A DNA stretch of 64,000 bases from Brachynemurus nebulosus (lineage: Eukaryota > Arthropoda > Insecta > Neuroptera > Myrmeleontidae): contig JAPWDM010000001.1 of assembly GCA_035578155.1 (NCBI GenBank), positions 14,548,725 to 14,612,724 of the forward strand, written 5' to 3'. Made by a program: the position numbers and the translations under genes. This document shows, one piece after another, positions 1-64,000 of the stretch. The notes beneath the pieces are model-generated. The model made no database searches and was not told the origin of the DNA. It worked only from the letters and a program-made list of their open reading frames with translations. Each line of letters starts with the position of its first letter. Position 1 is the first letter of the stretch.

Positions 1-1697
1 CACAAAAATAAGTCCCAACTCCCGAAACTGTATCTCCAATATTTATAATTTTAACAGAGCCCTAAAGCTATTGCTAAAATGGGGTGTCTGGCGTTCTCGC
101 GCACCGCGTCATTCAAACACGGTAAAGAAAAAAAATTATTTAAATATATTAAATATCAATATTAAGGAATGAAAAAATTCACGTACCTTCGGAATAAGTT
201 GATAAACAATAATCCGTGCAAAAAAAAATTTTATATGTATTTTTCCATTAGTTATGCTATTGTTAATTAACAAAATTTTTGAAACCGAAAGTTGACATAG
301 AAACCTTAATAATTATTTAACTAAAAAGCTCAAATTTTTTTTGTTTCGTAGAATTGTTCTGAAGAGGTGAAAAAATAGATTCCCGTTGAAAAAATCAAAA
401 ATTTTTAATTTTCCACTTATTTATAAACAATCAATTTCATTGAAAAATGAGAAATGTTGATAAAGCATTTTTTTTTTTTTGTTTTTTTAAATCTTAATTA
501 TTTCGTCCTTTTCTCATTGAGCGCCACCTGAAAATAATTTTTTTTAAATTTTTTAATGCTATTATTTAAAAAATTGTTATAAACAAATGCATTGTTTTTG
601 AGGCAATTTTTTTTTGATTCGAAGGACCAATAAAAAGAAAAATCGTTTATTGTTTAAAAATTTTTTATTGCTCAAAAATGCATTTGTTAATGAACAATTT
701 TTTTGTGTCATTTATTATTAATATTAAAGATCCGTTTTTTTTTTTCTTTTAAAAAATCATTATTTATATTGCTCTTTCATATTCCGAAGAAATTACAATT
801 AAAAAACGTAAAAATTTATTTGTTTATAACAAATTGTTTATTAAATAAACTTATTAAATATAAATAAAAAATTGTAATTTCTTCGGAATATGAAAGAGCA
901 ATATAAATAATGATTTTTTAAAAGAAAAAAAAAACGGATTTTTAATATTAATAATAAATGACACAAAAAAATTGTTCATTAACAAATGCATTTTTGAGCA
1001 ATAAAAAATGTTTTTTAAGAAACGATTTTTCTTTTAAAAATCATAATATTTATTGGTCCTTCGAATCAAAAAAAATTTTTTTCCATTGCCTCAAAATCAA
1101 TGCATTTGTTTATAACAATTTTTTAAATAATAGCATTTAAAAATTTAAAAAAATTATTTTCAGGTGGCGCTCAATGAGAAAAAGACGAAATAATTAAGAT
1201 TTAAAAAAACAAAAAAAAAAAAAAACAAATACTTTATCAACATTTCTCATTTTTCAATGCAATTGATTGTTTATAAAAAAGTGGAAAATTAAAAATTTTT
1301 GATTTTTTCAACGGGAATCTATTTTTTCACCTCTTCAGAACAATTCTACGAAGCAAAAAAAATTTGAGCTTTTTAGTTAAATAATTATTAAGGTTTCTAT
1401 GTCAATTTTCGGTTTCAATAATTTTGTTAATTAACAATAGCATAACTAATGGAAAAATACATATAAAAATCTTTTTTGCACGGATTATTGTTTATCAACT
1501 TATTCCAAAGGTGCGTGAATTTTTTCATTCCTTAATATTGATATTTAATATATTTAAATAATTTTTTTTCTTTACCGTGTTTGAATGACGCGGTGCGCGA
1601 AAACGCCAAACACCCCATTTTAACAATAACTTTAGGGCTCTGTTAAAATTATAAATATTGGAGATACAGTTTCGGGAGTCGGGACTTATTTTTGTGA
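1..1697. mobile_element. Foldback element with ~840-bp inverted arms, cut by window edge
   Basis: The first ~840 bases reappear in reverse complement up to about 1697. The outer arm CACAAAAATAAGTCCC at position 1 pairs with GGGACTTATTTTTGTG ending near 1697, and the stretch around 60-125 (GCACCGCGTCATTC) pairs with 1580-1625. The turn is an A+T-rich spacer near 845-860. The left terminus coincides with the window start, so the element may begin earlier and no target duplication can be judged. There is no credible ORF; the small reading frame at 958 is arm sequence. I read it as a non-autonomous foldback transposon of unknown superfamily. Confidence 0.8.
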
Positions 1698-2041
1698 AAT
1701 TTCCTGCTCTTTTCAGATCTTTTTTTTAATTTCAAAAATCTTGAATAGTTTTTGAAATTTTTCAAAAAAACAAAAACACTCATTTTTTTTTCACTCTTTT
1801 GCTTATAACAATTGCAATTTTTATGAGCGCATTTTCAACTTTTTCAAAAAGTTTCTAGAGGTCAATACGAATCGAATGACACCAAAATCATAATTTTTGG
1901 TGCCCTCTATGAGAATTTCACTAAAGTGGCTCTTCTAGACTAGACTATTAACTGCTAGACAGTAGCCAACTACTAGTCCAAAATTTGAGAAAATCCATTT
2001 ACTCATGGTCGACCTAGACGAAAATGGTCCTTGTCTTTTTG

Positions 2042-2046
<5 letters not shown>

Positions 2047-2082
<36 letters not shown>
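2047..2082. repeat. (AT)n microsatellite
   Basis: Uninterrupted AT dinucleotides abut the left end of the next foldback element, which may therefore have inserted into a TA-rich target. Confidence 0.95.
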
Positions 2083-2084
<2 letters not shown>

Positions 2085-2834
2085 GGTGGGCCATTTTAAT
2101 CTATGCATCTAAGTATCTCGCCAGAGACGCTACCTATGAAAAAATGACCTTTGTAAAAGCTGTTAGGTACGAAGGGGGACATTAAATGGTTACCTTGAAT
2201 TTGACCTTAACCTTCATTCTCAAGGTCATTTTGAGGTCAAGTCGCATTTTTCAAATGGAAAGATCTATTTTTTTTCGGATTCTGAAAGAGCATGAAATTT
2301 CACGTTGAAAATGCTATGAACGAATTTTTTTATTGACCTTTAATTTTTTTATTTTTTTGTTATGAAATTTATTAGTTATGAGAAATTAATTTTTCATAAC
2401 TTTTTAATGTCATTTTCTTCTGGATTTTGACCTTAGAATGACCTTTGAAGGTCATTAAAAACTAAAAGAAGCTCCTATTTTACGTCTCCAAAAGATGCCG
2501 ACACTCTAAATTTGGGTTTTTCCTTTAAAATCTAATTTTTTATTGATCTTTGGTGGTCTTTACACCTCTTAAGGTCAATAATAAAAAAATTCGCTTATAG
2601 CATTTTCGACGTGAAATTTTACGCTCTTTCAGAATCCGAAATAAAAAATAGGGCTTTCCATTTGAAAAATTCGACTTGACCTCAAAATGACCTTGAGAAT
2701 GAAGGTCAATGTCAAATTTAAGGTAACCATTTAATGGCCCCCTTCGTACCTAACAACTTTTGTAAAGGTCATTTTTTGATAGCTGGCGCCTCTGGCGAGA
2801 TATTTAGATGCATAAATTAAAATGGCCCACCCTG
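2083..2834. mobile_element. Foldback MITE, TIR GGGTGGGCCATTTTAAT
   Basis: The left end GGGGTGGGCCATTTTAATC pairs with ATTAAAATGGCCCACCCTG at the right end, and most of the ~270-bp outer arms pair (for example TCTCGCCAGAGACGC with GGCGCCTCTGGCGAGA). The element is flanked on both sides by TA-rich DNA, so a TA target is plausible but cannot be proved in this context. It is non-coding. A 246-nt minus-strand frame starting here is chance. Confidence 0.8.
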
Positions 2835-3136
2835 TATATATATACATACATGTTAATGAAGGTCGATTTCGGTTTCCATGACATCCGCCGTAATAACTGA
2901 ATTTCCAGAATATAAATTCGCTGAAAGGAAGAATTAATTTTTTTTTTTATTTTTCTTAAAATTATTTTTGCGGTAAAAAAATATGTATTTGTATGGACTA
3001 CGTTTAATCCTTTAATTTTATTTTCTTTAACCAAGGAACAAACCAGCAATTAAACGATAAAAAAACAGGTGACATCTTTTCAAATACTTTTAGATTATTT
3101 CAGTCGAGTATAACTTCGTATAATCTTTGTATAGGT

Positions 3137-3998
3137 TACGGATTGTAAATTTACCGACTTTTCAATTACCGGTAATTCGGTAAATGGTTTTAGCAAAACC
3201 GGTTTACCGGTAATTTACCGGTATTTTTAAAACACGGAAAATATAAGAATAAATATTAGAAAAAAAATCTAAAATAAAAACGTAAAATACGCAATTCAAT
3301 ACTCGAACAGTTTTGATATTTATCGGTTTCTTTCAGAAATAACTTCATTAATATATAAAATATCTAAACTGTTCGAGTCTTGAATCGCGTTCTAGTGTAG
3401 GAGCTTTTATCCTATACAAAATAAGATAAAAATTATGTAAAAATGATAATCTGTTTGATTTTACGACTTTGTAGGTCTCTACAGCTTCCTTCGTCGAAAT
3501 ATACCGCCCATTGTTATTGTTTATTGAAAAAATAATTTTAAATTTTGTTAAATAATCATAAAATATGAATCAATTATATATACCTACCTGTAATAAAAAT
3601 TTAATTACCGCTACTTACAATGTAATCATTTAACGTAATGTTTAATTATTTTGGAAAAAGTACAGCTGATTTAAATATGTAAGTAAATACAAAAAGGACG
3701 TTTTATTGCATATATATGCATTTTAAAACTAACCATTGCATTGTGTGATTTTTTGTATCACAGAATATTTTTTTATGGGTACACAGTAAGGGGTAATTTG
3801 ATTGTGTACATTTACGTTCAATAAACTTGATCATTCTTCTATGAAATAAAATTAACTTATAAGAATTTCCAAATATATTATTTTTAATTTATTGAATTAC
3901 CGTTAAAAAAATCAGCGATTTACCGGTAAAAATTTTAACGCATTTTTAGTAATTTACCGATAAACCAGTAAACCGGTTTACCGGTATTGCAATCCCTA
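3137..3998. mobile_element. hAT-type MITE, copy 1 (perfect 8-bp TSD)
   Basis: The 8-bp duplication GTATAGGT lies at 3129-3136 and 3999-4006. The element begins TACGGATTGTAAAT and ends ATTGCAATCCCTA, so the TIR is approximately TAGGGATTGCAAT. Both subterminal zones are packed with ACCGGTAAACCGG-like motifs, which could bind a transposase. The interior (3240-3900) is non-coding. An 8-bp TSD with short TIRs is diagnostic of hAT. A rearranged reverse-orientation copy lies at about 16838-17480. Confidence 0.88.
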
Positions 3999-4006
3999 GT
4001 ATAGGT

Positions 4007-5151
4007 ACGTCTAAAATATATACCGACAACCTAACTGGACGTGCCATAGGAAACTACCGTCCATAAAGCTCTCTCTGACAATTTTGTCTTCGGTCGCCAA
4101 TAATCAAACTACAAAGACGAATTACAATTATTATTAGTACCGAATTTTTCATATTGCGAGCTCTACATTTTATATAATATTTCATCATTTTAACAAATGG
4201 TTATTCTTGAATTAAGTGTTTTATTATATTAAATCACATTATTACAATTTACGTAGGTATACAAAAAAAGAGTAAAACATGTCACGTCCCGAATTCGTCG
4301 GGAAATTCTATCGGTCGGTAGGTAACATATGACCTCATAATAATAACACATTGTGAGAATAAAATATTAAAAAAAAAAAATACATATATGTGAAGTTATA
4401 AAAAATACATTTTTTCCATTTCTGTTACAGAATTTTAAAATAAAAGAACAAACGTGAACTCTTTCGTCATATAAATGTGTACATATCATAATCAGAATAA
4501 TAACTTACCTGCTAACCCGCCTCATTCCACTTACTCCTATCTCGTGCCAGGACCCCGTGTCCCTATCCCGGTATACCTACTACATTCATATCAAAAAGTA
4601 CACGCGTTTTTTATTGTTAGGGAATTTATATATATCTATAATGGAAGCAATGTGCGGTAGAGCAATTCATTAAATGTTACCAATAAAAGGAGGAAAAAAT
4701 AATAGCTTAGCTTGCCCCAGAAATATATAGTTACATGTAAAATCACTTAAGCGTTTTCTACACCAACATTCTACTATACAATATTATAACTGAACCCTCT
4801 TAACGCACATATACAATTACACACGTGTGTGCAACGTGTCGATTATCCGTGGATCTTGCAGGTGAAATATTTCGCAAGCAAGTTAATGTTATAAACGGTA
4901 TCACCTAAATTGTTTAAGAATAATAAACTACAGACCCTTATTTTTACGTGGGCGTTAATTTAAAAGATGTAGTCATATCTAAATATAAAGATTTCTTCTT
5001 GAATTACACTGCATTACAAAAAAAAAAAAACAGTACCCACTTTAATTTTTCCTGTTTATTCATTCATACACATCGTTCAGTAAGAATATATGCGTACTTT
5101 TTTTCTATCACGTACTGTTTTTTAGGTACGATAATTAATATATTATATAAC
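4007..5151. other. Unassigned intergenic DNA
   Basis: A+T-rich sequence in which I see no gene or element boundary. The small frames at 4475 and 4948 have no recognisable features. Confidence 0.5.
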
Positions 5152-6000
5152 TACTAGCCGTATACCCGATGGGCTTTTCCATCGGCATCATCTTCGTGCT
5201 CACTTTCTGCTCACTTTCAGTGTTTTCAAAAGCCTAAATATCAACTTTCACGATTTATTAAATATTGTTTATTTTAATAGCCATAGTAACATATTTTTAT
5301 ATATCTCTAATTTTAAAAATGACGTATTTCCATACAAATGGGGTATTTGACAAATTTTTAAAAACCATCTTAGTGTGTTTATTACTTCTTACTAAACTCA
5401 TAATACACATTTTTAAATTATTTTGTACTATATTTTTAATAAAAATCACCGATAAAATTTTAGTTTTTAAAAAGATCGCCAAAACGATGCTTTCTGTGAC
5501 GTCAAATCGTATGACGTCATTGGCTCTAAAACATTGAGTAGTAGTAGTAGGTCTAGTAATGAAAATGAATAATGAAAAATTTCTTTCATAGTTACCAAAA
5601 AAGTAAACAGTTTTTATCCTAACTTCAAAATAATACAGCGAGCTTGTGACGTAAGCTGCTTTTGCTTGATGTTTTTAATTACGTCATTTTTAACGTAATT
5701 TTGTAATTTTATTTAATTAAAATTTTTATATTTTTGAATGAAATAACTTGTAATGAAATATATTCAATATCATTATGACTCGAGCAATTATTTAAAAATC
5801 AAAATAGATATTTTTTCAGCTACTGTCAAATACCCCATTTTCATCCACTATTAAACCCACTTAGAGGACGAATTTTCAAAATTCCTTTCTTAGTGCTCAC
5901 TTACGTTACATAGGGAACTCCTATGCAAAATTTCATTCTTCTAAATCCAACAGTTTAGGCTGTGCGTTGTCTGTCAGTCAGTCAGTGTTAGAAATTTATT
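5152..6000. repeat. Dispersed insect repeat, head ACTAGCCGTA, tail GTCAGTCAGTCAGTG
   Basis: It starts with ACTAGCCGTATACCCGATGG and ends in a GTGCGTTGTCTGTCAGTCAG motif. Both resemble ends I associate with abundant insect interspersed repeats, of non-LTR or Helitron type; I cannot decide which. A related head, ACTAGCTGTACCCGCGATG, is at 50527. The body is split by a Mutator-like MITE at 5339-5837. Confidence 0.5.
5339..5837. mobile_element. Mutator-like MITE copy 1 (TIR TGGGGTATTTGACA)
   Basis: TGGGGTATTTGACA at the left is matched by TGTCAAATACCCCA at the right. The interior is closely similar to 48470-49019, where a 10-bp target duplication supports a Mutator-like assignment. No clear duplication is left here. 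The overlapping 90-aa and 61-aa frames are shadows. Confidence 0.65.
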
Positions 6001-6201
6001 AAGTAGATTAGTAAAAAAATTAAAAAATAAGGTTTCAGTATACACATTATTTTATTTAATAACGAAAAATTATTATAATTTATTTAAACTATAATTCGAG
6101 TAAAACCGACAACAAAACTTTTTATTAATATATTTGAACACATTGAAATATAGAATATATAGTGAAAAAAATACATATTGTACACAAAAGAAGAAAAATA
6201 T

Positions 6202-6720
6202 TTAACTTTTTCTTTTATGTTTGGAAGTATTTTCTCGCTTTAAACTCCAATAGTAATCTCCTAACATAGCTGCATTCCAACGACCTTGAAACCGTTCTTC
6301 AAGCCTTTTTCTATCTTGATGAAACCGCACTCCTTGTTTATCACTTACAGCTCCAAGATTTGAAGAAAAAAAGAGAAATGGAAATGAAGGAAATGAATTT
6401 TCAATGACATCCGGCAACCCATCTTTTTGTATGCATTTAACAAAATTGTTCACAAAGGCTACCTGTACACGATCAGTAATACTGTCAGTATTTAGAAATA
6501 CTGACATTATTACTGATCGTATATCGATAATACTGAAATATTCTAAGTATACTAATTTATACAATTAAAATAACGATTCATTTTCTTTGTCAGTAAATAC
6601 TGATAGTATTACTGATCGTGTACAGGCAGTCTAAGAGTTCTGCATTGTCAGCTCTGTGATTACCTATCCGTGTGACTAATGCATCCGCATTTTTATTTCT
6701 CTCAATCGCAACAGTAATGT
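6202..6720 (-). pseudogene. Fragment of a widespread uncharacterised insect gene family, split by a MITE
   Basis: On the minus strand, codons from about 6720 to 6627 read through residues such as GNHRADNAELLD. Reading resumes below 6462 through VAFVNNFVKCIQKDG, NLGAVSDKQGVRFHQD and RFQGRWNAAMLGDYYWSLKR, and ends at a stop near 6202. I recognise these segments as a conserved stretch found in many uncharacterised multi-copy insect loci. Its function is unknown to me, and it may itself be transposon-borne. The 165-bp MITE at 6462-6626 interrupts the coding region, so the apparent ORF start is MITE-derived. This is an exon-sized remnant, not a working gene. Confidence 0.6.
6462..6626. mobile_element. 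165-bp palindromic MITE, TIR CCTGTACACGATCAGTAATACT
   Basis: CCTGTACACGATCAGTAAT at the left pairs with ATTACTGATCGTGTACAGG at the right. CAGTATTTAG and ACTGACATTATTACTGATCG form an extra internal hairpin. The element interrupts a coding fragment. No convincing target duplication was found: the flanks are ...GGCTA and CAGTC.... Confidence 0.8.
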
Positions 6721-6726
6721 ACTATT

Positions 6727-8592
6727 AATATGGACGCAATAAGGATCGTTCAAAAGAAGTTATCGGTGTGTACCTCAAAAATAAGACAAAGACTATCAAT
6801 GTACTCTAGCTCACAAAAAACTATAATAGCAATCAGTTTTCCGGGTACCGAAATCGTATCACGCAGTGTTATTTTCCAAATTCTATCTTGGTAAATTTTA
6901 ACAGAAGAAAAATAAGTTGCGATCAAAAGTGCCTTAATTTTAAGTGCCTTATTTTAATTAATCCATATCGCATGAGATATCATTTGAAAAAGCAATCTCT
7001 AAGGATACTAAAAATATTTTTTCTTGCAATTTTAAATTAATATGTAGTTGCTTGTGACAGTGTCAAAATCGGCTTACAGTTTCACGTGTGGAAAAAAGTA
7101 TCTTTTTCAAATCTAAAATTCCGTATTGCCCATCTCCAGATTGTCCATTGCGGCCTCGTCTTACGAACTTACGACTCGTGAAAAAAGCATCTTCATTTTT
7201 CAACTTGTTACATATATTATTATTTTTATACCAGCGGTCTTAATGATCACGCTCAAAATTTAATAGAAGTGACTGTATCCCCTAATCTTCAAGATTTCCA
7301 AAGTCAAAATTTTGTTTTTAATAAGGTTAGGGAAAACTACGACTTTTTTCGACAGTAAATAGTTATTGAAAGAAAAAACAAAACAAATATTTTAAATAAT
7401 AAAAAAGAAAATAATAAGCAACCTGCAGGTAAACCTTTTTTTATGCGGTGGATAGGGACCGCATAAAAAAAATTAATTGAAAAATGTCATAAATAGCTAT
7501 AAAATGTTTAGTCCGGTCCAGACTGTAAAAAGAAATTTATGCTATGAATCGGGACCACATAAAAAAAGTTTCATCGAAAATACTAATTCAAAACGCTCAA
7601 AACCTCACGATCTCCTTAGAAACTGTTTCTCTAAATAAGATAAAGCATTGATTTACACGTAGAAACATTTTATTTCATTGTTATATGTAATATTATGAAA
7701 ACTGTGAAAAATACATCTCTAAAAAAACTAAATAATGCAATAATATTTTTAAGCAATCTACTGATTAAATGCTTAAAAACCATTAAAAAGTATTTTTATT
7801 AAAGAAAGTTATTATAGTTAATGTTTAAGTTTCTGACATTCTCTTGATTTTGATTCACATTATGTATTTTAATGAACATTTTTTTTAAAAAAACCGCATA
7901 AAAAAAACGCATAAAAACATCGTATTTACTAATCTAATATTGATAAAAATAAAATTATAGTAAAAATAAAGTATTTGTCTACGAATATTTTAGTAGAATT
8001 TGGTACAGTTCATACACTTTTTCAGTTGTCACGGGCCAATTCGGATAAGATTTAAAAATATATATAAAACAAAAAAAATTTTAATGTAATACTCTATTGA
8101 CTGAGGGAACCCTTATGACACGATTCGTTCTTGATTAATTATATTTTCTAAACTTTTTAGATAACTACATAAACTACTTTTCAAAATGAATTTATTAGAA
8201 AATTTTCCTATTTCATATCTGCGTATTTCACTAGCAAAACAATCGAAAATACGACCATATATTACACTTACCTACATAACACAAGTCACTACATATATAC
8301 GCCATATAATTCACACGACTAACTGACATTAGCAATTGAAACAAATTATGTAGTCTGTGTTTGTACAATACTATAACATTAAAAACTGATTGTTCAACAT
8401 TACATAAATGAAAATTTAGTCTGAATATGGGGTGCCCTGAATATGAATTACATAAAGTCGTTTTAAATTAAATAATTACTCAATTGCGATTTTAAAACAC
8501 AAGTAGAAACATAATATATATGTATATACACAAAAAAGTATAGGGTAGGGTAAGCTGTTTAACAGTGAATCTTATGAAATATAAATGAAAGC
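6727..8592. other. Non-coding DNA with scattered CCGCATAAAAAA motifs
   Basis: No ORF or confident element ends. TTTTTTATGCGG and CCGCATAAAAAA occur in both orientations at about 7437-7470 and 7890-7910, suggesting a degraded inverted-repeat element, but the boundaries cannot be set. Confidence 0.35.
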
Positions 8593-8596
8593 TTAA

Positions 8597-9306
8597 GGGC
8601 GTATTCTAATCTACAAATTCGAAATTATCAATTTTTTTTCATTTTTTTCAAAGTTCAGGCCTTTAAGAATAAGCCTCTAAAAGGATTTGCGAAAATTCGG
8701 ATCATTTTCGGAGTTATGGGTATTTTTCGTTATCTTTTCAGTGTTAAATTCAAATTTTTAATATAAATTACTCGAAACTACTTTTTTCGATACGGTTGAC
8801 ATATCTCAAGTTCTAATGCACTGATTTACTTGAAATTCGGTACAAACCTTTTTAATACTATCAAAATCGGTCCGACGTAGGGGTTTTTGGAATTTTCTTT
8901 TTACTATTTTCAAAAAAATTTTTAAAGTTGAAAAAAGGAGGCGAAAAAATAATTTTTTTAAATAGACGCCATTTTGTGAAAGAACTTATTTTTTTAAATC
9001 GGTTACGTCCAGCTAATCTACATCCTTGTTTAGTAAGAATTAACTAAAATTTTATGTTTCAGATCAGCAGAAGGGTTGAACTCACGTCAACCAGGAGACA
9101 CCTTTTTTTGAGTCCTCACTTTGCCGGCCTGTACCGATAGGTGTCAATTTTGAATTTTTTTTAAAATTTTTATAGATTTTTAAACTTTTCAAGTATTAAT
9201 AAAAAAACTATTAAAAAATGGATACTAAAAAAGTTTAAATGGTTTACTTTTTTTATTTCGTCCGTAAAATCACCTCATAATCGAGCCTTTAGACTAGAAT
9301 ACCCCC
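8597..9306. mobile_element. piggyBac-like MITE with TTAA flanks
   Basis: TTAA lies at 8593-8596 and 9307-9310, immediately outside TIRs GGGCGTATTCTAATCTA and TAGACTAGAATACCCCC (reverse complement GGGGGTATTCTAGTCTA). TTAA duplication is the piggyBac hallmark. The 710-bp interior has no transposase frame. Confidence 0.75.
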
Positions 9307-9310
9307 TTAA

Positions 9311-11083
9311 TATAACTAAACAATTGCAAAGCAATTTTACCACTTTCAATTACGCTATCAGTCGTGACAACAGTGTTGCCAGATATATTTTAACGAGAAC
9401 TGCCGATGAGTTCAAGTAGCGCAAACATAGCCCAATGCGTAGGGCGACCAACTCTTTGAAAAATGTCTTTCCAAAAATACACAAATGTATAAGTAATTAG
9501 ACCTGACGTTTTATTTCTCTAAAAAAAAAATTCTAACTTTGAGCGTCCGTATTGCATTGTAATCAGTTAATACTAAAGGAGCTAAATGAGATAAATGAAT
9601 TGTCAAAAAAAAATCCTTGTTTAAGCACTTTACCCTACATTGTACCTTAAAATTATACATTTCCATGCACAACTCATATCGCATAAAGTATATTAAAATA
9701 ACATTGTGGATAAGATGAAATTATTCACGTAATACAAACTTGTAGAACTTGGTGTGGTTTAACCACTTGATTGTATTTAATTGTGTATTTTAGATTGACA
9801 TTAAACACGTTCAAATAATTGGTACTACAATATGTTGTGGAAATTCGTTTTGATGGTATAATTAAGAAAAGGAAACAAGCTTTAATAGTAAAAACTTTCT
9901 CGTTCTTTTCAAGTGATTGGCGTGTTAGAGGTTACGTAACTACTAAATCCCAAAAAAGTCTATCAATTATTTTCGTAAATTAAAATTGGTTGATTGTGAT
10001 TTTTTTTAAAATCTCTTCCCTTGACATTTTTTTAATTTTTATTTTTTTATTTAGGTGAGTAATTATTTTTAATTTAAAATTATTTGAGAATCATTTAATC
10101 TTCAACAGTAAGTATTTAAGTATTGGATTAAGTGTTGATTTTTGGTGTGTCTTGGGTGATCCTTCGTCAGCTGTGCGTTAAAAAATAATTTTAAAAAATT
10201 TTTCTCCAAAACTGAACTTTAAAATTAGTTTAAATTTTCAACATATTCAATAAAATCAAAAATTTCCAATCAATTATTTTATTTATAGAAACCTTAGGAG
10301 CAAGTATCCAAAAGGGTGTTTTTTGAAAAACACCTTTCGCGCGTCTCCGATTACCCTGATTATTCAAAATTTAAATAATCAGTTTGGTTGCAAATACTTG
10401 GATTTAAATGTTTTTTTTTTTTTTTTGTTATAATAGACAGGGCTTGAAAGAATAAATTTTTTAACAAATCATTCTTTCAGGGTCTTCTCTATGGAACACA
10501 CTAACACAAGTTGCTGGAGTTCCAATTTCGAAAGAGTAGTTTTGATGTTATTACGATTGTGTCCACTAACGTTAAAAAACCGCGGACTGTCGAAAAAGTC
10601 CCATATTTCCTCTGAATATTATTTTGTAATGAAAATATTCTCACAAATACTTTTTTCTACTTAAAAATCCATGAAAATTACGTAACTTTTCCAATTAGAT
10701 ACTACCTTTTAAACCAACTTTCAGTTTTTAAATGTACTATGTTACAAATTCATTAATGCACCTTCTAAATAACTAAATCGATTTTTTTATTGTTGTAAAA
10801 AAATAAAAAACAAAACATCAAATTTCCGATAATATGATTTATTTTGAACTACCTAACAATTAGCCATATGCAGCTAAAAGTTTGCTTTCCAATTATTAAA
10901 AAAAATTAATTAAAAAACTTTGGAATAGCTGCCATTATTGGTTTAAAATTTACAGAATCGGTAAAAAAATTCTACTTTTTTTTAATTCGAATTTAATTTT
11001 TTTAGTCGAATTTTCTCCGAAAAATTAGACTTATACAGTCTATACGATAAGAGCTGCGAGAGGCGAGACCAGGGGCGCTATCC
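9311..11083. other. Unassigned A+T-rich DNA
   Basis: No gene recognised. A short inverted repeat around 10345-10385 (TGATTATTCAAAATTTAAATAATCA) and a small stem at 10440-10480 are the only structures I noticed. Confidence 0.4.
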
Positions 11084-11126
11084 GTTTTCGGACCCGTAGA
11101 ACACGATTATGTAAAAAAAAAAGATG

Positions 11127-11191
<65 letters not shown>

Positions 11192-13072
11192 TCCCGCAAC
11201 CTTTTAATATGTGTAGGGCCCCCCTATGGAAGCTAAGAGATGAAATTTGGTAAGTGGGGCTTATTCCGATGCACAACAATACTATCAAAGTGGGGTCAAA
11301 TTTTGGGCAAATTTTTTTTCGGACCCGACCTTTAAGGGGGTGGTGGGGGGCGGAAAAGCAATAAAACTTTTCCAAATCGGTTTTAAATAATGTTTCGGTC
11401 AATTATCTACAACATATCCAAAATTCAGCTTCCTAGGATGATATGGTGTGAGTAGAGGGGGGAAAAACGATTTTCGCTGGATCTAACAGGCCCCCAGCAC
11501 CCCAGAATTAACGTAGAGGGTTGAAATTTGGTGTGTTGATAAAGTTCGTACCTAGGTTGTGCTTTTTGGAGGTTTTAATATTTTACCCCCACCCCCCTCA
11601 TTTTTAAGCTACAATTTCATGCATTTTCGACGTTTTCGAAGTTTGTACCACTCGCACAGGTCACCCGAATAAACCTAGAGGGCTGAAATTTTGTATTCGG
11701 ATTGAGTTAGTATCAAGGGGGTGCCTTTTGGGGGTCTCGACTTTTAACCCCTACCCCCACCATTTTTATACCCAAAAGAACATGATTTTTCTTGTTTTTT
11801 AACAGTTTCGTTCGGGTCAAAATCTCACCAAATAAACCTAGAGGGCTGAAATTTGGTGTACAGGTTAAGCTAATAGCCAGACACTGTTTTTTGGAGGTTT
11901 CAACTTTTAACCCTTACCCCCACGATTTTTACGCCAATATTTCCTTAATTTTTTTGCTTGTTTTCAAACACGTCTAGAGACTCCATAAGGAAACCTAGAG
12001 GGCTGAAATTTTGTACGTGTATTCAGTTAGTATCCAGCTAGTACCTTGTAGGGAGTCCGCATCACTTTTCCCCCCACTTCTCCCATTTTTACATCGGAAT
12101 TGAATGCTATTGTTAAATGTGTTTTAAAAGCATTATGTTTATTCTAAATACAAGTAGGCGAATAGTAATTTTAAAAAATTTAAAAAAAAGTGAATACAAT
12201 TTTTTAACAAATGAAATACATACATATTAAGTAATTTGCAAATGTTATTAAAGTCACTGTTTATTTATTTATTTAATTATTATTTAGGAATTTTGGATTT
12301 TTATTATTTATAAAATAGAAATTTTGGATTTTTTTGGAAAGAAAAAATATCTTCATAAAAGCCTTCCAGTTTACTATTTAAGTTCCTTTTTTAATATTTA
12401 AAAGTAAAACACAAAGGCAATTGGCGGATAAGCATGGATAGAAATGCCCTCGTACGAACTGTTTTGGCTTTTTCCCTGTTAACTTCTATCGGCACAAAAT
12501 TGAAATTTACTGAGATTCAGCCCTTAAAAACTTAAAATCTTTTTATAAAGCCCCGATCAACCGGACACTCATTATCAGTTTTGAAACCACCAAAATTACA
12601 AATCGCTTGTGGAGTTTCAATTATATTTCGCTTGTAGACACTCAATACCGAAGAAATAATTTTTTTTTTTATTTTTTTTATTTTTTATTTTTTTTTTTTT
12701 TTTGAATGAAAAAATATCTTTATAAAGGCCTTCCAGTTTACTATTTAAGGTCCTTTTTTAATATTTAAAACTAAAACATAAAGGCAATTAGCGGATAAAC
12801 ATGGGCAGGAATGCCCTCGTACGAATTGTGTTGGTTTTTTTTCTGCTACCTGTTTTCGGCACAAAATTGAAATTTACTGAGATACAACCCTTAAATACTT
12901 AAAACCTTTTTTTAAAGCCTCGATCAGCCGAACACTCATCACCAGTTTTGAAACCAACAAAATGACAATTCGGTTGTAGACTTTCAATCACATTTCGCTT
13001 GTAAACATTCAATACCGAAGATGAAGGGGGAAATTCGACTACCGTGATGGGGCCCCGCTGCTCACGGCGTTT
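11084..13072. repeat. Large tandem unit, copy 1 (~2.06-kb spacing)
   Basis: Sequence from TTTTCGGACCCGTAGAACACG is repeated at 13147 with near identity for well over 1 kb, including the (AT)n tract and the segment that gives the same chance 61-aa frame at 11792 and 13856. Inside are four diverged copies of a ~160-bp module, marked by TAGAGGGYTGAAATTT at 11514, 11676, 11839 and 11996. A tail module starting near 12345 (AAGGCAATTGGCGGATAAGC) is duplicated at 12712-13072. There are no credible coding regions. Confidence 0.8.
11131..11188. repeat. (AT)n microsatellite
   Basis: AT dinucleotide run inside tandem unit copy 1. It creates a spurious minus-strand IY-repeat ORF at 11040-11402. Confidence 0.95.
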
Positions 13073-13146
13073 TTTTACAATACAGATTTCTAAAAGTGAA
13101 AAAAGTACGGATTTTTTAAAAATAAGGTTTCAGTGTTTTTAGTCGA

Positions 13147-13188
13147 ATTTTCGGACCCGTAGAACACGAATATGTAGAAAAAAAAATG

Positions 13189-13257
<69 letters not shown>

Positions 13258-14757
13258 CCCGCCACCTTTTAATTTGTGTAGGGCCCCCCTATGGAAGTTA
13301 AGAGATGAAATTTGGTAAATGGGGCTCACTTTCGAGGCACCTCATACTATCAAAGTGGGGTCAAATTTTGGGCAAATTTTTTTCTGACCCGACCTTTAAG
13401 GGGGTGGTGGGGGGCGGAAAAGCAATAAAACTTTTCCAAACCGGTTTTAAATAATGTTTCGGTCAATTATCTACAACATATCCAAAATTCAGCTTCCTAG
13501 GATGATATGGTGGGAATAGAGGGGGGAAAAACGATTTTCGCTGGATCTAACAGGCCCCCAGCCCCCCAGAATTAACGTAGAGGGTTGAAATTTGGTGTGT
13601 TGATAAAGTTCGTACCTAGGTTGTGCTTTTTGGAGGTTTTAATATTTTACCTCCACCCACCTCATTTTTAAGCTACAATTTCATGCATTTTCGACGTTTT
13701 CGAAGTTTGTACCACTCGCACAGGTCACCCGAATAAACCTAGAGGGCTGAAATTTTGTATTCGAATTGAGTTAGTATCAAGGGGGTGCCTTTTGGGGGTC
13801 TCGACTTGTAACCCCTACCCCCACCATTTTTATACCCAAAAGAACATGATTTTTCTTGTTTTTTAACAGTTTCGTTCGGGTCAAAATCTCCCCAAATAAA
13901 CCTAGAGGGCTGAAATTTGGTGTACAGGTTAAGCTAATAGCCAGACACTGTTTTTTGGAGGTTTCAACTTTTAACCCTTACCCCCACGATTTTTACGCCA
14001 ATATTTCCTTAATTTTTTTGCTTGTTTTCAAACACGTCTAGAGACTCCATAAGGAAACCTAGAGGGCTGAAATTTTGTACGTGTATTCAGTTAGTATCCA
14101 GCTAGTACCTTGTAGGGAGTCCGCATCACTTTTCCCCCCACTTCTCCCATTTTTACATCGGAATTTAATGCTATTGTTAAATGTGTTTTAAAAGCATTAT
14201 GTTTATTCTAAATACAAGTAGGCGAATAGTAATTTTAAAAAATTTAAAAAAAAGTGAACTTACTTTTATGACAAATGAAATACATACATATTAAGTAATT
14301 TAAAAATGTTATTAAAGTCACTGTTTATTTATAAATTAGGAATTTTGGATTTTTAGTATTTATAAAATAGAAATTTTGGATTTTTTTGGAAAGAAAAAAT
14401 ATCTTTATAAAGGCCTTCCAGTTTACTATTTAAGGTCCTTTTTTAATTTTTAAAACTAAAACATAAAGGCAATTAGCGGATAAACATGGGCAGGAATGTC
14501 CTCGTACGAATTGTGTTGGCTTTTTTTCTGCTACCTGTTTTCGGCACAAAATTGAAATTTACTGAGATACAGCCCTTAAATACTTAAAACCTTTTTTTAA
14601 AGCCTCGATCAGCCGAACACTCATCACCAGTTTTGAAACCAACAAAATGACAATTCGGTTGTAGACTTTCAATCACATTTCGCTTGTAGACATTCAATAC
14701 CGAAGATGAAGGGGAAAATTCGACTACCGTGATGGGGCCCCGCTGCTCACGGCGTTT
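13147..14757. repeat. Large tandem unit, copy 2
   Basis: Second copy of the 11084 unit, with scattered substitutions, ending in a single tail module at about 14392-14757 that closes with GGGGCCCCGCTGCTCACGG. The same closing motif ends copy 1 near 13072. The tail's AAGGCAATTAGCGGATAAAC motif is related to the ends of the foldback at 41217-43065, which ties the two families together. Confidence 0.8.
13193..13254. repeat. (AT)n microsatellite
   Basis: AT run at the position equivalent to 11131-11188 in the second tandem unit. Confidence 0.95.
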
Positions 14758-15003
14758 TTTATACCATAAAGTTAAATTACAAAAGATTCCGATGTCATAA
14801 CAGGGTCATAATATATAAAAAATATAATAAAGTCTAATCCTTATTTAATGTTGATAAACCCACTTAACTGATTTCAGAATATCGGCAAGGCTGCCGCGAG
14901 ACGGGTGGAGGGGGGGGGGGTGGTCAGAACAAATGCAGTACTAATGCCAAGTACAGTTTTGACTCTTTTTGAAACCATTTCGCCTTCATGTATACTACAG
15001 GTA

Positions 15004-15115
15004 GGGTTGCCAACTCTACCAATGAATATTTCGGGATTTAATGGGAAAAAAATCGGGACAAGTAAAATCGGGACTGTTTTAAAAAAAAAAAAAAAAAGAA
15101 ACGTTTTTAATCAGC
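15004..15115. mobile_element. Terminus of a TA-flanked element (GGGTTGCCAACT)
   Basis: TA then GGGTTGCCAACTCTACCAAT, with AAATCGGGAC motifs following. The same ~110 bases appear in reverse at the right end of 63040-63630, and a related terminus ends at 41014. The other end cannot be located. The adjoining broken DDE transposase (15530-16762) may be its source, but linkage by position alone is weak. Confidence 0.5.
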
Positions 15116-15529
15116 TACTGTTCCCCAAATTTAACTTGGCCGGTGACGCGAACGAGAAAGATAGTAAATGTTTAAAAAAAGATAAAAAATGTAAAGTCAC
15201 ATATGAATGTATATACAATCCGCAGCAAAATTAAGTCGTTACTGAATAATATTACTGTATTTCTAATTACAAAAAAAAGTTAATCATCTTTTATTTAAAC
15301 TACATTACTAATTGATTTTAGATTTTTTTTTTAATAATGGTGAGGAAAATATACTTGGCAAAAGTGACATTTTTATTTATCATAAATTTTTCGGTTACAT
15401 AATTTATTACTGCAAACAAAATTTCGATTGTTATAGTACCATACAAATTTAGCTGAAATTTTTAAGTAAGGTCTTAAGAGAATAAGAATACCAAATTATA
15501 AATAAAAAATATTTTATTTAATTATAAAT

Positions 15530-16762
15530 TTACAAAGTTTCGATGCCTGATAGCTCTGAATCAGATGAATCAGACGAATCATCATCGGAATTTTCACTTA
15601 CGTGAATTATTATTTCTTCTATTGAATCTTCCAACGACACTTCTCTACTCCGGAATTCTTCTTCGATTCTTTTCGAATGTTAGCATCTAGCTTTCCATTC
15701 CTCCGAAATAAATTGTGTGAAAAATTCGTCACACAGTCTTTCGACATCTGTTATTTTAAAACTGACGTTGCGTTGGCTGATATATTGCTTCATGCTAACC
15801 CAAACCCTTTCTATGGGATTTAAATCAGGGTGGTACGGAGGAAGCCGCAAAACTTCATGCTCATAAAGATTAAACATTTTGTCAATTTCGTACGTTTGAA
15901 ACCGTGGTTTGTAACTTTTTATAATACCATACAGTTCGGTTTTTGTCATGCTGTCTAAATAAGAAATATTTTTTGTCGTAACCACGTTTTCATGTCTTCT
16001 TTTCTAGTTATCGTAGTCGGATATTTTTCAGCCAGTTTGTTATGATAAGGCGCATTGTCTAAAACGATGACGCTTTTCGGTTGTAAATTGGGGATTAGTT
16101 TATCTTGAAGCCATTTTTTGTAATTTTCAAAATTCATCTCTTGATGATAATCTCCTGAATTCGAAGAAGATCTCCAACGTAAGTATGCATTTGGCACAAA
16201 ACCATTTTCACCACCAGCATTTACAATTATTAATCTTTCTCCTTTCCCAATGGGTTTATGCAGTCCTTTATTGCTATTATCATCCCAACTTTTTTCATTC
16301 GTGTGGGAAGAATGTATATAAGTTTCGTCCATATAAATTATGGGCCTGTCCTGCTCTCTAAACCTTTTAATATTTTTTAAAAAGTTGGAACGTTTATCAC
16401 ATATGTCATGCCGTTCTATCAAAAGTTTTCTGTTTGTTTTTGTCTTGCGCCATCGAAAGCCTGTCTTCCTCAAACTTTCGATGGAACCATTATATCCTAT
16501 AGCTTCAGAAAATTTTTTGTGATTCCCCGGCATGGTAGGAATTCTGTTTTCAGTTAAATAAAAGTCATGAATTGTCTGTCCTTCTTAACACATCCTCATC
16601 AAAACTATCCAATTCTGTTTTAGGTTTTTGTCTACATCTTTTTTTTTGAACTTTTAAGGGAATTACTCGCCCCTTCTTCAATGTTAATTCCTTCCTCCTT
16701 TATTCGTCGGATAGTCCTGATCAAAACTCCCGTTGCTGCAGCTACACGTTCTTGCACTTAGT
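15530..16762 (-). pseudogene. Broken IS630/Tc1-like DDE transposase
   Basis: Would catalyse cut-and-paste transposition in the nucleus. Minus-strand reading from about 16762 gives a helix-turn-helix-like start (ERVAAATGVLIRTIRRIKEEG). The DDE core follows at 16533-15955: first Asp in IIYMDETYIHS, second Asp in VIVLDNAPYHN. A second frame at 15985-15680 carries the catalytic Glu in PPYHPDLNPIERVW. An acidic C-terminal tail ending GIETL* lies at 15530. Breaks: frameshifts upstream of 16533, a small deletion after SLRKT, a 1-nt shift in the A-run near 15965-15975, and an in-frame TAA at about 15680. The spacing from the second Asp to the Glu is roughly 80 residues, longer than in classic Tc1 or mariner. 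Family assignment (DDE_3-like) is from motifs only. Confidence 0.8.
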
Positions 16763-17152
16763 AAAAATATTATTATGTTAATAATGGAAAGTCAAATGTG
16801 GGCGAAACAAAAACAAAAAAAAAAACAAAACAAAAAAAAAACGGTTAACCGGTAAATCACAAAAAATGCCTAAAAATTTTTACCGGCACTTCGCTGATTC
16901 TTCACAAGTAATTTGAGTAGTTAAAAATAATATATTTAAAAATTTTGGAATTTCATTTTGCTTGCAAGAATGATTCAGGTATATTGAAAGTAGAAAGATT
17001 ACCCCTTACTGTGTGCCCATAATAAACAATTTTATGATACAATAACATCGCAGAATGCAATAGTCAGTTTTAATATTGTCATATTTATTTACATTGTATT
17101 TAAATCAGTTGTACATTTTACAAAGCAGTCAGACATTATTTAATGATTTCGT

Positions 17153-17256
<104 letters not shown>

Positions 17257-17257
17257 T

Positions 17258-17405
17258 AAGAACTTTTTCTTGTATCTTTTATATTAATTGTAGGCATAAG
17301 TTCACTTTTTTGTGAATTGTCTTTATTTTTTAGAACTTTTTCTTGTATTTTTTATATTAATGGTAGACATAAAAGTTCACTTTTTTGTGAATTGTCTTTT
17401 TTTTA
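17258..17405. repeat. Two tandem ~75-bp copies
   Basis: AGAACTTTTTCTTGTATCTT...GTGAATTGTCTTTATTTTT is followed directly by a near copy. Confidence 0.8.
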
Positions 17406-18439
17406 GAATATTTCATTACCGAATTACCGACAAATGAAAAAACGGTTAATTTACAGTTCCTAAAAACCGGTCACTTCGTATCCTACGCTGAAAATAATTA
17501 TTCAAAACTTACCTTTTGTAACGGTATAGATACAGTTCCTAACAATGCTTCATTTTATATGAGGTTCAAAACAGAATTTATTATTTCCCGAGCTTGTCTG
17601 TGCAAAACCTGTTAAAAAAATATGAATTTAAACACCAGTACAAATAAAAATCACAAAAATAGTGTAAGTATCGATTAGTTTATAGTTTATAAATTCAATG
17701 ATTTACTCGTATAAAACATTTTATAAAACGTTAAGCACATTATGTGCATTTAAAATTAAATTGTAATTTTTGATAAATTTTAAATAAAATTAAATAGAAC
17801 GTATTTAAACTTTAAATAAAATTAAATAGAACATACCTTAATCTTAACTTTACTTTTAAACTCCATTATAAATTATCTTAAACACACTTTTATATTAAAG
17901 ATTACGTTTTATTTTTGTTGTGTCCTGTATCAGTGTTCACACTTCAAGGTAAATAAACAAATGATTTTTTCGTTAAGTTTTTCTTTAAGAAGCGGGGGTT
18001 TGTTCACTGCGCATCCAACCTTGAGAGGCCAGCATACCTTTGGGTGAGTAGTAGTAAAGATATGTATCTTTTTATTTTTAGGGGTACTCAGAGATTTTGA
18101 CCTCTGAGTATCCCTCATAGTTTTGCACTTTCCACATTCTAACGTGTGACCAACTTGCACTTCACCAAACTTTCTGCTGAACTCAGTTCGCCAAGTTTTT
18201 GGGGTAAAGGGGGTATTTTTCTTTATTACAAAAATAAAGATTTAAAACGTTAATTCTGGACCTAACTATTAATTATTTAATAGTCGAACGTATAAAATTA
18301 AAAATTAATTAGATTTTTTTCGTAATTGCTATTTTTTTTTTAATCTTTCTTGTTAGCAGTAAGGTATAAATAAAAAAAATATAATTGACGCCTATACTAT
18401 TAGGTACATGATTATTACTGTGTCGTTTATGGATATTTA

Positions 18440-18502
18440 AATGATTTTAATATTACCTACATATTAAATTACCTAAATGATTTTAATATTACCTACATAT
18501 TA
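18440..18502. repeat. Short tandem duplication
   Basis: AAATGATTTTAATATTACCTACATATTAA occurs twice in succession, about 35 bases apart. Confidence 0.8.
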
Positions 18503-18695
18503 ACAGTAAATTACTATCAAAAAAATGCAAACTTTAACAATATTTTTTAAATTCATTCAAATTCAATTTAATTGCGATTATTGCGATTAATTTTGCTATT
18601 TAAATATATTAGTTTTGACATTTGACGTTTTGAAATTTTACTCAAAATATACATACGTAATTTACACATGCTACCTATATATATAGTGAGTATAC

Positions 18696-18960
18696 CATAG
18701 AACACTAGAAGCCAACTAACATAAAAAAAGTGAAATTCGCTTGGAGTCATTTGTAAGCCAGTCACAGCTTAAGGCATTAGTCCGTCAGTAGTCGTCGTCG
18801 AGTCAACACACCATTATATTAACAATATACCCATTGTTAGTTGAACACGTTGAACAGCTCTCTCTGGTAATACGTGTGTGTGGTTGTATGCGTGTATACA
18901 CATACTACTACAAAAAACCAAACTAATACACTGCAAACAGTGTGTATGTACACAAACAGA
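18696..18960. repeat. Dispersed repeat A, copy 1
   Basis: ATAGAACACTAGAAGCCAAC ... TTCGCTTGGAGTCATTTGT ... GTCACAGCTTAAGGCATTAG is repeated in the same orientation at 35710-35968 with moderate divergence. It is followed by an AACAC-rich module, which is also next to the other copy but on its opposite side. Non-coding; class unknown. Confidence 0.7.
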
Positions 18961-19084
18961 CTACGTCACAAACTCATTACAAGTGGAACAGAGGCAAAGC
19001 CAATCTAGTTTGTCCCCTTGGAGTATACTCTATTTTGAAAGTGTCACACAGTATATAATACATGATAGGTACCTACAACATATG

Positions 19085-19340
19085 TACATACACAGTAAAA
19101 AACATTTGTGTTTGTGTACAAAAAAACCAGTGGTTAAAATTTTTGTGTTAAATAAGTAACACACCCCTGTGTTAATGTAACATTTAGTGTTTGTGTTAAA
19201 TGAAAATATTAACACAAATTTCGATTTAACAGAATAAAAATGTTAATCTATTTTAAACAACACAAGACTGACATATTCTTTATGTAAAAGAAAAAAAATG
19301 TTATAAGTACACTTTTTTGTGTATTTTCAACACAAAAATT
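19085..19340. mobile_element. AACACAAA/TTTGTGTT-rich MITE-like module, copy 1
   Basis: ACACAGTAAAAAACATTTGTG at the left and CACAAAAATTGTGTC at the right, with repeated TGTGTTAA/TTAACACA between. The same architecture is seen at 35265-35637, whose right end TTAACACAAATTTTTTCACTG resembles the reverse complement of this left end. Ends are approximate. The 61-93-aa frames here are shadows. Confidence 0.5.
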
Positions 19341-19805
19341 GTGTCATATATTATGTATGGTATGATATCGTAACGTATCCAACAGCATTTGCGCCATCAT
19401 TAGGCGTTCCGCGTTCTCTTACAACTGTTCAGTTATTAATTAGTTGTGCATTCATATTTATTAGTTGTGCAATATTTAAAAAGTTAATTAAATTGATTTT
19501 ATTTATACAAATATTGAATATTGATTATAGGTAAGTTACTTAATATATATTCTTTTTAAATTAAAGTACATATTGCATACATTTAAAATGCATTGATATA
19601 AAGTTAACCCTCATAACCTTAAATATAAGTTGTTCATAATATGCGTTCTTCGTACGGAATTTACAATAATAAATAATTAATTTTAAAGTAGAAAAAAATG
19701 AAGTTTTTAAAGTAAAATTTGATTATTTTCTACTGTTATCAAAGTAAATTCGTAGTTAGATATACCTATTTGATTTTCAGTTGTCACTTGTGATCCTCCT
19801 ACGCG

Positions 19806-22800
19806 ATGAGTAATTTTCCGGAAGAAACATTTTTGTGGTTGTTTTTCGTATTTAAATATGATGATCATAAAATGTGGGTGAAATTACCGGAGCTATGTCT
19901 GTATGAAGATTTTGTTAATAAAGGTGTTATAAATTCTTTTTGTGATTTTTACAAATATTATTCGAATTTAATGAAATTGTGGTGATCATTTATTTTAGCT
20001 TGTGAATTATTTCCGAATCTAACCGAGAATGAGTTTTTCTTTACGGACGAACGTGATGTAATATTGGATTCGGATATTTTAGCAGATTACGTGCGACTAA
20101 GCGATCGAGGCGTTATTGTGAAAATTCATTGTCAAACAGTTGTAGAATTTATAGACATTTGTAATAACAAAATTTCTTTTAAATACTGGGTGTATTCGCG
20201 TTGTCGCTACCGTAGCGAGGAGCGACGCTACTTTGCATTCGCATATTCGCAACCAATAGATTCCGGTGGTCACGAGAGCCATGTTTAAAAATATTTTGAT
20301 ATGACTAAGGCAATATGGCTCCCGTTGACACATAACCGTGCACATAACTTAAAAAAAATTTAAATTTTTCAAACTGTTTATGTTTTAATAATTTTTGTAT
20401 TATGCCACGTTAATTTTAATAATTCAAACATAAAATTTTTCTTCATTACATTAAAAATTGCAACCATTTTAAGAGATTGTGGAAAAAAAAATTTGAATGA
20501 CATTTGTATGCTATCCGAGCAACTATAGCGCGTATCCATGGGAGCAATGCTTATACTACGCGAACATGAATGCTACGTCGATCTGAAGTGATGCTCACGG
20601 AAGCGATGAAAGCCACAACGCGAATACGCCCCATTCGATAAATTTTTTGTTTTTAATATCTGACAAAATTACATTTTAATTTCTTATTACAGCAAAAGTA
20701 GTAGGAATATGGGGTTTTTGGAGCCTCCTTCCCTCCTGCCGACTTTTTGAGTGACCTCGGCAGGAGGCAAAACTACCGAGGCGGTTCTAGAAGCCTCCGG
20801 CGGTGGGTGGAGCAACACTTGGTCTCCAACCTAACGATATCTAGTGAAATTTTTTCTAACCTAACAGAACCCAACGGAACTTGACCCAACCTAACAGAAC
20901 CTAAGGAAATTTGGTGTAACCTAACAAATTTTTTTCTAACCTAAGAATTCCCTAATAGATGGCGCAGCCACCTTCGAGCCCTGTAAATTCCCTAATAGAT
21001 GGCGCAGCCACCTTCGAGCCTGTGAATTCGCTACTAGATGGCGCTCGTAGTCTGGATTCCTGTGTGTAAGTTTGAAAAATTGTCAACAGGTGGCGCAGCC
21101 ACCTTTGAATTCTGTAAATTCTAAGTTTTCATTACTAGATAGCGCTGCTAGTCTGGATAATAGTGATCCCTGTGTGTAAGTTTGAAAAATTGACATCGAA
21201 AGTCCTTTTTGATAGTTAAAAGAATGCGCTGCTGGTCTGAACCACCGCGAACTCTGTATATTCATAATTTTATATTTTTATCTGAAAACAGGTTTATACA
21301 GGTTTTCCTCTAAATAAAAACACTTTTTTTTTTTTTATTTTTAATTTTTAATTTTTATTTTTTTTATTAAATAAAAACACATTTTTTATTTTTAATTTTT
21401 TTAAATTTTTTTAATTTTTTCTTATTTTAATAAATTTATTTTAAAAGAAATATTTTACAGTAAAAATGTTTAAATGTTATTACAATAATATTTGTATATG
21501 GATATGACATTTTCCATGGCGCAAGTTGCTCCGGAATGATGGCCGCATCGAGGACTAGTGTATGTTGATGTTATGATTCTCAACTTGGGGCAAATTGTTA
21601 TTTCTTCAAAGTTCATAATGGGCGCTGACGGTAGTAGTCGTTTCAAATACCGCACTTTTTCTTCTCCTTTCGTATAAATGATTTGAGTTCCGTGTAGATT
21701 GTTTATTAAAATGTATTGTAGTTCCTCGTATTCAATATGTCCATCCATCCAGGAGAACCCATGATGCTTTTTCCGCAGCCAACGGGCGGTGCGTTGATCT
21801 TTTTCACTTAATCCGCAAAACGGTATTGGTGATTTGAATACATAATGTTGTAGTATATAATCTTCACCACAATTTTCTTCGGAAGAATCGAATTTCAACA
21901 CAGCCAATTCCTTTATGTAGAATTTCCCATTTGTTGAATTTGGAAATCCTTGAAAGTCAACAATTGCTGTGTCGGCCTTCATTGTGCGTTGTCTAGAGCG
22001 AAACTGACTGATTTATAGCTGGATTGCGATGCTTTTATATATATTTTGTAACAATATTCGTCAATGGATTATATTGAACCACTCGGTCATGTAGCAGAAG
22101 ACAGAATGCTGATGTATTCTCCGGCACCTCCTTCAACGTTTTAAATTCAATTCGAATATCCACTGGTCCACTTTTCAATGTTTCGTTTTGATGAGAACAA
22201 TCGATGAATATAATTGGCGCGATATTCTTGAATTGTGTTTTGCTTAAAAGCGGTTCATTCTTCTTACAATCATAATATGCTTGTTGAAATTTCGAATACA
22301 TGTGATATGCTACTGCATATCTATCATTACTGAAATCCAAATTCAAATCCATGTACGGGTATTTCGCAGAATTTAAATAAACTTTGACGTCTGAAAGTTC
22401 ACAGTGATCGAAAATACTGGAATCTTTATCTTTTTTATTTCGTCGATTCGTTTGTAGAGCGAATATAATGTAACGCGGTTTCTCCAGTTGAGTCGATGTT
22501 TTCACCGTCCAAATGTTTTGTCTCGCTGTTGGAATCGTTGGCTGTATATGCATATCCCATGATCGAAAAGCAATTGTAATATCTCGACTATTTTCCACAT
22601 ATTTCAACAACTTCAGTTTCTGTTCATCTGCAACCGTAACGTGCGGAACCATCCATTGAATTTTATGTATATGGAAAGTGACGTCATCCGTTAGTGATAT
22701 GACTGCATCGTGATCCGTCCGAGCTCGAGTCAGAATTAGTTGATGTTTCGCATTGATGATAACTTTCTTATTTCTTAATATTTTTAAAACTGAATATGTA

Positions 22801-25800
22801 ATATCAAGAATTTAAAACAGTTTTGAAACATTAATTTCTCCTCATAATATTTTTTTAGTCTTAAATTAATAGCACAATGTTCCATATATTTTAAGAAAAT
22901 TTTTCTTTTAATATTTTATAACTTATCTAAAAAATTTATAGCTATTTTTTATCCAAAAATTTATTACTTGCTATTGTTAAAAAATTAGTTAAATATATCT
23001 ATAGGTATTAAGTGACCCCTAGTTTTGTGAAAGACGGTAGTAAGAGCAATTCATCTTAAATACGAAATTATTTTATCAATGCTAAATAAGCGTTTTTTTT
23101 CTCATATTATCATACTCCAATATATTGTATATTATTATAATTTATAAAAATGTGTTTTATTTATTAAAAAATTTAGCAAAATTTTAAATAATATCACGTC
23201 AAAATAATATTCAGAAGTCAATAAAAGACAATAGCAGTAAATTTATTAAGATAACTATAAATAAATATTAATCTAATGTTGAAATATTTATTAACAAATA
23301 GTATTGCTTAGTAGAAAATTAGGTACCTATTGTTTTGTTTTCAAATTTACCTTTGTGCAATTAAAGAAAATTTTAGTAACTATCGATACCTATATAAAAC
23401 GATACCCATAAAAGACAAGCATGCTCTGATCTCAACAATTTTTTCCCATGTTAAATTTGTATGTTCTTACTTCGCTGAAACTTATTATGTTTATATATTC
23501 CCCTAATATTTTCTACCATAAACAATAGTTATAGCAAGCTAGGTAGGTATTGAATAAGTATTTTTTGTTTGTTAATTTATTGATGATAGAGAAAAAAAAT
23601 TTATGATTTTATAGACAGTGAAATACATTTAAACTATTTTTTTGCAGTTTAATTTTGTAAAAACACCTAAAAATTATCAGTCACAGACAAATATTTCTAA
23701 GCAAACGAATTGAAAATGTAGTTTTATATCATAAGAATAAATGCGTATATATAGGGTGGACAGTAAATAACTCTCATAATTTTTAAAGAGCGGATGAAAA
23801 CTTTAATTTTGGATTACGAAATTTTATTTTTTTTCCGGAGTTAAGCTGCATTCAATTAATTAACCCTTTCCTGCACAGCAGTTTTAGATCATTACTGTGC
23901 AAACGATACTTCAAATTAGCAAATCATTAATAACATGGGTAAATACTTATTAGCAAGAATTACATAGTTTACACATATGTTCTATCGCACCAGAATGTTA
24001 ATAGGACAATGCGATTTAATTGCCTATATTCAGGAGCAAGCAAAAACATTACCTATTTTAATAACTTAGAAAATACACATTACATAGTTCGTTGTAAGAA
24101 CAATCATTTCGGTGATCTTTTTTTTTTTTAACGAATTACTAAATTTGCTTAAGGACTATGGTATGTAAGAAATAACAACACTCACATAATTTTAAAATAA
24201 TTAACATATAGCTATTGGAAAAGTTACAAAGATTTTTTTAACAACTTATTAAATGCTGATAGCTTATTTTAATATCTCCTATAGGGCCTTAAGTATAACC
24301 CTTCACCCGAAATTTTTTCATCACCATCGTTGGCGACTGTATTCTCGTCATCATCAGCTTCTCCTTCGCTCGCAGTATCTTCGCTATCGCTAGTAGATGT
24401 TTTTTCATCATCATTGAATACATATTTTAACACTGGTTCAATAATATCATGCTTTTCCAATTCCCTGGTTATTGAGATAATCCGCTTTCCAATGTCACTT
24501 TCCTTTAAATTATTAAAATGGCTTCGTTTTTTCTCGTTTTCGATATAATCCGCGAAGCTGGGATTTATAATATGACTCCTTTCCATTAAATTGCACACAG
24601 TATTAACCATTTCTTCTCCAATTTGCGTCTGAGTCGCTAAACTTCTTAGTTCATCAACTAAATGGTTCGGGTCATCAAAATATTCTTCTCCATCAACAGG
24701 TTTCGAATGGCCATTATGAAGGTTAGTATTTTCATCATCATATTTGAAACGTTTAGCTTCTCCATTTATTGAATTAGATGTTGAAGGTTGGTCCTTTTCT
24801 TCCGAATTTTTATCTTCTTGTTCTTCATCCTTTGCGCATGCGTTCTGAAGCTCTTTGACCATTAATATGTCTAGAGCAGTTTGTAAGAGACCAGCTATCT
24901 TTGGAGTAAAACTTGTTTCTTTGTAGTTATCAGGCGATGGTAAATGCTTTTGTTCATCAGATCGATTATCTTCGACATTTACCGATTGTAGAATATTATG
25001 CGAGTTTTTTAAAGCGTGGAATTTACTTCTGATTGCTTCTGCTGCAGCCATCATACTTTCATCAAAAGTATTCAAGTTTCTTTTAGATAGATCTGTATCA
25101 TTTTCGTGTTGATTTTGAAATACTGGTGCTTTATCTTCCTTTTCTTCATTTCTTGCTTCAAAACTATATTCGGTTTCATTATCATCATTTTCATCATTAG
25201 ATTTTGACGATTCACTTTGTCTCCTGTTCTCCGCGCTGTTCACTTGTGTCCCATTATTTACCGTGGTATATTCAAACTGATTATTTGCGATCTGGTCATT
25301 ATTGTTTGTTTCATGTTCCTGAGTATGCACTCTTCTTTTCATATGACGTAAAAGAGAACTTCTCCGCGAAAATGTCTTGTCACAACGTATACAGTTAAAC
25401 ATTTTGATAGATGTGAAGAGTTCGATTTATAACATAACACTGATTAGTTTTTATATCGACATGATCTTATATAGTACAACCAGAGCAGAATTGACGTAAA
25501 GTAATGACACCAAAATGCACCAAAGGTGCACCAAATGACACCAAACTGCACCAAAGGTGCACCAAATGACACCAAACTTCACCAGTTTGGTGCAGTTTGG
25601 TGTCATTTGGTGCACCTTCGGTGCAGTTTGGTGTCATTTGGTGCACCTTTGGTGCATTTTGGTGTCATTTGGTGAAGTTTGGTGTCATTTGGTGCACCTT
25701 TGGTGCAGTTTGGTGTCATTTGGTGCAACTTTGGTGCAGTTTGGTGTCATTTGGTGCACCTTTGGTGCAGTTTGGTGTCATTTGGTGCACCTTTGGTGCA

Positions 25801-28800
25801 GTTTGGTGTCATTTGGTGCACCTTTGGTGCATTTTGGTGTCATTTGGTGCAGTTTGGTGTCATTTGGTGCACCTTTGGTGCAGTTTGGTGTCATTTGGTG
25901 CACCTTCGGTGCAGTTTGGTGTCATTTGGTGCACCTTTGGTGCATTTTGGTGTCATTTGGTGAAGTTTGGTGTCATTTGGTGCACCTTTGGTGCAGTTTG
26001 GTGTCATTTGGTGCAACTTTGGTGCAGTTTGGTGTCATTTGGTGCACCTTTGGTGCAGTTTGGTGTCATTTGGTGCACCTTTGGTGCAGTTTGGTGTCAT
26101 TTGGTGCACCTTTGGTGCATTTTGGTGTCATTTGGTGCAGTTTGGTGTCATTTGGTGCACCTTTGGTGCAGTTTGGTGTCATTTGGTGCACCTTCGGTGC
26201 AGTTTGGTGTCATTTGGTGCACCTTTGGTGCAGTTTGGTGTCATTTGGTGCAGTTTGGTGTCATTTGGTGCACCTTTGGTGCAGTTTGGTGTCATTTGGT
26301 GCACCTTTGGTGCATTTTGGTGTCATTACTTTACGTCAATTCTGCTCTGGTTGTACTATATAAGATCATGTCGATATAAAAACTAATCAGTGTTATGTTA
26401 TAAATCGAACTCTTCACATCTATCAAAATGTTTAACTGTATACGTTGTGACAAGACATTTTCGCGGAGAAGTTCTCTTTTACGTCATATGAAAAGAAGAG
26501 TGCATACTCAGGAACATGAAACAAACAATAATGACCAGATCGCAAATAATCAGTTTGAATATACCACGGTAAATAATGGGACACAAGTGAACAGCGCGGA
26601 GAACAGGAGACAAAGTGAATCGTCAAAATCTAATGATGAAAATGATGATAATGAAACCGAATATAGTTTTGAAGCAAGAAATGAAGAAAAGGAAGATAAA
26701 GCACCAGTATTTCAAAATCAACACGAAAATGATACAGATCTATCTAAAAGAAACTTGAATACTTTTGATGAAAGTATGATGGCTGCAGCAGAAGCAATCA
26801 GAAGTAAATTCCACGCTTTAAAAAACTCGCATAATATTCTACAATCGGTAAATGTCGAAGATAATCGATCTGATGAACAAAAGCATTTACCATCGCCTGA
26901 TAACTACAAAGAAACAAGTTTTACTCCAAAGATAGCTGGTCTCTTACAAACTGCTCTAGACATATTAATGGTCAAAGAGCTTCAGAACGCATGCGCAAAG
27001 GATGAAGAACAAGAAGATAAAAATTCGGAAGAAAAGGACCAACCTTCAACATCTAATTCAATAAATGGAGAAGCTAAACGTTTCAAATATGATGATGAAA
27101 ATACTAACCTTCATAATGGCCATTCGAAACCTGTTGATGGAGAAGAATATTTTGATGACTCGAACCATTTAGTTGATGAACTAAGAAGTTTAGCGACTCA
27201 GACGCAAATTGGAGAAGAAATGGTTAATACTGTGTGCAATTTAATGGAAAGGAGTCATATTATAAATCCCAGCTTCGCGGATTATATCGAAAACGAGAAA
27301 AAACGAAGCCATTTTAATAATTTAAAGGAAAGTGACATTGGAAAGCGGATTATCTCAATAACCAGGGAATTGGAAAAGCATGATATTATTGAACCAGTGT
27401 TAAAATATGTATTCAATGATGATGAAAAAACATCTACTAGCGATAGCGAAGATACTGCGAGCGAAGGAGAAGCTGATGATGACGAGAATACAGTCGCCAA
27501 CGATGGTGATGAAAAAATTTCGGGTGAAGGGTTATACTTAAGGCCCTATAGGAGATATTAAAATAAGCTATCAGCATTTAATAAGTTGTTAAAAAAATCT
27601 TTGTAACTTTTCCAATAGCTATATGTTAATTATTTTAAAATTATGTGAGTGTTGTTATTTCTTACATACCATAGTCCTTAAGCAAATTTAGTAATTCGTT
27701 AAAAAAAAAAAAAGATCACCGAAATGATTGTTCTTACAACGAACTATGTAATGTGTATTTTCTAAGTTATTAAAATAGGTAATGTTTTTGCTTGCTCCTG
27801 AATATAGGCAATTAAATCGCATTGTCCTATTAACATTCTGGTGCGATAGAACATATGTGTAAACTATGTAATTCTTGCTAATAAGTATTTACCCATGTTA
27901 TTAATGATTTGCTAATTTGAAGTATCGTTTGCACAGTAATGATCTAAAACTGCTGTGCAGGAAAGGGTTAATTAATTGAATGCAGCTTAACTCCGGAAAA
28001 AAAATAAAATTTCGTAATCCAAAATTAAAGTTTTCATCCGCTCTTTAAAAATTATGAGAGTTATTTACTGTCCACCCTATATATACGCATTTATTCTTAT
28101 GATATAAAACTACATTTTCAATTCGTTTGCTTAGAAATATTTGTCTGTGACTGATAATTTTTAGGTGTTTTTACAAAATTAAACTGCAAAAAAATAGTTT
28201 AAATGTATTTCACTGTCTATAAAATCATAAATTTTTTTTCTCTATCATCAATAAATTAACAAACAAAAAATACTTATTCAATACCTACCTAGCTTGCTAT
28301 AACTATTGTTTATGGTAGAAAATATTAGGGGAATATATAAACATAATAAGTTTCAGCGAAGTAAGAACATACAAATTTAACATGGGAAAAAATTGTTGAG
28401 ATCAGAGCATGCTTGTCTTTTATGGGTATCGTTTTATATAGGTATCGATAGTTACTAAAATTTTCTTTAATTGCACAAAGGTAAATTTGAAAACAAAACA
28501 ATAGGTACCTAATTTTCTACTAAGCAATACTATTTGTTAATAAATATTTCAACATTAGATTAATATTTATTTATAGTTATCTTAATAAATTTACTGCTAT
28601 TGTCTTTTATTGACTTCTGAATATTATTTTGACGTGATATTATTTAAAATTTTGCTAAATTTTTTAATAAATAAAACACATTTTTATAAATTATAATAAT
28701 ATACAATATATTGGAGTATGATAATATGAGAAAAAAAACGCTTATTTAGCATTGATAAAATAATTTCGTATTTAAGATGAATTGCTCTTACTACCGTCTT

Positions 28801-31800
28801 TCACAAAACTAGGGGTCACTTAATACCTATAGATATATTTAACTAATTTTTTAACAATAGCAAGTAATAAATTTTTGGATAAAAAATAGCTATAAATTTT
28901 TTAGATAAGTTATAAAATATTAAAAGAAAAATTTTCTTAAAATATATGGAACATTGTGCTATTAATTTAAGACTAAAAAAATATTATGAGGAGAAATTAA
29001 TGTTTCAAAACTGTTTTAAATTCTTGATATTACATATTCAGTTTTAAAAATATTAAGAAATAAGAAAGTTATCATCAATGCGAAACATCAACTAATTCTG
29101 ACTCGAGCTCGGACGGATCACGATGCAGTCATATCACTAACGGATGACGTCACTTTCCATATACATAAAATTCAATGGATGGTTCCGCACGTTACGGTTG
29201 CAGATGAACAGAAACTGAAGTTGTTGAAATATGTGGAAAATAGTCGAGATATTACAATTGCTTTTCGATCATGGGATATGCATATACAGCCAACGATTCC
29301 AACAGCGAGACAAAACATTTGGACGGTGAAAACATCGACTCAACTGGAGAAACCGCGTTACATTATATTCGCTCTACAAACGAATCGACGAAATAAAAAA
29401 GATAAAGATTCCAGTATTTTCGATCACTGTGAACTTTCAGACGTCAAAGTTTATTTAATTCTGCGAAATACCCGTACATGGATTTGAATTTGGATTTCAG
29501 TAATGATAGATATGCAGTAGCATATCACATGTATTCGAAATTTCAACAAGCATATTATGATTGTAAGAAGAATGAACCGCTTTTAAGCAAAACACAATTC
29601 AAGAATATCGCGCCAATTATATTCATCGATTGTTCTCATCAAAACGAAACATTGAAAAGTGGACCAGTGGATATTCGAATTGAATTTAAAACGTTGAAGG
29701 AGGTGCCGGAGAATACATCAGCATTCTGTCTTCTGCTACATGACCGAGTGGTTCAATATAATCCATTGACGAATATTGTTACAAAATATATATAAAAGCA
29801 TCGCAATCCAGCTATAAATCAGTCAGTTTCGCTCTAGACAACGCACAATGAAGGCCGACACAGCAATTGTTGACTTTCAAGGATTTCCAAATTCAACAAA
29901 TGGGAAATTCTACATAAAGGAATTGGCTGTGTTGAAATTCGATTCTTCCGAAGAAAATTGTGGTGAAGATTATATACTACAACATTATGTATTCAAATCA
30001 CCAATACCGTTTTGCGAATTAAGTGAAAAAGATCAACGCACCGCCCGTTGGCTGCGGAAAAAGCATCATGGGTTCTCCTGGATGGATGGACATATTGAAT
30101 ACGAGGAACTACAATACATTTTAATAAACAATCTACACGGAACTCAAATCATTTATACGAAAGGAGAAGAAAAAGTGCGGTATTTGAAACGACTACTACC
30201 GTCAGCGCCCATTATGAACTTTGAAGAAATAACAATTTGCCCCAAGTTGAGAATCATAACATCAACATACACTAGTCCTCGATGCGGCCATCATTCCGGA
30301 GCAACTTGCGCCATGGAAAATGTCATATCCATATACAAATATTATTGTAATAACATTTAAACATTTTTACTGTAAAATATTTCTTTTAAAATAAATTTAT
30401 TAAAATAAGAAAAAATTAAAAAAATTTAAAAAAATTAAAAATAAAAAATGTGTTTTTATTTAATAAAAAAAATAAAAATTAAAAATTAAAAATAAAAAAA
30501 AAAAAAGTGTTTTTATTTAGAGGAAAACCTGTATAAACCTGTTTTCAGATAAAAATATAAAATTATGAATATACAGAGTTCGCGGTGGTTCAGACCAGCA
30601 GCGCATTCTTTTAACTATCAAAAAGGACTTTCGATGTCAATTTTTCAAACTTACACACAGGGATCACTATTATCCAGACTAGCAGCGCTATCTAGTAATG
30701 AAAACTTAGAATTTACAGAATTCAAAGGTGGCTGCGCCACCTGTTGACAATTTTTCAAACTTACACACAGGAATCCAGACTACGAGCGCCATCTAGTAGC
30801 GAATTCACAGGCTCGAAGGTGGCTGCGCCATCTATTAGGGAATTTACAGGGCTCGAAGGTGGCTGCGCCATCTATTAGGGAATTCTTAGGTTAGAAAAAA
30901 ATTTGTTAGGTTACACCAAATTTCCTTAGGTTCTGTTAGGTTGGGTCAAGTTCCGTTGGGTTCTGTTAGGTTAGAAAAAATTTCACTAGATATCGTTAGG
31001 TTGGAGACCAAGTGTTGCTCCACCCACCGCCGGAGGCTTCTAGAACCGCCTCGGTAGTTTTGCCTCCTGCCGAGGTCACTCAAAAAGTCGGCAGGAGGGA
31101 AGGAGGCTCCAAAAACCCCATATTCCTACTACTAGCAAAATCTCCATAAACTTCATTATTAAGTACACCAACTTCTTCACGAGTGTTAACTCCATTAATA
31201 GACTGGTATAAGCCGCAGGCTACATTAACTGAACCTGATCCAAAAAGACGCCGTCTTGATGACCCGAGTTCGATTCTTTCTAAAGAAGTAAGTTTTATTA
31301 TGAAATTGATATTACTCTTGATGCCAAAGAAAATTCATTGTAGTTTTTACAAATTTAATAAGGTATTATTTATTATATTTGTAATAGTTAACCCATTAGT
31401 GACCACAATATTACACGTAATAGGTACTGTGCGAAAGTCAACTTTAAGGGCAGTTTTTTTTTAATTGAAGGCATTTAAATATATAAAATAACAACAGGAT
31501 AACGTTCTTTGAATTTTTCTCTCTCTTGCCGTGTAAAAGCTACTATTAAAAGGCTTTCAGTTGAACTTTTGTATTTAAAAAAGGGTCTGTAACGCGCAGT
31601 GCAGATTGTCACAAATTTTTTACATTGATTTCTAAATATATTAAATTTATATTTAAAAAACTGTGCCGGAGTGTTATTCAAATATGTGTTTAAAGCATTA
31701 AATATGAAATAATTGATAAAAATAAATATTAAAATAGAAATTTTCTGCAGAGAACTGACAGATATGTTTTAAAATTCGCTAGATTGTAACGTAATCAAAG

Positions 31801-32292
31801 AGTAGTATCTTGTAGAGATTATTCCACGTATCTTGTTACACTTATTTCGTTGCTAACTTCGTGAATGAGAGATAATTAGTTGTAAAATATGATAAATAAA
31901 GAAGGAATGAAGTGCGACTTCATTTATAGACATTTGTTCATGTGTTCATTCCTTTCATTTTGAAGTTTAATAATATGTAAATTCTTTTAGAAATTTTGAC
32001 AAAGTAAATGGAAGTAGAGAAAAAATATGGGAATATTTCGGAAAGATTTTGTGTGCAAATTTTCCCGAGCATAATGAAAATTAAATATTCTCAATAAAAA
32101 TAACATGATATATTAGGGTGACAGATACATTCATTTTTAGATAACACGTAACCACTTTTATTTTCCTAGTGTCAGTTTTAAAAAGTCAAGAATAATAAAT
32201 TAGTTTTAAAGAAAGGATCAGTAACCTTTTTTTTAAATTTTAACCTTATGTATTTTACTTCTGATAAATTTATTTTATATTTCCCGCCAAAG

Positions 32293-32354
<62 letters not shown>

Positions 32355-34185
32355 ACGACCCACAATATTATATATAATACGGGCCTTTACTCTTATCCTG
32401 GGAAGGATACAAGTATCATCTTTGGGGATTTACTTTATATTGCCATTCTACATCTTTGCATGAAATTTCATCAAAATCTGACCGATAGAAACAGGAGCGG
32501 GATCTAATGGGTTAATCAAGATTAATTCGTTAATTGGCTCCAAAGTGATCGTATATTTTTCTTTGCTTACAGAATTTACTTAAATTAATCCAAAAATCAT
32601 CTTGTGGTGAGGATATACTTACCAATTATAATACTACGAAGCTATTATCAACAAAATATCGTAAACTTCTCGTAAACATTGTTGTTTAGTATTTATTAAA
32701 TCATCAAAAAAAAGTAAACAGACAGTTATTATCTGCTGAAAAGTGTCAATGCGCTGAAGCAATTATAGACTTATTCCCAAATTTAAGAAATACGAAATCT
32801 GATCTGGGTTTTGTAAGTTGACAAATTTTTCTTCTATTTCTAAAGGGCCCCATACACAATCAGATCTGTATCAAAACCTGGTATCGATATAGATAGCGAT
32901 ACATGTGTCTGAGATTTGTACCAAGTTTATTTAGCACACACACGTTGAAACAGAATCGTGAAACCACCAACTTGATCAAAAATTTTATTAATAAAATTTT
33001 ATTATTTAACGATACTTGAAACAAGCCCACACACGCTGATAGAAGGCAATTTTTGTATCAATATCGTGATTCATGTATCTTTGTTGCAATACAGTGATAC
33101 CGAGACAATCATCACATATACGATAAAATCTGATACCTGCAACATGTAGTGATACAGATCTCATCGTGTATGGGGCCCTTTAAATGATAAATTTCACTGA
33201 TTCTGCTATAGAATCTATAATTTATCATACTCAAATACTTTGAAAATATAAAATTGATACAATTGTTTTTACAGGAACATTTTTATGATCCAAAGACTGG
33301 TGCAGGATTTATTGCGAATAAGTTATTGAATATTCGACGTAAGAAAACACATCCCAACGACAAAAGAGATCAGATAAAGAAGAATGTCTTTGCTACAGAC
33401 CTTGAACCAGTACTGGAACACATAGATGAAACGGACATTATCAAAGATGCAATTGCCTTTATGAAAAGTGCAACAATAGATCAAAAAGAAGACATTATTG
33501 AAAAAATTAAATTAACATTCAAATATCGAAGATTCATGTATCTTAATGAGCATTTTCTTGAAGCTTTCCCGAGATTTTTGGACCTCCCAGAATTGGTAAG
33601 ATGTTTTGTTAATAATTTTTATGCTTAAAATGATTATAATTTTATTTAATATGATATTTGACTAAAAATTAATGTAGATTGATGTGGAGTTCGAGCTTTT
33701 ATTTCCATTGACTGACAAGAATAGTTTGATCAGGCTATATCCAGACTATGTCAACGCGATTCTGACCGTTTATGAGAACGAGAGAAAAGATCCAAGTCTA
33801 CTTGGTTAGCAATTTTTTCTAAATTAATTATAAAATAAAATAATATATTTTAAAGTCTTATTTATTATGTGTTGTACTTAGAATGGGACCGCATTAGTAA
33901 TGCTATGATAGCACTCACTCAGTTACTACTTCCAACAGCCAAGGGCAAGCATTCATCATCTAGAGAAAAAGCCAGGAATATTATAAAAAAGTTGATTGTT
34001 TTCAAAGAGGTATGTTTTTTTTTCTAGAAGTAGTAAATAACATAAATAAATTCTATTCCTTAATTTCATTACTTTTTCAGCGTGGAACACCACTGACAGC
34101 TGATGAGGAACATCAAAATCAACCTAAATTGATTGCAGTTGGACCAAACAAAGTAGCAGTTGATCAGTATTTTTTTAGAAACTGA
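19806..34185 (+). CDS. Eight-exon uncharacterised insect-family gene interrupted by a 10.4-kb insertion in intron 2
   Basis: Function unknown; I recognise the exon set as a multi-copy uncharacterised protein family of insects. Inferred exons: 19806-19923 (ATG start), 19999-20160, 31136-31287, 32690-32812, 33275-33595, 33678-33804, 33882-34009, 34081-34185 (TGA). Every junction is GT...AG and all phases agree, giving 1,236 nt, i.e. 412 codons. The N-terminal ~90 residues have the look of a small PB1-like or ubiquitin-fold opener (VILDSDILADYV), but this is only a guess. Exon 3 is basic (PKRRRLD, a possible nuclear signal). One in-frame TAA at 31147-31149 early in exon 3 would truncate the product, so the gene is either decayed or uses a different exon-3 acceptor. 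Intron 2 holds a MITE (20188-20632) and the Polinton-like palindrome. Intron 4 holds another MITE (32843-33180). Confidence 0.6.
20188..20632. mobile_element. MITE in intron 2, TIR GGGyGTATTCGCGTTGT
   Basis: GGGTGTATTCGCGTTGTCGC at the left pairs with CACAACGCGAATACGCCCC at the right. The inner sequence also pairs loosely (CGTAGCGAGGAGCGACGC with repeats of GAAGCGATG/GTGATGCTC). It begins 28 bases after the exon-2 donor. The flanks ...AATACT and ATTCGA... show no clear duplication. The exon-2 ORF reading through it to 20288 is not genuine coding. Confidence 0.7.
20691..20696. repeat. Left target-site duplication AGCAAA (contains the exon-3 acceptor AG)
   Basis: AGCAAA directly before the palindrome repeats directly after it (31134-31139). 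Six bases is the Polinton/Maverick TSD length. Reading through without the element gives a normal acceptor, TTCTTATTACAG, followed by CAAAATCT. Confidence 0.85.
20822..20950. repeat. AACCTAAC-rich (telomere-like) zone in left arm
   Basis: About seven AACCTAA/AACCCAA motifs spaced irregularly, usually 12-26 bases apart. They resemble the insect telomere unit (CCTAA/TTAGG) but are not contiguous. The mirror copy is at 30880-31008. Confidence 0.75.
20945..21250. repeat. Subterminal tandem repeats, TAGATGGCGCAGCCACC type (left arm)
   Basis: AATTCCCTAATAGATGGCGC and variants occur about five times, with CTGTGTGTAAGTTTGAAAAA twice. Possible binding sites for a terminal protein or transposase; this is inference. 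The mirror is at 30580-30885. The 60-aa frame here is a shadow. Confidence 0.75.
21435..21440 (-). terminator. Polyadenylation signal AATAAA, left-arm 170-aa gene
   Basis: The mirror of AATAAA at 30390-30395, 30 bases past the stop codon on the minus strand. Confidence 0.6.
21470..21982 (-). CDS. 170-aa virus-like element protein, left copy
   Basis: Function unknown. The sequence opens MKADTAIVDFQGF and ends with a His/Cys-rich segment (SPRCGHHSGATCAMENV). I recognise the family from arthropod genomes, often beside relatives of the neighbouring 205-aa protein. The N-terminal hydrophobic strand plus acidic residues recalls the start of DEDD-type exonucleases, but the DxE motif is not intact, so no enzyme call is made. 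A TATA box and TCAGT initiator lie immediately upstream, and AATAAA lies 30 bases downstream. It differs from the right-arm copy by Gly57 here versus Glu57. It is the outermost gene of the arm and reads toward the terminus. Confidence 0.75.
   Translation of the reverse strand: MKADTAIVDFQGFPNSTNGKFYIKELAVLKFDSSEENCGEDYILQHYVFKSPIPFCGLSEKDQRTARWLRKKHHGFSWMDGHIEYEELQYILINNLHGTQIIYTKGEEKVRYLKRLLPSAPIMNFEEITICPKLRIITSTYTSPRCGHHSGATCAMENVISIYKYYCNNI
22007..22039 (-). promoter_or_regulatory. TATA/initiator core promoter of the left 170-aa gene
   Basis: TATAAAAG (22032-22039, minus strand) with TCAGT (22007-22011) placed about 30 bases downstream, matching arthropod TATA-Inr spacing. The TATA box overlaps the stop codon of the upstream 205-aa gene. 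The 5' leader is about 27 bases. Confidence 0.7.
22035..22652 (-). CDS. 205-aa virus-like protein (capsid-like family suspected), left copy
   Basis: Motifs in order: PHVTVADEQKL (3-13), FRSWDM (29-34), KTSTQLEKPRY (51-61), then DLNLDF, IDCSHQNE, and VVQYNPLTN near the C terminus. I recognise these as the C-terminal half of a conserved arthropod-genome/virus-like family. A structural (capsid-like) role fits a Polinton context but is inference. The reading frame stays open upstream of this ATG to about 22789 (NKKVIINAKHQLILTRARTD is encoded there) without another in-frame ATG. The true protein is probably longer, starting from a spliced or non-ATG site behind a possible TTCAG acceptor. The left copy is intact; the right copy is frameshifted. 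Confidence 0.7.
   Translation of the reverse strand: MVPHVTVADEQKLKLLKYVENSRDITIAFRSWDMHIQPTIPTARQNIWTVKTSTQLEKPRYIIFALQTNRRNKKDKDSSIFDHCELSDVKVYLNSAKYPYMDLNLDFSNDRYAVAYHMYSKFQQAYYDCKKNEPLLSKTQFKNIAPIIFIDCSHQNETLKSGPVDIRIEFKTLKEVPENTSAFCLLLHDRVVQYNPLTNIVTKYI
22790..24268. other. Non-coding ~1.5-kb stretch in left arm
   Basis: Very A+T-rich with no ORF over 60 codons. It lies between the zinc-finger and 205-aa genes and could be an intron or 3' UTR. Mirror at 27562-29041. The only arm difference noticed here is a 12- versus 13-base A/T run near 24118. Confidence 0.5.
24269..25402 (-). CDS. C2H2 zinc-finger acidic protein, 377 aa, left copy
   Basis: Starts MFNCIRCDKTF. One C2H2 finger at residues 4-26 (C4, C7, H20, H26; CX2CX12HX5H) suggests nucleic-acid binding. 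The remainder is highly charged and acidic, with low-complexity D/E/S/N stretches and a possible basic signal (EAKRFKYDD). A helical C-terminal third follows (IGKRIISITRELEKHD), and the end GEGLYLRPYRRY is basic-aromatic. No catalytic motif is visible. It could be an element-encoded DNA-binding, transcription or core protein. It has its own TATA-Inr promoter and a ~38-base leader. It reads outward from the central array and differs from the right copy by Pro245 here versus Ser245. Function is not assigned. Confidence 0.8.
   Translation of the reverse strand: MFNCIRCDKTFSRRSSLLRHMKRRVHTQEHETNNNDQIANNQFEYTTVNNGTQVNSAENRRQSESSKSNDENDDNETEYSFEARNEEKEDKAPVFQNQHENDTDLSKRNLNTFDESMMAAAEAIRSKFHALKNSHNILQSVNVEDNRSDEQKHLPSPDNYKETSFTPKIAGLLQTALDILMVKELQNACAKDEEQEDKNSEEKDQPSTSNSINGEAKRFKYDDENTNLHNGHSKPVDGEEYFDDPNHLVDELRSLATQTQIGEEMVNTVCNLMERSHIINPSFADYIENEKKRSHFNNLKESDIGKRIISITRELEKHDIIEPVLKYVFNDDEKTSTSDSEDTASEGEADDDENTVANDGDEKISGEGLYLRPYRRY
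25439..25473 (-). promoter_or_regulatory. TATA/initiator core promoter, left zinc-finger gene
   Basis: TATATAAG at 25466-25473 and TCAGT at 25439-25443 on the minus strand, mirrored at 26357-26391. Spacing from TATA to the A of TCAGT is ~31 bases. Confidence 0.75.
25503..26327. repeat. Central GGTGCACC/TTTGGTGTCA tandem array with orientation switch
   Basis: The basic unit is 31 bp (TTTGGTGTCATTTGGTGCACC plus TTTGGTGCAG), with some 20-bp short units. Up to about 25580 the units read ACCAAA; after that they read TTTGGT. Only about three units lie on the left of the switch, against about 24 on the right. Two nearly identical 288-bp blocks start at 25679 and 25967, matching eight 31-bp plus two 20-bp units. 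The absence of stop codons makes all three forward frames look open (up to 268 aa), but these are array translations, not genes. It could act as a promoter-linked or replication element; this is inference. Confidence 0.9.
26357..26391 (+). promoter_or_regulatory. TATA/initiator core promoter, right zinc-finger gene
   Basis: TATATAAG at 26357-26364 and TCAGT at 26387-26391, with ATG at 26428. The spacing is canonical for arthropod RNA polymerase II promoters. Confidence 0.75.
26428..27561 (+). CDS. C2H2 zinc-finger acidic protein, 377 aa, right copy
   Basis: Same protein as 24269-25402 on the other arm: one CX2CX12HX5H finger at residues 4-26, an acidic low-complexity body, and a GLYLRPYRRY end. 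The only amino-acid difference seen is Ser245 (TCG at 27160-27162) for Pro245. The reading frame is intact. It is transcribed away from the central array toward the right terminus. Two intact copies in opposite orientation share the array between their promoters, a bidirectional arrangement. Confidence 0.8.
   Translation: MFNCIRCDKTFSRRSSLLRHMKRRVHTQEHETNNNDQIANNQFEYTTVNNGTQVNSAENRRQSESSKSNDENDDNETEYSFEARNEEKEDKAPVFQNQHENDTDLSKRNLNTFDESMMAAAEAIRSKFHALKNSHNILQSVNVEDNRSDEQKHLPSPDNYKETSFTPKIAGLLQTALDILMVKELQNACAKDEEQEDKNSEEKDQPSTSNSINGEAKRFKYDDENTNLHNGHSKPVDGEEYFDDSNHLVDELRSLATQTQIGEEMVNTVCNLMERSHIINPSFADYIENEKKRSHFNNLKESDIGKRIISITRELEKHDIIEPVLKYVFNDDEKTSTSDSEDTASEGEADDDENTVANDGDEKISGEGLYLRPYRRY
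27562..29041. other. Non-coding ~1.5-kb stretch in right arm
   Basis: Mirror of 22790-24268. No ORF. A13 here replaces 12 in the other arm near 27701-27713. Confidence 0.5.
29179..29795 (+). pseudogene. 205-aa virus-like protein, right copy, frameshifted
   Basis: Identical in sequence to the left copy except for loss of one A near 29456-29459 (TTTAATTC here, TTTAAATTC in the left arm). This ends the first frame at 29487, and the remainder is read from 29478 in the next frame. The open frame also extends upstream of 29179 to about 29042 without an ATG. Since the other copy is intact, the element keeps one working version. Sequencing or homopolymer error is an alternative. Confidence 0.7.
29791..29823 (+). 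promoter_or_regulatory. TATA/initiator core promoter of the right 170-aa gene
   Basis: TATAAAAG at 29791-29798 overlaps the preceding gene's TAA (29793-29795). TCAGT is at 29819-29823, with the TATA start 30 bases before its A. ATG follows at 29848. Confidence 0.7.
29848..30360 (+). CDS. 170-aa virus-like element protein, right copy
   Basis: Same product as 21470-21982, with Glu57 (GAA at 30016-30018) in place of Gly57. Intact frame; a compact TATA-Inr lies 5' and AATAAA 3'. Uncharacterised family with a C-terminal His/Cys cluster. Its position as the last gene before the repeat-rich terminus is the same in both arms. Confidence 0.75.
   Translation: MKADTAIVDFQGFPNSTNGKFYIKELAVLKFDSSEENCGEDYILQHYVFKSPIPFCELSEKDQRTARWLRKKHHGFSWMDGHIEYEELQYILINNLHGTQIIYTKGEEKVRYLKRLLPSAPIMNFEEITICPKLRIITSTYTSPRCGHHSGATCAMENVISIYKYYCNNI
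30390..30395 (+). terminator. Polyadenylation signal AATAAA, right 170-aa gene
   Basis: AATAAA 30 bases after the TAA stop at 30358-30360. Confidence 0.65.
30580..30885. repeat. Subterminal tandem repeats (right arm)
   Basis: GGTGGCTGCGCCATCTATTA and variants, the mirror of 20945-21250. Confidence 0.75.
30880..31008. repeat. TTAGGTT-rich (telomere-like) zone in right arm
   Basis: TTAGGTT or TTGGGTT occurs about seven times at irregular spacing, the mirror of 20822-20950. Confidence 0.75.
31134..31139. repeat. Right target-site duplication AGCAAA
   Basis: Exact copy of 20691-20696. Its AG now serves as the acceptor before exon 3 (31136). Confidence 0.85.
31475..32110. repeat. Dispersed repeat B, copy 1
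   Basis: Diverged copies of this stretch are found at 61180-61379, 62670-62800 and 63631-63800, where later insertions split it. Shared landmarks include ACAAATTTTTTACATTGATTT versus ACAAATTTTTGCATTAATTT, and GAGATAATTAGTTGTAAAAT versus AAGATAATTAGTTGTAATTA. Lies in intron 3. Class unknown. Confidence 0.5.
32297..32352. repeat. (AT)n microsatellite
   Basis: Uninterrupted TA run in intron 3. Confidence 0.95.
32690..34185 (+). CDS. 3' exon block of the same gene (five exons)
   Basis: Strongest coding evidence in the gene. Exon 32690-32812 ends ...FPNLRNTKSDLGF. Exon 33275-33595 (107 codons) opens EHFYDPKTGAGFIANKLLNI and ends ...FLDLPEL. Exon 33678-33804 opens IDVEFELLFPLTDKNSLIRL. Exon 33882-34009 opens EWDRISNAMIALTQLLLP. 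Exon 34081-34185 contains QPKLIAVGPNKVAVDQYFF and then TGA. Introns are short (73-82 bp) except the first (462 bp), which carries a MITE. All sites are canonical and frames are continuous, with no stop codons. I infer selection on this block at least until recently. The fold is not identified. Confidence 0.72.
32843..33180. mobile_element. MITE in intron 4, TIR AAGGGCCCCATACAC
   Basis: AAGGGCCCCATACACAATCA at the left pairs with GTGTATGGGGCCCTT at the right. TA lies on both sides (32841-32842, 33181-33182), suggesting a Tc1/mariner-type TA target. The subterminal GATCTGTATCA motif is repeated in inverted form. Confidence 0.75.
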
Positions 34186-34730
34186 TAAGAAATTTATATT
34201 TCGGCCTACAAAAGATATTGTAGAAGCGACAGATTACTTATTTAAAGCTCATTGTCTTCCATGTACAGTATGACAACGATCTTCGCAATTTCTGGGTATT
34301 GCTTCAACATTTTTTTTTTTTTTTTAAATACCAAGTAAAGTGAAATGCACTAATATTATCATGGAAATCTTCACAAAAATTGATTTTATCGAAAAACATA
34401 GTCCAGAACAATCCGGCAATTAATATTGCGTATAAGTTATTCATAAAATTTTATAAAAAATATTCTTATTGCGAGATCGTAGATTTTTAAGTACAGCATT
34501 TTTCTCAGTTTTAAAATTCTATTCTTAAATATTTTCTTCGTGAATACGTTCATGTAGTTTTTTTTTCAATTATTTATCTAATTTGAATCATGTTTAATTG
34601 TTATTTGTGTAATTTTAAAAAGTATGAATAAAAAAAACTATTTAAAAATTATTTTTTACTATTTCCTTTCATTTTTTAATTAAAAACAATGTTAACAATA
34701 TTAATAACAGTAAAATTAACAATAATAAAT

Positions 34731-35245
34731 ACACTGCCGATCCGATTGAGAGAAAGAAAAATGCATATGTATTGGTCACATAGATATAAAAAAAAAACAT
34801 TAGGAATTTTCTGAGTAAACAAATCATATATGTATATAGAGTGGAATTTTAATAACTCATACCTTTTGGTAAATTTCGATAAAATTTTACGATGATTTAG
34901 AACAGAATCTGTTAGAAACAACATAACTTAAAATATAGCTATGTTGCTTTCGACAAATTCCGTTCTAAATCATCGTAAAATTTTATGAAATATAAAATTT
35001 TACGATGATTTAGAACAGAATTTGTAGGAAACAACATAATTTAAAACATAGCTATGTTGTTTCCAACAAATTCCGTTCTTAACCATAGTAAAATTTTATC
35101 GAAATTCAGCAAAAGGTATAATAATTATTAAAATTCCACGCTGTATACATATATAATGATTTCTTAACATAAAAATCCTAATGTTTTTTTTATATTGTGA
35201 CCTATACATACGCATTTTTCTTTCTCTCAATCGGATCAGCAGTGT
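34731..35245. mobile_element. Foldback MITE, TIR ACACTGCTGATCCGATTGAG
   Basis: ACACTGCCGATCCGATTGAG at the left pairs with CTCAATCGGATCAGCAGTGT at the right, with the TIR extending ~50 bases. The centre holds two further inverted copies of a ~100-bp segment containing AAAATTTTACGATGATTTAG. AATAAA-like direct repeats flank it, but the context is too A-rich to be sure. Confidence 0.8.
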
Positions 35246-35264
35246 AAATAAAAAAAAAAATAGT

Positions 35265-35637
35265 AACATAAAAAAAGTGTCAAATTTAACACAATGATGT
35301 GTAAAATTAACTGATTTAGTATGTTGTATAATACTATGTGCAACACATTTATTGAGTAAACTTCTACATTCTAATTCAGTTAATTTGACACATCACTGTG
35401 TTAAAAATGTACACTAAATAATGGTTATTATTAACATATCCATTGTTAAAATTATAACATAACTCATTGTGTCAAATTAACACAAAATGTATGTCCTCTT
35501 GTGTGTTAAATCATTGACACAAATCTTGTGTATAGATTTGACACATATGCTTTGTGTTAAAATAACACAAAAAATTGAGTGGACCGTTCTGGACATGTGA
35601 AATGTGTTAATTTTAACACAAATTTTTTCACTGTGTA
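35265..35637. mobile_element. AACACAAA/TTTGTGTT-rich MITE-like module, copy 2
   Basis: AGTGTCAAATTTAACAC at the left and GTGTTAATTTTAACACAAAT near the right, with many TGTGTTAA palindromes. Related to 19085-19340. Confidence 0.5.
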
Positions 35638-35709
35638 AAGCTACGGATACACGAGACATCAAAATAACGACACATCTAAATTAGCATTATTGTGTGCAAT
35701 GTTTACACT

Positions 35710-35968
35710 ATAGAACACTAGAAGCAAACTAATATCAAAAAAGTTTAGTTCGCTTGGAGTCATTTGTTGGTCTGTCACAGCTTAAGGCATTTAGTCAGTC
35801 GGTGTCGGTCATCGAATCCACTAGGATTGTTATGCATTGTAAGACCATTGTTACTTGACCTGCATGTTGCTCTGTCCGATAATACGTGTTTTGTAATTGT
35901 GTGTGTAAATACTCACACAGAAGCAAACATCAAGCCTAAACCACTACAAACAGTTTGTACTTACACAG
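35710..35968. repeat. Dispersed repeat A, copy 2
   Basis: Same orientation as 18696-18960. Shares TATAGAACACTAGAAGC, TTCGCTTGGAGTCATTTGT and CTGTCACAGCTTAAGGCATT. Confidence 0.7.
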
Positions 35969-36632
35969 CATAGTGATGCGAAGTGGAGGAGATTTTACGT
36001 CACCTTTCTGCTACAGTCGGAATACTAACTATCATATAGTAGTTTGGCCCGTTGGTTTACACGTTCAAGTAAATTTGCAGTCTAGATCAGGCTAGAACAG
36101 TTGTATACACTCGAGTTGCTAGACTTCTCTAGCAAATATTTGAGGTTGTTTACACAGTAGTGTCACACACGGCGAATAGAATAGTGTCAGACATTTCACA
36201 CAACACCTGATTTAGATTATAATTTAACATTTCTAAATCGTGTTTTGTATTGCCATATTCTATTTTGAATTGAAAACTAATATTTTTATAAATGTTGCTG
36301 CAAGACGGCAGTTTCGTACTGAAAATAATTTATTTCATTTTTTGCTATAGTGTAAATCCAACTTGTAAAATTTTATTACGTTTACTTTTTTCTTAGAGTT
36401 GTAATATAATATTGTCTCTGTATTATCTTTTGGATGCGTCTAACAATTTAGGATTACCTTGTTGGTAGTATCTTAAATCAACTTTTCTGTCCTTTTGTAA
36501 AAAAAAAACTTCTACACCAAAAGTGTGTCGTGTGTCCGTACCTTTATAATCTTTTTAAAATAAATTATTTTTTTTTGTCAAAAGATTCTTATAACATAAC
36601 CTATTTGTACGACTTAACGTTTATGTAAAAAA
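35969..36632. other. Unassigned DNA
   Basis: No gene or repeat boundary recognised. Confidence 0.4.
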
Positions 36633-37076
36633 AACAATATGTTTTCATCCAAATCATTTTAATATTTGCGACGATTTGGACTTTTACACAAAATTTCGAA
36701 TGCGAAAGGAATTTTTATTTTGGAAAAAATTCGCCCACGAATACAACACAAAACGAACTGGTATGCTGTTTTTTAAATAATAATTATTTCAACTAACTAG
36801 TGTTAATGTATCTTTTTTTTAGGAATAGTACATTATCTTCAGAAATAATGTTTTTTTTAAGGAGGAGTTTTCAAAGCTACTACTAGCAAAGTAGTGAAAT
36901 TAGTGTCACACAAAATTGCTTTGTTGCGTGAAGAATTCATTAAATTTCCAACAACTGACGTCGAAAAGGCGCAAGTTAAAGAAAATTTTTATAACATTAC
37001 GCGGTTTCCGAGAGTGTTTGCTGCTTTAGATTGTACACAGTACACACGTTCGGATACAGTCGCCAGGTACGAGTAA
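36633..37076 (+). pseudogene. PIF/Harbinger-type transposase fragment
   Basis: Two coding blocks separated by an intron-like or degraded gap. The first (about 36650-36765) reads CDDLDFYTKFRMRKEFLFW. The second (36880-37076) reads KVVKLVSHKIALLREEFIKF and FYNITRFPRVFAALDCTQY, the last carrying the Asp of the DDE core. The same blocks occur in the TAA-flanked element at 58388-59528. Harbinger nucleases normally need a further ~150 residues with the later catalytic acids, which are missing here. Non-functional remnant. Confidence 0.7.
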
Positions 37077-37179
37077 ATTGTAGAGCACGTCAACTGTAAT
37101 TTCGATGTTTGCCGGAAATAAATAATTTCGCAAATATGAACGGCCAAAAGGAATTGGAACTGTCATTTGCTCATACGTA

Positions 37180-40110
37180 TTTCTTACAAGTAAAGGGCCC
37201 GAGGCCGGACCTATCGATTTTGATGAAACTTAGATATGTTGTAGAACACTAAAAAATAAGCGACACGTATTTTTTTTATCGGCGGAAAAACGACTTGAAG
37301 GGGTGAAATCGCCCTCCAAAAATTGGGGTAAAAATTTAATTTTTTAAATATCTCGAAAACAGTAAGAGATAGAGCAAAAGTTTAAATTGGCAGTATTGCT
37401 CTTTTTTAAAGAGCTATTTATTGGTATGCAATTCGTTCAAATTGTGTCAAGAGGGGTGGCTGGGGGTTAAAATTTAGGGGTTAATTTTGCAAAAAGGGGA
37501 TAAAATTAAGCAATATAAAAATTCTGTTTACAGATTTGAAATCTACGTCAGAAAATCTAATTGACCTATTTTTGCTCAATGTCCTAATATTAAGTCTAGG
37601 GGTAGTTAACTAGGGAGTGACTGTGTCGAATAGTCGTACTACTTGTGTAGTTTAAGAAGTTCTTCTTCATGGAAAATAGTTTAAGACATTTGAAATAACG
37701 TAGAAATGAAATTTTCGATTTCAAAATTCAGTTTGAGCAACATTGGAGAGGGGGTGAGTCACCCTCTTAAATTACATATTAGTTAACATACACTCATTTT
37801 TAATAATAATACATACACGGATACATATACAGGCTGGAAACAGATTTATCGAACATGGGGCAAGTATGGTGAGAAATTTTTCTCAGGATCAATGTGATCT
37901 CTGACACTTTTTGATCAATAATATTTCATTTTTAAATCGCGTTACCATGGATCTGCAATATTTTTGTGTTTGTCAGATTAAATACCCCTGTCGCAGCATC
38001 TGCATTACATAGCGAATTTCCAAATTTTGGGGACTGGCGGATCTCATCTAAGAACTGTACCTATTTAAAATAGTTTAGCTTTCTAAGAGTAAAAGAATTT
38101 TTAAAATCGGCTGGGTAATTAGTTTTGATATTTTTGGGACCCAAGAACCCGAACGGACTTTGTGCAGCATAGTTGTATCCATCTAAAATAATTTAGTTCT
38201 CTAACAGTGAAAAAATTTTCAAAATCGGTCGGTTAGTTTATTTTTTACAATAATGGGAACAGTAAACCCTGGCGGAAATCATACAACATAACCTTTATTC
38301 ATCTAAAATAATTTTAGTAAAAAGTTTATCCTAACAGTAAAAAACGGGTCCTAGGGATCTCATATAACTTATGGTAGTCCGTAAGGTTCTTGTGGACATC
38401 ATTTAATTACTTAATGAATTCAAATACTTTAACTTACTAACGGTGAAAAAATTTTCAAAATTTTCGACATTCGCTAAAAAAATCATTGAAAAATATTTGA
38501 TATGTTTCGATCAATTAATGGTCAACATCAGCAAATAAAAGTTACTCAAATCGAAGAAAAGAATGAGTTATTTGTCCGTAGAAATTAAAATACAAATTCT
38601 GAAAACGAGCAAAGAAATATTGAAAAAACTAGATCGGCAAAACATTCTGACAAATAACACTACCCAACTAATACTCGCCAATTTGAATGAAACTTAACAT
38701 ACTTATTAAACAGCGAAAAATATTAAATACGTGTTTTTTTATTTCGGCTAAATACGCTTTTTAGGGGTAGAAAACACCATTCAACCTCTGTAGATGAAAA
38801 CAGTTATAGCTAGATATTTTTGAAACGACATATTTTCTGAAAAAAGGGCTGAGTACCAAATTTGTAGAATTTAAAGCGATGCACTTGATAGTGACCCTGA
38901 AATCGATTTTCAAGGTCAGTTGAAAATGATTAGCCATTGCCGAACTTTGACCATATCCTGTACCTATAAGCAGTAATTTCATGTATTGACTCAATCTATC
39001 TTCAAAGTTGATTTATAGAAAAAATTAGAAGAAAACATTTTTGTAAGTAATTTTAGAAGTAAAGTTAAGAAAAGATTTAATATCACTCTAATTGTAAGTT
39101 AAACATTAACTTTATGTTATATTAGAAATTTTCAAAATTTTTTAAAATTTTTATTGCTACTCTATAGTTATCATATTAGGAATTCAATTGAACATATGAT
39201 TAACTATTATTTTTCCGATTGCGATTGAGCAAGTATTTTTCAAAATTACTTCTTGATCACTTATTTTCTATCTTGCATGTGAAATTCGTTCGAATATACT
39301 TTGAACCATTTAGGGGTGAAAAGTAAGCTACTCCTTTTGAAAAATATTAAATGATTTTCAAATGACTTTGGAAATTGACCTCAAGGTCAACTTCAAAGTC
39401 ATCATCAAGTGCATCACTTTGAACTCTATAACTTTGGTCCTAAGCACTTTTTTCAGAAAATATATCGTACCATAATCCACTTCTATGTTGATTCCTGGTC
39501 TCTTTTCCTGCGTTTCTAATATTTATGTCAATAAAAAATGTGCTACCGTAGACAAGGATGAATAGGTACGCGTTCAGACTTCACACCGTATTTTTTGTAT
39601 TTATTTTATGAGAACCTAATCTTTAATATATTAAAAATTTACGCGAAGATGGTCACTTTATCAGCAGTATCCAAAAAAATTTAAAAATATTGGTGGTTTT
39701 TGAAAAATTAACAAAAATCGTATAATTTCTTCTCTGTGAAAAATTGGGATCAAAAGAGACGAGAAAAGAGTAAATGGGGACAACCGGTAGGGTCGACCAA
39801 AATAACGGACCCGATTTTTTTCATCTGACACAGTCGCCATTTAAGAAGTGAAATTACCCCTCAAAATTAGGGTAAAATTTCAATTTTGCTAGATTACTTG
39901 AAAACTGCGGCAGATAAAGAAAAATTTTAAATTGACACAACACTTCATTTTTAGAGAGCTTTCTACTGATATATACAAAGCTAGAGTCGGACCTACTAGA
40001 GGGGATATTTTGGTAAATTTGGGGGTAAAAAAAGTTGTATAAGCGTTTTTCCTAACATCTAAAACAAAAACAAGAGCCTTATCACCATTTTTTCTAAGCA
40101 TTAAAAGCTG
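37180..40110. repeat. Repeat-rich, non-coding 2.9-kb region
   Basis: Contains GGCCGGACCTATCGATTTTGATGAAA (37190), echoed at 46690 (GGTCGGATCTGTCGATTTTT). A direct diverged pair lies at 37310-37440 and 39860-39980, both with GGGGTAAAAWTT then AGAGCT. An inverted pair lies at 38806-38945 and 39340-39480, with GATGCACTTGAT shared on opposite strands. No coding potential was seen. Its overall architecture is unresolved. Confidence 0.5.
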
Positions 40111-40554
40111 GTTTATATTCGATTTCTATTGAAAACTCAATTAGACTGCATGTTAAAAGTGAGCAAAAATTAAACCTGCAATAACTTTTAAACGCTGTAG
40201 TGAATCTAATTTAAATTTTCACAGTCGATTAAATTTAGAAAAACCATTATTCGCACAAATTTTCATAAGACTGTCACCATTTTTAAGTACCTCCATAATA
40301 TCCTTAACTTGTAGCTATGGTATAATTATCAAAATTTTTTGCAGGTTTCTTACTAATCATACAACATGTAATGATTCATACAACATACAACACATAATTC
40401 CTGAGTAGCCCTAAATAATGCGTGTCAAACACGCACTTAACGACTTTTTTATTATTTGTTACTAACAGCTACATATTTAAACCATGATCTTACAAACCTT
40501 TTAGACAAAATAATTTCTTGAAGATAATATTACAATAATATTTCTTTATTTTGT

Positions 40555-41014
40555 TTTATTAAATTAAAAATCAAGTTTTTTTTTTTAAATTTTGGATTTT
40601 TAATTTTTTTTTTTGCCTATCAATTGTATTATTTTTGGAGAAAAACATTTTTGATAAAGTTGACCGTCATTGGCATTGACGTATTTCATGTGCGTCAATA
40701 ATTTCTTTCATTTTTTGGAGGGATTTTAATTAGTTAATCTGGCAACACTGTAAGCTGTATAAGTTATAAATCAGTAGACAGAGTACACTTTATCAGTAGG
40801 TACAGCAAATATACTTACTTCCTCGGCTGTCATGACATGCAAGCGCGATAATTTTGAAACAACAATAGCGAGACTGGCGGGACTAAAAATATAAAAAAAA
40901 TTGTCGATGTTGAAAATCGGGACAATTAGCGTCCCGCCACTACTGTTGTCGCGACGCGAGACACATAGGCATAAAATCGGGACATCCCGATTAAATCGGG
41001 ACAGTTGGCAACCC
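40555..41014. mobile_element. Member of the TA-GGGTTGCCAAC family (right end intact)
   Basis: Right end CAGTTGGCAACCC followed by TA at 41015-41016. Internal ATGACATGCAAGCGCGATAA and GGCAACACTGTAAGC are reverse complements of parts of 63040-63630. Several GGGACA/TCCCGAT motifs lie near the end. The left boundary is approximate. Confidence 0.6.
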
Positions 41015-41216
41015 TAGCTACAGGTGACTTTTACATTGATCCTCCCACCCATGACGGAACGTAGTTTTTTTCTTAATTTAAGACACTCCTTTAAAACAAC
41101 ATCTTTTTTATAGCTTAGCAAAATATTTGCTCACTGTAAAAATTTCAATGTGAAAAGAGGGTGTCCGCATGGTAGGACAATACGTTTGAAGTAGTTCTGA
41201 AAAAAATTTAATAAAG

Positions 41217-43065
41217 GCTATTGGCGGATAAGCATATGGGTAGAAATGCCCCCGCACGAATTTTGTTGGTTTTTTTCTGCTAACTGATTTCGATATAAGA
41301 TTAAAATTTACTGAGTTTCAACCCTTAAAAACTCACCCTTTGGGGGTAAAAAATTATTTTTTAAAAATCAAAAAAAATTTATAGCTTTTTAGTGGCTTGA
41401 CGGATTTGGCTGGAATTTTTATATGTTTTAGATACCACTATAGTGTATCTTAGAAAAAATTATCAACTTCAAAAAAAAATTATAACCCCCCCAAAAAATT
41501 GTTTAATTTTTCAATATTTTTTTTCATCAACTTGTAGCTATGGTACAATCACCAAAATTTTTTTGCAGGCTTCCTACTATGACCGATACAACATATAACT
41601 TTATCAGATTTTTTCTCCTGGTGCGTCATAGTTAAAAAAAAAATAAAATGTCCAAAAAGATTTTTTTTCGAGGTTATGTTCGTTTTATAATCACCAAAAT
41701 ATTTCTACAGGCTCCTCACTATGATTGATAGAACATATAATTTTTCCAGAATTTTTTTCCGGGTGCATCATAGTTAAAAAAATTAAATGTCCGAGAATAT
41801 TTTTTTAGAGATAGGTATAGGCTTCCGGGTACTCAATCGATTGGAAATCGTTTGCAAATTTTGAATATGTTCATAAAAACATTTGTGATTGCTTAGTTTT
41901 CGAAAAAAAGAGAATGGTCGACTCAAATCTTCAAATTCCTCAATCAGCCAAACACTTATCATGAGTTTTTGAAACTACCAAAATGATGATTATTGCAAAT
42001 GAGACTGAGAAATATTTTTTTAGTGATTACGTTCGCGGTATATTCACAAAAATATTTTTACATGTCTTTGATTCAATTTGATGCAACATGTTATAACATG
42101 TTATAGCAAGTTATATTTGATAGAACATATGATACAATATTATAGCTCCATATAACAGTAAGTTCTTACTCGACAGCCAAGATTAAGTTACTACATAGAA
42201 GTTTACCCAAGTTTAGAAAAAAAGTATCTGTCGATATATTAAATATTATTCTTTATTAGTCTCACTTGCAGTAGGTAATTGTTATTTTGATGGTTTCAAA
42301 GATTGATGATAAGTGTTCGGCTGATCGAGGAATTTTAAGATTCGAGTCGACCATTTTCTTTTTTTTCGAAAACTACGGAATTACAAACGTTCTTATGAAC
42401 ATATTCAAAATTTGCAAACGATTTCCAAAGAAATTGAGTACCCGGAAGCCTATGCCTATCTCTAAACAATATTCTCGGACATTCAATTATTTTAGTTATG
42501 ATGCACCCGGAAAAAAATTCTGGAAAAATTATATGTTCTATCAATCATAGTCAGGAGCCTGTAGAAATATTTTGGTGATTGTACAACAAACATAACCTCG
42601 AAAAAAAATCTTTTTTGACATTTTATTTTTTGTTAACTATGACGCACCCGGAGAAAAAATCTGAAAAAATTATATGTTGTATCGGTCATAGTAAGAAGCC
42701 TGCAAAAGCCTGCCTGCCATTTTGGTGATTGTACCATAGCTACAAGTTGATGAAAAAAAATATTTAAAAATTAAACAATTTTTTTAGGAGGGGTTATAAT
42801 TTTTTTTTGAAGCTGATAATTTTTTCTGAGATACACTATAGAGGTATCTAAAACATATAAAAATTCCAGCCAAATCCGTCAAACCACTAAAAAGCTATAA
42901 ATTTTTTTTGATTTTCAAAAAATAATTTTTTACCCCCAAAGGGTGAGTTTTTAAGGGTTGAAACTCAGTAAATTTTAATCTTATATCGAAATCAGTTAGC
43001 AGAAAAAAAACCAACAAAATTCGTGCGGGGGCATTTCTATCCATGCTTATCCGCCAATAGCCTTT
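41217..43065. mobile_element. Large foldback element, ~1.85 kb
   Basis: The left arm starts GGCTATTGGCGGATAAGCAT and pairs with ATGCTTATCCGCCAATAGCC at the right. Pairing continues almost to the centre near 42140 (for example ATCGATTGGAAATCGTTTGC with GCAAACGATTTCCAAAGAAA). The outer ~130 bases are homologous to the tail modules at 12415, 12785 and 14465. The frames at 42287, 42335 and 42895 are arm sequence, not genes. Confidence 0.85.
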
Positions 43066-43231
43066 GAGTATTATTTTATGGTATTCCATAATTATTTGCT
43101 GTTAACGAATAAAACAGTTGATTTTTGCCGCAGCACCTTTTCTTACGGTTTCATATGTACTTATAGTTAGTTACTGAACCAAAGTGAGAAATTCGGTGTC
43201 AGAATAATCTGGTTCAGGTTCCTTTTTTTAA

Positions 43232-44153
43232 CCCTAGAATCATACGTACTCGTCAAAACGACGAACGAACTTCTCTACCTGCTCCAATACTACAACTTGT
43301 CGGTGCCTGCTAGCTGTGAAACTTCTGTTATCTAATTTATTTGTTATTATAACACATAAAACGTATAAATTTTGTTTATAGTCATTGTCGTTTTTTTTAT
43401 ACTGAAATAGTGTGCGTCAAAAGGACGACGATGTATGATTAACCCATATTTTTTTTTAAAGATTTTGTACTCCACATATAAAAGTTTTCCTAATTTTTCC
43501 AAAATTTATTAAAGATATTGATGTTATAATTAATTTATTCAATGATTATGATAATGTGAAAGATGATTACAGCTGTTTGACTTATAGAGACGACATAATA
43601 CTGAAGTTTTAATATATTGAATCGAAAACTAAAGAATGCGTTTCAAGTGACTTAATAAAAGGTTAACAATTTATTTTATGGAAAATATTTTAATTTTTAT
43701 TATTTTTTGAGATCTTATTCTAAAAATTACTAACAAATTTTAGAAAATTTACAAATGTGACTAATGGGGAAATAACTACATATCTATAGGAATATTTATG
43801 ACTAAGAAATTTCACATTCTGTAAAGTCACACATGTCCACTGACTCATAATAGTTCATAAATTAATTATCTGAAACACATGTTTTATGATACAATTGATG
43901 TATTTATCTATTTTTTAATTTTTATAGTGAAAATATGTTTTGATAAAAATATTAAAAAAATTAATAAATATTTATATAAAGAAATTTTTCCGAATCCAAT
44001 TTTTTTAAATATTTTGTCCGCTTTTGTAGTATTGTTATGTTAAAAATTTTTTTTTTGCAAATAAACTCTAAAACTCCCCGTAAAAAGTCCATTCGTCGAA
44101 ACGACGCCGATGTATGATTAATTTGACTCGTAGACCAACGTATGATTCTAGGG
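43232..44153. mobile_element. piggyBac-like MITE with TTAA flanks and CCCTAGAA ends
   Basis: TTAA at 43228-43231 and 44154-44157 bracket CCCTAGAATCATACG and CGTATGATTCTAGGG. The CCCTAGAA start is the sequence found at classical piggyBac ends. Subterminal GTCAAAACGACGAACG/TCGTCGAAACGACGCC motifs are repeated. No transposase frame. Confidence 0.88.
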
Positions 44154-44592
44154 TTAATTCTAGGTGATTTAAGGCCTTAGATAGATAATGTAAATTACAC
44201 TAAAAACAAAGGAACCACTTTATATGTTTTGTTATACAGTTTTCTTCATGTATTGTCAATGTATTAATTTTATGTTTATGTATAGGTATTGATTCAGATT
44301 TCCGTCTATTTTAATCTTACAAAATGTACAATTATTAGATACTATTACGCTCTTTTGCTTGCTTAAATGTATGTGTAACCATTTGTAACTGACATTTATA
44401 TCCGGCGGCGTTTTATTGGTTCCCAAATTCGTAATGTTCTCTTAAATGGTAGCGCTTCTATTTGATTTTAACAACTTGCTGCTTTATATTTCACTAAAAT
44501 TTAAAACAGTAATATAATTTAATTTTTAAGAGGTCGAGGGGCATAATCAATTTGCTATTAATAAAATCAAGAAACTAAATGATACTTGAATG

Positions 44593-44842
44593 CAGGGACG
44601 TATTTACCCTAAGTGCCGCCCGAGGCACTATAATAATTGTCGTCCCTGCTTCTTCCAAAAAAACCAAAATTTAAAGAAAATTTTTTAATAACCTCCCATT
44701 CCTTATTTTCCTAACAACAAACAGGTGACGAGCAAAAAGCTAAAAAACGTGAATACTAAAAATTATATTTTTCCCCCAAAATTTCCCGATCTAGGCGCGC
44801 GCTTAGTCCGCCTTACGGCAAATAATCCGCCTTACGTCCCTG
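44593..44842. mobile_element. hAT-type MITE, 250 bp
   Basis: TIR CAGGGACGTATTTACC at the left and CCGCCTTACGTCCCTG at the right. 8-bp flanks CTTGAATG (44585-44592) and CTTGAATA (44843-44850) differ at one base. Confidence 0.85.
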
Positions 44843-45403
44843 CTTGAATACGTAGTAGTTTTAAACTAATTAGGGAGCGGAAGTTGCATATTTTGCATTA
44901 TAATCATTTTCGGTAATTATAATATTAATAAAACTTCATATAATGTATCCCAATCATTTATTTTAGAATGAATCATTAAGTTTTTTACAGAAAATATGTA
45001 TCCATATTTTGGAAAATTTTCGACTTTTTAAAAAATAATAAAATATATTTTTTTCTACAATCTTAGTGGAAAGTAGGCTTTTGCGCTCTGTGAAGAGAGC
45101 GCAAAATGTGTATTTGCCGAAGACTCTAGTTGCCGAGCAACAAATTATTACTTTTCGCTTTAAAGTGGAAAAGTAATACTTTGTCGCTCGCTCAACGTAT
45201 ATTTAATTACAAATTGGGTAGGCGTTGTTTAAATTTTCTATGGTAACAAATAAACAGATTCTAAAATTATTATTTTTATGGTAATCAAAGAAATATTAAT
45301 TTTATTAAACTTCAAAATAGCTACAAAATATTAATTAAAAATAATAAATAACTATAATTAATAAATAATAAGAATAAAAAATTTAAAAAAATCTATACAT
45401 TTA

Positions 45404-45487
45404 TGATGGAAATATGTAATAGTGACAGTGATTTCTCAAGTACACCTCCAGATATTTCTGAAGCTGCAAAAATTATAACTTTAAAGT
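45404..45487 (+). pseudogene. Possible first exon of a tyrosine-recombinase-type insect gene
   Basis: The short frame MEICNSDSDFSSTPPDISEA is followed by a possible GT donor at AAAGTAAAT (45484-45490). It resembles, from memory only, the opening exon of insect Crypton-like/tyrosine recombinase proteins. No further exons are visible. Flanking inverted GCGACAAAGT/CTTTGTCGC motifs (45160-45190, 45660-45675) suggest a surrounding element. Confidence 0.3.
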
Positions 45488-46741
45488 AAATATTAACGTC
45501 CATTATTATTTTTGCAAGTATCTTTTAAATAAAAAAAAAAATACATTTTATAAGATTGTAGAAAAAATTTTGCGTGTAATTCGAGTACAAAATGGCATTG
45601 CCGCTGTCATGAGTATAACGCGCTCCGCCTGGCAGCGTCGCGCATCAACATTCTCAATCGAGCGACAAAGTACCATTTTGCGCTCTTAAAACACAAATAA
45701 CTATTAAATTAGGAATTTAATAGGTATATAAATATTGGTAATGGGAGTAACAGAATATTTAAAATTATACAACGAATACGCTACAAAAGACCTAAGAGTT
45801 TAATTTAAACATTTTTTTTAAATGTTATGTTCGTAAAAAAGACAAAAAATTTCGATAACAAAAATTTAAAATCATGTTTTTCTTTTTTATGCAGAAATCA
45901 ACACAATAATATTATTTTATTGAAAAGTAAAATATTCATAATTTCTAAAATTTTTGCGACAAAAGAGAAATAAATATAGGAATTTTAAATAAAAAAATTA
46001 AGAAACAAAAGCGGTAATATCAACTCAACAATCAATTTTAATTCAACCAATAAAAGAAAAATAAATGCTTTATTTACGGCGGGACCTAGGTACCCAGGGC
46101 AACGTTGAAAAATGACGCCACTGTAGAATAGAAAAAGAAATATGTCCTTCAAACTTTTTCCCTCCTAAGTGACGAGCAAAAAAGAAAAAAAAAACTGATA
46201 TACGTACTTTTGGCGCCCCCAAGACCTGGCGCCCGGTGCACGTGCCCCGCCTGCATCCATCTATCCTGCCCCCCTGCTATTCATTCTTGCTTTTCTGTAT
46301 GTGCTTTGTACTCTCTACTTTTTTTTACGGATTATTTAAATGAGATTGAATATAGAAAATTACGCCTAGTTTTCTTTAATTTCATTCATCATCTAACGGC
46401 CACAAAAATTTATTTAAAATATCAAACGTAAAAATGATTACTAATTCAGTCCTAAATAGAATCTATTCCGAAAGTTCAATTAGATGTAAAAGATATAACA
46501 CTTTTTTCTATAAAATTTTATTTTATTAAGGCATCCAATTGTTCTGGATTCCGCGGGACAGTCCTGGAAGAGCAGCTGATGTACGGATTGAAATTTTGGT
46601 TAAAACAGTCCCAGAATGAGTCTAATGCGTGCCGGAAGTCCCGCATTTAATAGATTGGAAATAATATAAATATTTAATTGACAAGTAAGAGTCCCGAGGT
46701 CGGATCTGTCGATTTTTATGAAATTTTAATATGTGGCAGAA

Positions 46742-46810
46742 CAGTGTTTTTCAACTTTTTTTCAGTCGCGGCCCTTTAAAATCTCAGATATCTTTGTGTG
46801 GGCCGGTCAT
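46742..46810. mobile_element. hAT-like terminus CAGTGTTTTTCAAC
   Basis: CAGTGTTTTTCAACTTTTTT followed by GCGGCCC is a common hAT end style. Its partner was not found. Confidence 0.4.
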
Positions 46811-47292
46811 ATTTACTATCACATACTATTATGACAAATTGACTATTATCAGTTTTTCAAAGTGCATTTATATACTTAATATGAAATATGTTCTTCCGAC
46901 CACTTGCTTTACCATCTAATTCAGACAAATATCAACACTTTCTTAACCATTAGAGAAATATTTAAAAGTCGTTCTTTAATTTTACATAGTATTATTGTAT
47001 CCTGGAACCATAAGTTGGAATAACATTGCGTTATGTAATATGAAATGTCGTTTTTCGACTACTTCCTCTACTATGTAACTCAGACAAATATCAGCACTTT
47101 CCTAACTATTAGAGAAATATTTTCCTGGAATCATTTTCAACATTACTTGGAATAACATTTGGTCGTGTAATATGAAACGTCGTTTTTCGACCACTTTGTC
47201 TGCCATGTACCTAATTCAAAAAAATATCGGCACTTTCTTAAGCATTAGCCAATTGTAAATTAAAAATCACAAAGTGATTGAAAAAATTATCC

Positions 47293-47364
47293 GGATCGGC
47301 CGGGAATGGAACCCAGGATCTCCTGGTAACTAGCCAGGTGTGCTATCCATTACAGCATCGATCC
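47293..47364 (-). repeat. tRNA-derived SINE head (anticodon AGT-like)
   Basis: On the minus strand, a 72-nt tRNA-like fold begins GGATCGATGCTGTAATGG. It has an A-box-like stretch, a CCTGG/CCAGG anticodon stem with loop CTAGTTA, a B-box-like GGTTCCATTCC, and 3' CCGATCC. A further region carries TTTCACAAGCACTCGATAAT, shared with the SINEs at 56.1-56.5 kb. SINE rather than a functional tRNA, because the D-arm is imperfect and the repeat context is shared. Confidence 0.6.
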
Positions 47365-47446
47365 CTTGCTCGGCAGGCGCCCGGTACGAACAACATTCAA
47401 TCACTTATGTGTATATATTCTCTATAATACGAGAAGCAGTTACAAT

Positions 47447-47535
47447 TTTTCAATCTCAAATATTATCGAGTGCTTGTGAAACACTACTACGTAGTAGTGT
47501 TTCACAAGCACTCGATAATATTTGAGACTGAAAAA
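47447..47535. repeat. Perfect hairpin of ~36-bp arms
   Basis: ATTATCGAGTGCTTGTGAAA ... TTTCACAAGCACTCGATAAT with the axis at CTACTACGTAGTAG. Apparently two SINE tails joined head to head. Confidence 0.9.
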
Positions 47536-47839
47536 AAAACATTAGCCAATTGTTTAAAAGCAATCCTTTAATTTTAGACCGAATTCTTGTATCTAGGAAT
47601 CATTTACGCCCTTAGTTGATATAACATTGGGTCGTGTTACATGATTTGTCGTTTTCGAACCATTTCGTTGGCCATATGATTCCGCCAAGTTAGTCCCGTT
47701 ATTTTGTTTTTTAGACAAAAAAGCCGTATTGTGATCCGACCATCTTTCCTATTTTAAGATTCCTTCCCTACCTTTCTTCCTTCCTATTTTATTCCTATTT
47801 TTAGATATATTATTAATATTGTGAAGACCCCTATTGTGT

Positions 47840-47888
47840 GGAACTCCCGGTGCACATGCCCAGGTGCTCTTGTCTAAATCCGGCTCTG
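47840..47888. mobile_element. hAT-like terminus (...AAATCCGGCTCTG)
   Basis: TCTAAATCCGGCTCTG is the reverse of a common insect hAT start. A CCCGGTGCACATGCCC motif just inside also occurs at 46230, a probable related remnant. Confidence 0.4.
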
Positions 47889-47962
47889 GTGCTATCACAA
47901 AATAGGAAAATTTAAATACAAATATTCAATTAAAAATATTATTGTATATCCTGTTCTATAAA

Positions 47963-47964
<2 letters not shown>

Positions 47965-48039
<75 letters not shown>
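47965..48039. repeat. (AT)n microsatellite
   Basis: Uninterrupted TA repeat, about 75 bases. Confidence 0.95.
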
Positions 48040-48041
<2 letters not shown>

Positions 48042-48469
48042 CAGACAAAAGAAAGAAGGGATCAAGAAAGTTGAAGTGAGTAGCGTTGAATTCTATAGGG
48101 AAGGAGTAACTATAGTTAGTTGTTTAATATGTTTGAAACCAATAAACTAATTTAACAGTTAATTGCCATGAAATAGTTTCGATCAAATATATGAGCAAAT
48201 ATCTTCAGAACCCAGTATAATAATATTCTTAATCAATGAAATAGATTCAAATTATGTTTCAACTAGAATACGTATTTCGAATTATTAAGATTATCAAAAC
48301 TAAATAATACAAAGGTTATCTAAAACAAAATTGTGTGTATATGTTGGCGGTTCATCGCTGAATCAGCCAGATCATAATGTGTCTAGTCAAATTATGTAAT
48401 GATGCCAATTCATTAAATTCTTAACTGATACGTTAGGCATTCTAACAACAAATTATTATTAAACGAAAT

Positions 48470-49019
48470 GAGTTATTTGAGAATTTTTTAAAAACCATCT
48501 TAGTGTGTTTATTACTTCTTACTAAGCTCATAATACATATTTTTAAGTTATTTTGTTTAATAAAAATCACCGATAAAATTTCAGTTTTAAAAAGACCGCA
48601 AAAACGATGCTTTCTGTCTCTTTCAAATCGTATAACGTCATTGGCTCATTTGTGTTATTTTTAGAATTTAATTCTGAATCGCGACGTAACTGGACATATC
48701 CAACAGTATTAAACACGTTTTAAATTGTCAAATAATTTAAAAAAATTAATAATGAAAAATTTCTTTCATAGTTACCAAAAAAGTAAACAGTTTTTATCCT
48801 AACTACAAAATAGTACAGCGAGCTTCTGACGTAAGCTGCTTTTGCTTGATGTTTTTGATTATGTCATTCTTAACGTAAATTTTGTAATTTTATTTAATTA
48901 AAATTTTTATTTTTTTGAATGAAATAACTTGTAATAAAGCAATAATCAATATCATTATGACTCGGGTAATTATTTAAAAATCAAAATAGATATTTTTTCA
49001 ACTACTGTCAAATACCCCA
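48470..49019. mobile_element. Mutator-like MITE copy 2, 10-bp TSD
   Basis: TTAAACGAAA at 48460-48469 and 49020-49029 flanks an element ending TCAAATACCCCA, with a slightly decayed left end TGAGTTATTTGA. The interior matches 5339-5837. A 9-10-bp duplication points to the Mutator superfamily. Confidence 0.8.
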
Positions 49020-49683
49020 TTAAACGAAAGTCATTTAAATAATAAAGTGTCAAATGCAGATAATTTTTTATGCATAATTTTGGGCAAAGGAGAATACTAC
49101 TAGAAGGAAAACAAAAATATTTTGTGTACTGGGTACCAAAAAAATTTTCAACTCGAAAATATAATACATATTTTCCATTGACGTCCTTTTTGAATCTAAT
49201 TTTTGTTTATTCCAATTTATTTTAATTTTTGTGTATGACAGTATTATGGACGCAAGCTCAAAAGACCTCCAAAACCTGAGGTGAGGAGAACAGAAATTGT
49301 TCCATTGTTACCAACCAAACCAAGTAATTATGTTTTTATATGAGTGAGTGAGTAAATTTCTATTTATTAAGATGATAGACACAGATAATATAACATTAGA
49401 GATAGACACAAATTATACAACATTACACTTTGCATCAACCGTATAGTCACAATTCAAATGTTATTTGATCTGTCTGCGGTTTCGAATTAGCTTTTTCAAT
49501 TAAATGGCTGGGTTTTAATTAGGCATTTCATGAAATGCCTGTATATAACTAGGCATATCTTGATTTGACTTACGTGTGCAGTTGCTTATAAAAGTATTGT
49601 TATACTTTATGAAATGAAAATATATAATTATATATACAGGGAAAAGTTCTTAACCTTCAATGTTCATGAACCACTATTAGTAC

Positions 49684-50433
49684 AAGATCCCGCAGCTGAT
49701 TTCTGCAGGTATCTGTTTTTTTAATGAAACTTAATTTAAATGAATCCTTAATGGCAATGTAATACATTGCCCCCGGGTTTCCAGCTCTCAATCGGCCGCA
49801 ACCTTTAGGTTGCCAGGTGTTAACAGGTATATTGTTGTTAATAATTTGCGGTCACGTGTTTTTTGAGACAATTAGATACTAAATTAAAGTTTTATTTTTT
49901 CTGAACACGATAATACATGGTTGCCTGTGAAAAAATAGCTGCAAGTTATGGTTGCCATTACTTTTAATTAATTATTCTCTTATCACATCTCAGCTGCAAC
50001 TATTGAAAAAAAAATTATACATATTGATCAATCGAGACAATGAAATATGTATTACATTGTACATATGTAATAATATTTCATTGCATTGTTTGATCAATAC
50101 GTATAATTTTTTTTTCAATAGTTGCAGCTGAGATGTGATAAGAGAGTAATTAATTAAAAGTAATGGCAACCATAACTTGCAGCTATTTTTTCACAGGCAA
50201 CCATGTATTATCGTGTTCAGAAAAAATAAAACTTTAATTTGGTATCTAATTTTCTCAAAAAACACGTAACCGCAAATTATTAACAACAATATACCTGTTA
50301 GCACCTGGCAACCTAGAGGTTGCGGCCGATTGAGAGCTGGCAACCCGGGAGCAATGTATTACATTGCCATTAAGGATTCATTTAAATTACGTTTCATTAA
50401 AAAAACAGATACCTGCAGAAGCTGCGGGATCTT
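49684..50433. mobile_element. Foldback element, ~350-bp arms
   Basis: AAGATCCCGCAGCTGATTTC pairs with CTGCAGAAGCTGCGGGATCTT, and arms continue through GGTTGCCAGGTGTTAACAGG, CAGCTGCAACTATTG and TTGATCAAT to a short loop near 50058. Non-coding. Confidence 0.88.
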
Positions 50434-50526
50434 AGACTATATTTTTAATTATACAACTTACAAAACTTACAAAACGGGCGAATCAAAGCCACATAAATTA
50501 GGATGCATACAGGCTTTATATTCATA

Positions 50527-50860
50527 ACTAGCTGTACCCGCGATGTCGTTCGCCCGACGCAGAACAATAATTTTTGCGTAATGCATGTACGCATGAGTTT
50601 TCTAATTTCCCGTGGGAATGAGACATTTTCCCGGAGTAAGAAGTATCTTGGATGTTGACCCAGGCAATAAGTTATCACCATAGCAGACATCAAAATCTAT
50701 CCAATAATTTTTGCGTAATGTGTGCACATGCTCAGAATGGTGTGGCATAGCGCCGCGCCACCTATGCCACTTTTTACTCAAACGTGTGAGAATGGTCATA
50801 TTGACCGAAACATGTCATAAGAGTTTTTATAGTTAATAAAACTGGTATTTTGCAAGGTAA
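50527..50860. repeat. Dispersed repeat with ACTAGCTGTACCCGCGATG head
   Basis: Head motif related to 5152. CAATAATTTTTGCGTAATG occurs twice (about 50565 and 50703). Class uncertain. Confidence 0.5.
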
Positions 50861-51338
50861 AGTGTTTTTATTTACTAATATCAAAAACTGAAATGTTAAA
50901 ATTGACAAAATAAAATATATTTTTGTTAAGAAATCAGATATAGGTCTAAAATTGAAGAAAGGTTATTTATTATAATGACAAACAAGAATATTTAACTCCT
51001 GGATGTCGTCACATATGCGATACTGAACAGAAAAAATAAGCTATAATTTTTTTGTCACTCATTAATTTACAACTCACATATTGAATGTGGGAAGCCTTAT
51101 CATTTTTGTATATTTTTGACCTTAAAAATACGTATACTAACGATTTTCAAGATATTTGAATTTTACTAATTCATTGCGGGATCAAATCACATTAAATAAA
51201 TACATTTTATCTTAATGCTGGACCTAAAATGCGCGTAAAGTTTAGTTTTGTTTAGTTTTGAAAAATTTTTTTCCCTACTTTAGTATTTTAGGAAACAATA
51301 AAGTGGTACTTTATGAAGTGAAATACTAATTTGTTTTA

Positions 51339-52062
51339 TAGGCAGCGTGCGAAGTATATGGTGGGGACAATTAAATCGATTTCAGCGTGAGTAGTGGAGA
51401 AAAAAAGCATTAATACGGGCTCATATGTGTTTATAGTATAATAAAAAAATATTAAATAAAAACATTTACATTGATTCGCTTTGATATTATAAACGCAGTT
51501 GCAACTAATGTCATTCCTTATTTATCTGTCAACAGTATTAACATCTACACGTCAATCCATAAATACAGAATTAAAAATATTTGATGTATTTTAACTCACA
51601 TAGTCACATGAAATAATGTTTCATAAGGAGTTAAAGTTATTGATGTTTGTCTTATGACTCTGCATTAAACTAAATGACTTATGCCAGCATTTCTTAATTC
51701 TCGAATTTCCCTGACGTACTTCACCGGCACCAGCAACTTTTTCCTCTGCATAGTCCGAGATTGGAAGGAAATACTGTCTTGATAATTATATCCATATTAA
51801 CGTCGAAAATTGTTTAATTACTTTTTAATACAACTATTATACTTCATTCAGTATTTTATTATTCAAACTGAACAAATCAAATTGTTCAAATTTATTTATA
51901 AAAAAAATTAATTGTAAATAGCAAACATTTGTATTCAGATTTTACGGTTTTGTTTAAAATATTTTAAATTTATTTATTTCCACGGTTACCATTATTTATA
52001 TTCGTTAATGAGCCTGAAAAAATGTATATTATAGATGTCGTTGCCATTACGCACGCTGCCTA
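51339..52062. mobile_element. MITE with TIR TAGGCAGCGTGCG
   Basis: TAGGCAGCGTGCGAAG at the left pairs with TTACGCACGCTGCCTA at the right. TSD unclear; interior non-coding. Confidence 0.7.
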
Positions 52063-52448
52063 TGGCAATGAATGGAATTAATTTATAAAACTTCAGACAC
52101 GTCTTTTTAGTAGTGACATTAATCAATTAAATAGTAATATGTATTTATTATACTTATTTTTACTAACTTGTTAGACAATAATATATGTATACTGAGTAAT
52201 TTCATTTTAATAATTCCTAAACTATTTCAGTACAAAAATATATGTATTTTATATTGAAATGAGTGAACAAACAGCTTCCGATTACAATTTTATTCGAAAG
52301 ACACAATAGTTGAACACATTAGTGATTGGAACACGTTCTTTATATTTACTCTATATGTTAATTAATAGCTTTAATTAAGGTACCGATGACTGTGTATTAT
52401 TAATTGAATTTATCCGTACACACACATACAGTATAGGTATATGGTACA

Positions 52449-52450
<2 letters not shown>

Positions 52451-52513
<63 letters not shown>
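52451..52513. repeat. (AT)n microsatellite
   Basis: Uninterrupted TA repeat. Confidence 0.95.
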
Positions 52514-52516
<3 letters not shown>

Positions 52517-54330
52517 GTGTTTTAGATACAGTAAATGTGGAAACTGTAAATATTATATTGACTTGGTGTTTATTAACAATCAGTTTAAACATAATTTGAA
52601 ATATATTTTGACACAGTTCAGTAACTGGTAAATAACTAATAATTAATTACACAAAAAGTGGGTTACGTTAGTGTTTACGAGCAGGTATTATAGAATAGAA
52701 TATGAACTAGGTACGCTCTAGGTACGCTGAACAGAGATAATGTTCATAATTAAGGGGAGAAATATGTTTAGACAAGTCAAAATAAATACAATTTCGAATA
52801 TTTTTAATAAGGAATAAATTCACCTATATATGTTTGGGAAGTTTACTTGCAACAACCGCGGGGAGCCCAAGGGGTCCGGACCCCTCATAAATTTACGTAA
52901 ATTTTCCTTCAATTTATTTTATTTATACGAAAAAGGAAAATTTTTAATGAAAATCGAATTTCCGGGGACGACATTTTCAATAAAATTTTCCAGTGTTATG
53001 AGAAAATTGCGTTATAAAAAAATTGGATTATTTAAATTTTTACTGGACTTCCCTGCAGATTCGTGGTTGTTGCTGCCAAACCTCCTTGGAGGTTTGACAT
53101 TTTATTGCCAATGATCTTATGGTCTTACATTATATTTTTTGTTTCAAAATATATAACAATAGCGGCTACGGAAGCCTTTTATTAGAGCGTGTCATCCCAC
53201 ACAAATTCCCAAATGGTGGGTACTCTAGTAGCCGTAATTATTATCTAAAAAATTTCAAAAATTTTTTCCATGTTATTATTATGTACAGTGTCGGTGGCAA
53301 AAATAAAATTGATGAATTTCTACCAGTCTTTTAAACAATAATTAAAATTATCATGAAATTTCCGTCTATAAATTTTTGCATTTAAAAAAAATCCTTTTGT
53401 TCGAATATTGACATAAAAGTTTGATTTATAAGGTAAAATCTCTAAGTATATTTAGTATATAAATTACAAGAAAATCGATCGAGTTTCTTTGAGTGACAGT
53501 CTCCGGCAATTTTAAAAATGTTGGTTCAAGAAAAACGTGTACAAAGTTCCGATATTTAGTAATAAAAACGAAACGAAATAGTCACAATTTCTACTACACA
53601 CTCTTGAGCACGTTTTATGTTCAGAGACTAAAACATATGAAAGACTTCGAATATCGGTTTGAAAATTTGGAAGTATATATATTCAATTTTTTTCCTAACG
53701 GTATTTCTCTCTTTAAATCTCTGCGTAAATTTTTATACATTTTTCATGGTATCTGGACTAATTTAATAATCCGAATCGCTATAAAATAAGTATTTGGGAT
53801 ACCATAAAACGATTCCAATTTCCAATTAGTTAATAAAAATTGTCGTACTCGTATAATATTTTAAGAGTTCTTTGTTTCATTTAAATTTCGTTCAGTCAGT
53901 TCAGTTACATTATAAAAATTTAGCACAAAAGAAATATTAGCTATTTACCCCCACCCCCTCCCGATTAAATGAAATAAATAAATAAATACATAAAATTACA
54001 ACTAATTTTTATTTTACATTTTTTTCTGTATACCTACAAAACTCCATTTCCTTTCTTTAGAAATATAATTATTTAATTATAATATAAGAAGCTATGTTTT
54101 GTCCTTTTATTGGCGTATATTTCAATATTCTTACAATTAAGTAATAGGTACGTGTCCAAATTAGAATAAATTTTTATTATCCAATCAAAACGGATTATAT
54201 GAAACTAAGCATATTGAAAGCTGATATAGGGGCGTCACATTTAATTCAATATGGCATCCATAGCAGTGCAATTTTGATTTCTATATATAATATCATATAA
54301 TATATAGTAATAATGAGGTTTGATGTCCGT

Positions 54331-54333
<3 letters not shown>

Positions 54334-54386
<53 letters not shown>
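54334..54386. repeat. (AT)n microsatellite between copies of TGTCCGTCTTT
   Basis: AT run flanked by direct copies of TGATGTCCGTCTTT, which occur again at 54429. Confidence 0.9.
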
Positions 54387-54390
<4 letters not shown>

Positions 54391-54640
54391 GTCTTTCTAT
54401 ATGTAATATATAGAAATAATGGGGTTTGATGTCCGTCTTTCAGACAATTAGTCTATATATAATATTATTATTATACCTTACAATTATATTTGCATTACAA
54501 CCGGCTTGAAACTTGTGAGAGTTGTTGAGAAGACGTAGAAGTACACAGGCTACCTTTAACCGTGGAAATATTATTTGTAAACAATAAAATGATGCCAGTC
54601 AAATCTGGCAAACTCAACCATAAATTCTTAATCGTATCAC

Positions 54641-55320
54641 TTAAGGGATTTTTTACAAGTGATGTGCTAAAAAAAAAACACTCATTTGGGAATTTTATTT
54701 TCTTTTTGGAGTAACTATTTATTGTAATAGAAAAAAGGTTTTGTTCATTAAAGTACATATAATTAAGTATATCTTGAATTTTTTCTGTTTGTCTGGCCTT
54801 CCATCTGCTCTTTTAGACCTGTTGAATGTCAAATGTATTTGTAATTTAAAACGGTGAAAACGATTCAACAAAAACTATAAGTCCGATTGGAATAAAACTG
54901 GATGCATTCTCTTTATTGTGGAGTTTTCTGTAAGATTTACAGGCCATCAAACCACATAAATTTTTTTTTTAACTTCATTTTGTAAAAAGGTAAGAAAACT
55001 TGCTCTATTTTTTTACCTTTCAGACGTTCTAAAAAATGGAATTTTTTATATTAAGGGCTGATTCTACATAGTCTTACAAAAAATACCATAATAAAGAAAA
55101 TGCGTCAAATTTTAGTTCAATCTTCTACAGGCTTACAAGGGCAAATGGCTGATCAAAAATAAAAGAAAAAATAGTTTAGATACACTTAATTATATGTACT
55201 TTAATGTACAAAAGTTTTTTTTTTTTTTTATTACGATAGAAAGTTTCCTAAAAAAAAAACAAAAAAAACTCCAAAAGGGTGCTTTTTTTATAGCACATCA
55301 CTTGTAAAAGATCCCTTAAT
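54641..55320. mobile_element. Inverted-repeat element, ~140-bp arms
   Basis: TTAAGGGATTTTTTACAAGT and TGATGTGCT at the left pair with AGCACATCACTTGTAAAAGA and TCCCTTAA at the right. Inner ATGTACTTTAATG / CATTAAAGTACAT also pair. Both ends carry TTAA, so a piggyBac-type target is possible but unproven. Confidence 0.65.
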
Positions 55321-56104
55321 ACATACTTTCTGAATTTACCTTGCATACAAAATTATAGTAAAATAAAATTACTTTAAAAACTAAATTTCATAAAAAATTA
55401 TATTCGACATAAATTTTACAATTTTTTATGAATTGTAATAATATAATAGGAAAAAAATTAATAATAAAAATAAAAATCATACAAAACAACAAGCCAAATT
55501 TAACCAACGTCTATAAAAACAATTATGTTAATAATAAATTTACAAATAACAATAAAAAAAAAAAAAAAGGAAAAAGAAAATTATAAACTATAGACAGAAA
55601 TACTAGATATATCTACCTTATAATTTATATCAGCGTTTCTCAAGCTTTTTCTTCCACGTACCCTACTTAATTGTAAAACCAAAATTGTATACTCCCTTCT
55701 GCAAACCCCCGAAGAAGAAATTCATCGTATTCAGAAAAAAATTATAGGAACTACAGTAAAATCTCGCTAATTCGACCTAATGCGGACCACAGTCGGTGCG
55801 AATAATAGTGAAAATTCCGAATTATGGAAAACTCCTAAAGTAACGTGTATTCTCGACTTTTACGGACATCGTGTACCTAATAATTTAATTCAGTGAATTC
55901 AGTAATAAATAAGAAATATAAAAATGAAAACTTTTAATTACTCTATGTTAATTTTATAGAAACTGACTACAAAATATATACAATAGACTTTTTTTTGAAA
56001 TCTGAAATTTAAATAACATTAGAAATTAAAATATAAAACTGCGTCCCGCATTAAAGAGAGGTTGTGTTTGGTTGATTATCAGATTGGAATGGCACTCGAA
56101 GAAA

Positions 56105-56176
56105 CGGTCGGTGGCCTAATTGGTAAGGCACTTGGCTAGCAACTAAGAGATCCAGGTTTGAGTTCCAGCCGATCCA
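56105..56176 (+). repeat. tRNA-like SINE head 1 (AGC anticodon)
   Basis: 72 nt from CGGTCGGTGGCCTAATTGG to CCGATCCA. D-arm GCCT/AGGC, anticodon stem CTTGG/CTAAG with loop CTAGCAA (AGC, alanine-like), B-box GGTTTGAGTTCC decayed. T-stem mismatches argue against a functional tRNA. Confidence 0.65.
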
Positions 56177-56451
56177 ATTTCACAATTTTTCAAACACTAT
56201 GTCAATTTTAATTAACATAATAAACTGGCCATTTGATAAAGTACATCGAGTATTCAAGTATCAGCCAAAGCTGGACATTAAGTAAACATATGAATATTGG
56301 TGTATGTTTAAATACGGACAAAAGTCCGTCATACATTAATAATGTTTCACAGGCACTCGATAACATTTGAAATTAAAATATAAAACTGCGTCTCGCATTA
56401 AAGAGAGGTTGTGTTTGATTGATTTTCAGATTGGAATGGGATTCGAACAAG

Positions 56452-56523
56452 CGGTCGGTGGCCTAATTGAAAAGGCGCTTGGCTAGCAACCAAGAGGTCC
56501 GGGTTCGAGTCCCAGCCGATCCA
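56452..56523 (+). repeat. tRNA-like SINE head 2 (AGC anticodon)
   Basis: Same fold as the copy 347 bases upstream but better preserved: B-box GGTTCGAGTCC is consensus and the anticodon stem is CTTGG/CCAAG. The A-box D-loop GG is lost (AATTGAAAAGG). Could still be transcribable by RNA polymerase III; this is inference. Confidence 0.65.
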
Positions 56524-56927
56524 ATTTCACAATTTTTCAAACACTATGTCAATTTTAATTATACAACAGACTATTTGACTATACAAATTATTTTTTTGTC
56601 AGTCCGAATTAGTGAAGTCCGAAATAGCGAGTTTTTACTGTATTTATTACATGTTGAGCCAAAAGATAAATAATATCAGCCGTAAACTTAATCTTAGGTT
56701 CCCCATTTCTGGACTCTGGTAACAACACTGCAGAATATATACTTTTTTTTTTTAAAAAATCGACCGATTAAAAATTCTTTTTATAAACAAACTACCTTCT
56801 TGATATTTCTTCCCTTTCATAAATTTTTTATTGCATTTTTGCAAATTTCCTACAATATTATGATAGATTTATCGCATATTACTACTTATACATTTCACAA
56901 ATTTTTAGAGTTGGGGGTAGAGTGACC

Positions 56928-57913
56928 TACATGGAAACGATTTCGCAATTCTGAACAAATGGTAAACAATTGAGTCGCTGAGTTTCAAAACTATCTAATT
57001 GACGATTTTTTCAAAATTGAGTTAGATACGGTTTATTATTCAGGAGGATAAACTGCACCAAAAAATACCAACTAGACGGTCAACTTTTTCCCCTTTAATT
57101 TTAATGACAAAAATACGAAACTGTTTCAGAAGTAACTAATTGCAATATTTTCCAACTGAAAAAACATGGCGTTGCAAGCAACTCAAACCAGTTGCAAAAC
57201 TATCTAATTACTTACATAGAAATGGCGTCATAGAAAAACCTGGAACATTAATAGCTAGTTAGGTAGTCAATATGTAGCACTGCAGGGCCTGCAGAAGATC
57301 AAATAATTGTATGTGATAATTTTATTACTCTCTCTAAGAAAATATTTACTATTGGAATAACTAGAAAAAAATACAAAGAAACTTGTGGAATTGTCAAATA
57401 TAACAGGCTGCGAATGTGTGTAGAATAAAATTGTGTGAAACATCGTGTTTGTGATTTGAATTTTATTGTTAAATTACAGTAAAGAGACTTGTTTTATAGG
57501 AGAATATTCTACTAAATTATAAGAAAATATCTTAGTTTTCATAAGTTATAATAAAAACAACGTTGTACGATGTAAATAGATAGTCGTTGTACGATGTAAA
57601 TAAATAATAAATAATTAAAGCAAACTGCTGCAAAAGTAGTTAATTGTAATTTTTAATCGTTATTTACTAATTATTGATGAGTGGTATCGTTGTTATTATT
57701 TCTTAATAAGAACTGTATGATTTTTCCTAAAAAAATTAATGGTAAAAAATACATCAAAATTATTATTATAAGTGAAAAAACAGTTTTTTATGTTTCCCGA
57801 ACATTTTTAGTTGTGTCAATTAGATGGTTTTGAAACTCATCGACTCAATTATAGAACTGTAATTGGTTAACAAAATTACCGATATAAAATGTTTTCGTTT
57901 TAATATGGCTATT
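56928..57913. mobile_element. Inverted-repeat element with ~80-bp arms
   Basis: AATTGAGTCGCTGAGTTTCAAAACTATCTAATTGAC at the left corresponds to the reverse complement of GTCAATTAGATGGTTTTGAA and CTCATCGACTCAATT at the right. Termini approximate. Confidence 0.6.
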
Positions 57914-58010
57914 CTCGTTAAATATATTATAACGTTACAATTGTTAAGAAAAAACGCATATTATTCATGTGAGATTTTAATATTGTTTTCGTAAGTCGTT
58001 TGGTATCACT

Positions 58011-58170
58011 GTAACCTTACCACTTTTGGTATAGTACCGCTGTAACCTTACTACTTTTGGCACAGAACTGCGGTGACCTTACTACTTTTGGTATAGAGCC
58101 GCTGTAACCTTACTACATTTGGCACAGAACAATTGCAATCTTACTACTTTTGGTATAGAACCGTTATTAT
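58011..58170. repeat. 31-bp minisatellite, five units
   Basis: GTAACCTTACTACTTTTGGY followed by ACAGAACYG/ATAGARCCG, repeated five times with alternate variants. Confidence 0.85.
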
Positions 58171-58387
58171 CCAGAGTGGTAGTGAATAAGTGGGAAAAAT
58201 TTTAATAGATGATTATTGAGGTTATTTTATGTAAAAAGGTTCAAATAAAGTCAGGTCCGAAAACACTTAGTTTTCAAAATACAGAGTAGATGGGCTTCTA
58301 GATAGCCCATACCGATTTTGTGGTAGGAATAGTAACTGGAAATTATTTTTTATCTTGAAAACGGCTACATGAGCGGTAAAATACTAA

Positions 58388-59528
58388 TGCCCGGTTTTTC
58401 AGTGATGGTTTAACCAAAGATTATAGTTAAACTCGAGTTTATCTCATTTTTCAGTTTTACGATGTGAGTTTAAATATGGCCGTCAGTTTAAACTACGTTT
58501 AATTTAAACGGCCAATATTCGTGGTTTAAACTACACATTTAGTTTAAACCTAGTAAACGTCAGATATTGTGTTTAATTTTTGGTTAAATAAAATATAAAA
58601 ATAATGTATTCCGAATCCGATTTTAAAGATGAGAGCGACCAAGAGTATTATTTAGATTTAGTAATTGTACGACGGGTAAAAACCATACGTTTCCGTCCTA
58701 ATTATTTTGAAATTTGGGATAATTTTGATTTTTATTCAAGATTTCAAATGCAAAAAGATACTGCTTTTTTCGTTCTGGAGAAAATTCGCCCTCTTACACA
58801 GCATATAACAAACTGGCACTGTTTTTTTTTCTTTTTAAATAATAATAATCATTAAACTGAATACTATTATAATAGTAATAATTTTTAAGAATAACGCATT
58901 ATCTCCTGAAATAATGTTCTTGTTGACATTAAGATTATGTATTATGCAAGTGGGGGTATGCTTATAATATGTGGAGATTTCGCAGGAGTATTGAAAACTA
59001 CTACTAGTAAAGTAGTGAAACTAGTATCTCACAATATTCTTCTTAAATTTATTAAATTTCTTAAATTTCCAGTGTCAGACATGGAAAAGACTCAAATTAT
59101 AGGAAATTTTTATAACATTGCGCGGTTTTCTAAAGTAATTGCTGCTTTAGAAATTAGAAATGTGACGCACTGAATCAGAAACACTGATAAATGCAAACGA
59201 ATTGCACAGCCCAATGCCTTTTTTTATGAAACGCTTTAAAAATTGCACCCTAATGTAATTTTTAAAAATATATTCAAATATATACATTTAAATTATTTTC
59301 ACATAGTAGAAGATATCATCACAATCCAAACAATCTGTTTTGACATCTATTAAAAAAAGCCAAAAGTAGTAATTTGCTATGGTTACTTAGTTTAAACTCC
59401 GTTTAAATAAACTACGGTAGTATTGACACTGTAAAACATCGGTGGTTTAATTGATTAGTTTAAACTTGAGTTTAGCTAAACATGGTTTACATAAACTCAA
59501 GTTTAAACAGCTACTGAAAAACCGGGCA
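58388..59528. mobile_element. PIF/Harbinger element with 3-bp TAA TSD
   Basis: TAA at 58385-58387 and 59529-59531 flank TIRs TGCCCGGTTTTTCAGT and ACTGAAAAACCGGGCA. Subterminal GTTTAAACT-rich motifs are present on both sides. Contains a deleted Harbinger transposase gene. Confidence 0.9.
58604..59173 (+). pseudogene. Internally deleted Harbinger transposase
   Basis: Begins MYSESDFKDESDQEYYLDL. The segment with FRPNYFEIWDNFDFYSRFQM matches the N-terminal region of Harbinger nucleases. A second frame from about 58937 has TTTSKVVKLVSHN and FYNIARFSKVIAALE. The Asp expected after IAAL is replaced (ALEIRN), and the remaining catalytic domain is absent, so it cannot be active. Homologous to 36633-37076. 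The companion MYB-like protein of complete Harbingers is not present. Confidence 0.75.
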
Positions 59529-59668
59529 TAAGAGGTTATTTTTGTCAACAATTTATGAGACATTTGAAAAAATATTTTCAAATTCGAAAAAAAAAAATTG
59601 GCGTGCCTTGTTTTTCTTCATAAATATGTCATCACATGGTCATATGGATGCCACTTTGAGTTGCACTT

Positions 59669-59904
59669 TTAGACCTTTATACGGCCACTTCTTGCTGAGA
59701 TATCGGGCTTTGAATGGAAAAGGACCATTTCGTCTTTCACCATCGATATATCAAATTGAAGATGGGTTTTAGAAACTCGATTCTATTCATCTTCAATTTT
59801 CTGTGTGGTCATTGGTTGCTGAGATATCGATGGTCAAAGACGGAATGATCCTTTTCCATTCAAAGCCTGATATCGCAGCAAGAAGTGGTTGTATAAAGGT
59901 CTAG
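59669..59904. repeat. Foldback of ~85-bp arms
   Basis: AGACCTTTATACGGCCACTT pairs with AGTGGTTGTATAAAGGTCT, and CTTTGAATGGAAAAGGACCA pairs with ATCCTTTTCCATTCAAAG. Confidence 0.75.
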
Positions 59905-60330
59905 AAAAAAGCAAATTAAAGCTGAATGAACAAGTTATCCGGTTCATATAGTGGTTAAGTCAGAAAAATTTTTTCCAAGTCCGTGGACCAAAGAAAGAAA
60001 CCGAAAAAATTTCGAAAATTTTTTTTCAGTGTATTTACCAGGATTACGCGATACTCGTTGCTTTGAAAATTTTTCTATTGCAAGATTTCGAAACTAGAAA
60101 CTTCCAGCTTTAAATTGCTTTGCTTACGACTCCGATACGACCATTTTTCACGAAGATACAGCCATTCGAAAAATCGCTAAAAATTTGGAATTTTTTTTGA
60201 TCCTTTAATTTTTTCCGCTAGTGTAGTAATTGTTTAATTTTTCATCCTTATAAAAATTTGATCGCATACCTCCTACACTTGACTCTAGCATACCCTCAGG
60301 GGTACGCGTACAACATTTTAAGAAACACCG

Positions 60331-61150
60331 AACTATATCAACAACCTTTACTGACCGAGTTTTCAAAACATAAACACCATACAAATTGAATACTACAATC
60401 ATAAGTCGAAAAGGGAAACTTAATAGTTTTAATAAAATATAATGGCGTAATAAAAAGTTAATGTCAAATTTATAAAAATTATGAACCGACCATTCAAAAG
60501 AAATCTAATTTTTATTATATTGTTCATTTATGTAGTGCGATTATGTAAATGTGAATATTGTTTATTCGTGACCGAAATTTTAATTTTTTGCCGCAAAATT
60601 GATGTGATTTCGTTTTATAAGTAAAAATAATTCCTTGTTTTCTATTTTCTTTATTATATATATCCCGAAAAATTGTCCTAATTTTTTATACATTTTATTT
60701 TTTATATAAGTATACTGGCAAAAAAAAACATAAAAAAGCAATAAAAGGTGTATGTTTACCTTGAATACGCTTTCATCAAGGAATTTGTTTTTCCTATAAA
60801 CTTACTTTCGTTCCACGTGAAAGAGCCCAGATAATGAACTGTTACAGTTTTCTCTTCTTAAATACAGCTATACAGGTATATGCTGTGCCTTCAAAAGGAA
60901 CATTTCGTTAAACTTAGTTTATTTTAACGTAAAGTGAAGCAAGTTGTATACGAAACTGTGAATATTATTGCTTTAAGTTACAAACGTGAAATATGTATTT
61001 GAACGCGGAAATTTAACACTCTGTCACCCTTGTTGATGCAAGCCTAGCAAATAACTGTTTGAAAAGGGATAGAGTCTCACTTTATAAAATAAACCCATAA
61101 AATACCACAATGTTACACGTAGTGCCGTGAGAGAATCAACTCTATAAGAG
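60331..61150. other. Unassigned A+T-rich DNA
   Basis: No gene or clear element ends seen. Confidence 0.4.
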
Positions 61151-61379
61151 TAGTTTTCTTAATTAAAAAAATCTAAATAAACAAAATAGCAATGAGATAA
61201 CTCTCTTTGGGCCTGTTTCTCTCCCCCTGTGTAAAAATTATCATTATAAGTATTTAATAAAAAGGAGTCCGTACCGCGCAATATATAGGTTACTACAAAT
61301 TTTTGCATTAATTTTTAAATATGGGTACTAAATTTTAATTTAAAAAACCTTGACGAAGTGTTACTGAAATATATGTAGG

Positions 61380-62669
61380 GTAAAGTTGCCTATTATGAGG
61401 TACCTTTTTTTAAAGCCGTGTTTTTCTAAAAGTGATTGACTTGAGCTACTAAAATCAGCTCTAATCTACGGAAAATATATTCTAGTTTTACTGCTAGGAG
61501 TAAAAATCTGGTACTAGTTCAACTTTATTGTTGGCAAACGATTTTGTCAAAAGTGTCATTTTTGGTTACCGAAAAAAAGGTTTCCTAATATGAGATAGTA
61601 AAGCATCCTAATATGAGATACTGTCTCATATTAGGAAACTCTAAGAAAACAGTTTATAAATAATAGTTTTATTGATTAAAATTAAACGAAAATAATAACA
61701 GCCTTCAGTTTTAATGGTTTATTGGTACGTCGGGCTTACAATTACTTTATTGTATAAAAAATAAATAATAAGTAATTCTGATTTTTAAAATTAAATTTAA
61801 TAAAAAATTAACAGTTGAAAATTCTTCTTTTTCATAACGAATCATTAAAATTTGGGCTTGTAAATGATATTACTTTAATAGAAACCACTGAAAAACTTTT
61901 GAGATTGAACATCAACATGAGCACATTGAACATGAGCCCATCTAAAACAAGCCCTGCATTTCTCCCTGAAAACAATCCGACGCAATAAGGACATTCTGCA
62001 TCATCATCCTCTTCAACAGATGATCCATTTGACGATTCTCTTAGGTTTCTTTTAATCGAATTTTAGTTAATTTTTTACCGATTCGCTTATTCTGAATGAC
62101 CAGAAACTAACAAAAAGCTTGATATTTTCATCATATTCATGTTTGCAGGAAATTTAAATACAAATACCTGTCTGCATAATTGAAATAACGTACTGTCTCA
62201 TATTCTCCTATTCTAAAGTTAATAATTTCATAATACGAAACACCTAGTTCCTAAAATGAGATACCTCATGTTCGGATTCGTTGGATGTCTCATATTAGGA
62301 AATATTTAACATTACAAATTTTTAGGTCATGTTTTTTTTCTTAGGCAAAGGATTTACAGAAATTCGTAATAAATAATTAATACAGTATGTGCACTTGTCG
62401 TGAAAAAAAGTTGCAAACAATTGTACGATAAACGAAGGAAATACATAACATACAAACACAACGTGTAATTTTATTATGGCATTAAAAAACAGATTTTTGT
62501 TGGCACAGCCTGTCTCTTCTGCGAAAATTTCGAGAAACTAACAAGAAATTTGATGTTTCGATTCTGCTCATCTCTGCGAGGGACATAATTATAAATATCT
62601 GGTCATATAATCGAAATAACCTGCTGTCTCATATTAGGTGACCATCTCATAATAGGCAACTTTACCGTA
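61380..62669. mobile_element. pogo-like element, TIR GGTAAAGTTGCCTATTATGAG
   Basis: GGTAAAGTTGCCTATTATGA at the left and CTCATAATAGGCAACTTTACC at the right, flanked by TA (GTA|GGG... and ...CCG|TA). The subterminal and internal motif TCTCATATTAGGA recurs at least six times (about 61586, 61607, 61621, 62205, 62289, 62624). Inserted into dispersed repeat B. Confidence 0.8.
61885..62065 (-). pseudogene. pogo-family transposase C-terminal zinc-ribbon remnant
   Basis: The minus strand encodes an acidic stretch (SSVEEDDDAECPYCVGLF). After a frameshift near 61970 it continues as EKCRACFRWAHVQCAHVD. The CxxC...CxxC...H..C arrangement is the cysteine-rich tail common in pogo/CENP-B-like transposases. 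Nothing of the DDE domain remains, so this is a deletion derivative. Confidence 0.65.
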
Positions 62670-62807
62670 TATCTGAAGCACTAAATCTAAAACCATTGAC
62701 AAAAAAAAAAAAAAAAAAATAAAAAAAAATAATGTTAATGCCCATAAATGCTGTATAAGTAAAATCTGACATAATTCTGTACCGCGTCAACAATTCTATT
62801 GTATAAA

Positions 62808-62994
62808 CAAGCGCGTATACAAGAAGGGGTCATGGGGTCATCATCCCCCTGAGAATTAAAAATATACACTAAATATTATTTAATTTTAAACACCAGAAGA
62901 AGCTTAATATTGTCTCAAAAATATTTTTAGCCGTATTACTTTCCGCGTGAACCCCCCCCCCCCCACCCAAAGAAGCTCAGCTTATACGCCCCTG
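62808..62994. mobile_element. hAT MITE, 187 bp, perfect 8-bp TSD
   Basis: TGTATAAA at 62800-62807 and 62995-63002. Ends CAAGCGCGTATACAAG and TTATACGCCCCTG. A C-run at 62952-62964 lies inside. Confidence 0.85.
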
Positions 62995-63039
62995 TGTATA
63001 AAGTGTACATATTAGTGTACATATAGTACCTTGAAGATA

Positions 63040-63630
63040 GGGTTGTCGCGCTTGCATGTCATGACGGCCAAGATGTAAGTATGTGTAAAGTGTTTTCTGC
63101 CTACGGATTTATAAATTATAGCTTTCAATGTTGCCAGATTAACTCATTAAAACGCCTTCAACATTAAAATCCCTCCAAAAAATGGGAGAAATTATTTGAC
63201 GTACATGAAATATATAAGCGGCGTTCGAGTAGCCTAATAGTAATCAATGCTAAAGCCGGTCAACTTTATGAAAAATGTTTTTCTCCAAAAATAATATAAG
63301 TAGTTGATAAGCAAAAAAAATTAAAGATCTAAAAATTAAAAAACTTGATTTTGTGATTTTGTAAAAATTTTACGATTACATAATTAAAAATAAAAATCTT
63401 TTGAAATGCGCCAAATCTTAAAGTAGATATACTTTTAAGAAAAAAAACTGAACGTATTGTATGTAACTAATAAGTAGTTCTGTACAATGTTTAAATTTCT
63501 AATGAAAATTTTTACCTTTTGTTTATTAATGATTAAAAAGGTTTTTTTTTAACAGCCCCGATTTTACTTGCTCCATCCCGACTTTTTTCCCATTAAATCC
63601 CGAAATATTCATTGGTAGAGTTGGCAACCC
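63040..63630. mobile_element. TA-GGGTTG...CAACCC element (591 bp)
   Basis: Left end GGGTTGTCGCGCTTGCATGT preceded by TA; right end GAGTTGGCAACCC. Shares its right ~110 bases with 15004-15115 and its interior with 40555-41014. Splits dispersed repeat B. Confidence 0.65.
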
Positions 63631-64000
63631 AACGATTATTCCACATATTTTCTTGCAACTGGACGAGAGATAAAGATAATTAGTTGTAATTAGTTAAACA
63701 AAGAGGAAATTAAATACGATTTACGAGTTTAATAGTAGGTATACGAATTTTTTGTGAATTTTAAAAACTAAATTAAAATATGGGAAAAAATTCTATAGTG
63801 AAAATATATTAATGAAAAATGAATAAAATTTTTCTCTTTATCGTATATACTTTTTAGTGTTGTGTATAGATGTTGTCATACAGTAACTTATTTGTGTTTG
63901 CTCGATCGCCCAGAGCCAAATTCTTATTAAAGCAAATGTTTTTCATTAAGGAAGGTATAATAAACCAAGTTATCACGTAACTTACTCCCGTAGTAACATT
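63631..64000. repeat. Dispersed repeat B, distal part of copy 2
   Basis: AACGATTATTCCACATATTT and AAGATAATTAGTTGTAATTA correspond to 31820-31900. The rest to the window end is unassigned. Confidence 0.45.

Follow-up and report, generated by a model that had tools for sequence, protein, structure and literature searches.

The window, a 64,000-nt stretch of the genome of Brachynemurus nebulosus, contains at positions 20697-31133 a 10.4-kb element that is a near-perfect palindrome and is made in part of one end of a Polinton (Table 1). Polinton/Maverick termini begin with AGT, and the element runs from AGT to ACT, with AGTAGTA tips and terminal inverted repeats (TIRs). The insertion reads ...AGCAAA-AGTAGTAGG on the left and CCTACTACT-AGCAAA... 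on the right, and the identity of the flanks extends over exactly 6 bp and fails at the seventh, which is the length of the target site duplication (TSD) of Polinton/Maverick elements. Aligned end to end, the 4.88-kb arms are 99.9% identical (4889 columns with 3 mismatches and 2 gaps) and include perfectly matching inverted blocks of 1757, 1680 and 1467 nt; chance is far too small a cause for a 4.9-kb inverted repeat at 99.9% identity. This alignment agrees with the initial annotation of the locus, which had described the AGCAAA duplication, AGT...ACT ends and mirrored arms of about 4.9 kb. The sequence between the arms is not a spacer: it consists of GGTGCA-type 31-mers in tandem and belongs to the palindrome. 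The turning point lies at about 25585-25587, between two 82-nt stretches that are 98% complementary and 3 nt apart; no exact match of at least 25 nt was found right there.

Table 1. Features of the palindromic element and its flanks (positions within the window)
Feature	Position	Strand	Basis
TSD AGCAAA, left copy	20691..20696		sequence
TSD AGCAAA, right copy	31134..31139		sequence
Palindrome, left arm	20697..25584	+	end-to-end alignment with 26246-31133
Palindrome, right arm	26246..31133	-	end-to-end alignment with 20697-25584
Polinton right end, terminal part (mirrored in right arm)	20697..21263		first 400 nt = right end of C95:54352115-54373807
170-aa ORF (180-aa open frame), adjoins Polinton right tip	21470..21982	-	ORF list
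170-aa ORF, second copy	29848..30360	+	ORF list
Double-jelly-roll major capsid protein, C-terminal part, PF21738	22035..22811	-	profile match
Capsid fragment, mirror copy, frameshift near 29480	29020..29795	+	ORF list and frame comparison
AT-rich inner segment (mirrored at 27562-29060)	22770..24268		comparison with other loci
377-aa protein, one N-terminal C2H2 zinc finger	24269..25402	-	ORF list and profile match
377-aa zinc-finger protein, second copy	26428..27561	+	ORF list
Central tandem array, short side (82 nt)	25503..25584	-	repeat analysis
Central tandem array, long side (about 740 nt)	25585..26327	+	repeat analysis

Gene content of the element

Each arm carries the same three frames, all reading outward: one for a 170-aa product, one for a capsid protein (its C-terminal part) and one for a 377-aa zinc-finger protein. 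The pairs and their orientation are as initially annotated, but the capsid frame, which had been counted as a gene, is a fragment, and its right copy is frameshifted. Nucleotides 1-2073 of the arm correspond to a Polinton right end. The 170-aa protein encoded there had no match in Pfam, NCBIfam or PHROGs, and its structure model (mean pLDDT 36) was too poor for use. The capsid frame matches PF21738 (E = 1.3e-78, positions 126-316) and comprises only residues 206-449 of 449, its likeness to other copies stopping at about 22769; the full 449 residues are found in all three of the ordinary copies examined and in six of the seven other palindromes examined. A PDB search with the fragment returned nothing useful.

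The AT-rich inner segment had no match in pieces of 58 non-palindrome loci save for a 57-nt stretch at 79% identity in 6 of the 58, and its positions 24007-24039 resemble the centre of other palindromes. The zinc-finger gene was unmatched among the same loci (pieces, 181 kb), and its 3' end (24189-24336) occurs as a fragment in one other palindrome, C1:57022706-57032448. Its product had a single match in PHROGs, to a function-unknown PHROG (E = 6e-5), none in NCBIfam, and an alignment to a 368-aa protein of ordinary Polintons that is too weak (E = 0.02) to make it a version of that protein. Of the genes by which Polintons are recognized (PolB, an RVE-type integrase, a packaging ATPase and a cysteine protease), polymerase, integrase and ATPase frames are missing among the ORFs of at least 80 aa, as is a cysteine protease frame. 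In a search for relatives among viral contigs, two stretches fit a pattern and neither was confirmed.

Palindromes and ordinary Polintons in the genome

The best-scoring 40 matches of a genome search resolved into 31 elements, comprising 8 palindromes, 22 ordinary-looking copies and one odd Polinton (C45). The palindromes occupy different places in the genome; all eight have an exact 6-bp TSD, and the two arms of each, aligned over 3.9-5.1 kb, are 99.6-99.96% identical, with 0-4 mismatches and a small number of gaps. The initial annotation had proposed looking in the same genome for further copies and for a full Polinton with matching tips, and both were found, as seven additional palindromes with 6-bp TSDs and as the end-to-end elements C95 and C116; copies with other termini or TSD lengths, which it held to be incompatible with its reading, are absent among the eight palindromes.

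C95:54352115-54373807 is a 21.7-kb Polinton with the TSD GAAAAT, the terminal 400 nt of which are 100% identical to the window element and the left TIR 99.5% identical over 562 nt. C116:16187662-16204426 has the TSD TTTTTA and TIRs of about 0.7 kb. The ordinary copy L028 encodes a PF21738 capsid protein, PLA2, a Pox_A32-type ATPase (2.9e-7) and an rve integrase (E = 1.5e-12), together with two matches below cut-off: a chromodomain in the rve ORF and a weak Peptidase_C48 match (0.0023) in the protease ORF. Another copy, L029, has a 1378-aa ORF with DANNLYG and YMDTDSF motifs, which on account of these motifs we take to be PolB; the polymerase ORF had no polymerase match in Pfam, NCBIfam, PHROGs or PDB, and PolB in C95 was recognized by motif only. 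In C45 the right end is duplicated, with its own fold-back junction at about L028:4989, and the inverted arms are about 2% apart in sequence and about 10 kb apart in distance.

All seven palindromes besides the window copy have a private centre in common. Between copies, up to 511 nt of it could be compared and are 91.7-97.4% identical; between the two arms of one copy, identity is 100% (gaps aside) in all six for which both sides could be read. The centre is present in 0 of the 58 non-palindrome loci (181 kb; pieces, not whole elements). The junction falls on the identical base, L028:4316, in six of the seven, while C1a and the window copy have junctions of their own. We take the seven to be a common stock because of this common private centre and, in six of them, the identical junction base; insertions with common private sequence absent from the helper are what distinguishes a non-autonomous satellite lineage. 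The window copy shares with this centre no more than the type of array and some short pieces; it is a second type of palindrome, whose arms contain a zinc-finger gene and whose capsid gene is broken. The shifted axis of the palindrome C1b was considered as proof of a new fold-back and set aside, as loss of the old axis by deletion explains it equally well.

The arms, in contrast to the centre, follow ordinary Polintons. In a tree of the outer region the palindromes are scattered: the 8 of them, placed among 22 ordinary copies, require 8 changes (a count perhaps inflated by unresolved forks), and a single palindrome clade is rejected both for all eight (p-AU 5e-10) and for the seven with the shared centre (p-AU 7e-96). 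Over the terminal 400 nt, six of the eight are at least 98.9% identical to some ordinary copy (one of them over nt 28-400), and some palindromes are only 77-78% alike among themselves. C17 and C136 are 99.9% identical in the outer genes and 99.3-99.7% in the TIR, versus 92.4% in the centre. When compared with 10 ordinary copies, five of the eight palindromes differ from the nearest one at 0-2 sites in both arms across the outer gene region of about 1.4 kb, and three of seven differ from the nearest at 1 site each in the second gene segment. Against close kinship with ordinary copies stand the other four of seven, at 8-15 sites in the second segment, the C1c tip, with a best ordinary match of 97.8%, and the C84 tip, which has no close match among the 22 ordinary copies (85.9% over 384 of 400 nt, with insertions).

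With 10 of the 22 ordinary copies as reference, 33 states peculiar to a single palindrome occur in both of its arms, versus 7 differences between arms, and lesions in the 247-aa frame of C17 and the protease frame of C1c are likewise mirrored. These mirrored states and lesions could stem from an unsampled donor Polinton. With one end at both termini and arms that are nearly identical, presumably because one was copied from the other, the palindromes have the form of snap-back genomes. The initial proposal of a Polinton-derived, non-autonomous, satellite-like lineage is borne out by the Polintons with matching tips, the seven further palindromes and the lack of polymerase, integrase and ATPase frames among the ORFs of at least 80 aa in the window element; its description of a compact lineage needs qualification, as seven palindromes have a centre in common but arms that go with ordinary Polintons.

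Origin of the palindromes

The elements combine a palindromic form, TSDs, a shared centre and discordant arms. The window element is probably (about 0.64) a Polinton satellite of the snap-back (copy-back) kind, now integrated, and we read the palindromes as a heritable lineage that again and again took new arms from a helper Polinton and was integrated by the helper's integrase, snap-back replication itself presumably being extrachromosomal. AAV replication is primed by a hairpin, that of Polintons probably by a protein. During protein-primed strand-displacement replication a Polinton strand may fold back, yielding a symmetrical genome that has the right end on either side, and we favour an origin of the element from such an inverted-dimer replication intermediate. 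The symmetrical molecule would retain a pair of origins and a pair of integrase sites, while polymerase, integrase and ATPase would have to come from the helper. The seven palindromes with the shared centre would descend from a common stock, in which a template switch onto a helper's end may have occurred and one arm may then have served as template for the other, through self-primed snap-back or hairpin repair. Each copy was inserted with a 6-bp duplication, as were C95 and C116, probably by the helper's integrase, and the window copy is a variant that has a zinc-finger gene in its arms and a truncated capsid gene. Counting against parts of this account are the larger distances of some palindromes from ordinary copies; the C95 integrase split over two frames and the broken C116 polymerase ORF, which bear on the presence of a working helper; and the centre, whose sole likeness to the ordinary Polinton pieces compared is a TIR-like stretch at the loop, which bears on the formation of the first palindrome.

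The main rival of the snap-back reading is chromosomal gene conversion, in which one palindromic lineage at several sites was later converted, arm to arm and ectopically with ordinary Polintons, with no special replication form. Conversion readily affects large palindromes whose loops are short, arm-to-arm copying inside the chromosome could have happened, and the patterns of the tree, of C17 and C136, of the centre and of the private states could all arise in this way. We nevertheless consider conversion unlikely, since several insertions look young: five of eight palindromes, at 0-2 sites from ordinary copies in the outer gene region, would have had little time for two kinds of conversion per locus, although the argument is limited by the next segment (three of seven at 1 site, four at 8-15). 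The arms of C45, about 2% apart, further indicate that inverted arms in this genome are not always kept alike, a weak argument given the distance of about 10 kb between them. Clearly less probable is a separate fold-back of a different ordinary Polinton for each palindrome, with the shared centre acquired each time. The outer arms do match different ordinary Polintons, and C45, the window copy and C1a each have their own junction, but the same junction base in six palindromes and the centre common to seven, found in none of the 58 non-palindrome loci (though these are pieces rather than whole elements), argue otherwise. Separate fold-backs are therefore disfavoured for the six with one junction but may apply to the window copy.

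Palindromic chimeras occur in long-read libraries, but an assembly artefact is very improbable here and was rejected on the exact 6-bp TSDs at eight loci, at all of which the symmetry ends at the tips and the flanks differ. Just as implausible is a complete element with its own replication proteins: a zinc-finger gene unmatched in non-palindrome loci would suit it, but the window ORFs of at least 80 aa include no polymerase, integrase or ATPase, and the capsid gene is a fragment.

Significance and relation to known systems

More tentatively, and with somewhat less than even confidence, we suggest that a satellite lineage carrying a capsid module exists beside an animal Polinton, defined by its hairpin centre alone and taking both ends at once from the replicating helper. 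If so, it would be an inherited, chromosomally archived counterpart of the AAV 3' snapback genome and a record of helper-satellite dynamics, in which the satellite may dose capsid protein for the helper or interfere with it. The case for animal Polintons as linear, protein-primed, virus-like replicating DNA rests mostly on gene content. Such replication would be expected to leave, as a by-product, defective genomes that are symmetrical, end like various ordinary copies and have mirrored private states. The chromosomal set of palindromes, which is of this kind, makes the replication mode testable and further suggests that DNA viruses can have defective or satellite genomes inherited as mobile elements. 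Palindromic Polintons were absent from the matches listed in an open-access literature search, judged by title and abstract opening, the scope of which mostly excluded subscription papers and preprints.

The window element resembles Polintons/Mavericks in its AGT ends, 6-bp TSD, TIRs, right-end genes and 400-nt tips identical to those of the end-to-end C95, and differs from them in its missing polymerase, integrase, ATPase and protease frames and in being nearly all inverted repeat, where C116 has TIRs of about 0.7 kb. Foldback elements (FB, Galileo) likewise have very long inverted repeats with tandem arrays inside; unlike the palindromes, they have other transposases and TSD lengths and no viral capsid genes. 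The adenovirus DNA from incomplete particles that Daniell reportedly described in 1976 is said to be protein-primed linear DNA whose defective genomes have one end at both termini, as here, but these are not known to be integrated or to form a lineage. The 5'-SBG and 3'-SBG of AAV are snapback sub-genomes of a DNA virus, which the cited account treats as DI and satellite particles. The capsid region lies in the 3'-SBG, just as a capsid module is carried by the palindromes other than the window copy, but AAV snapback genomes are there described from particles, whereas the Polinton palindromes sit in chromosomes, at many sites and with TSDs (PMC8235507). Teratorn, as described in the cited source, differs in being a herpesvirus joined to piggyBac, 41-182 kb long, with a unique region besides its repeats (PMC6431247).

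Structure and relatives of the palindromic element

The window element ends in AGTAGTAGG...CCTACTACT and lies between exact AGCAAA duplications (6 bp equal, 7 not), which bears out the target-site duplication (TSD) of the initial annotation, as well as its mirrored arms of about 4.9 kb (4888 bp each in an end-to-end alignment, with 3 mismatches and 2 gaps) and its three doubled, outward-reading genes. These genes are a 170-aa frame, a C-terminal fragment of a capsid protein of the double-jelly-roll type (PF21738, E 1.3e-78; residues 206-449 of 449, with a frameshift in the right arm) and a 377-aa protein that has a C2H2 finger at its N-terminus and weak Pfam matches below cut-off. The arms join in a GGTGCA-type tandem array with 82-nt sides, 98% complementary, separated by 3 nt at the turn; a scan directly at the turn for perfect matches of at least 25 nt found none. 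The array occupies 82 nt on one side and ~740 nt on the other, a roughly ninefold inequality, so its length, unlike the remaining sequence, has not been equalised between the arms.

The same genome (960 Mb, 138 contigs) was searched once, with window arm nt 1-2001 as query, and the best 40 of 3126 candidates were scored, so copy counts are lower bounds, biased toward copies like the window outer arm. These 40 rows represent at least 31 elements, 9 with two inverted matches and 22 with one. The nine are C45, which is of a different kind, and eight palindromes: the window copy, C136, C17, C58, C84:19.6M, and C1a, C1b and C1c (57.0, 158.95 and 11.37 Mb on C1). The 22 single-match elements look like ordinary, non-palindromic Polintons; all 19 copies compared, by one 1.5-kb piece each, showed Polinton collinearity across the stretch from PLA2 into the ATPase gene, and C95, C116 and C84:11.04M (the last without its far end) were read at length.

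The expected 6-bp TSD also held in all seven other palindromes (6 bp equal, 7 not, measured from the tips). For C136 and C1a, which lie in microsatellites (TTA and TA repeats, respectively), the duplication is compatible rather than unique. Arm-to-arm alignments of 3.9-5.1 kb show 0-4 mismatches and 0-3 gap openings in these seven, and total length is 9.7-10.4 kb, or 12.2 kb in C1c, where an unrelated 631-aa reverse-transcriptase-like ORF, which from its sequence we take to be Penelope-type, was presumably inserted after the palindrome formed. Six of the seven lose collinearity with the ordinary copy at one and the same base inside the PLA2 gene, and C1a at another. Inward of the junction are arrays of the GGTGT and GGGAGTGACTC types, ~0.5 kb that the copies have in common, and a loop, 95-213 nt long in the six copies where it was readable. 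This shared centre was compared against a 511-nt reference, of which 351-401 nt is represented in C1b. Copies are 91.7-97.4% identical to one another in it, and the arms of one copy, gaps aside, are 100% identical (six copies with both sides readable); it was found in none of 58 non-palindrome loci (181 kb in total, consisting of element pieces rather than whole elements). The loops of C17, C1a and C84, all three that were tested, are collinear with the Polinton terminal inverted repeat (TIR) ~167-342 from the tip, with best pieces at 75-96%; no match arose in 50 mononucleotide shuffles (one C17 piece against one TIR). A TIR-like loop fits an inverted dimer joined via an end whose tip was lost later.

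The window copy differs inside. Over the outer 2.07 kb it is C95-like (99.8% across the outer genes), and its inner part was unmatched in the 58 non-palindrome loci except for one 57-nt stretch (79%, E 7e-7) in six of them. The likeness of that inner part to the other palindromes is limited to array type, a 33-nt piece and, in C1a, a 148-nt stretch (77%, E 4e-28) that corresponds to the 3'-terminal part of the zinc-finger gene. We read the window copy as a second palindrome type from the same stock, or as a separate fold-back. GLYL-PYRR occurs at or near the C-terminus of the zinc-finger protein as well as of the ordinary PLA2 protein; ISGEG in this region of the former resembles the adenovirus protease site rule.

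Coordinates of the palindromes, Polintons and other features discussed
Feature	Location	Details
Window palindrome	20697-31133	10,437 bp
Window inner part	22770-25502	
Window zinc-finger protein	24269-25402	
Window array	25503-26327	
Window turning point	~25585-25587	
Ordinary PLA2 protein	L028:4023-4853	ordinary reference copy
Junction of six palindromes	L028:4316	
Junction of C1a	L028:3756	
ORF in C1c middle	L021:4002-5897	
C95 Polinton	C95:54352115-54373807	21,693 bp; TSD GAAAAT
C116 Polinton	C116:16187662-16204426	TSD TTTTTA; TIRs ~700 nt, 94.6%
Polymerase-like ORF, C95	L029:2900-7033	
Polymerase-like ORF, C116	L030:6097-9192	
Frame outside C116 Polinton	L030:260-691	
C45 (L025, L066, L026)	C45:224000-250299	join at ~L028:4989
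DDE transposase-like frame	window 15955-16584	209 aa
Other inverted repeat	window 49701-50420	348 nt per arm

Ordinary Polintons as candidate helpers

From its right tip, the ordinary reference copy encodes a 180-aa ORF, a capsid protein (PF21738, 1.1e-120), a 247-aa protein that has no Pfam match and is named by its position at the minor capsid protein place, a protease-like ORF (Peptidase_C48, 0.0023, below cut-off) and PLA2 (1.2e-14), followed on the opposite strand by an ATPase (Pox_A32, 2.9e-7), 368-aa and 158-aa ORFs, and an rve integrase (1.5e-12; chromodomain 7e-4, below cut-off). Farther on from the integrase, C95 has a 1378-aa ORF with DANNLYG and YMDTDSF motifs, by which we take it to be PolB; neither this ORF nor its C116 relative matched a polymerase in Pfam, NCBIfam, PHROGs or PDB. 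A weak endonuclease VII-like stretch is present in the polymerase-like ORFs of C116 and C95 (Pfam E 2e-4 and 6e-4, below cut-off; PHROG 423, E 4e-6). The phage enzyme of this name cleaves branched DNA, and the stretch could bear on hairpin handling.

The full Polinton with matching tips that the initial annotation suggested looking for does exist in this genome, because C95 has both ends and, over the 400 nt at the right one, is identical to the tip of the window element. C95 and C116 are candidate helpers, potential sources of replication and integration proteins, and both are damaged: the integrase of C95 is split over two frames, and C116 has a broken polymerase ORF and a reverse-transcriptase-like ORF within the 247-aa gene. 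A frame outside the C116 Polinton is ~32% identical to the 170-aa protein, which suggests that the genome has a second family of Polintons.

Discordance of arms and centre, and possible origins

Arm nt 568-2073 (40 rows) were used for a maximum-likelihood tree, in which the two arms formed a supported pair in the window copy, C58, C84, C136 and C17; those of C1a and C1b had zero length in a small fork with ordinary copies, and the right arm of C1c, unlike its left, grouped with an ordinary copy. The closest kin of most palindromes were ordinary Polintons: the window copy neighboured C95, C1a neighboured C1:16.4M and C58 neighboured C41:8.0M; C17 and C136 lay in one small cluster that also held C1:24.6M and C41:9.3M. 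When each element was represented by a single row (8 palindromes and 22 ordinary copies, C45 left out), palindromy required 8 changes, the maximum possible, a count that unresolved forks may inflate. Grouping all eight palindromes was rejected (p-AU 5.4e-10), as was grouping the seven that share the centre (p-AU 7.4e-96). The classes were fixed before the tree and the AU tests run after it was seen; since the test assumes a recombination-free tree, we take p-AU as a measure of discordance.

Over the 400-nt tips, six of the eight palindromes were at least 98.9% identical to some ordinary copy (C58 over nt 28-400 only); C1c reached 97.8%, and the best match of C84 had 384 of 400 nt equal and contained insertions (85.9% identity). 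Some palindrome pairs were only 77-78% identical at the tips, and C17 and C136 were 99.9% identical in the outer genes versus 92.4% in the centre. These comparisons indicate that arms and centre have different histories.

Within a copy the arms agree closely. Two segments were compared, one in 8 palindromes (26 rows) and the other in 7 (24 rows), each with 10 of the 22 ordinary copies. There were 33 states unique to one palindrome and present in both its arms, and arms differed at 7 sites. Lesions were mirrored as well, including the broken 247-aa frame of C17, the protease deletion of C1c and the truncated window capsid; therefore both arms of a copy come from one source. Either one arm took over changes that arose in its partner, or a single unsampled donor that already carried them gave rise to the two; the counts of 33 and 7 are compatible with both.

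Palindromic form, TSDs, a shared centre, discordant outer arms and a single source of both arms are thus features of these copies, and we infer the replication steps behind them as follows. Polinton PolB is protein-primed (PMC4028283). If a nascent or displaced strand turned back while a linear genome was being replicated by strand displacement from its protein-primed ends, the product would carry one end twice, once at each terminus, retaining origins and integrase sites without the other end's genes. Template switching onto a helper's end might then replace one arm, self-primed copying or hairpin repair would make the second arm match it, and the helper's integrase would insert the product with a 6-bp duplication. 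The main rival is that chromosomal gene conversion produced the arm features, and it could yield both the discordant outer arms and the single source for both arms. For an origin by snap-back replication, the nearest parallel is AAV, whose 3' snapback genomes carry the capsid region and raise Cap levels (PMC8235507). Both arms of C136, C58, C84 and C1b have the 180-aa, capsid, 247-aa and protease-like frames open along almost their full length; if arms are refreshed from ordinary copies, open frames need not mean selection on the palindrome.

C45 keeps the ordinary gene order through the polymerase ORF, and its left end is replaced by an inverted copy of the right end with its capsid module, the arms being ~98% alike (~2% diverged). 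In the C45 sequence examined, the right TIR was found in part and the left TIR not at all, and C45 is only provisionally taken as one element. If it is one element, C45 is apparently an older, separate fold-back with its own junction, and such events would recur in this genome. Palindromic Polintons were not mentioned in titles or abstract openings among the matches listed from the open-access literature.

Elsewhere in the window, an open frame looks by its sequence like a fragment of a DDE transposase, and another inverted repeat has arms 96% complementary with 24 nt between them.
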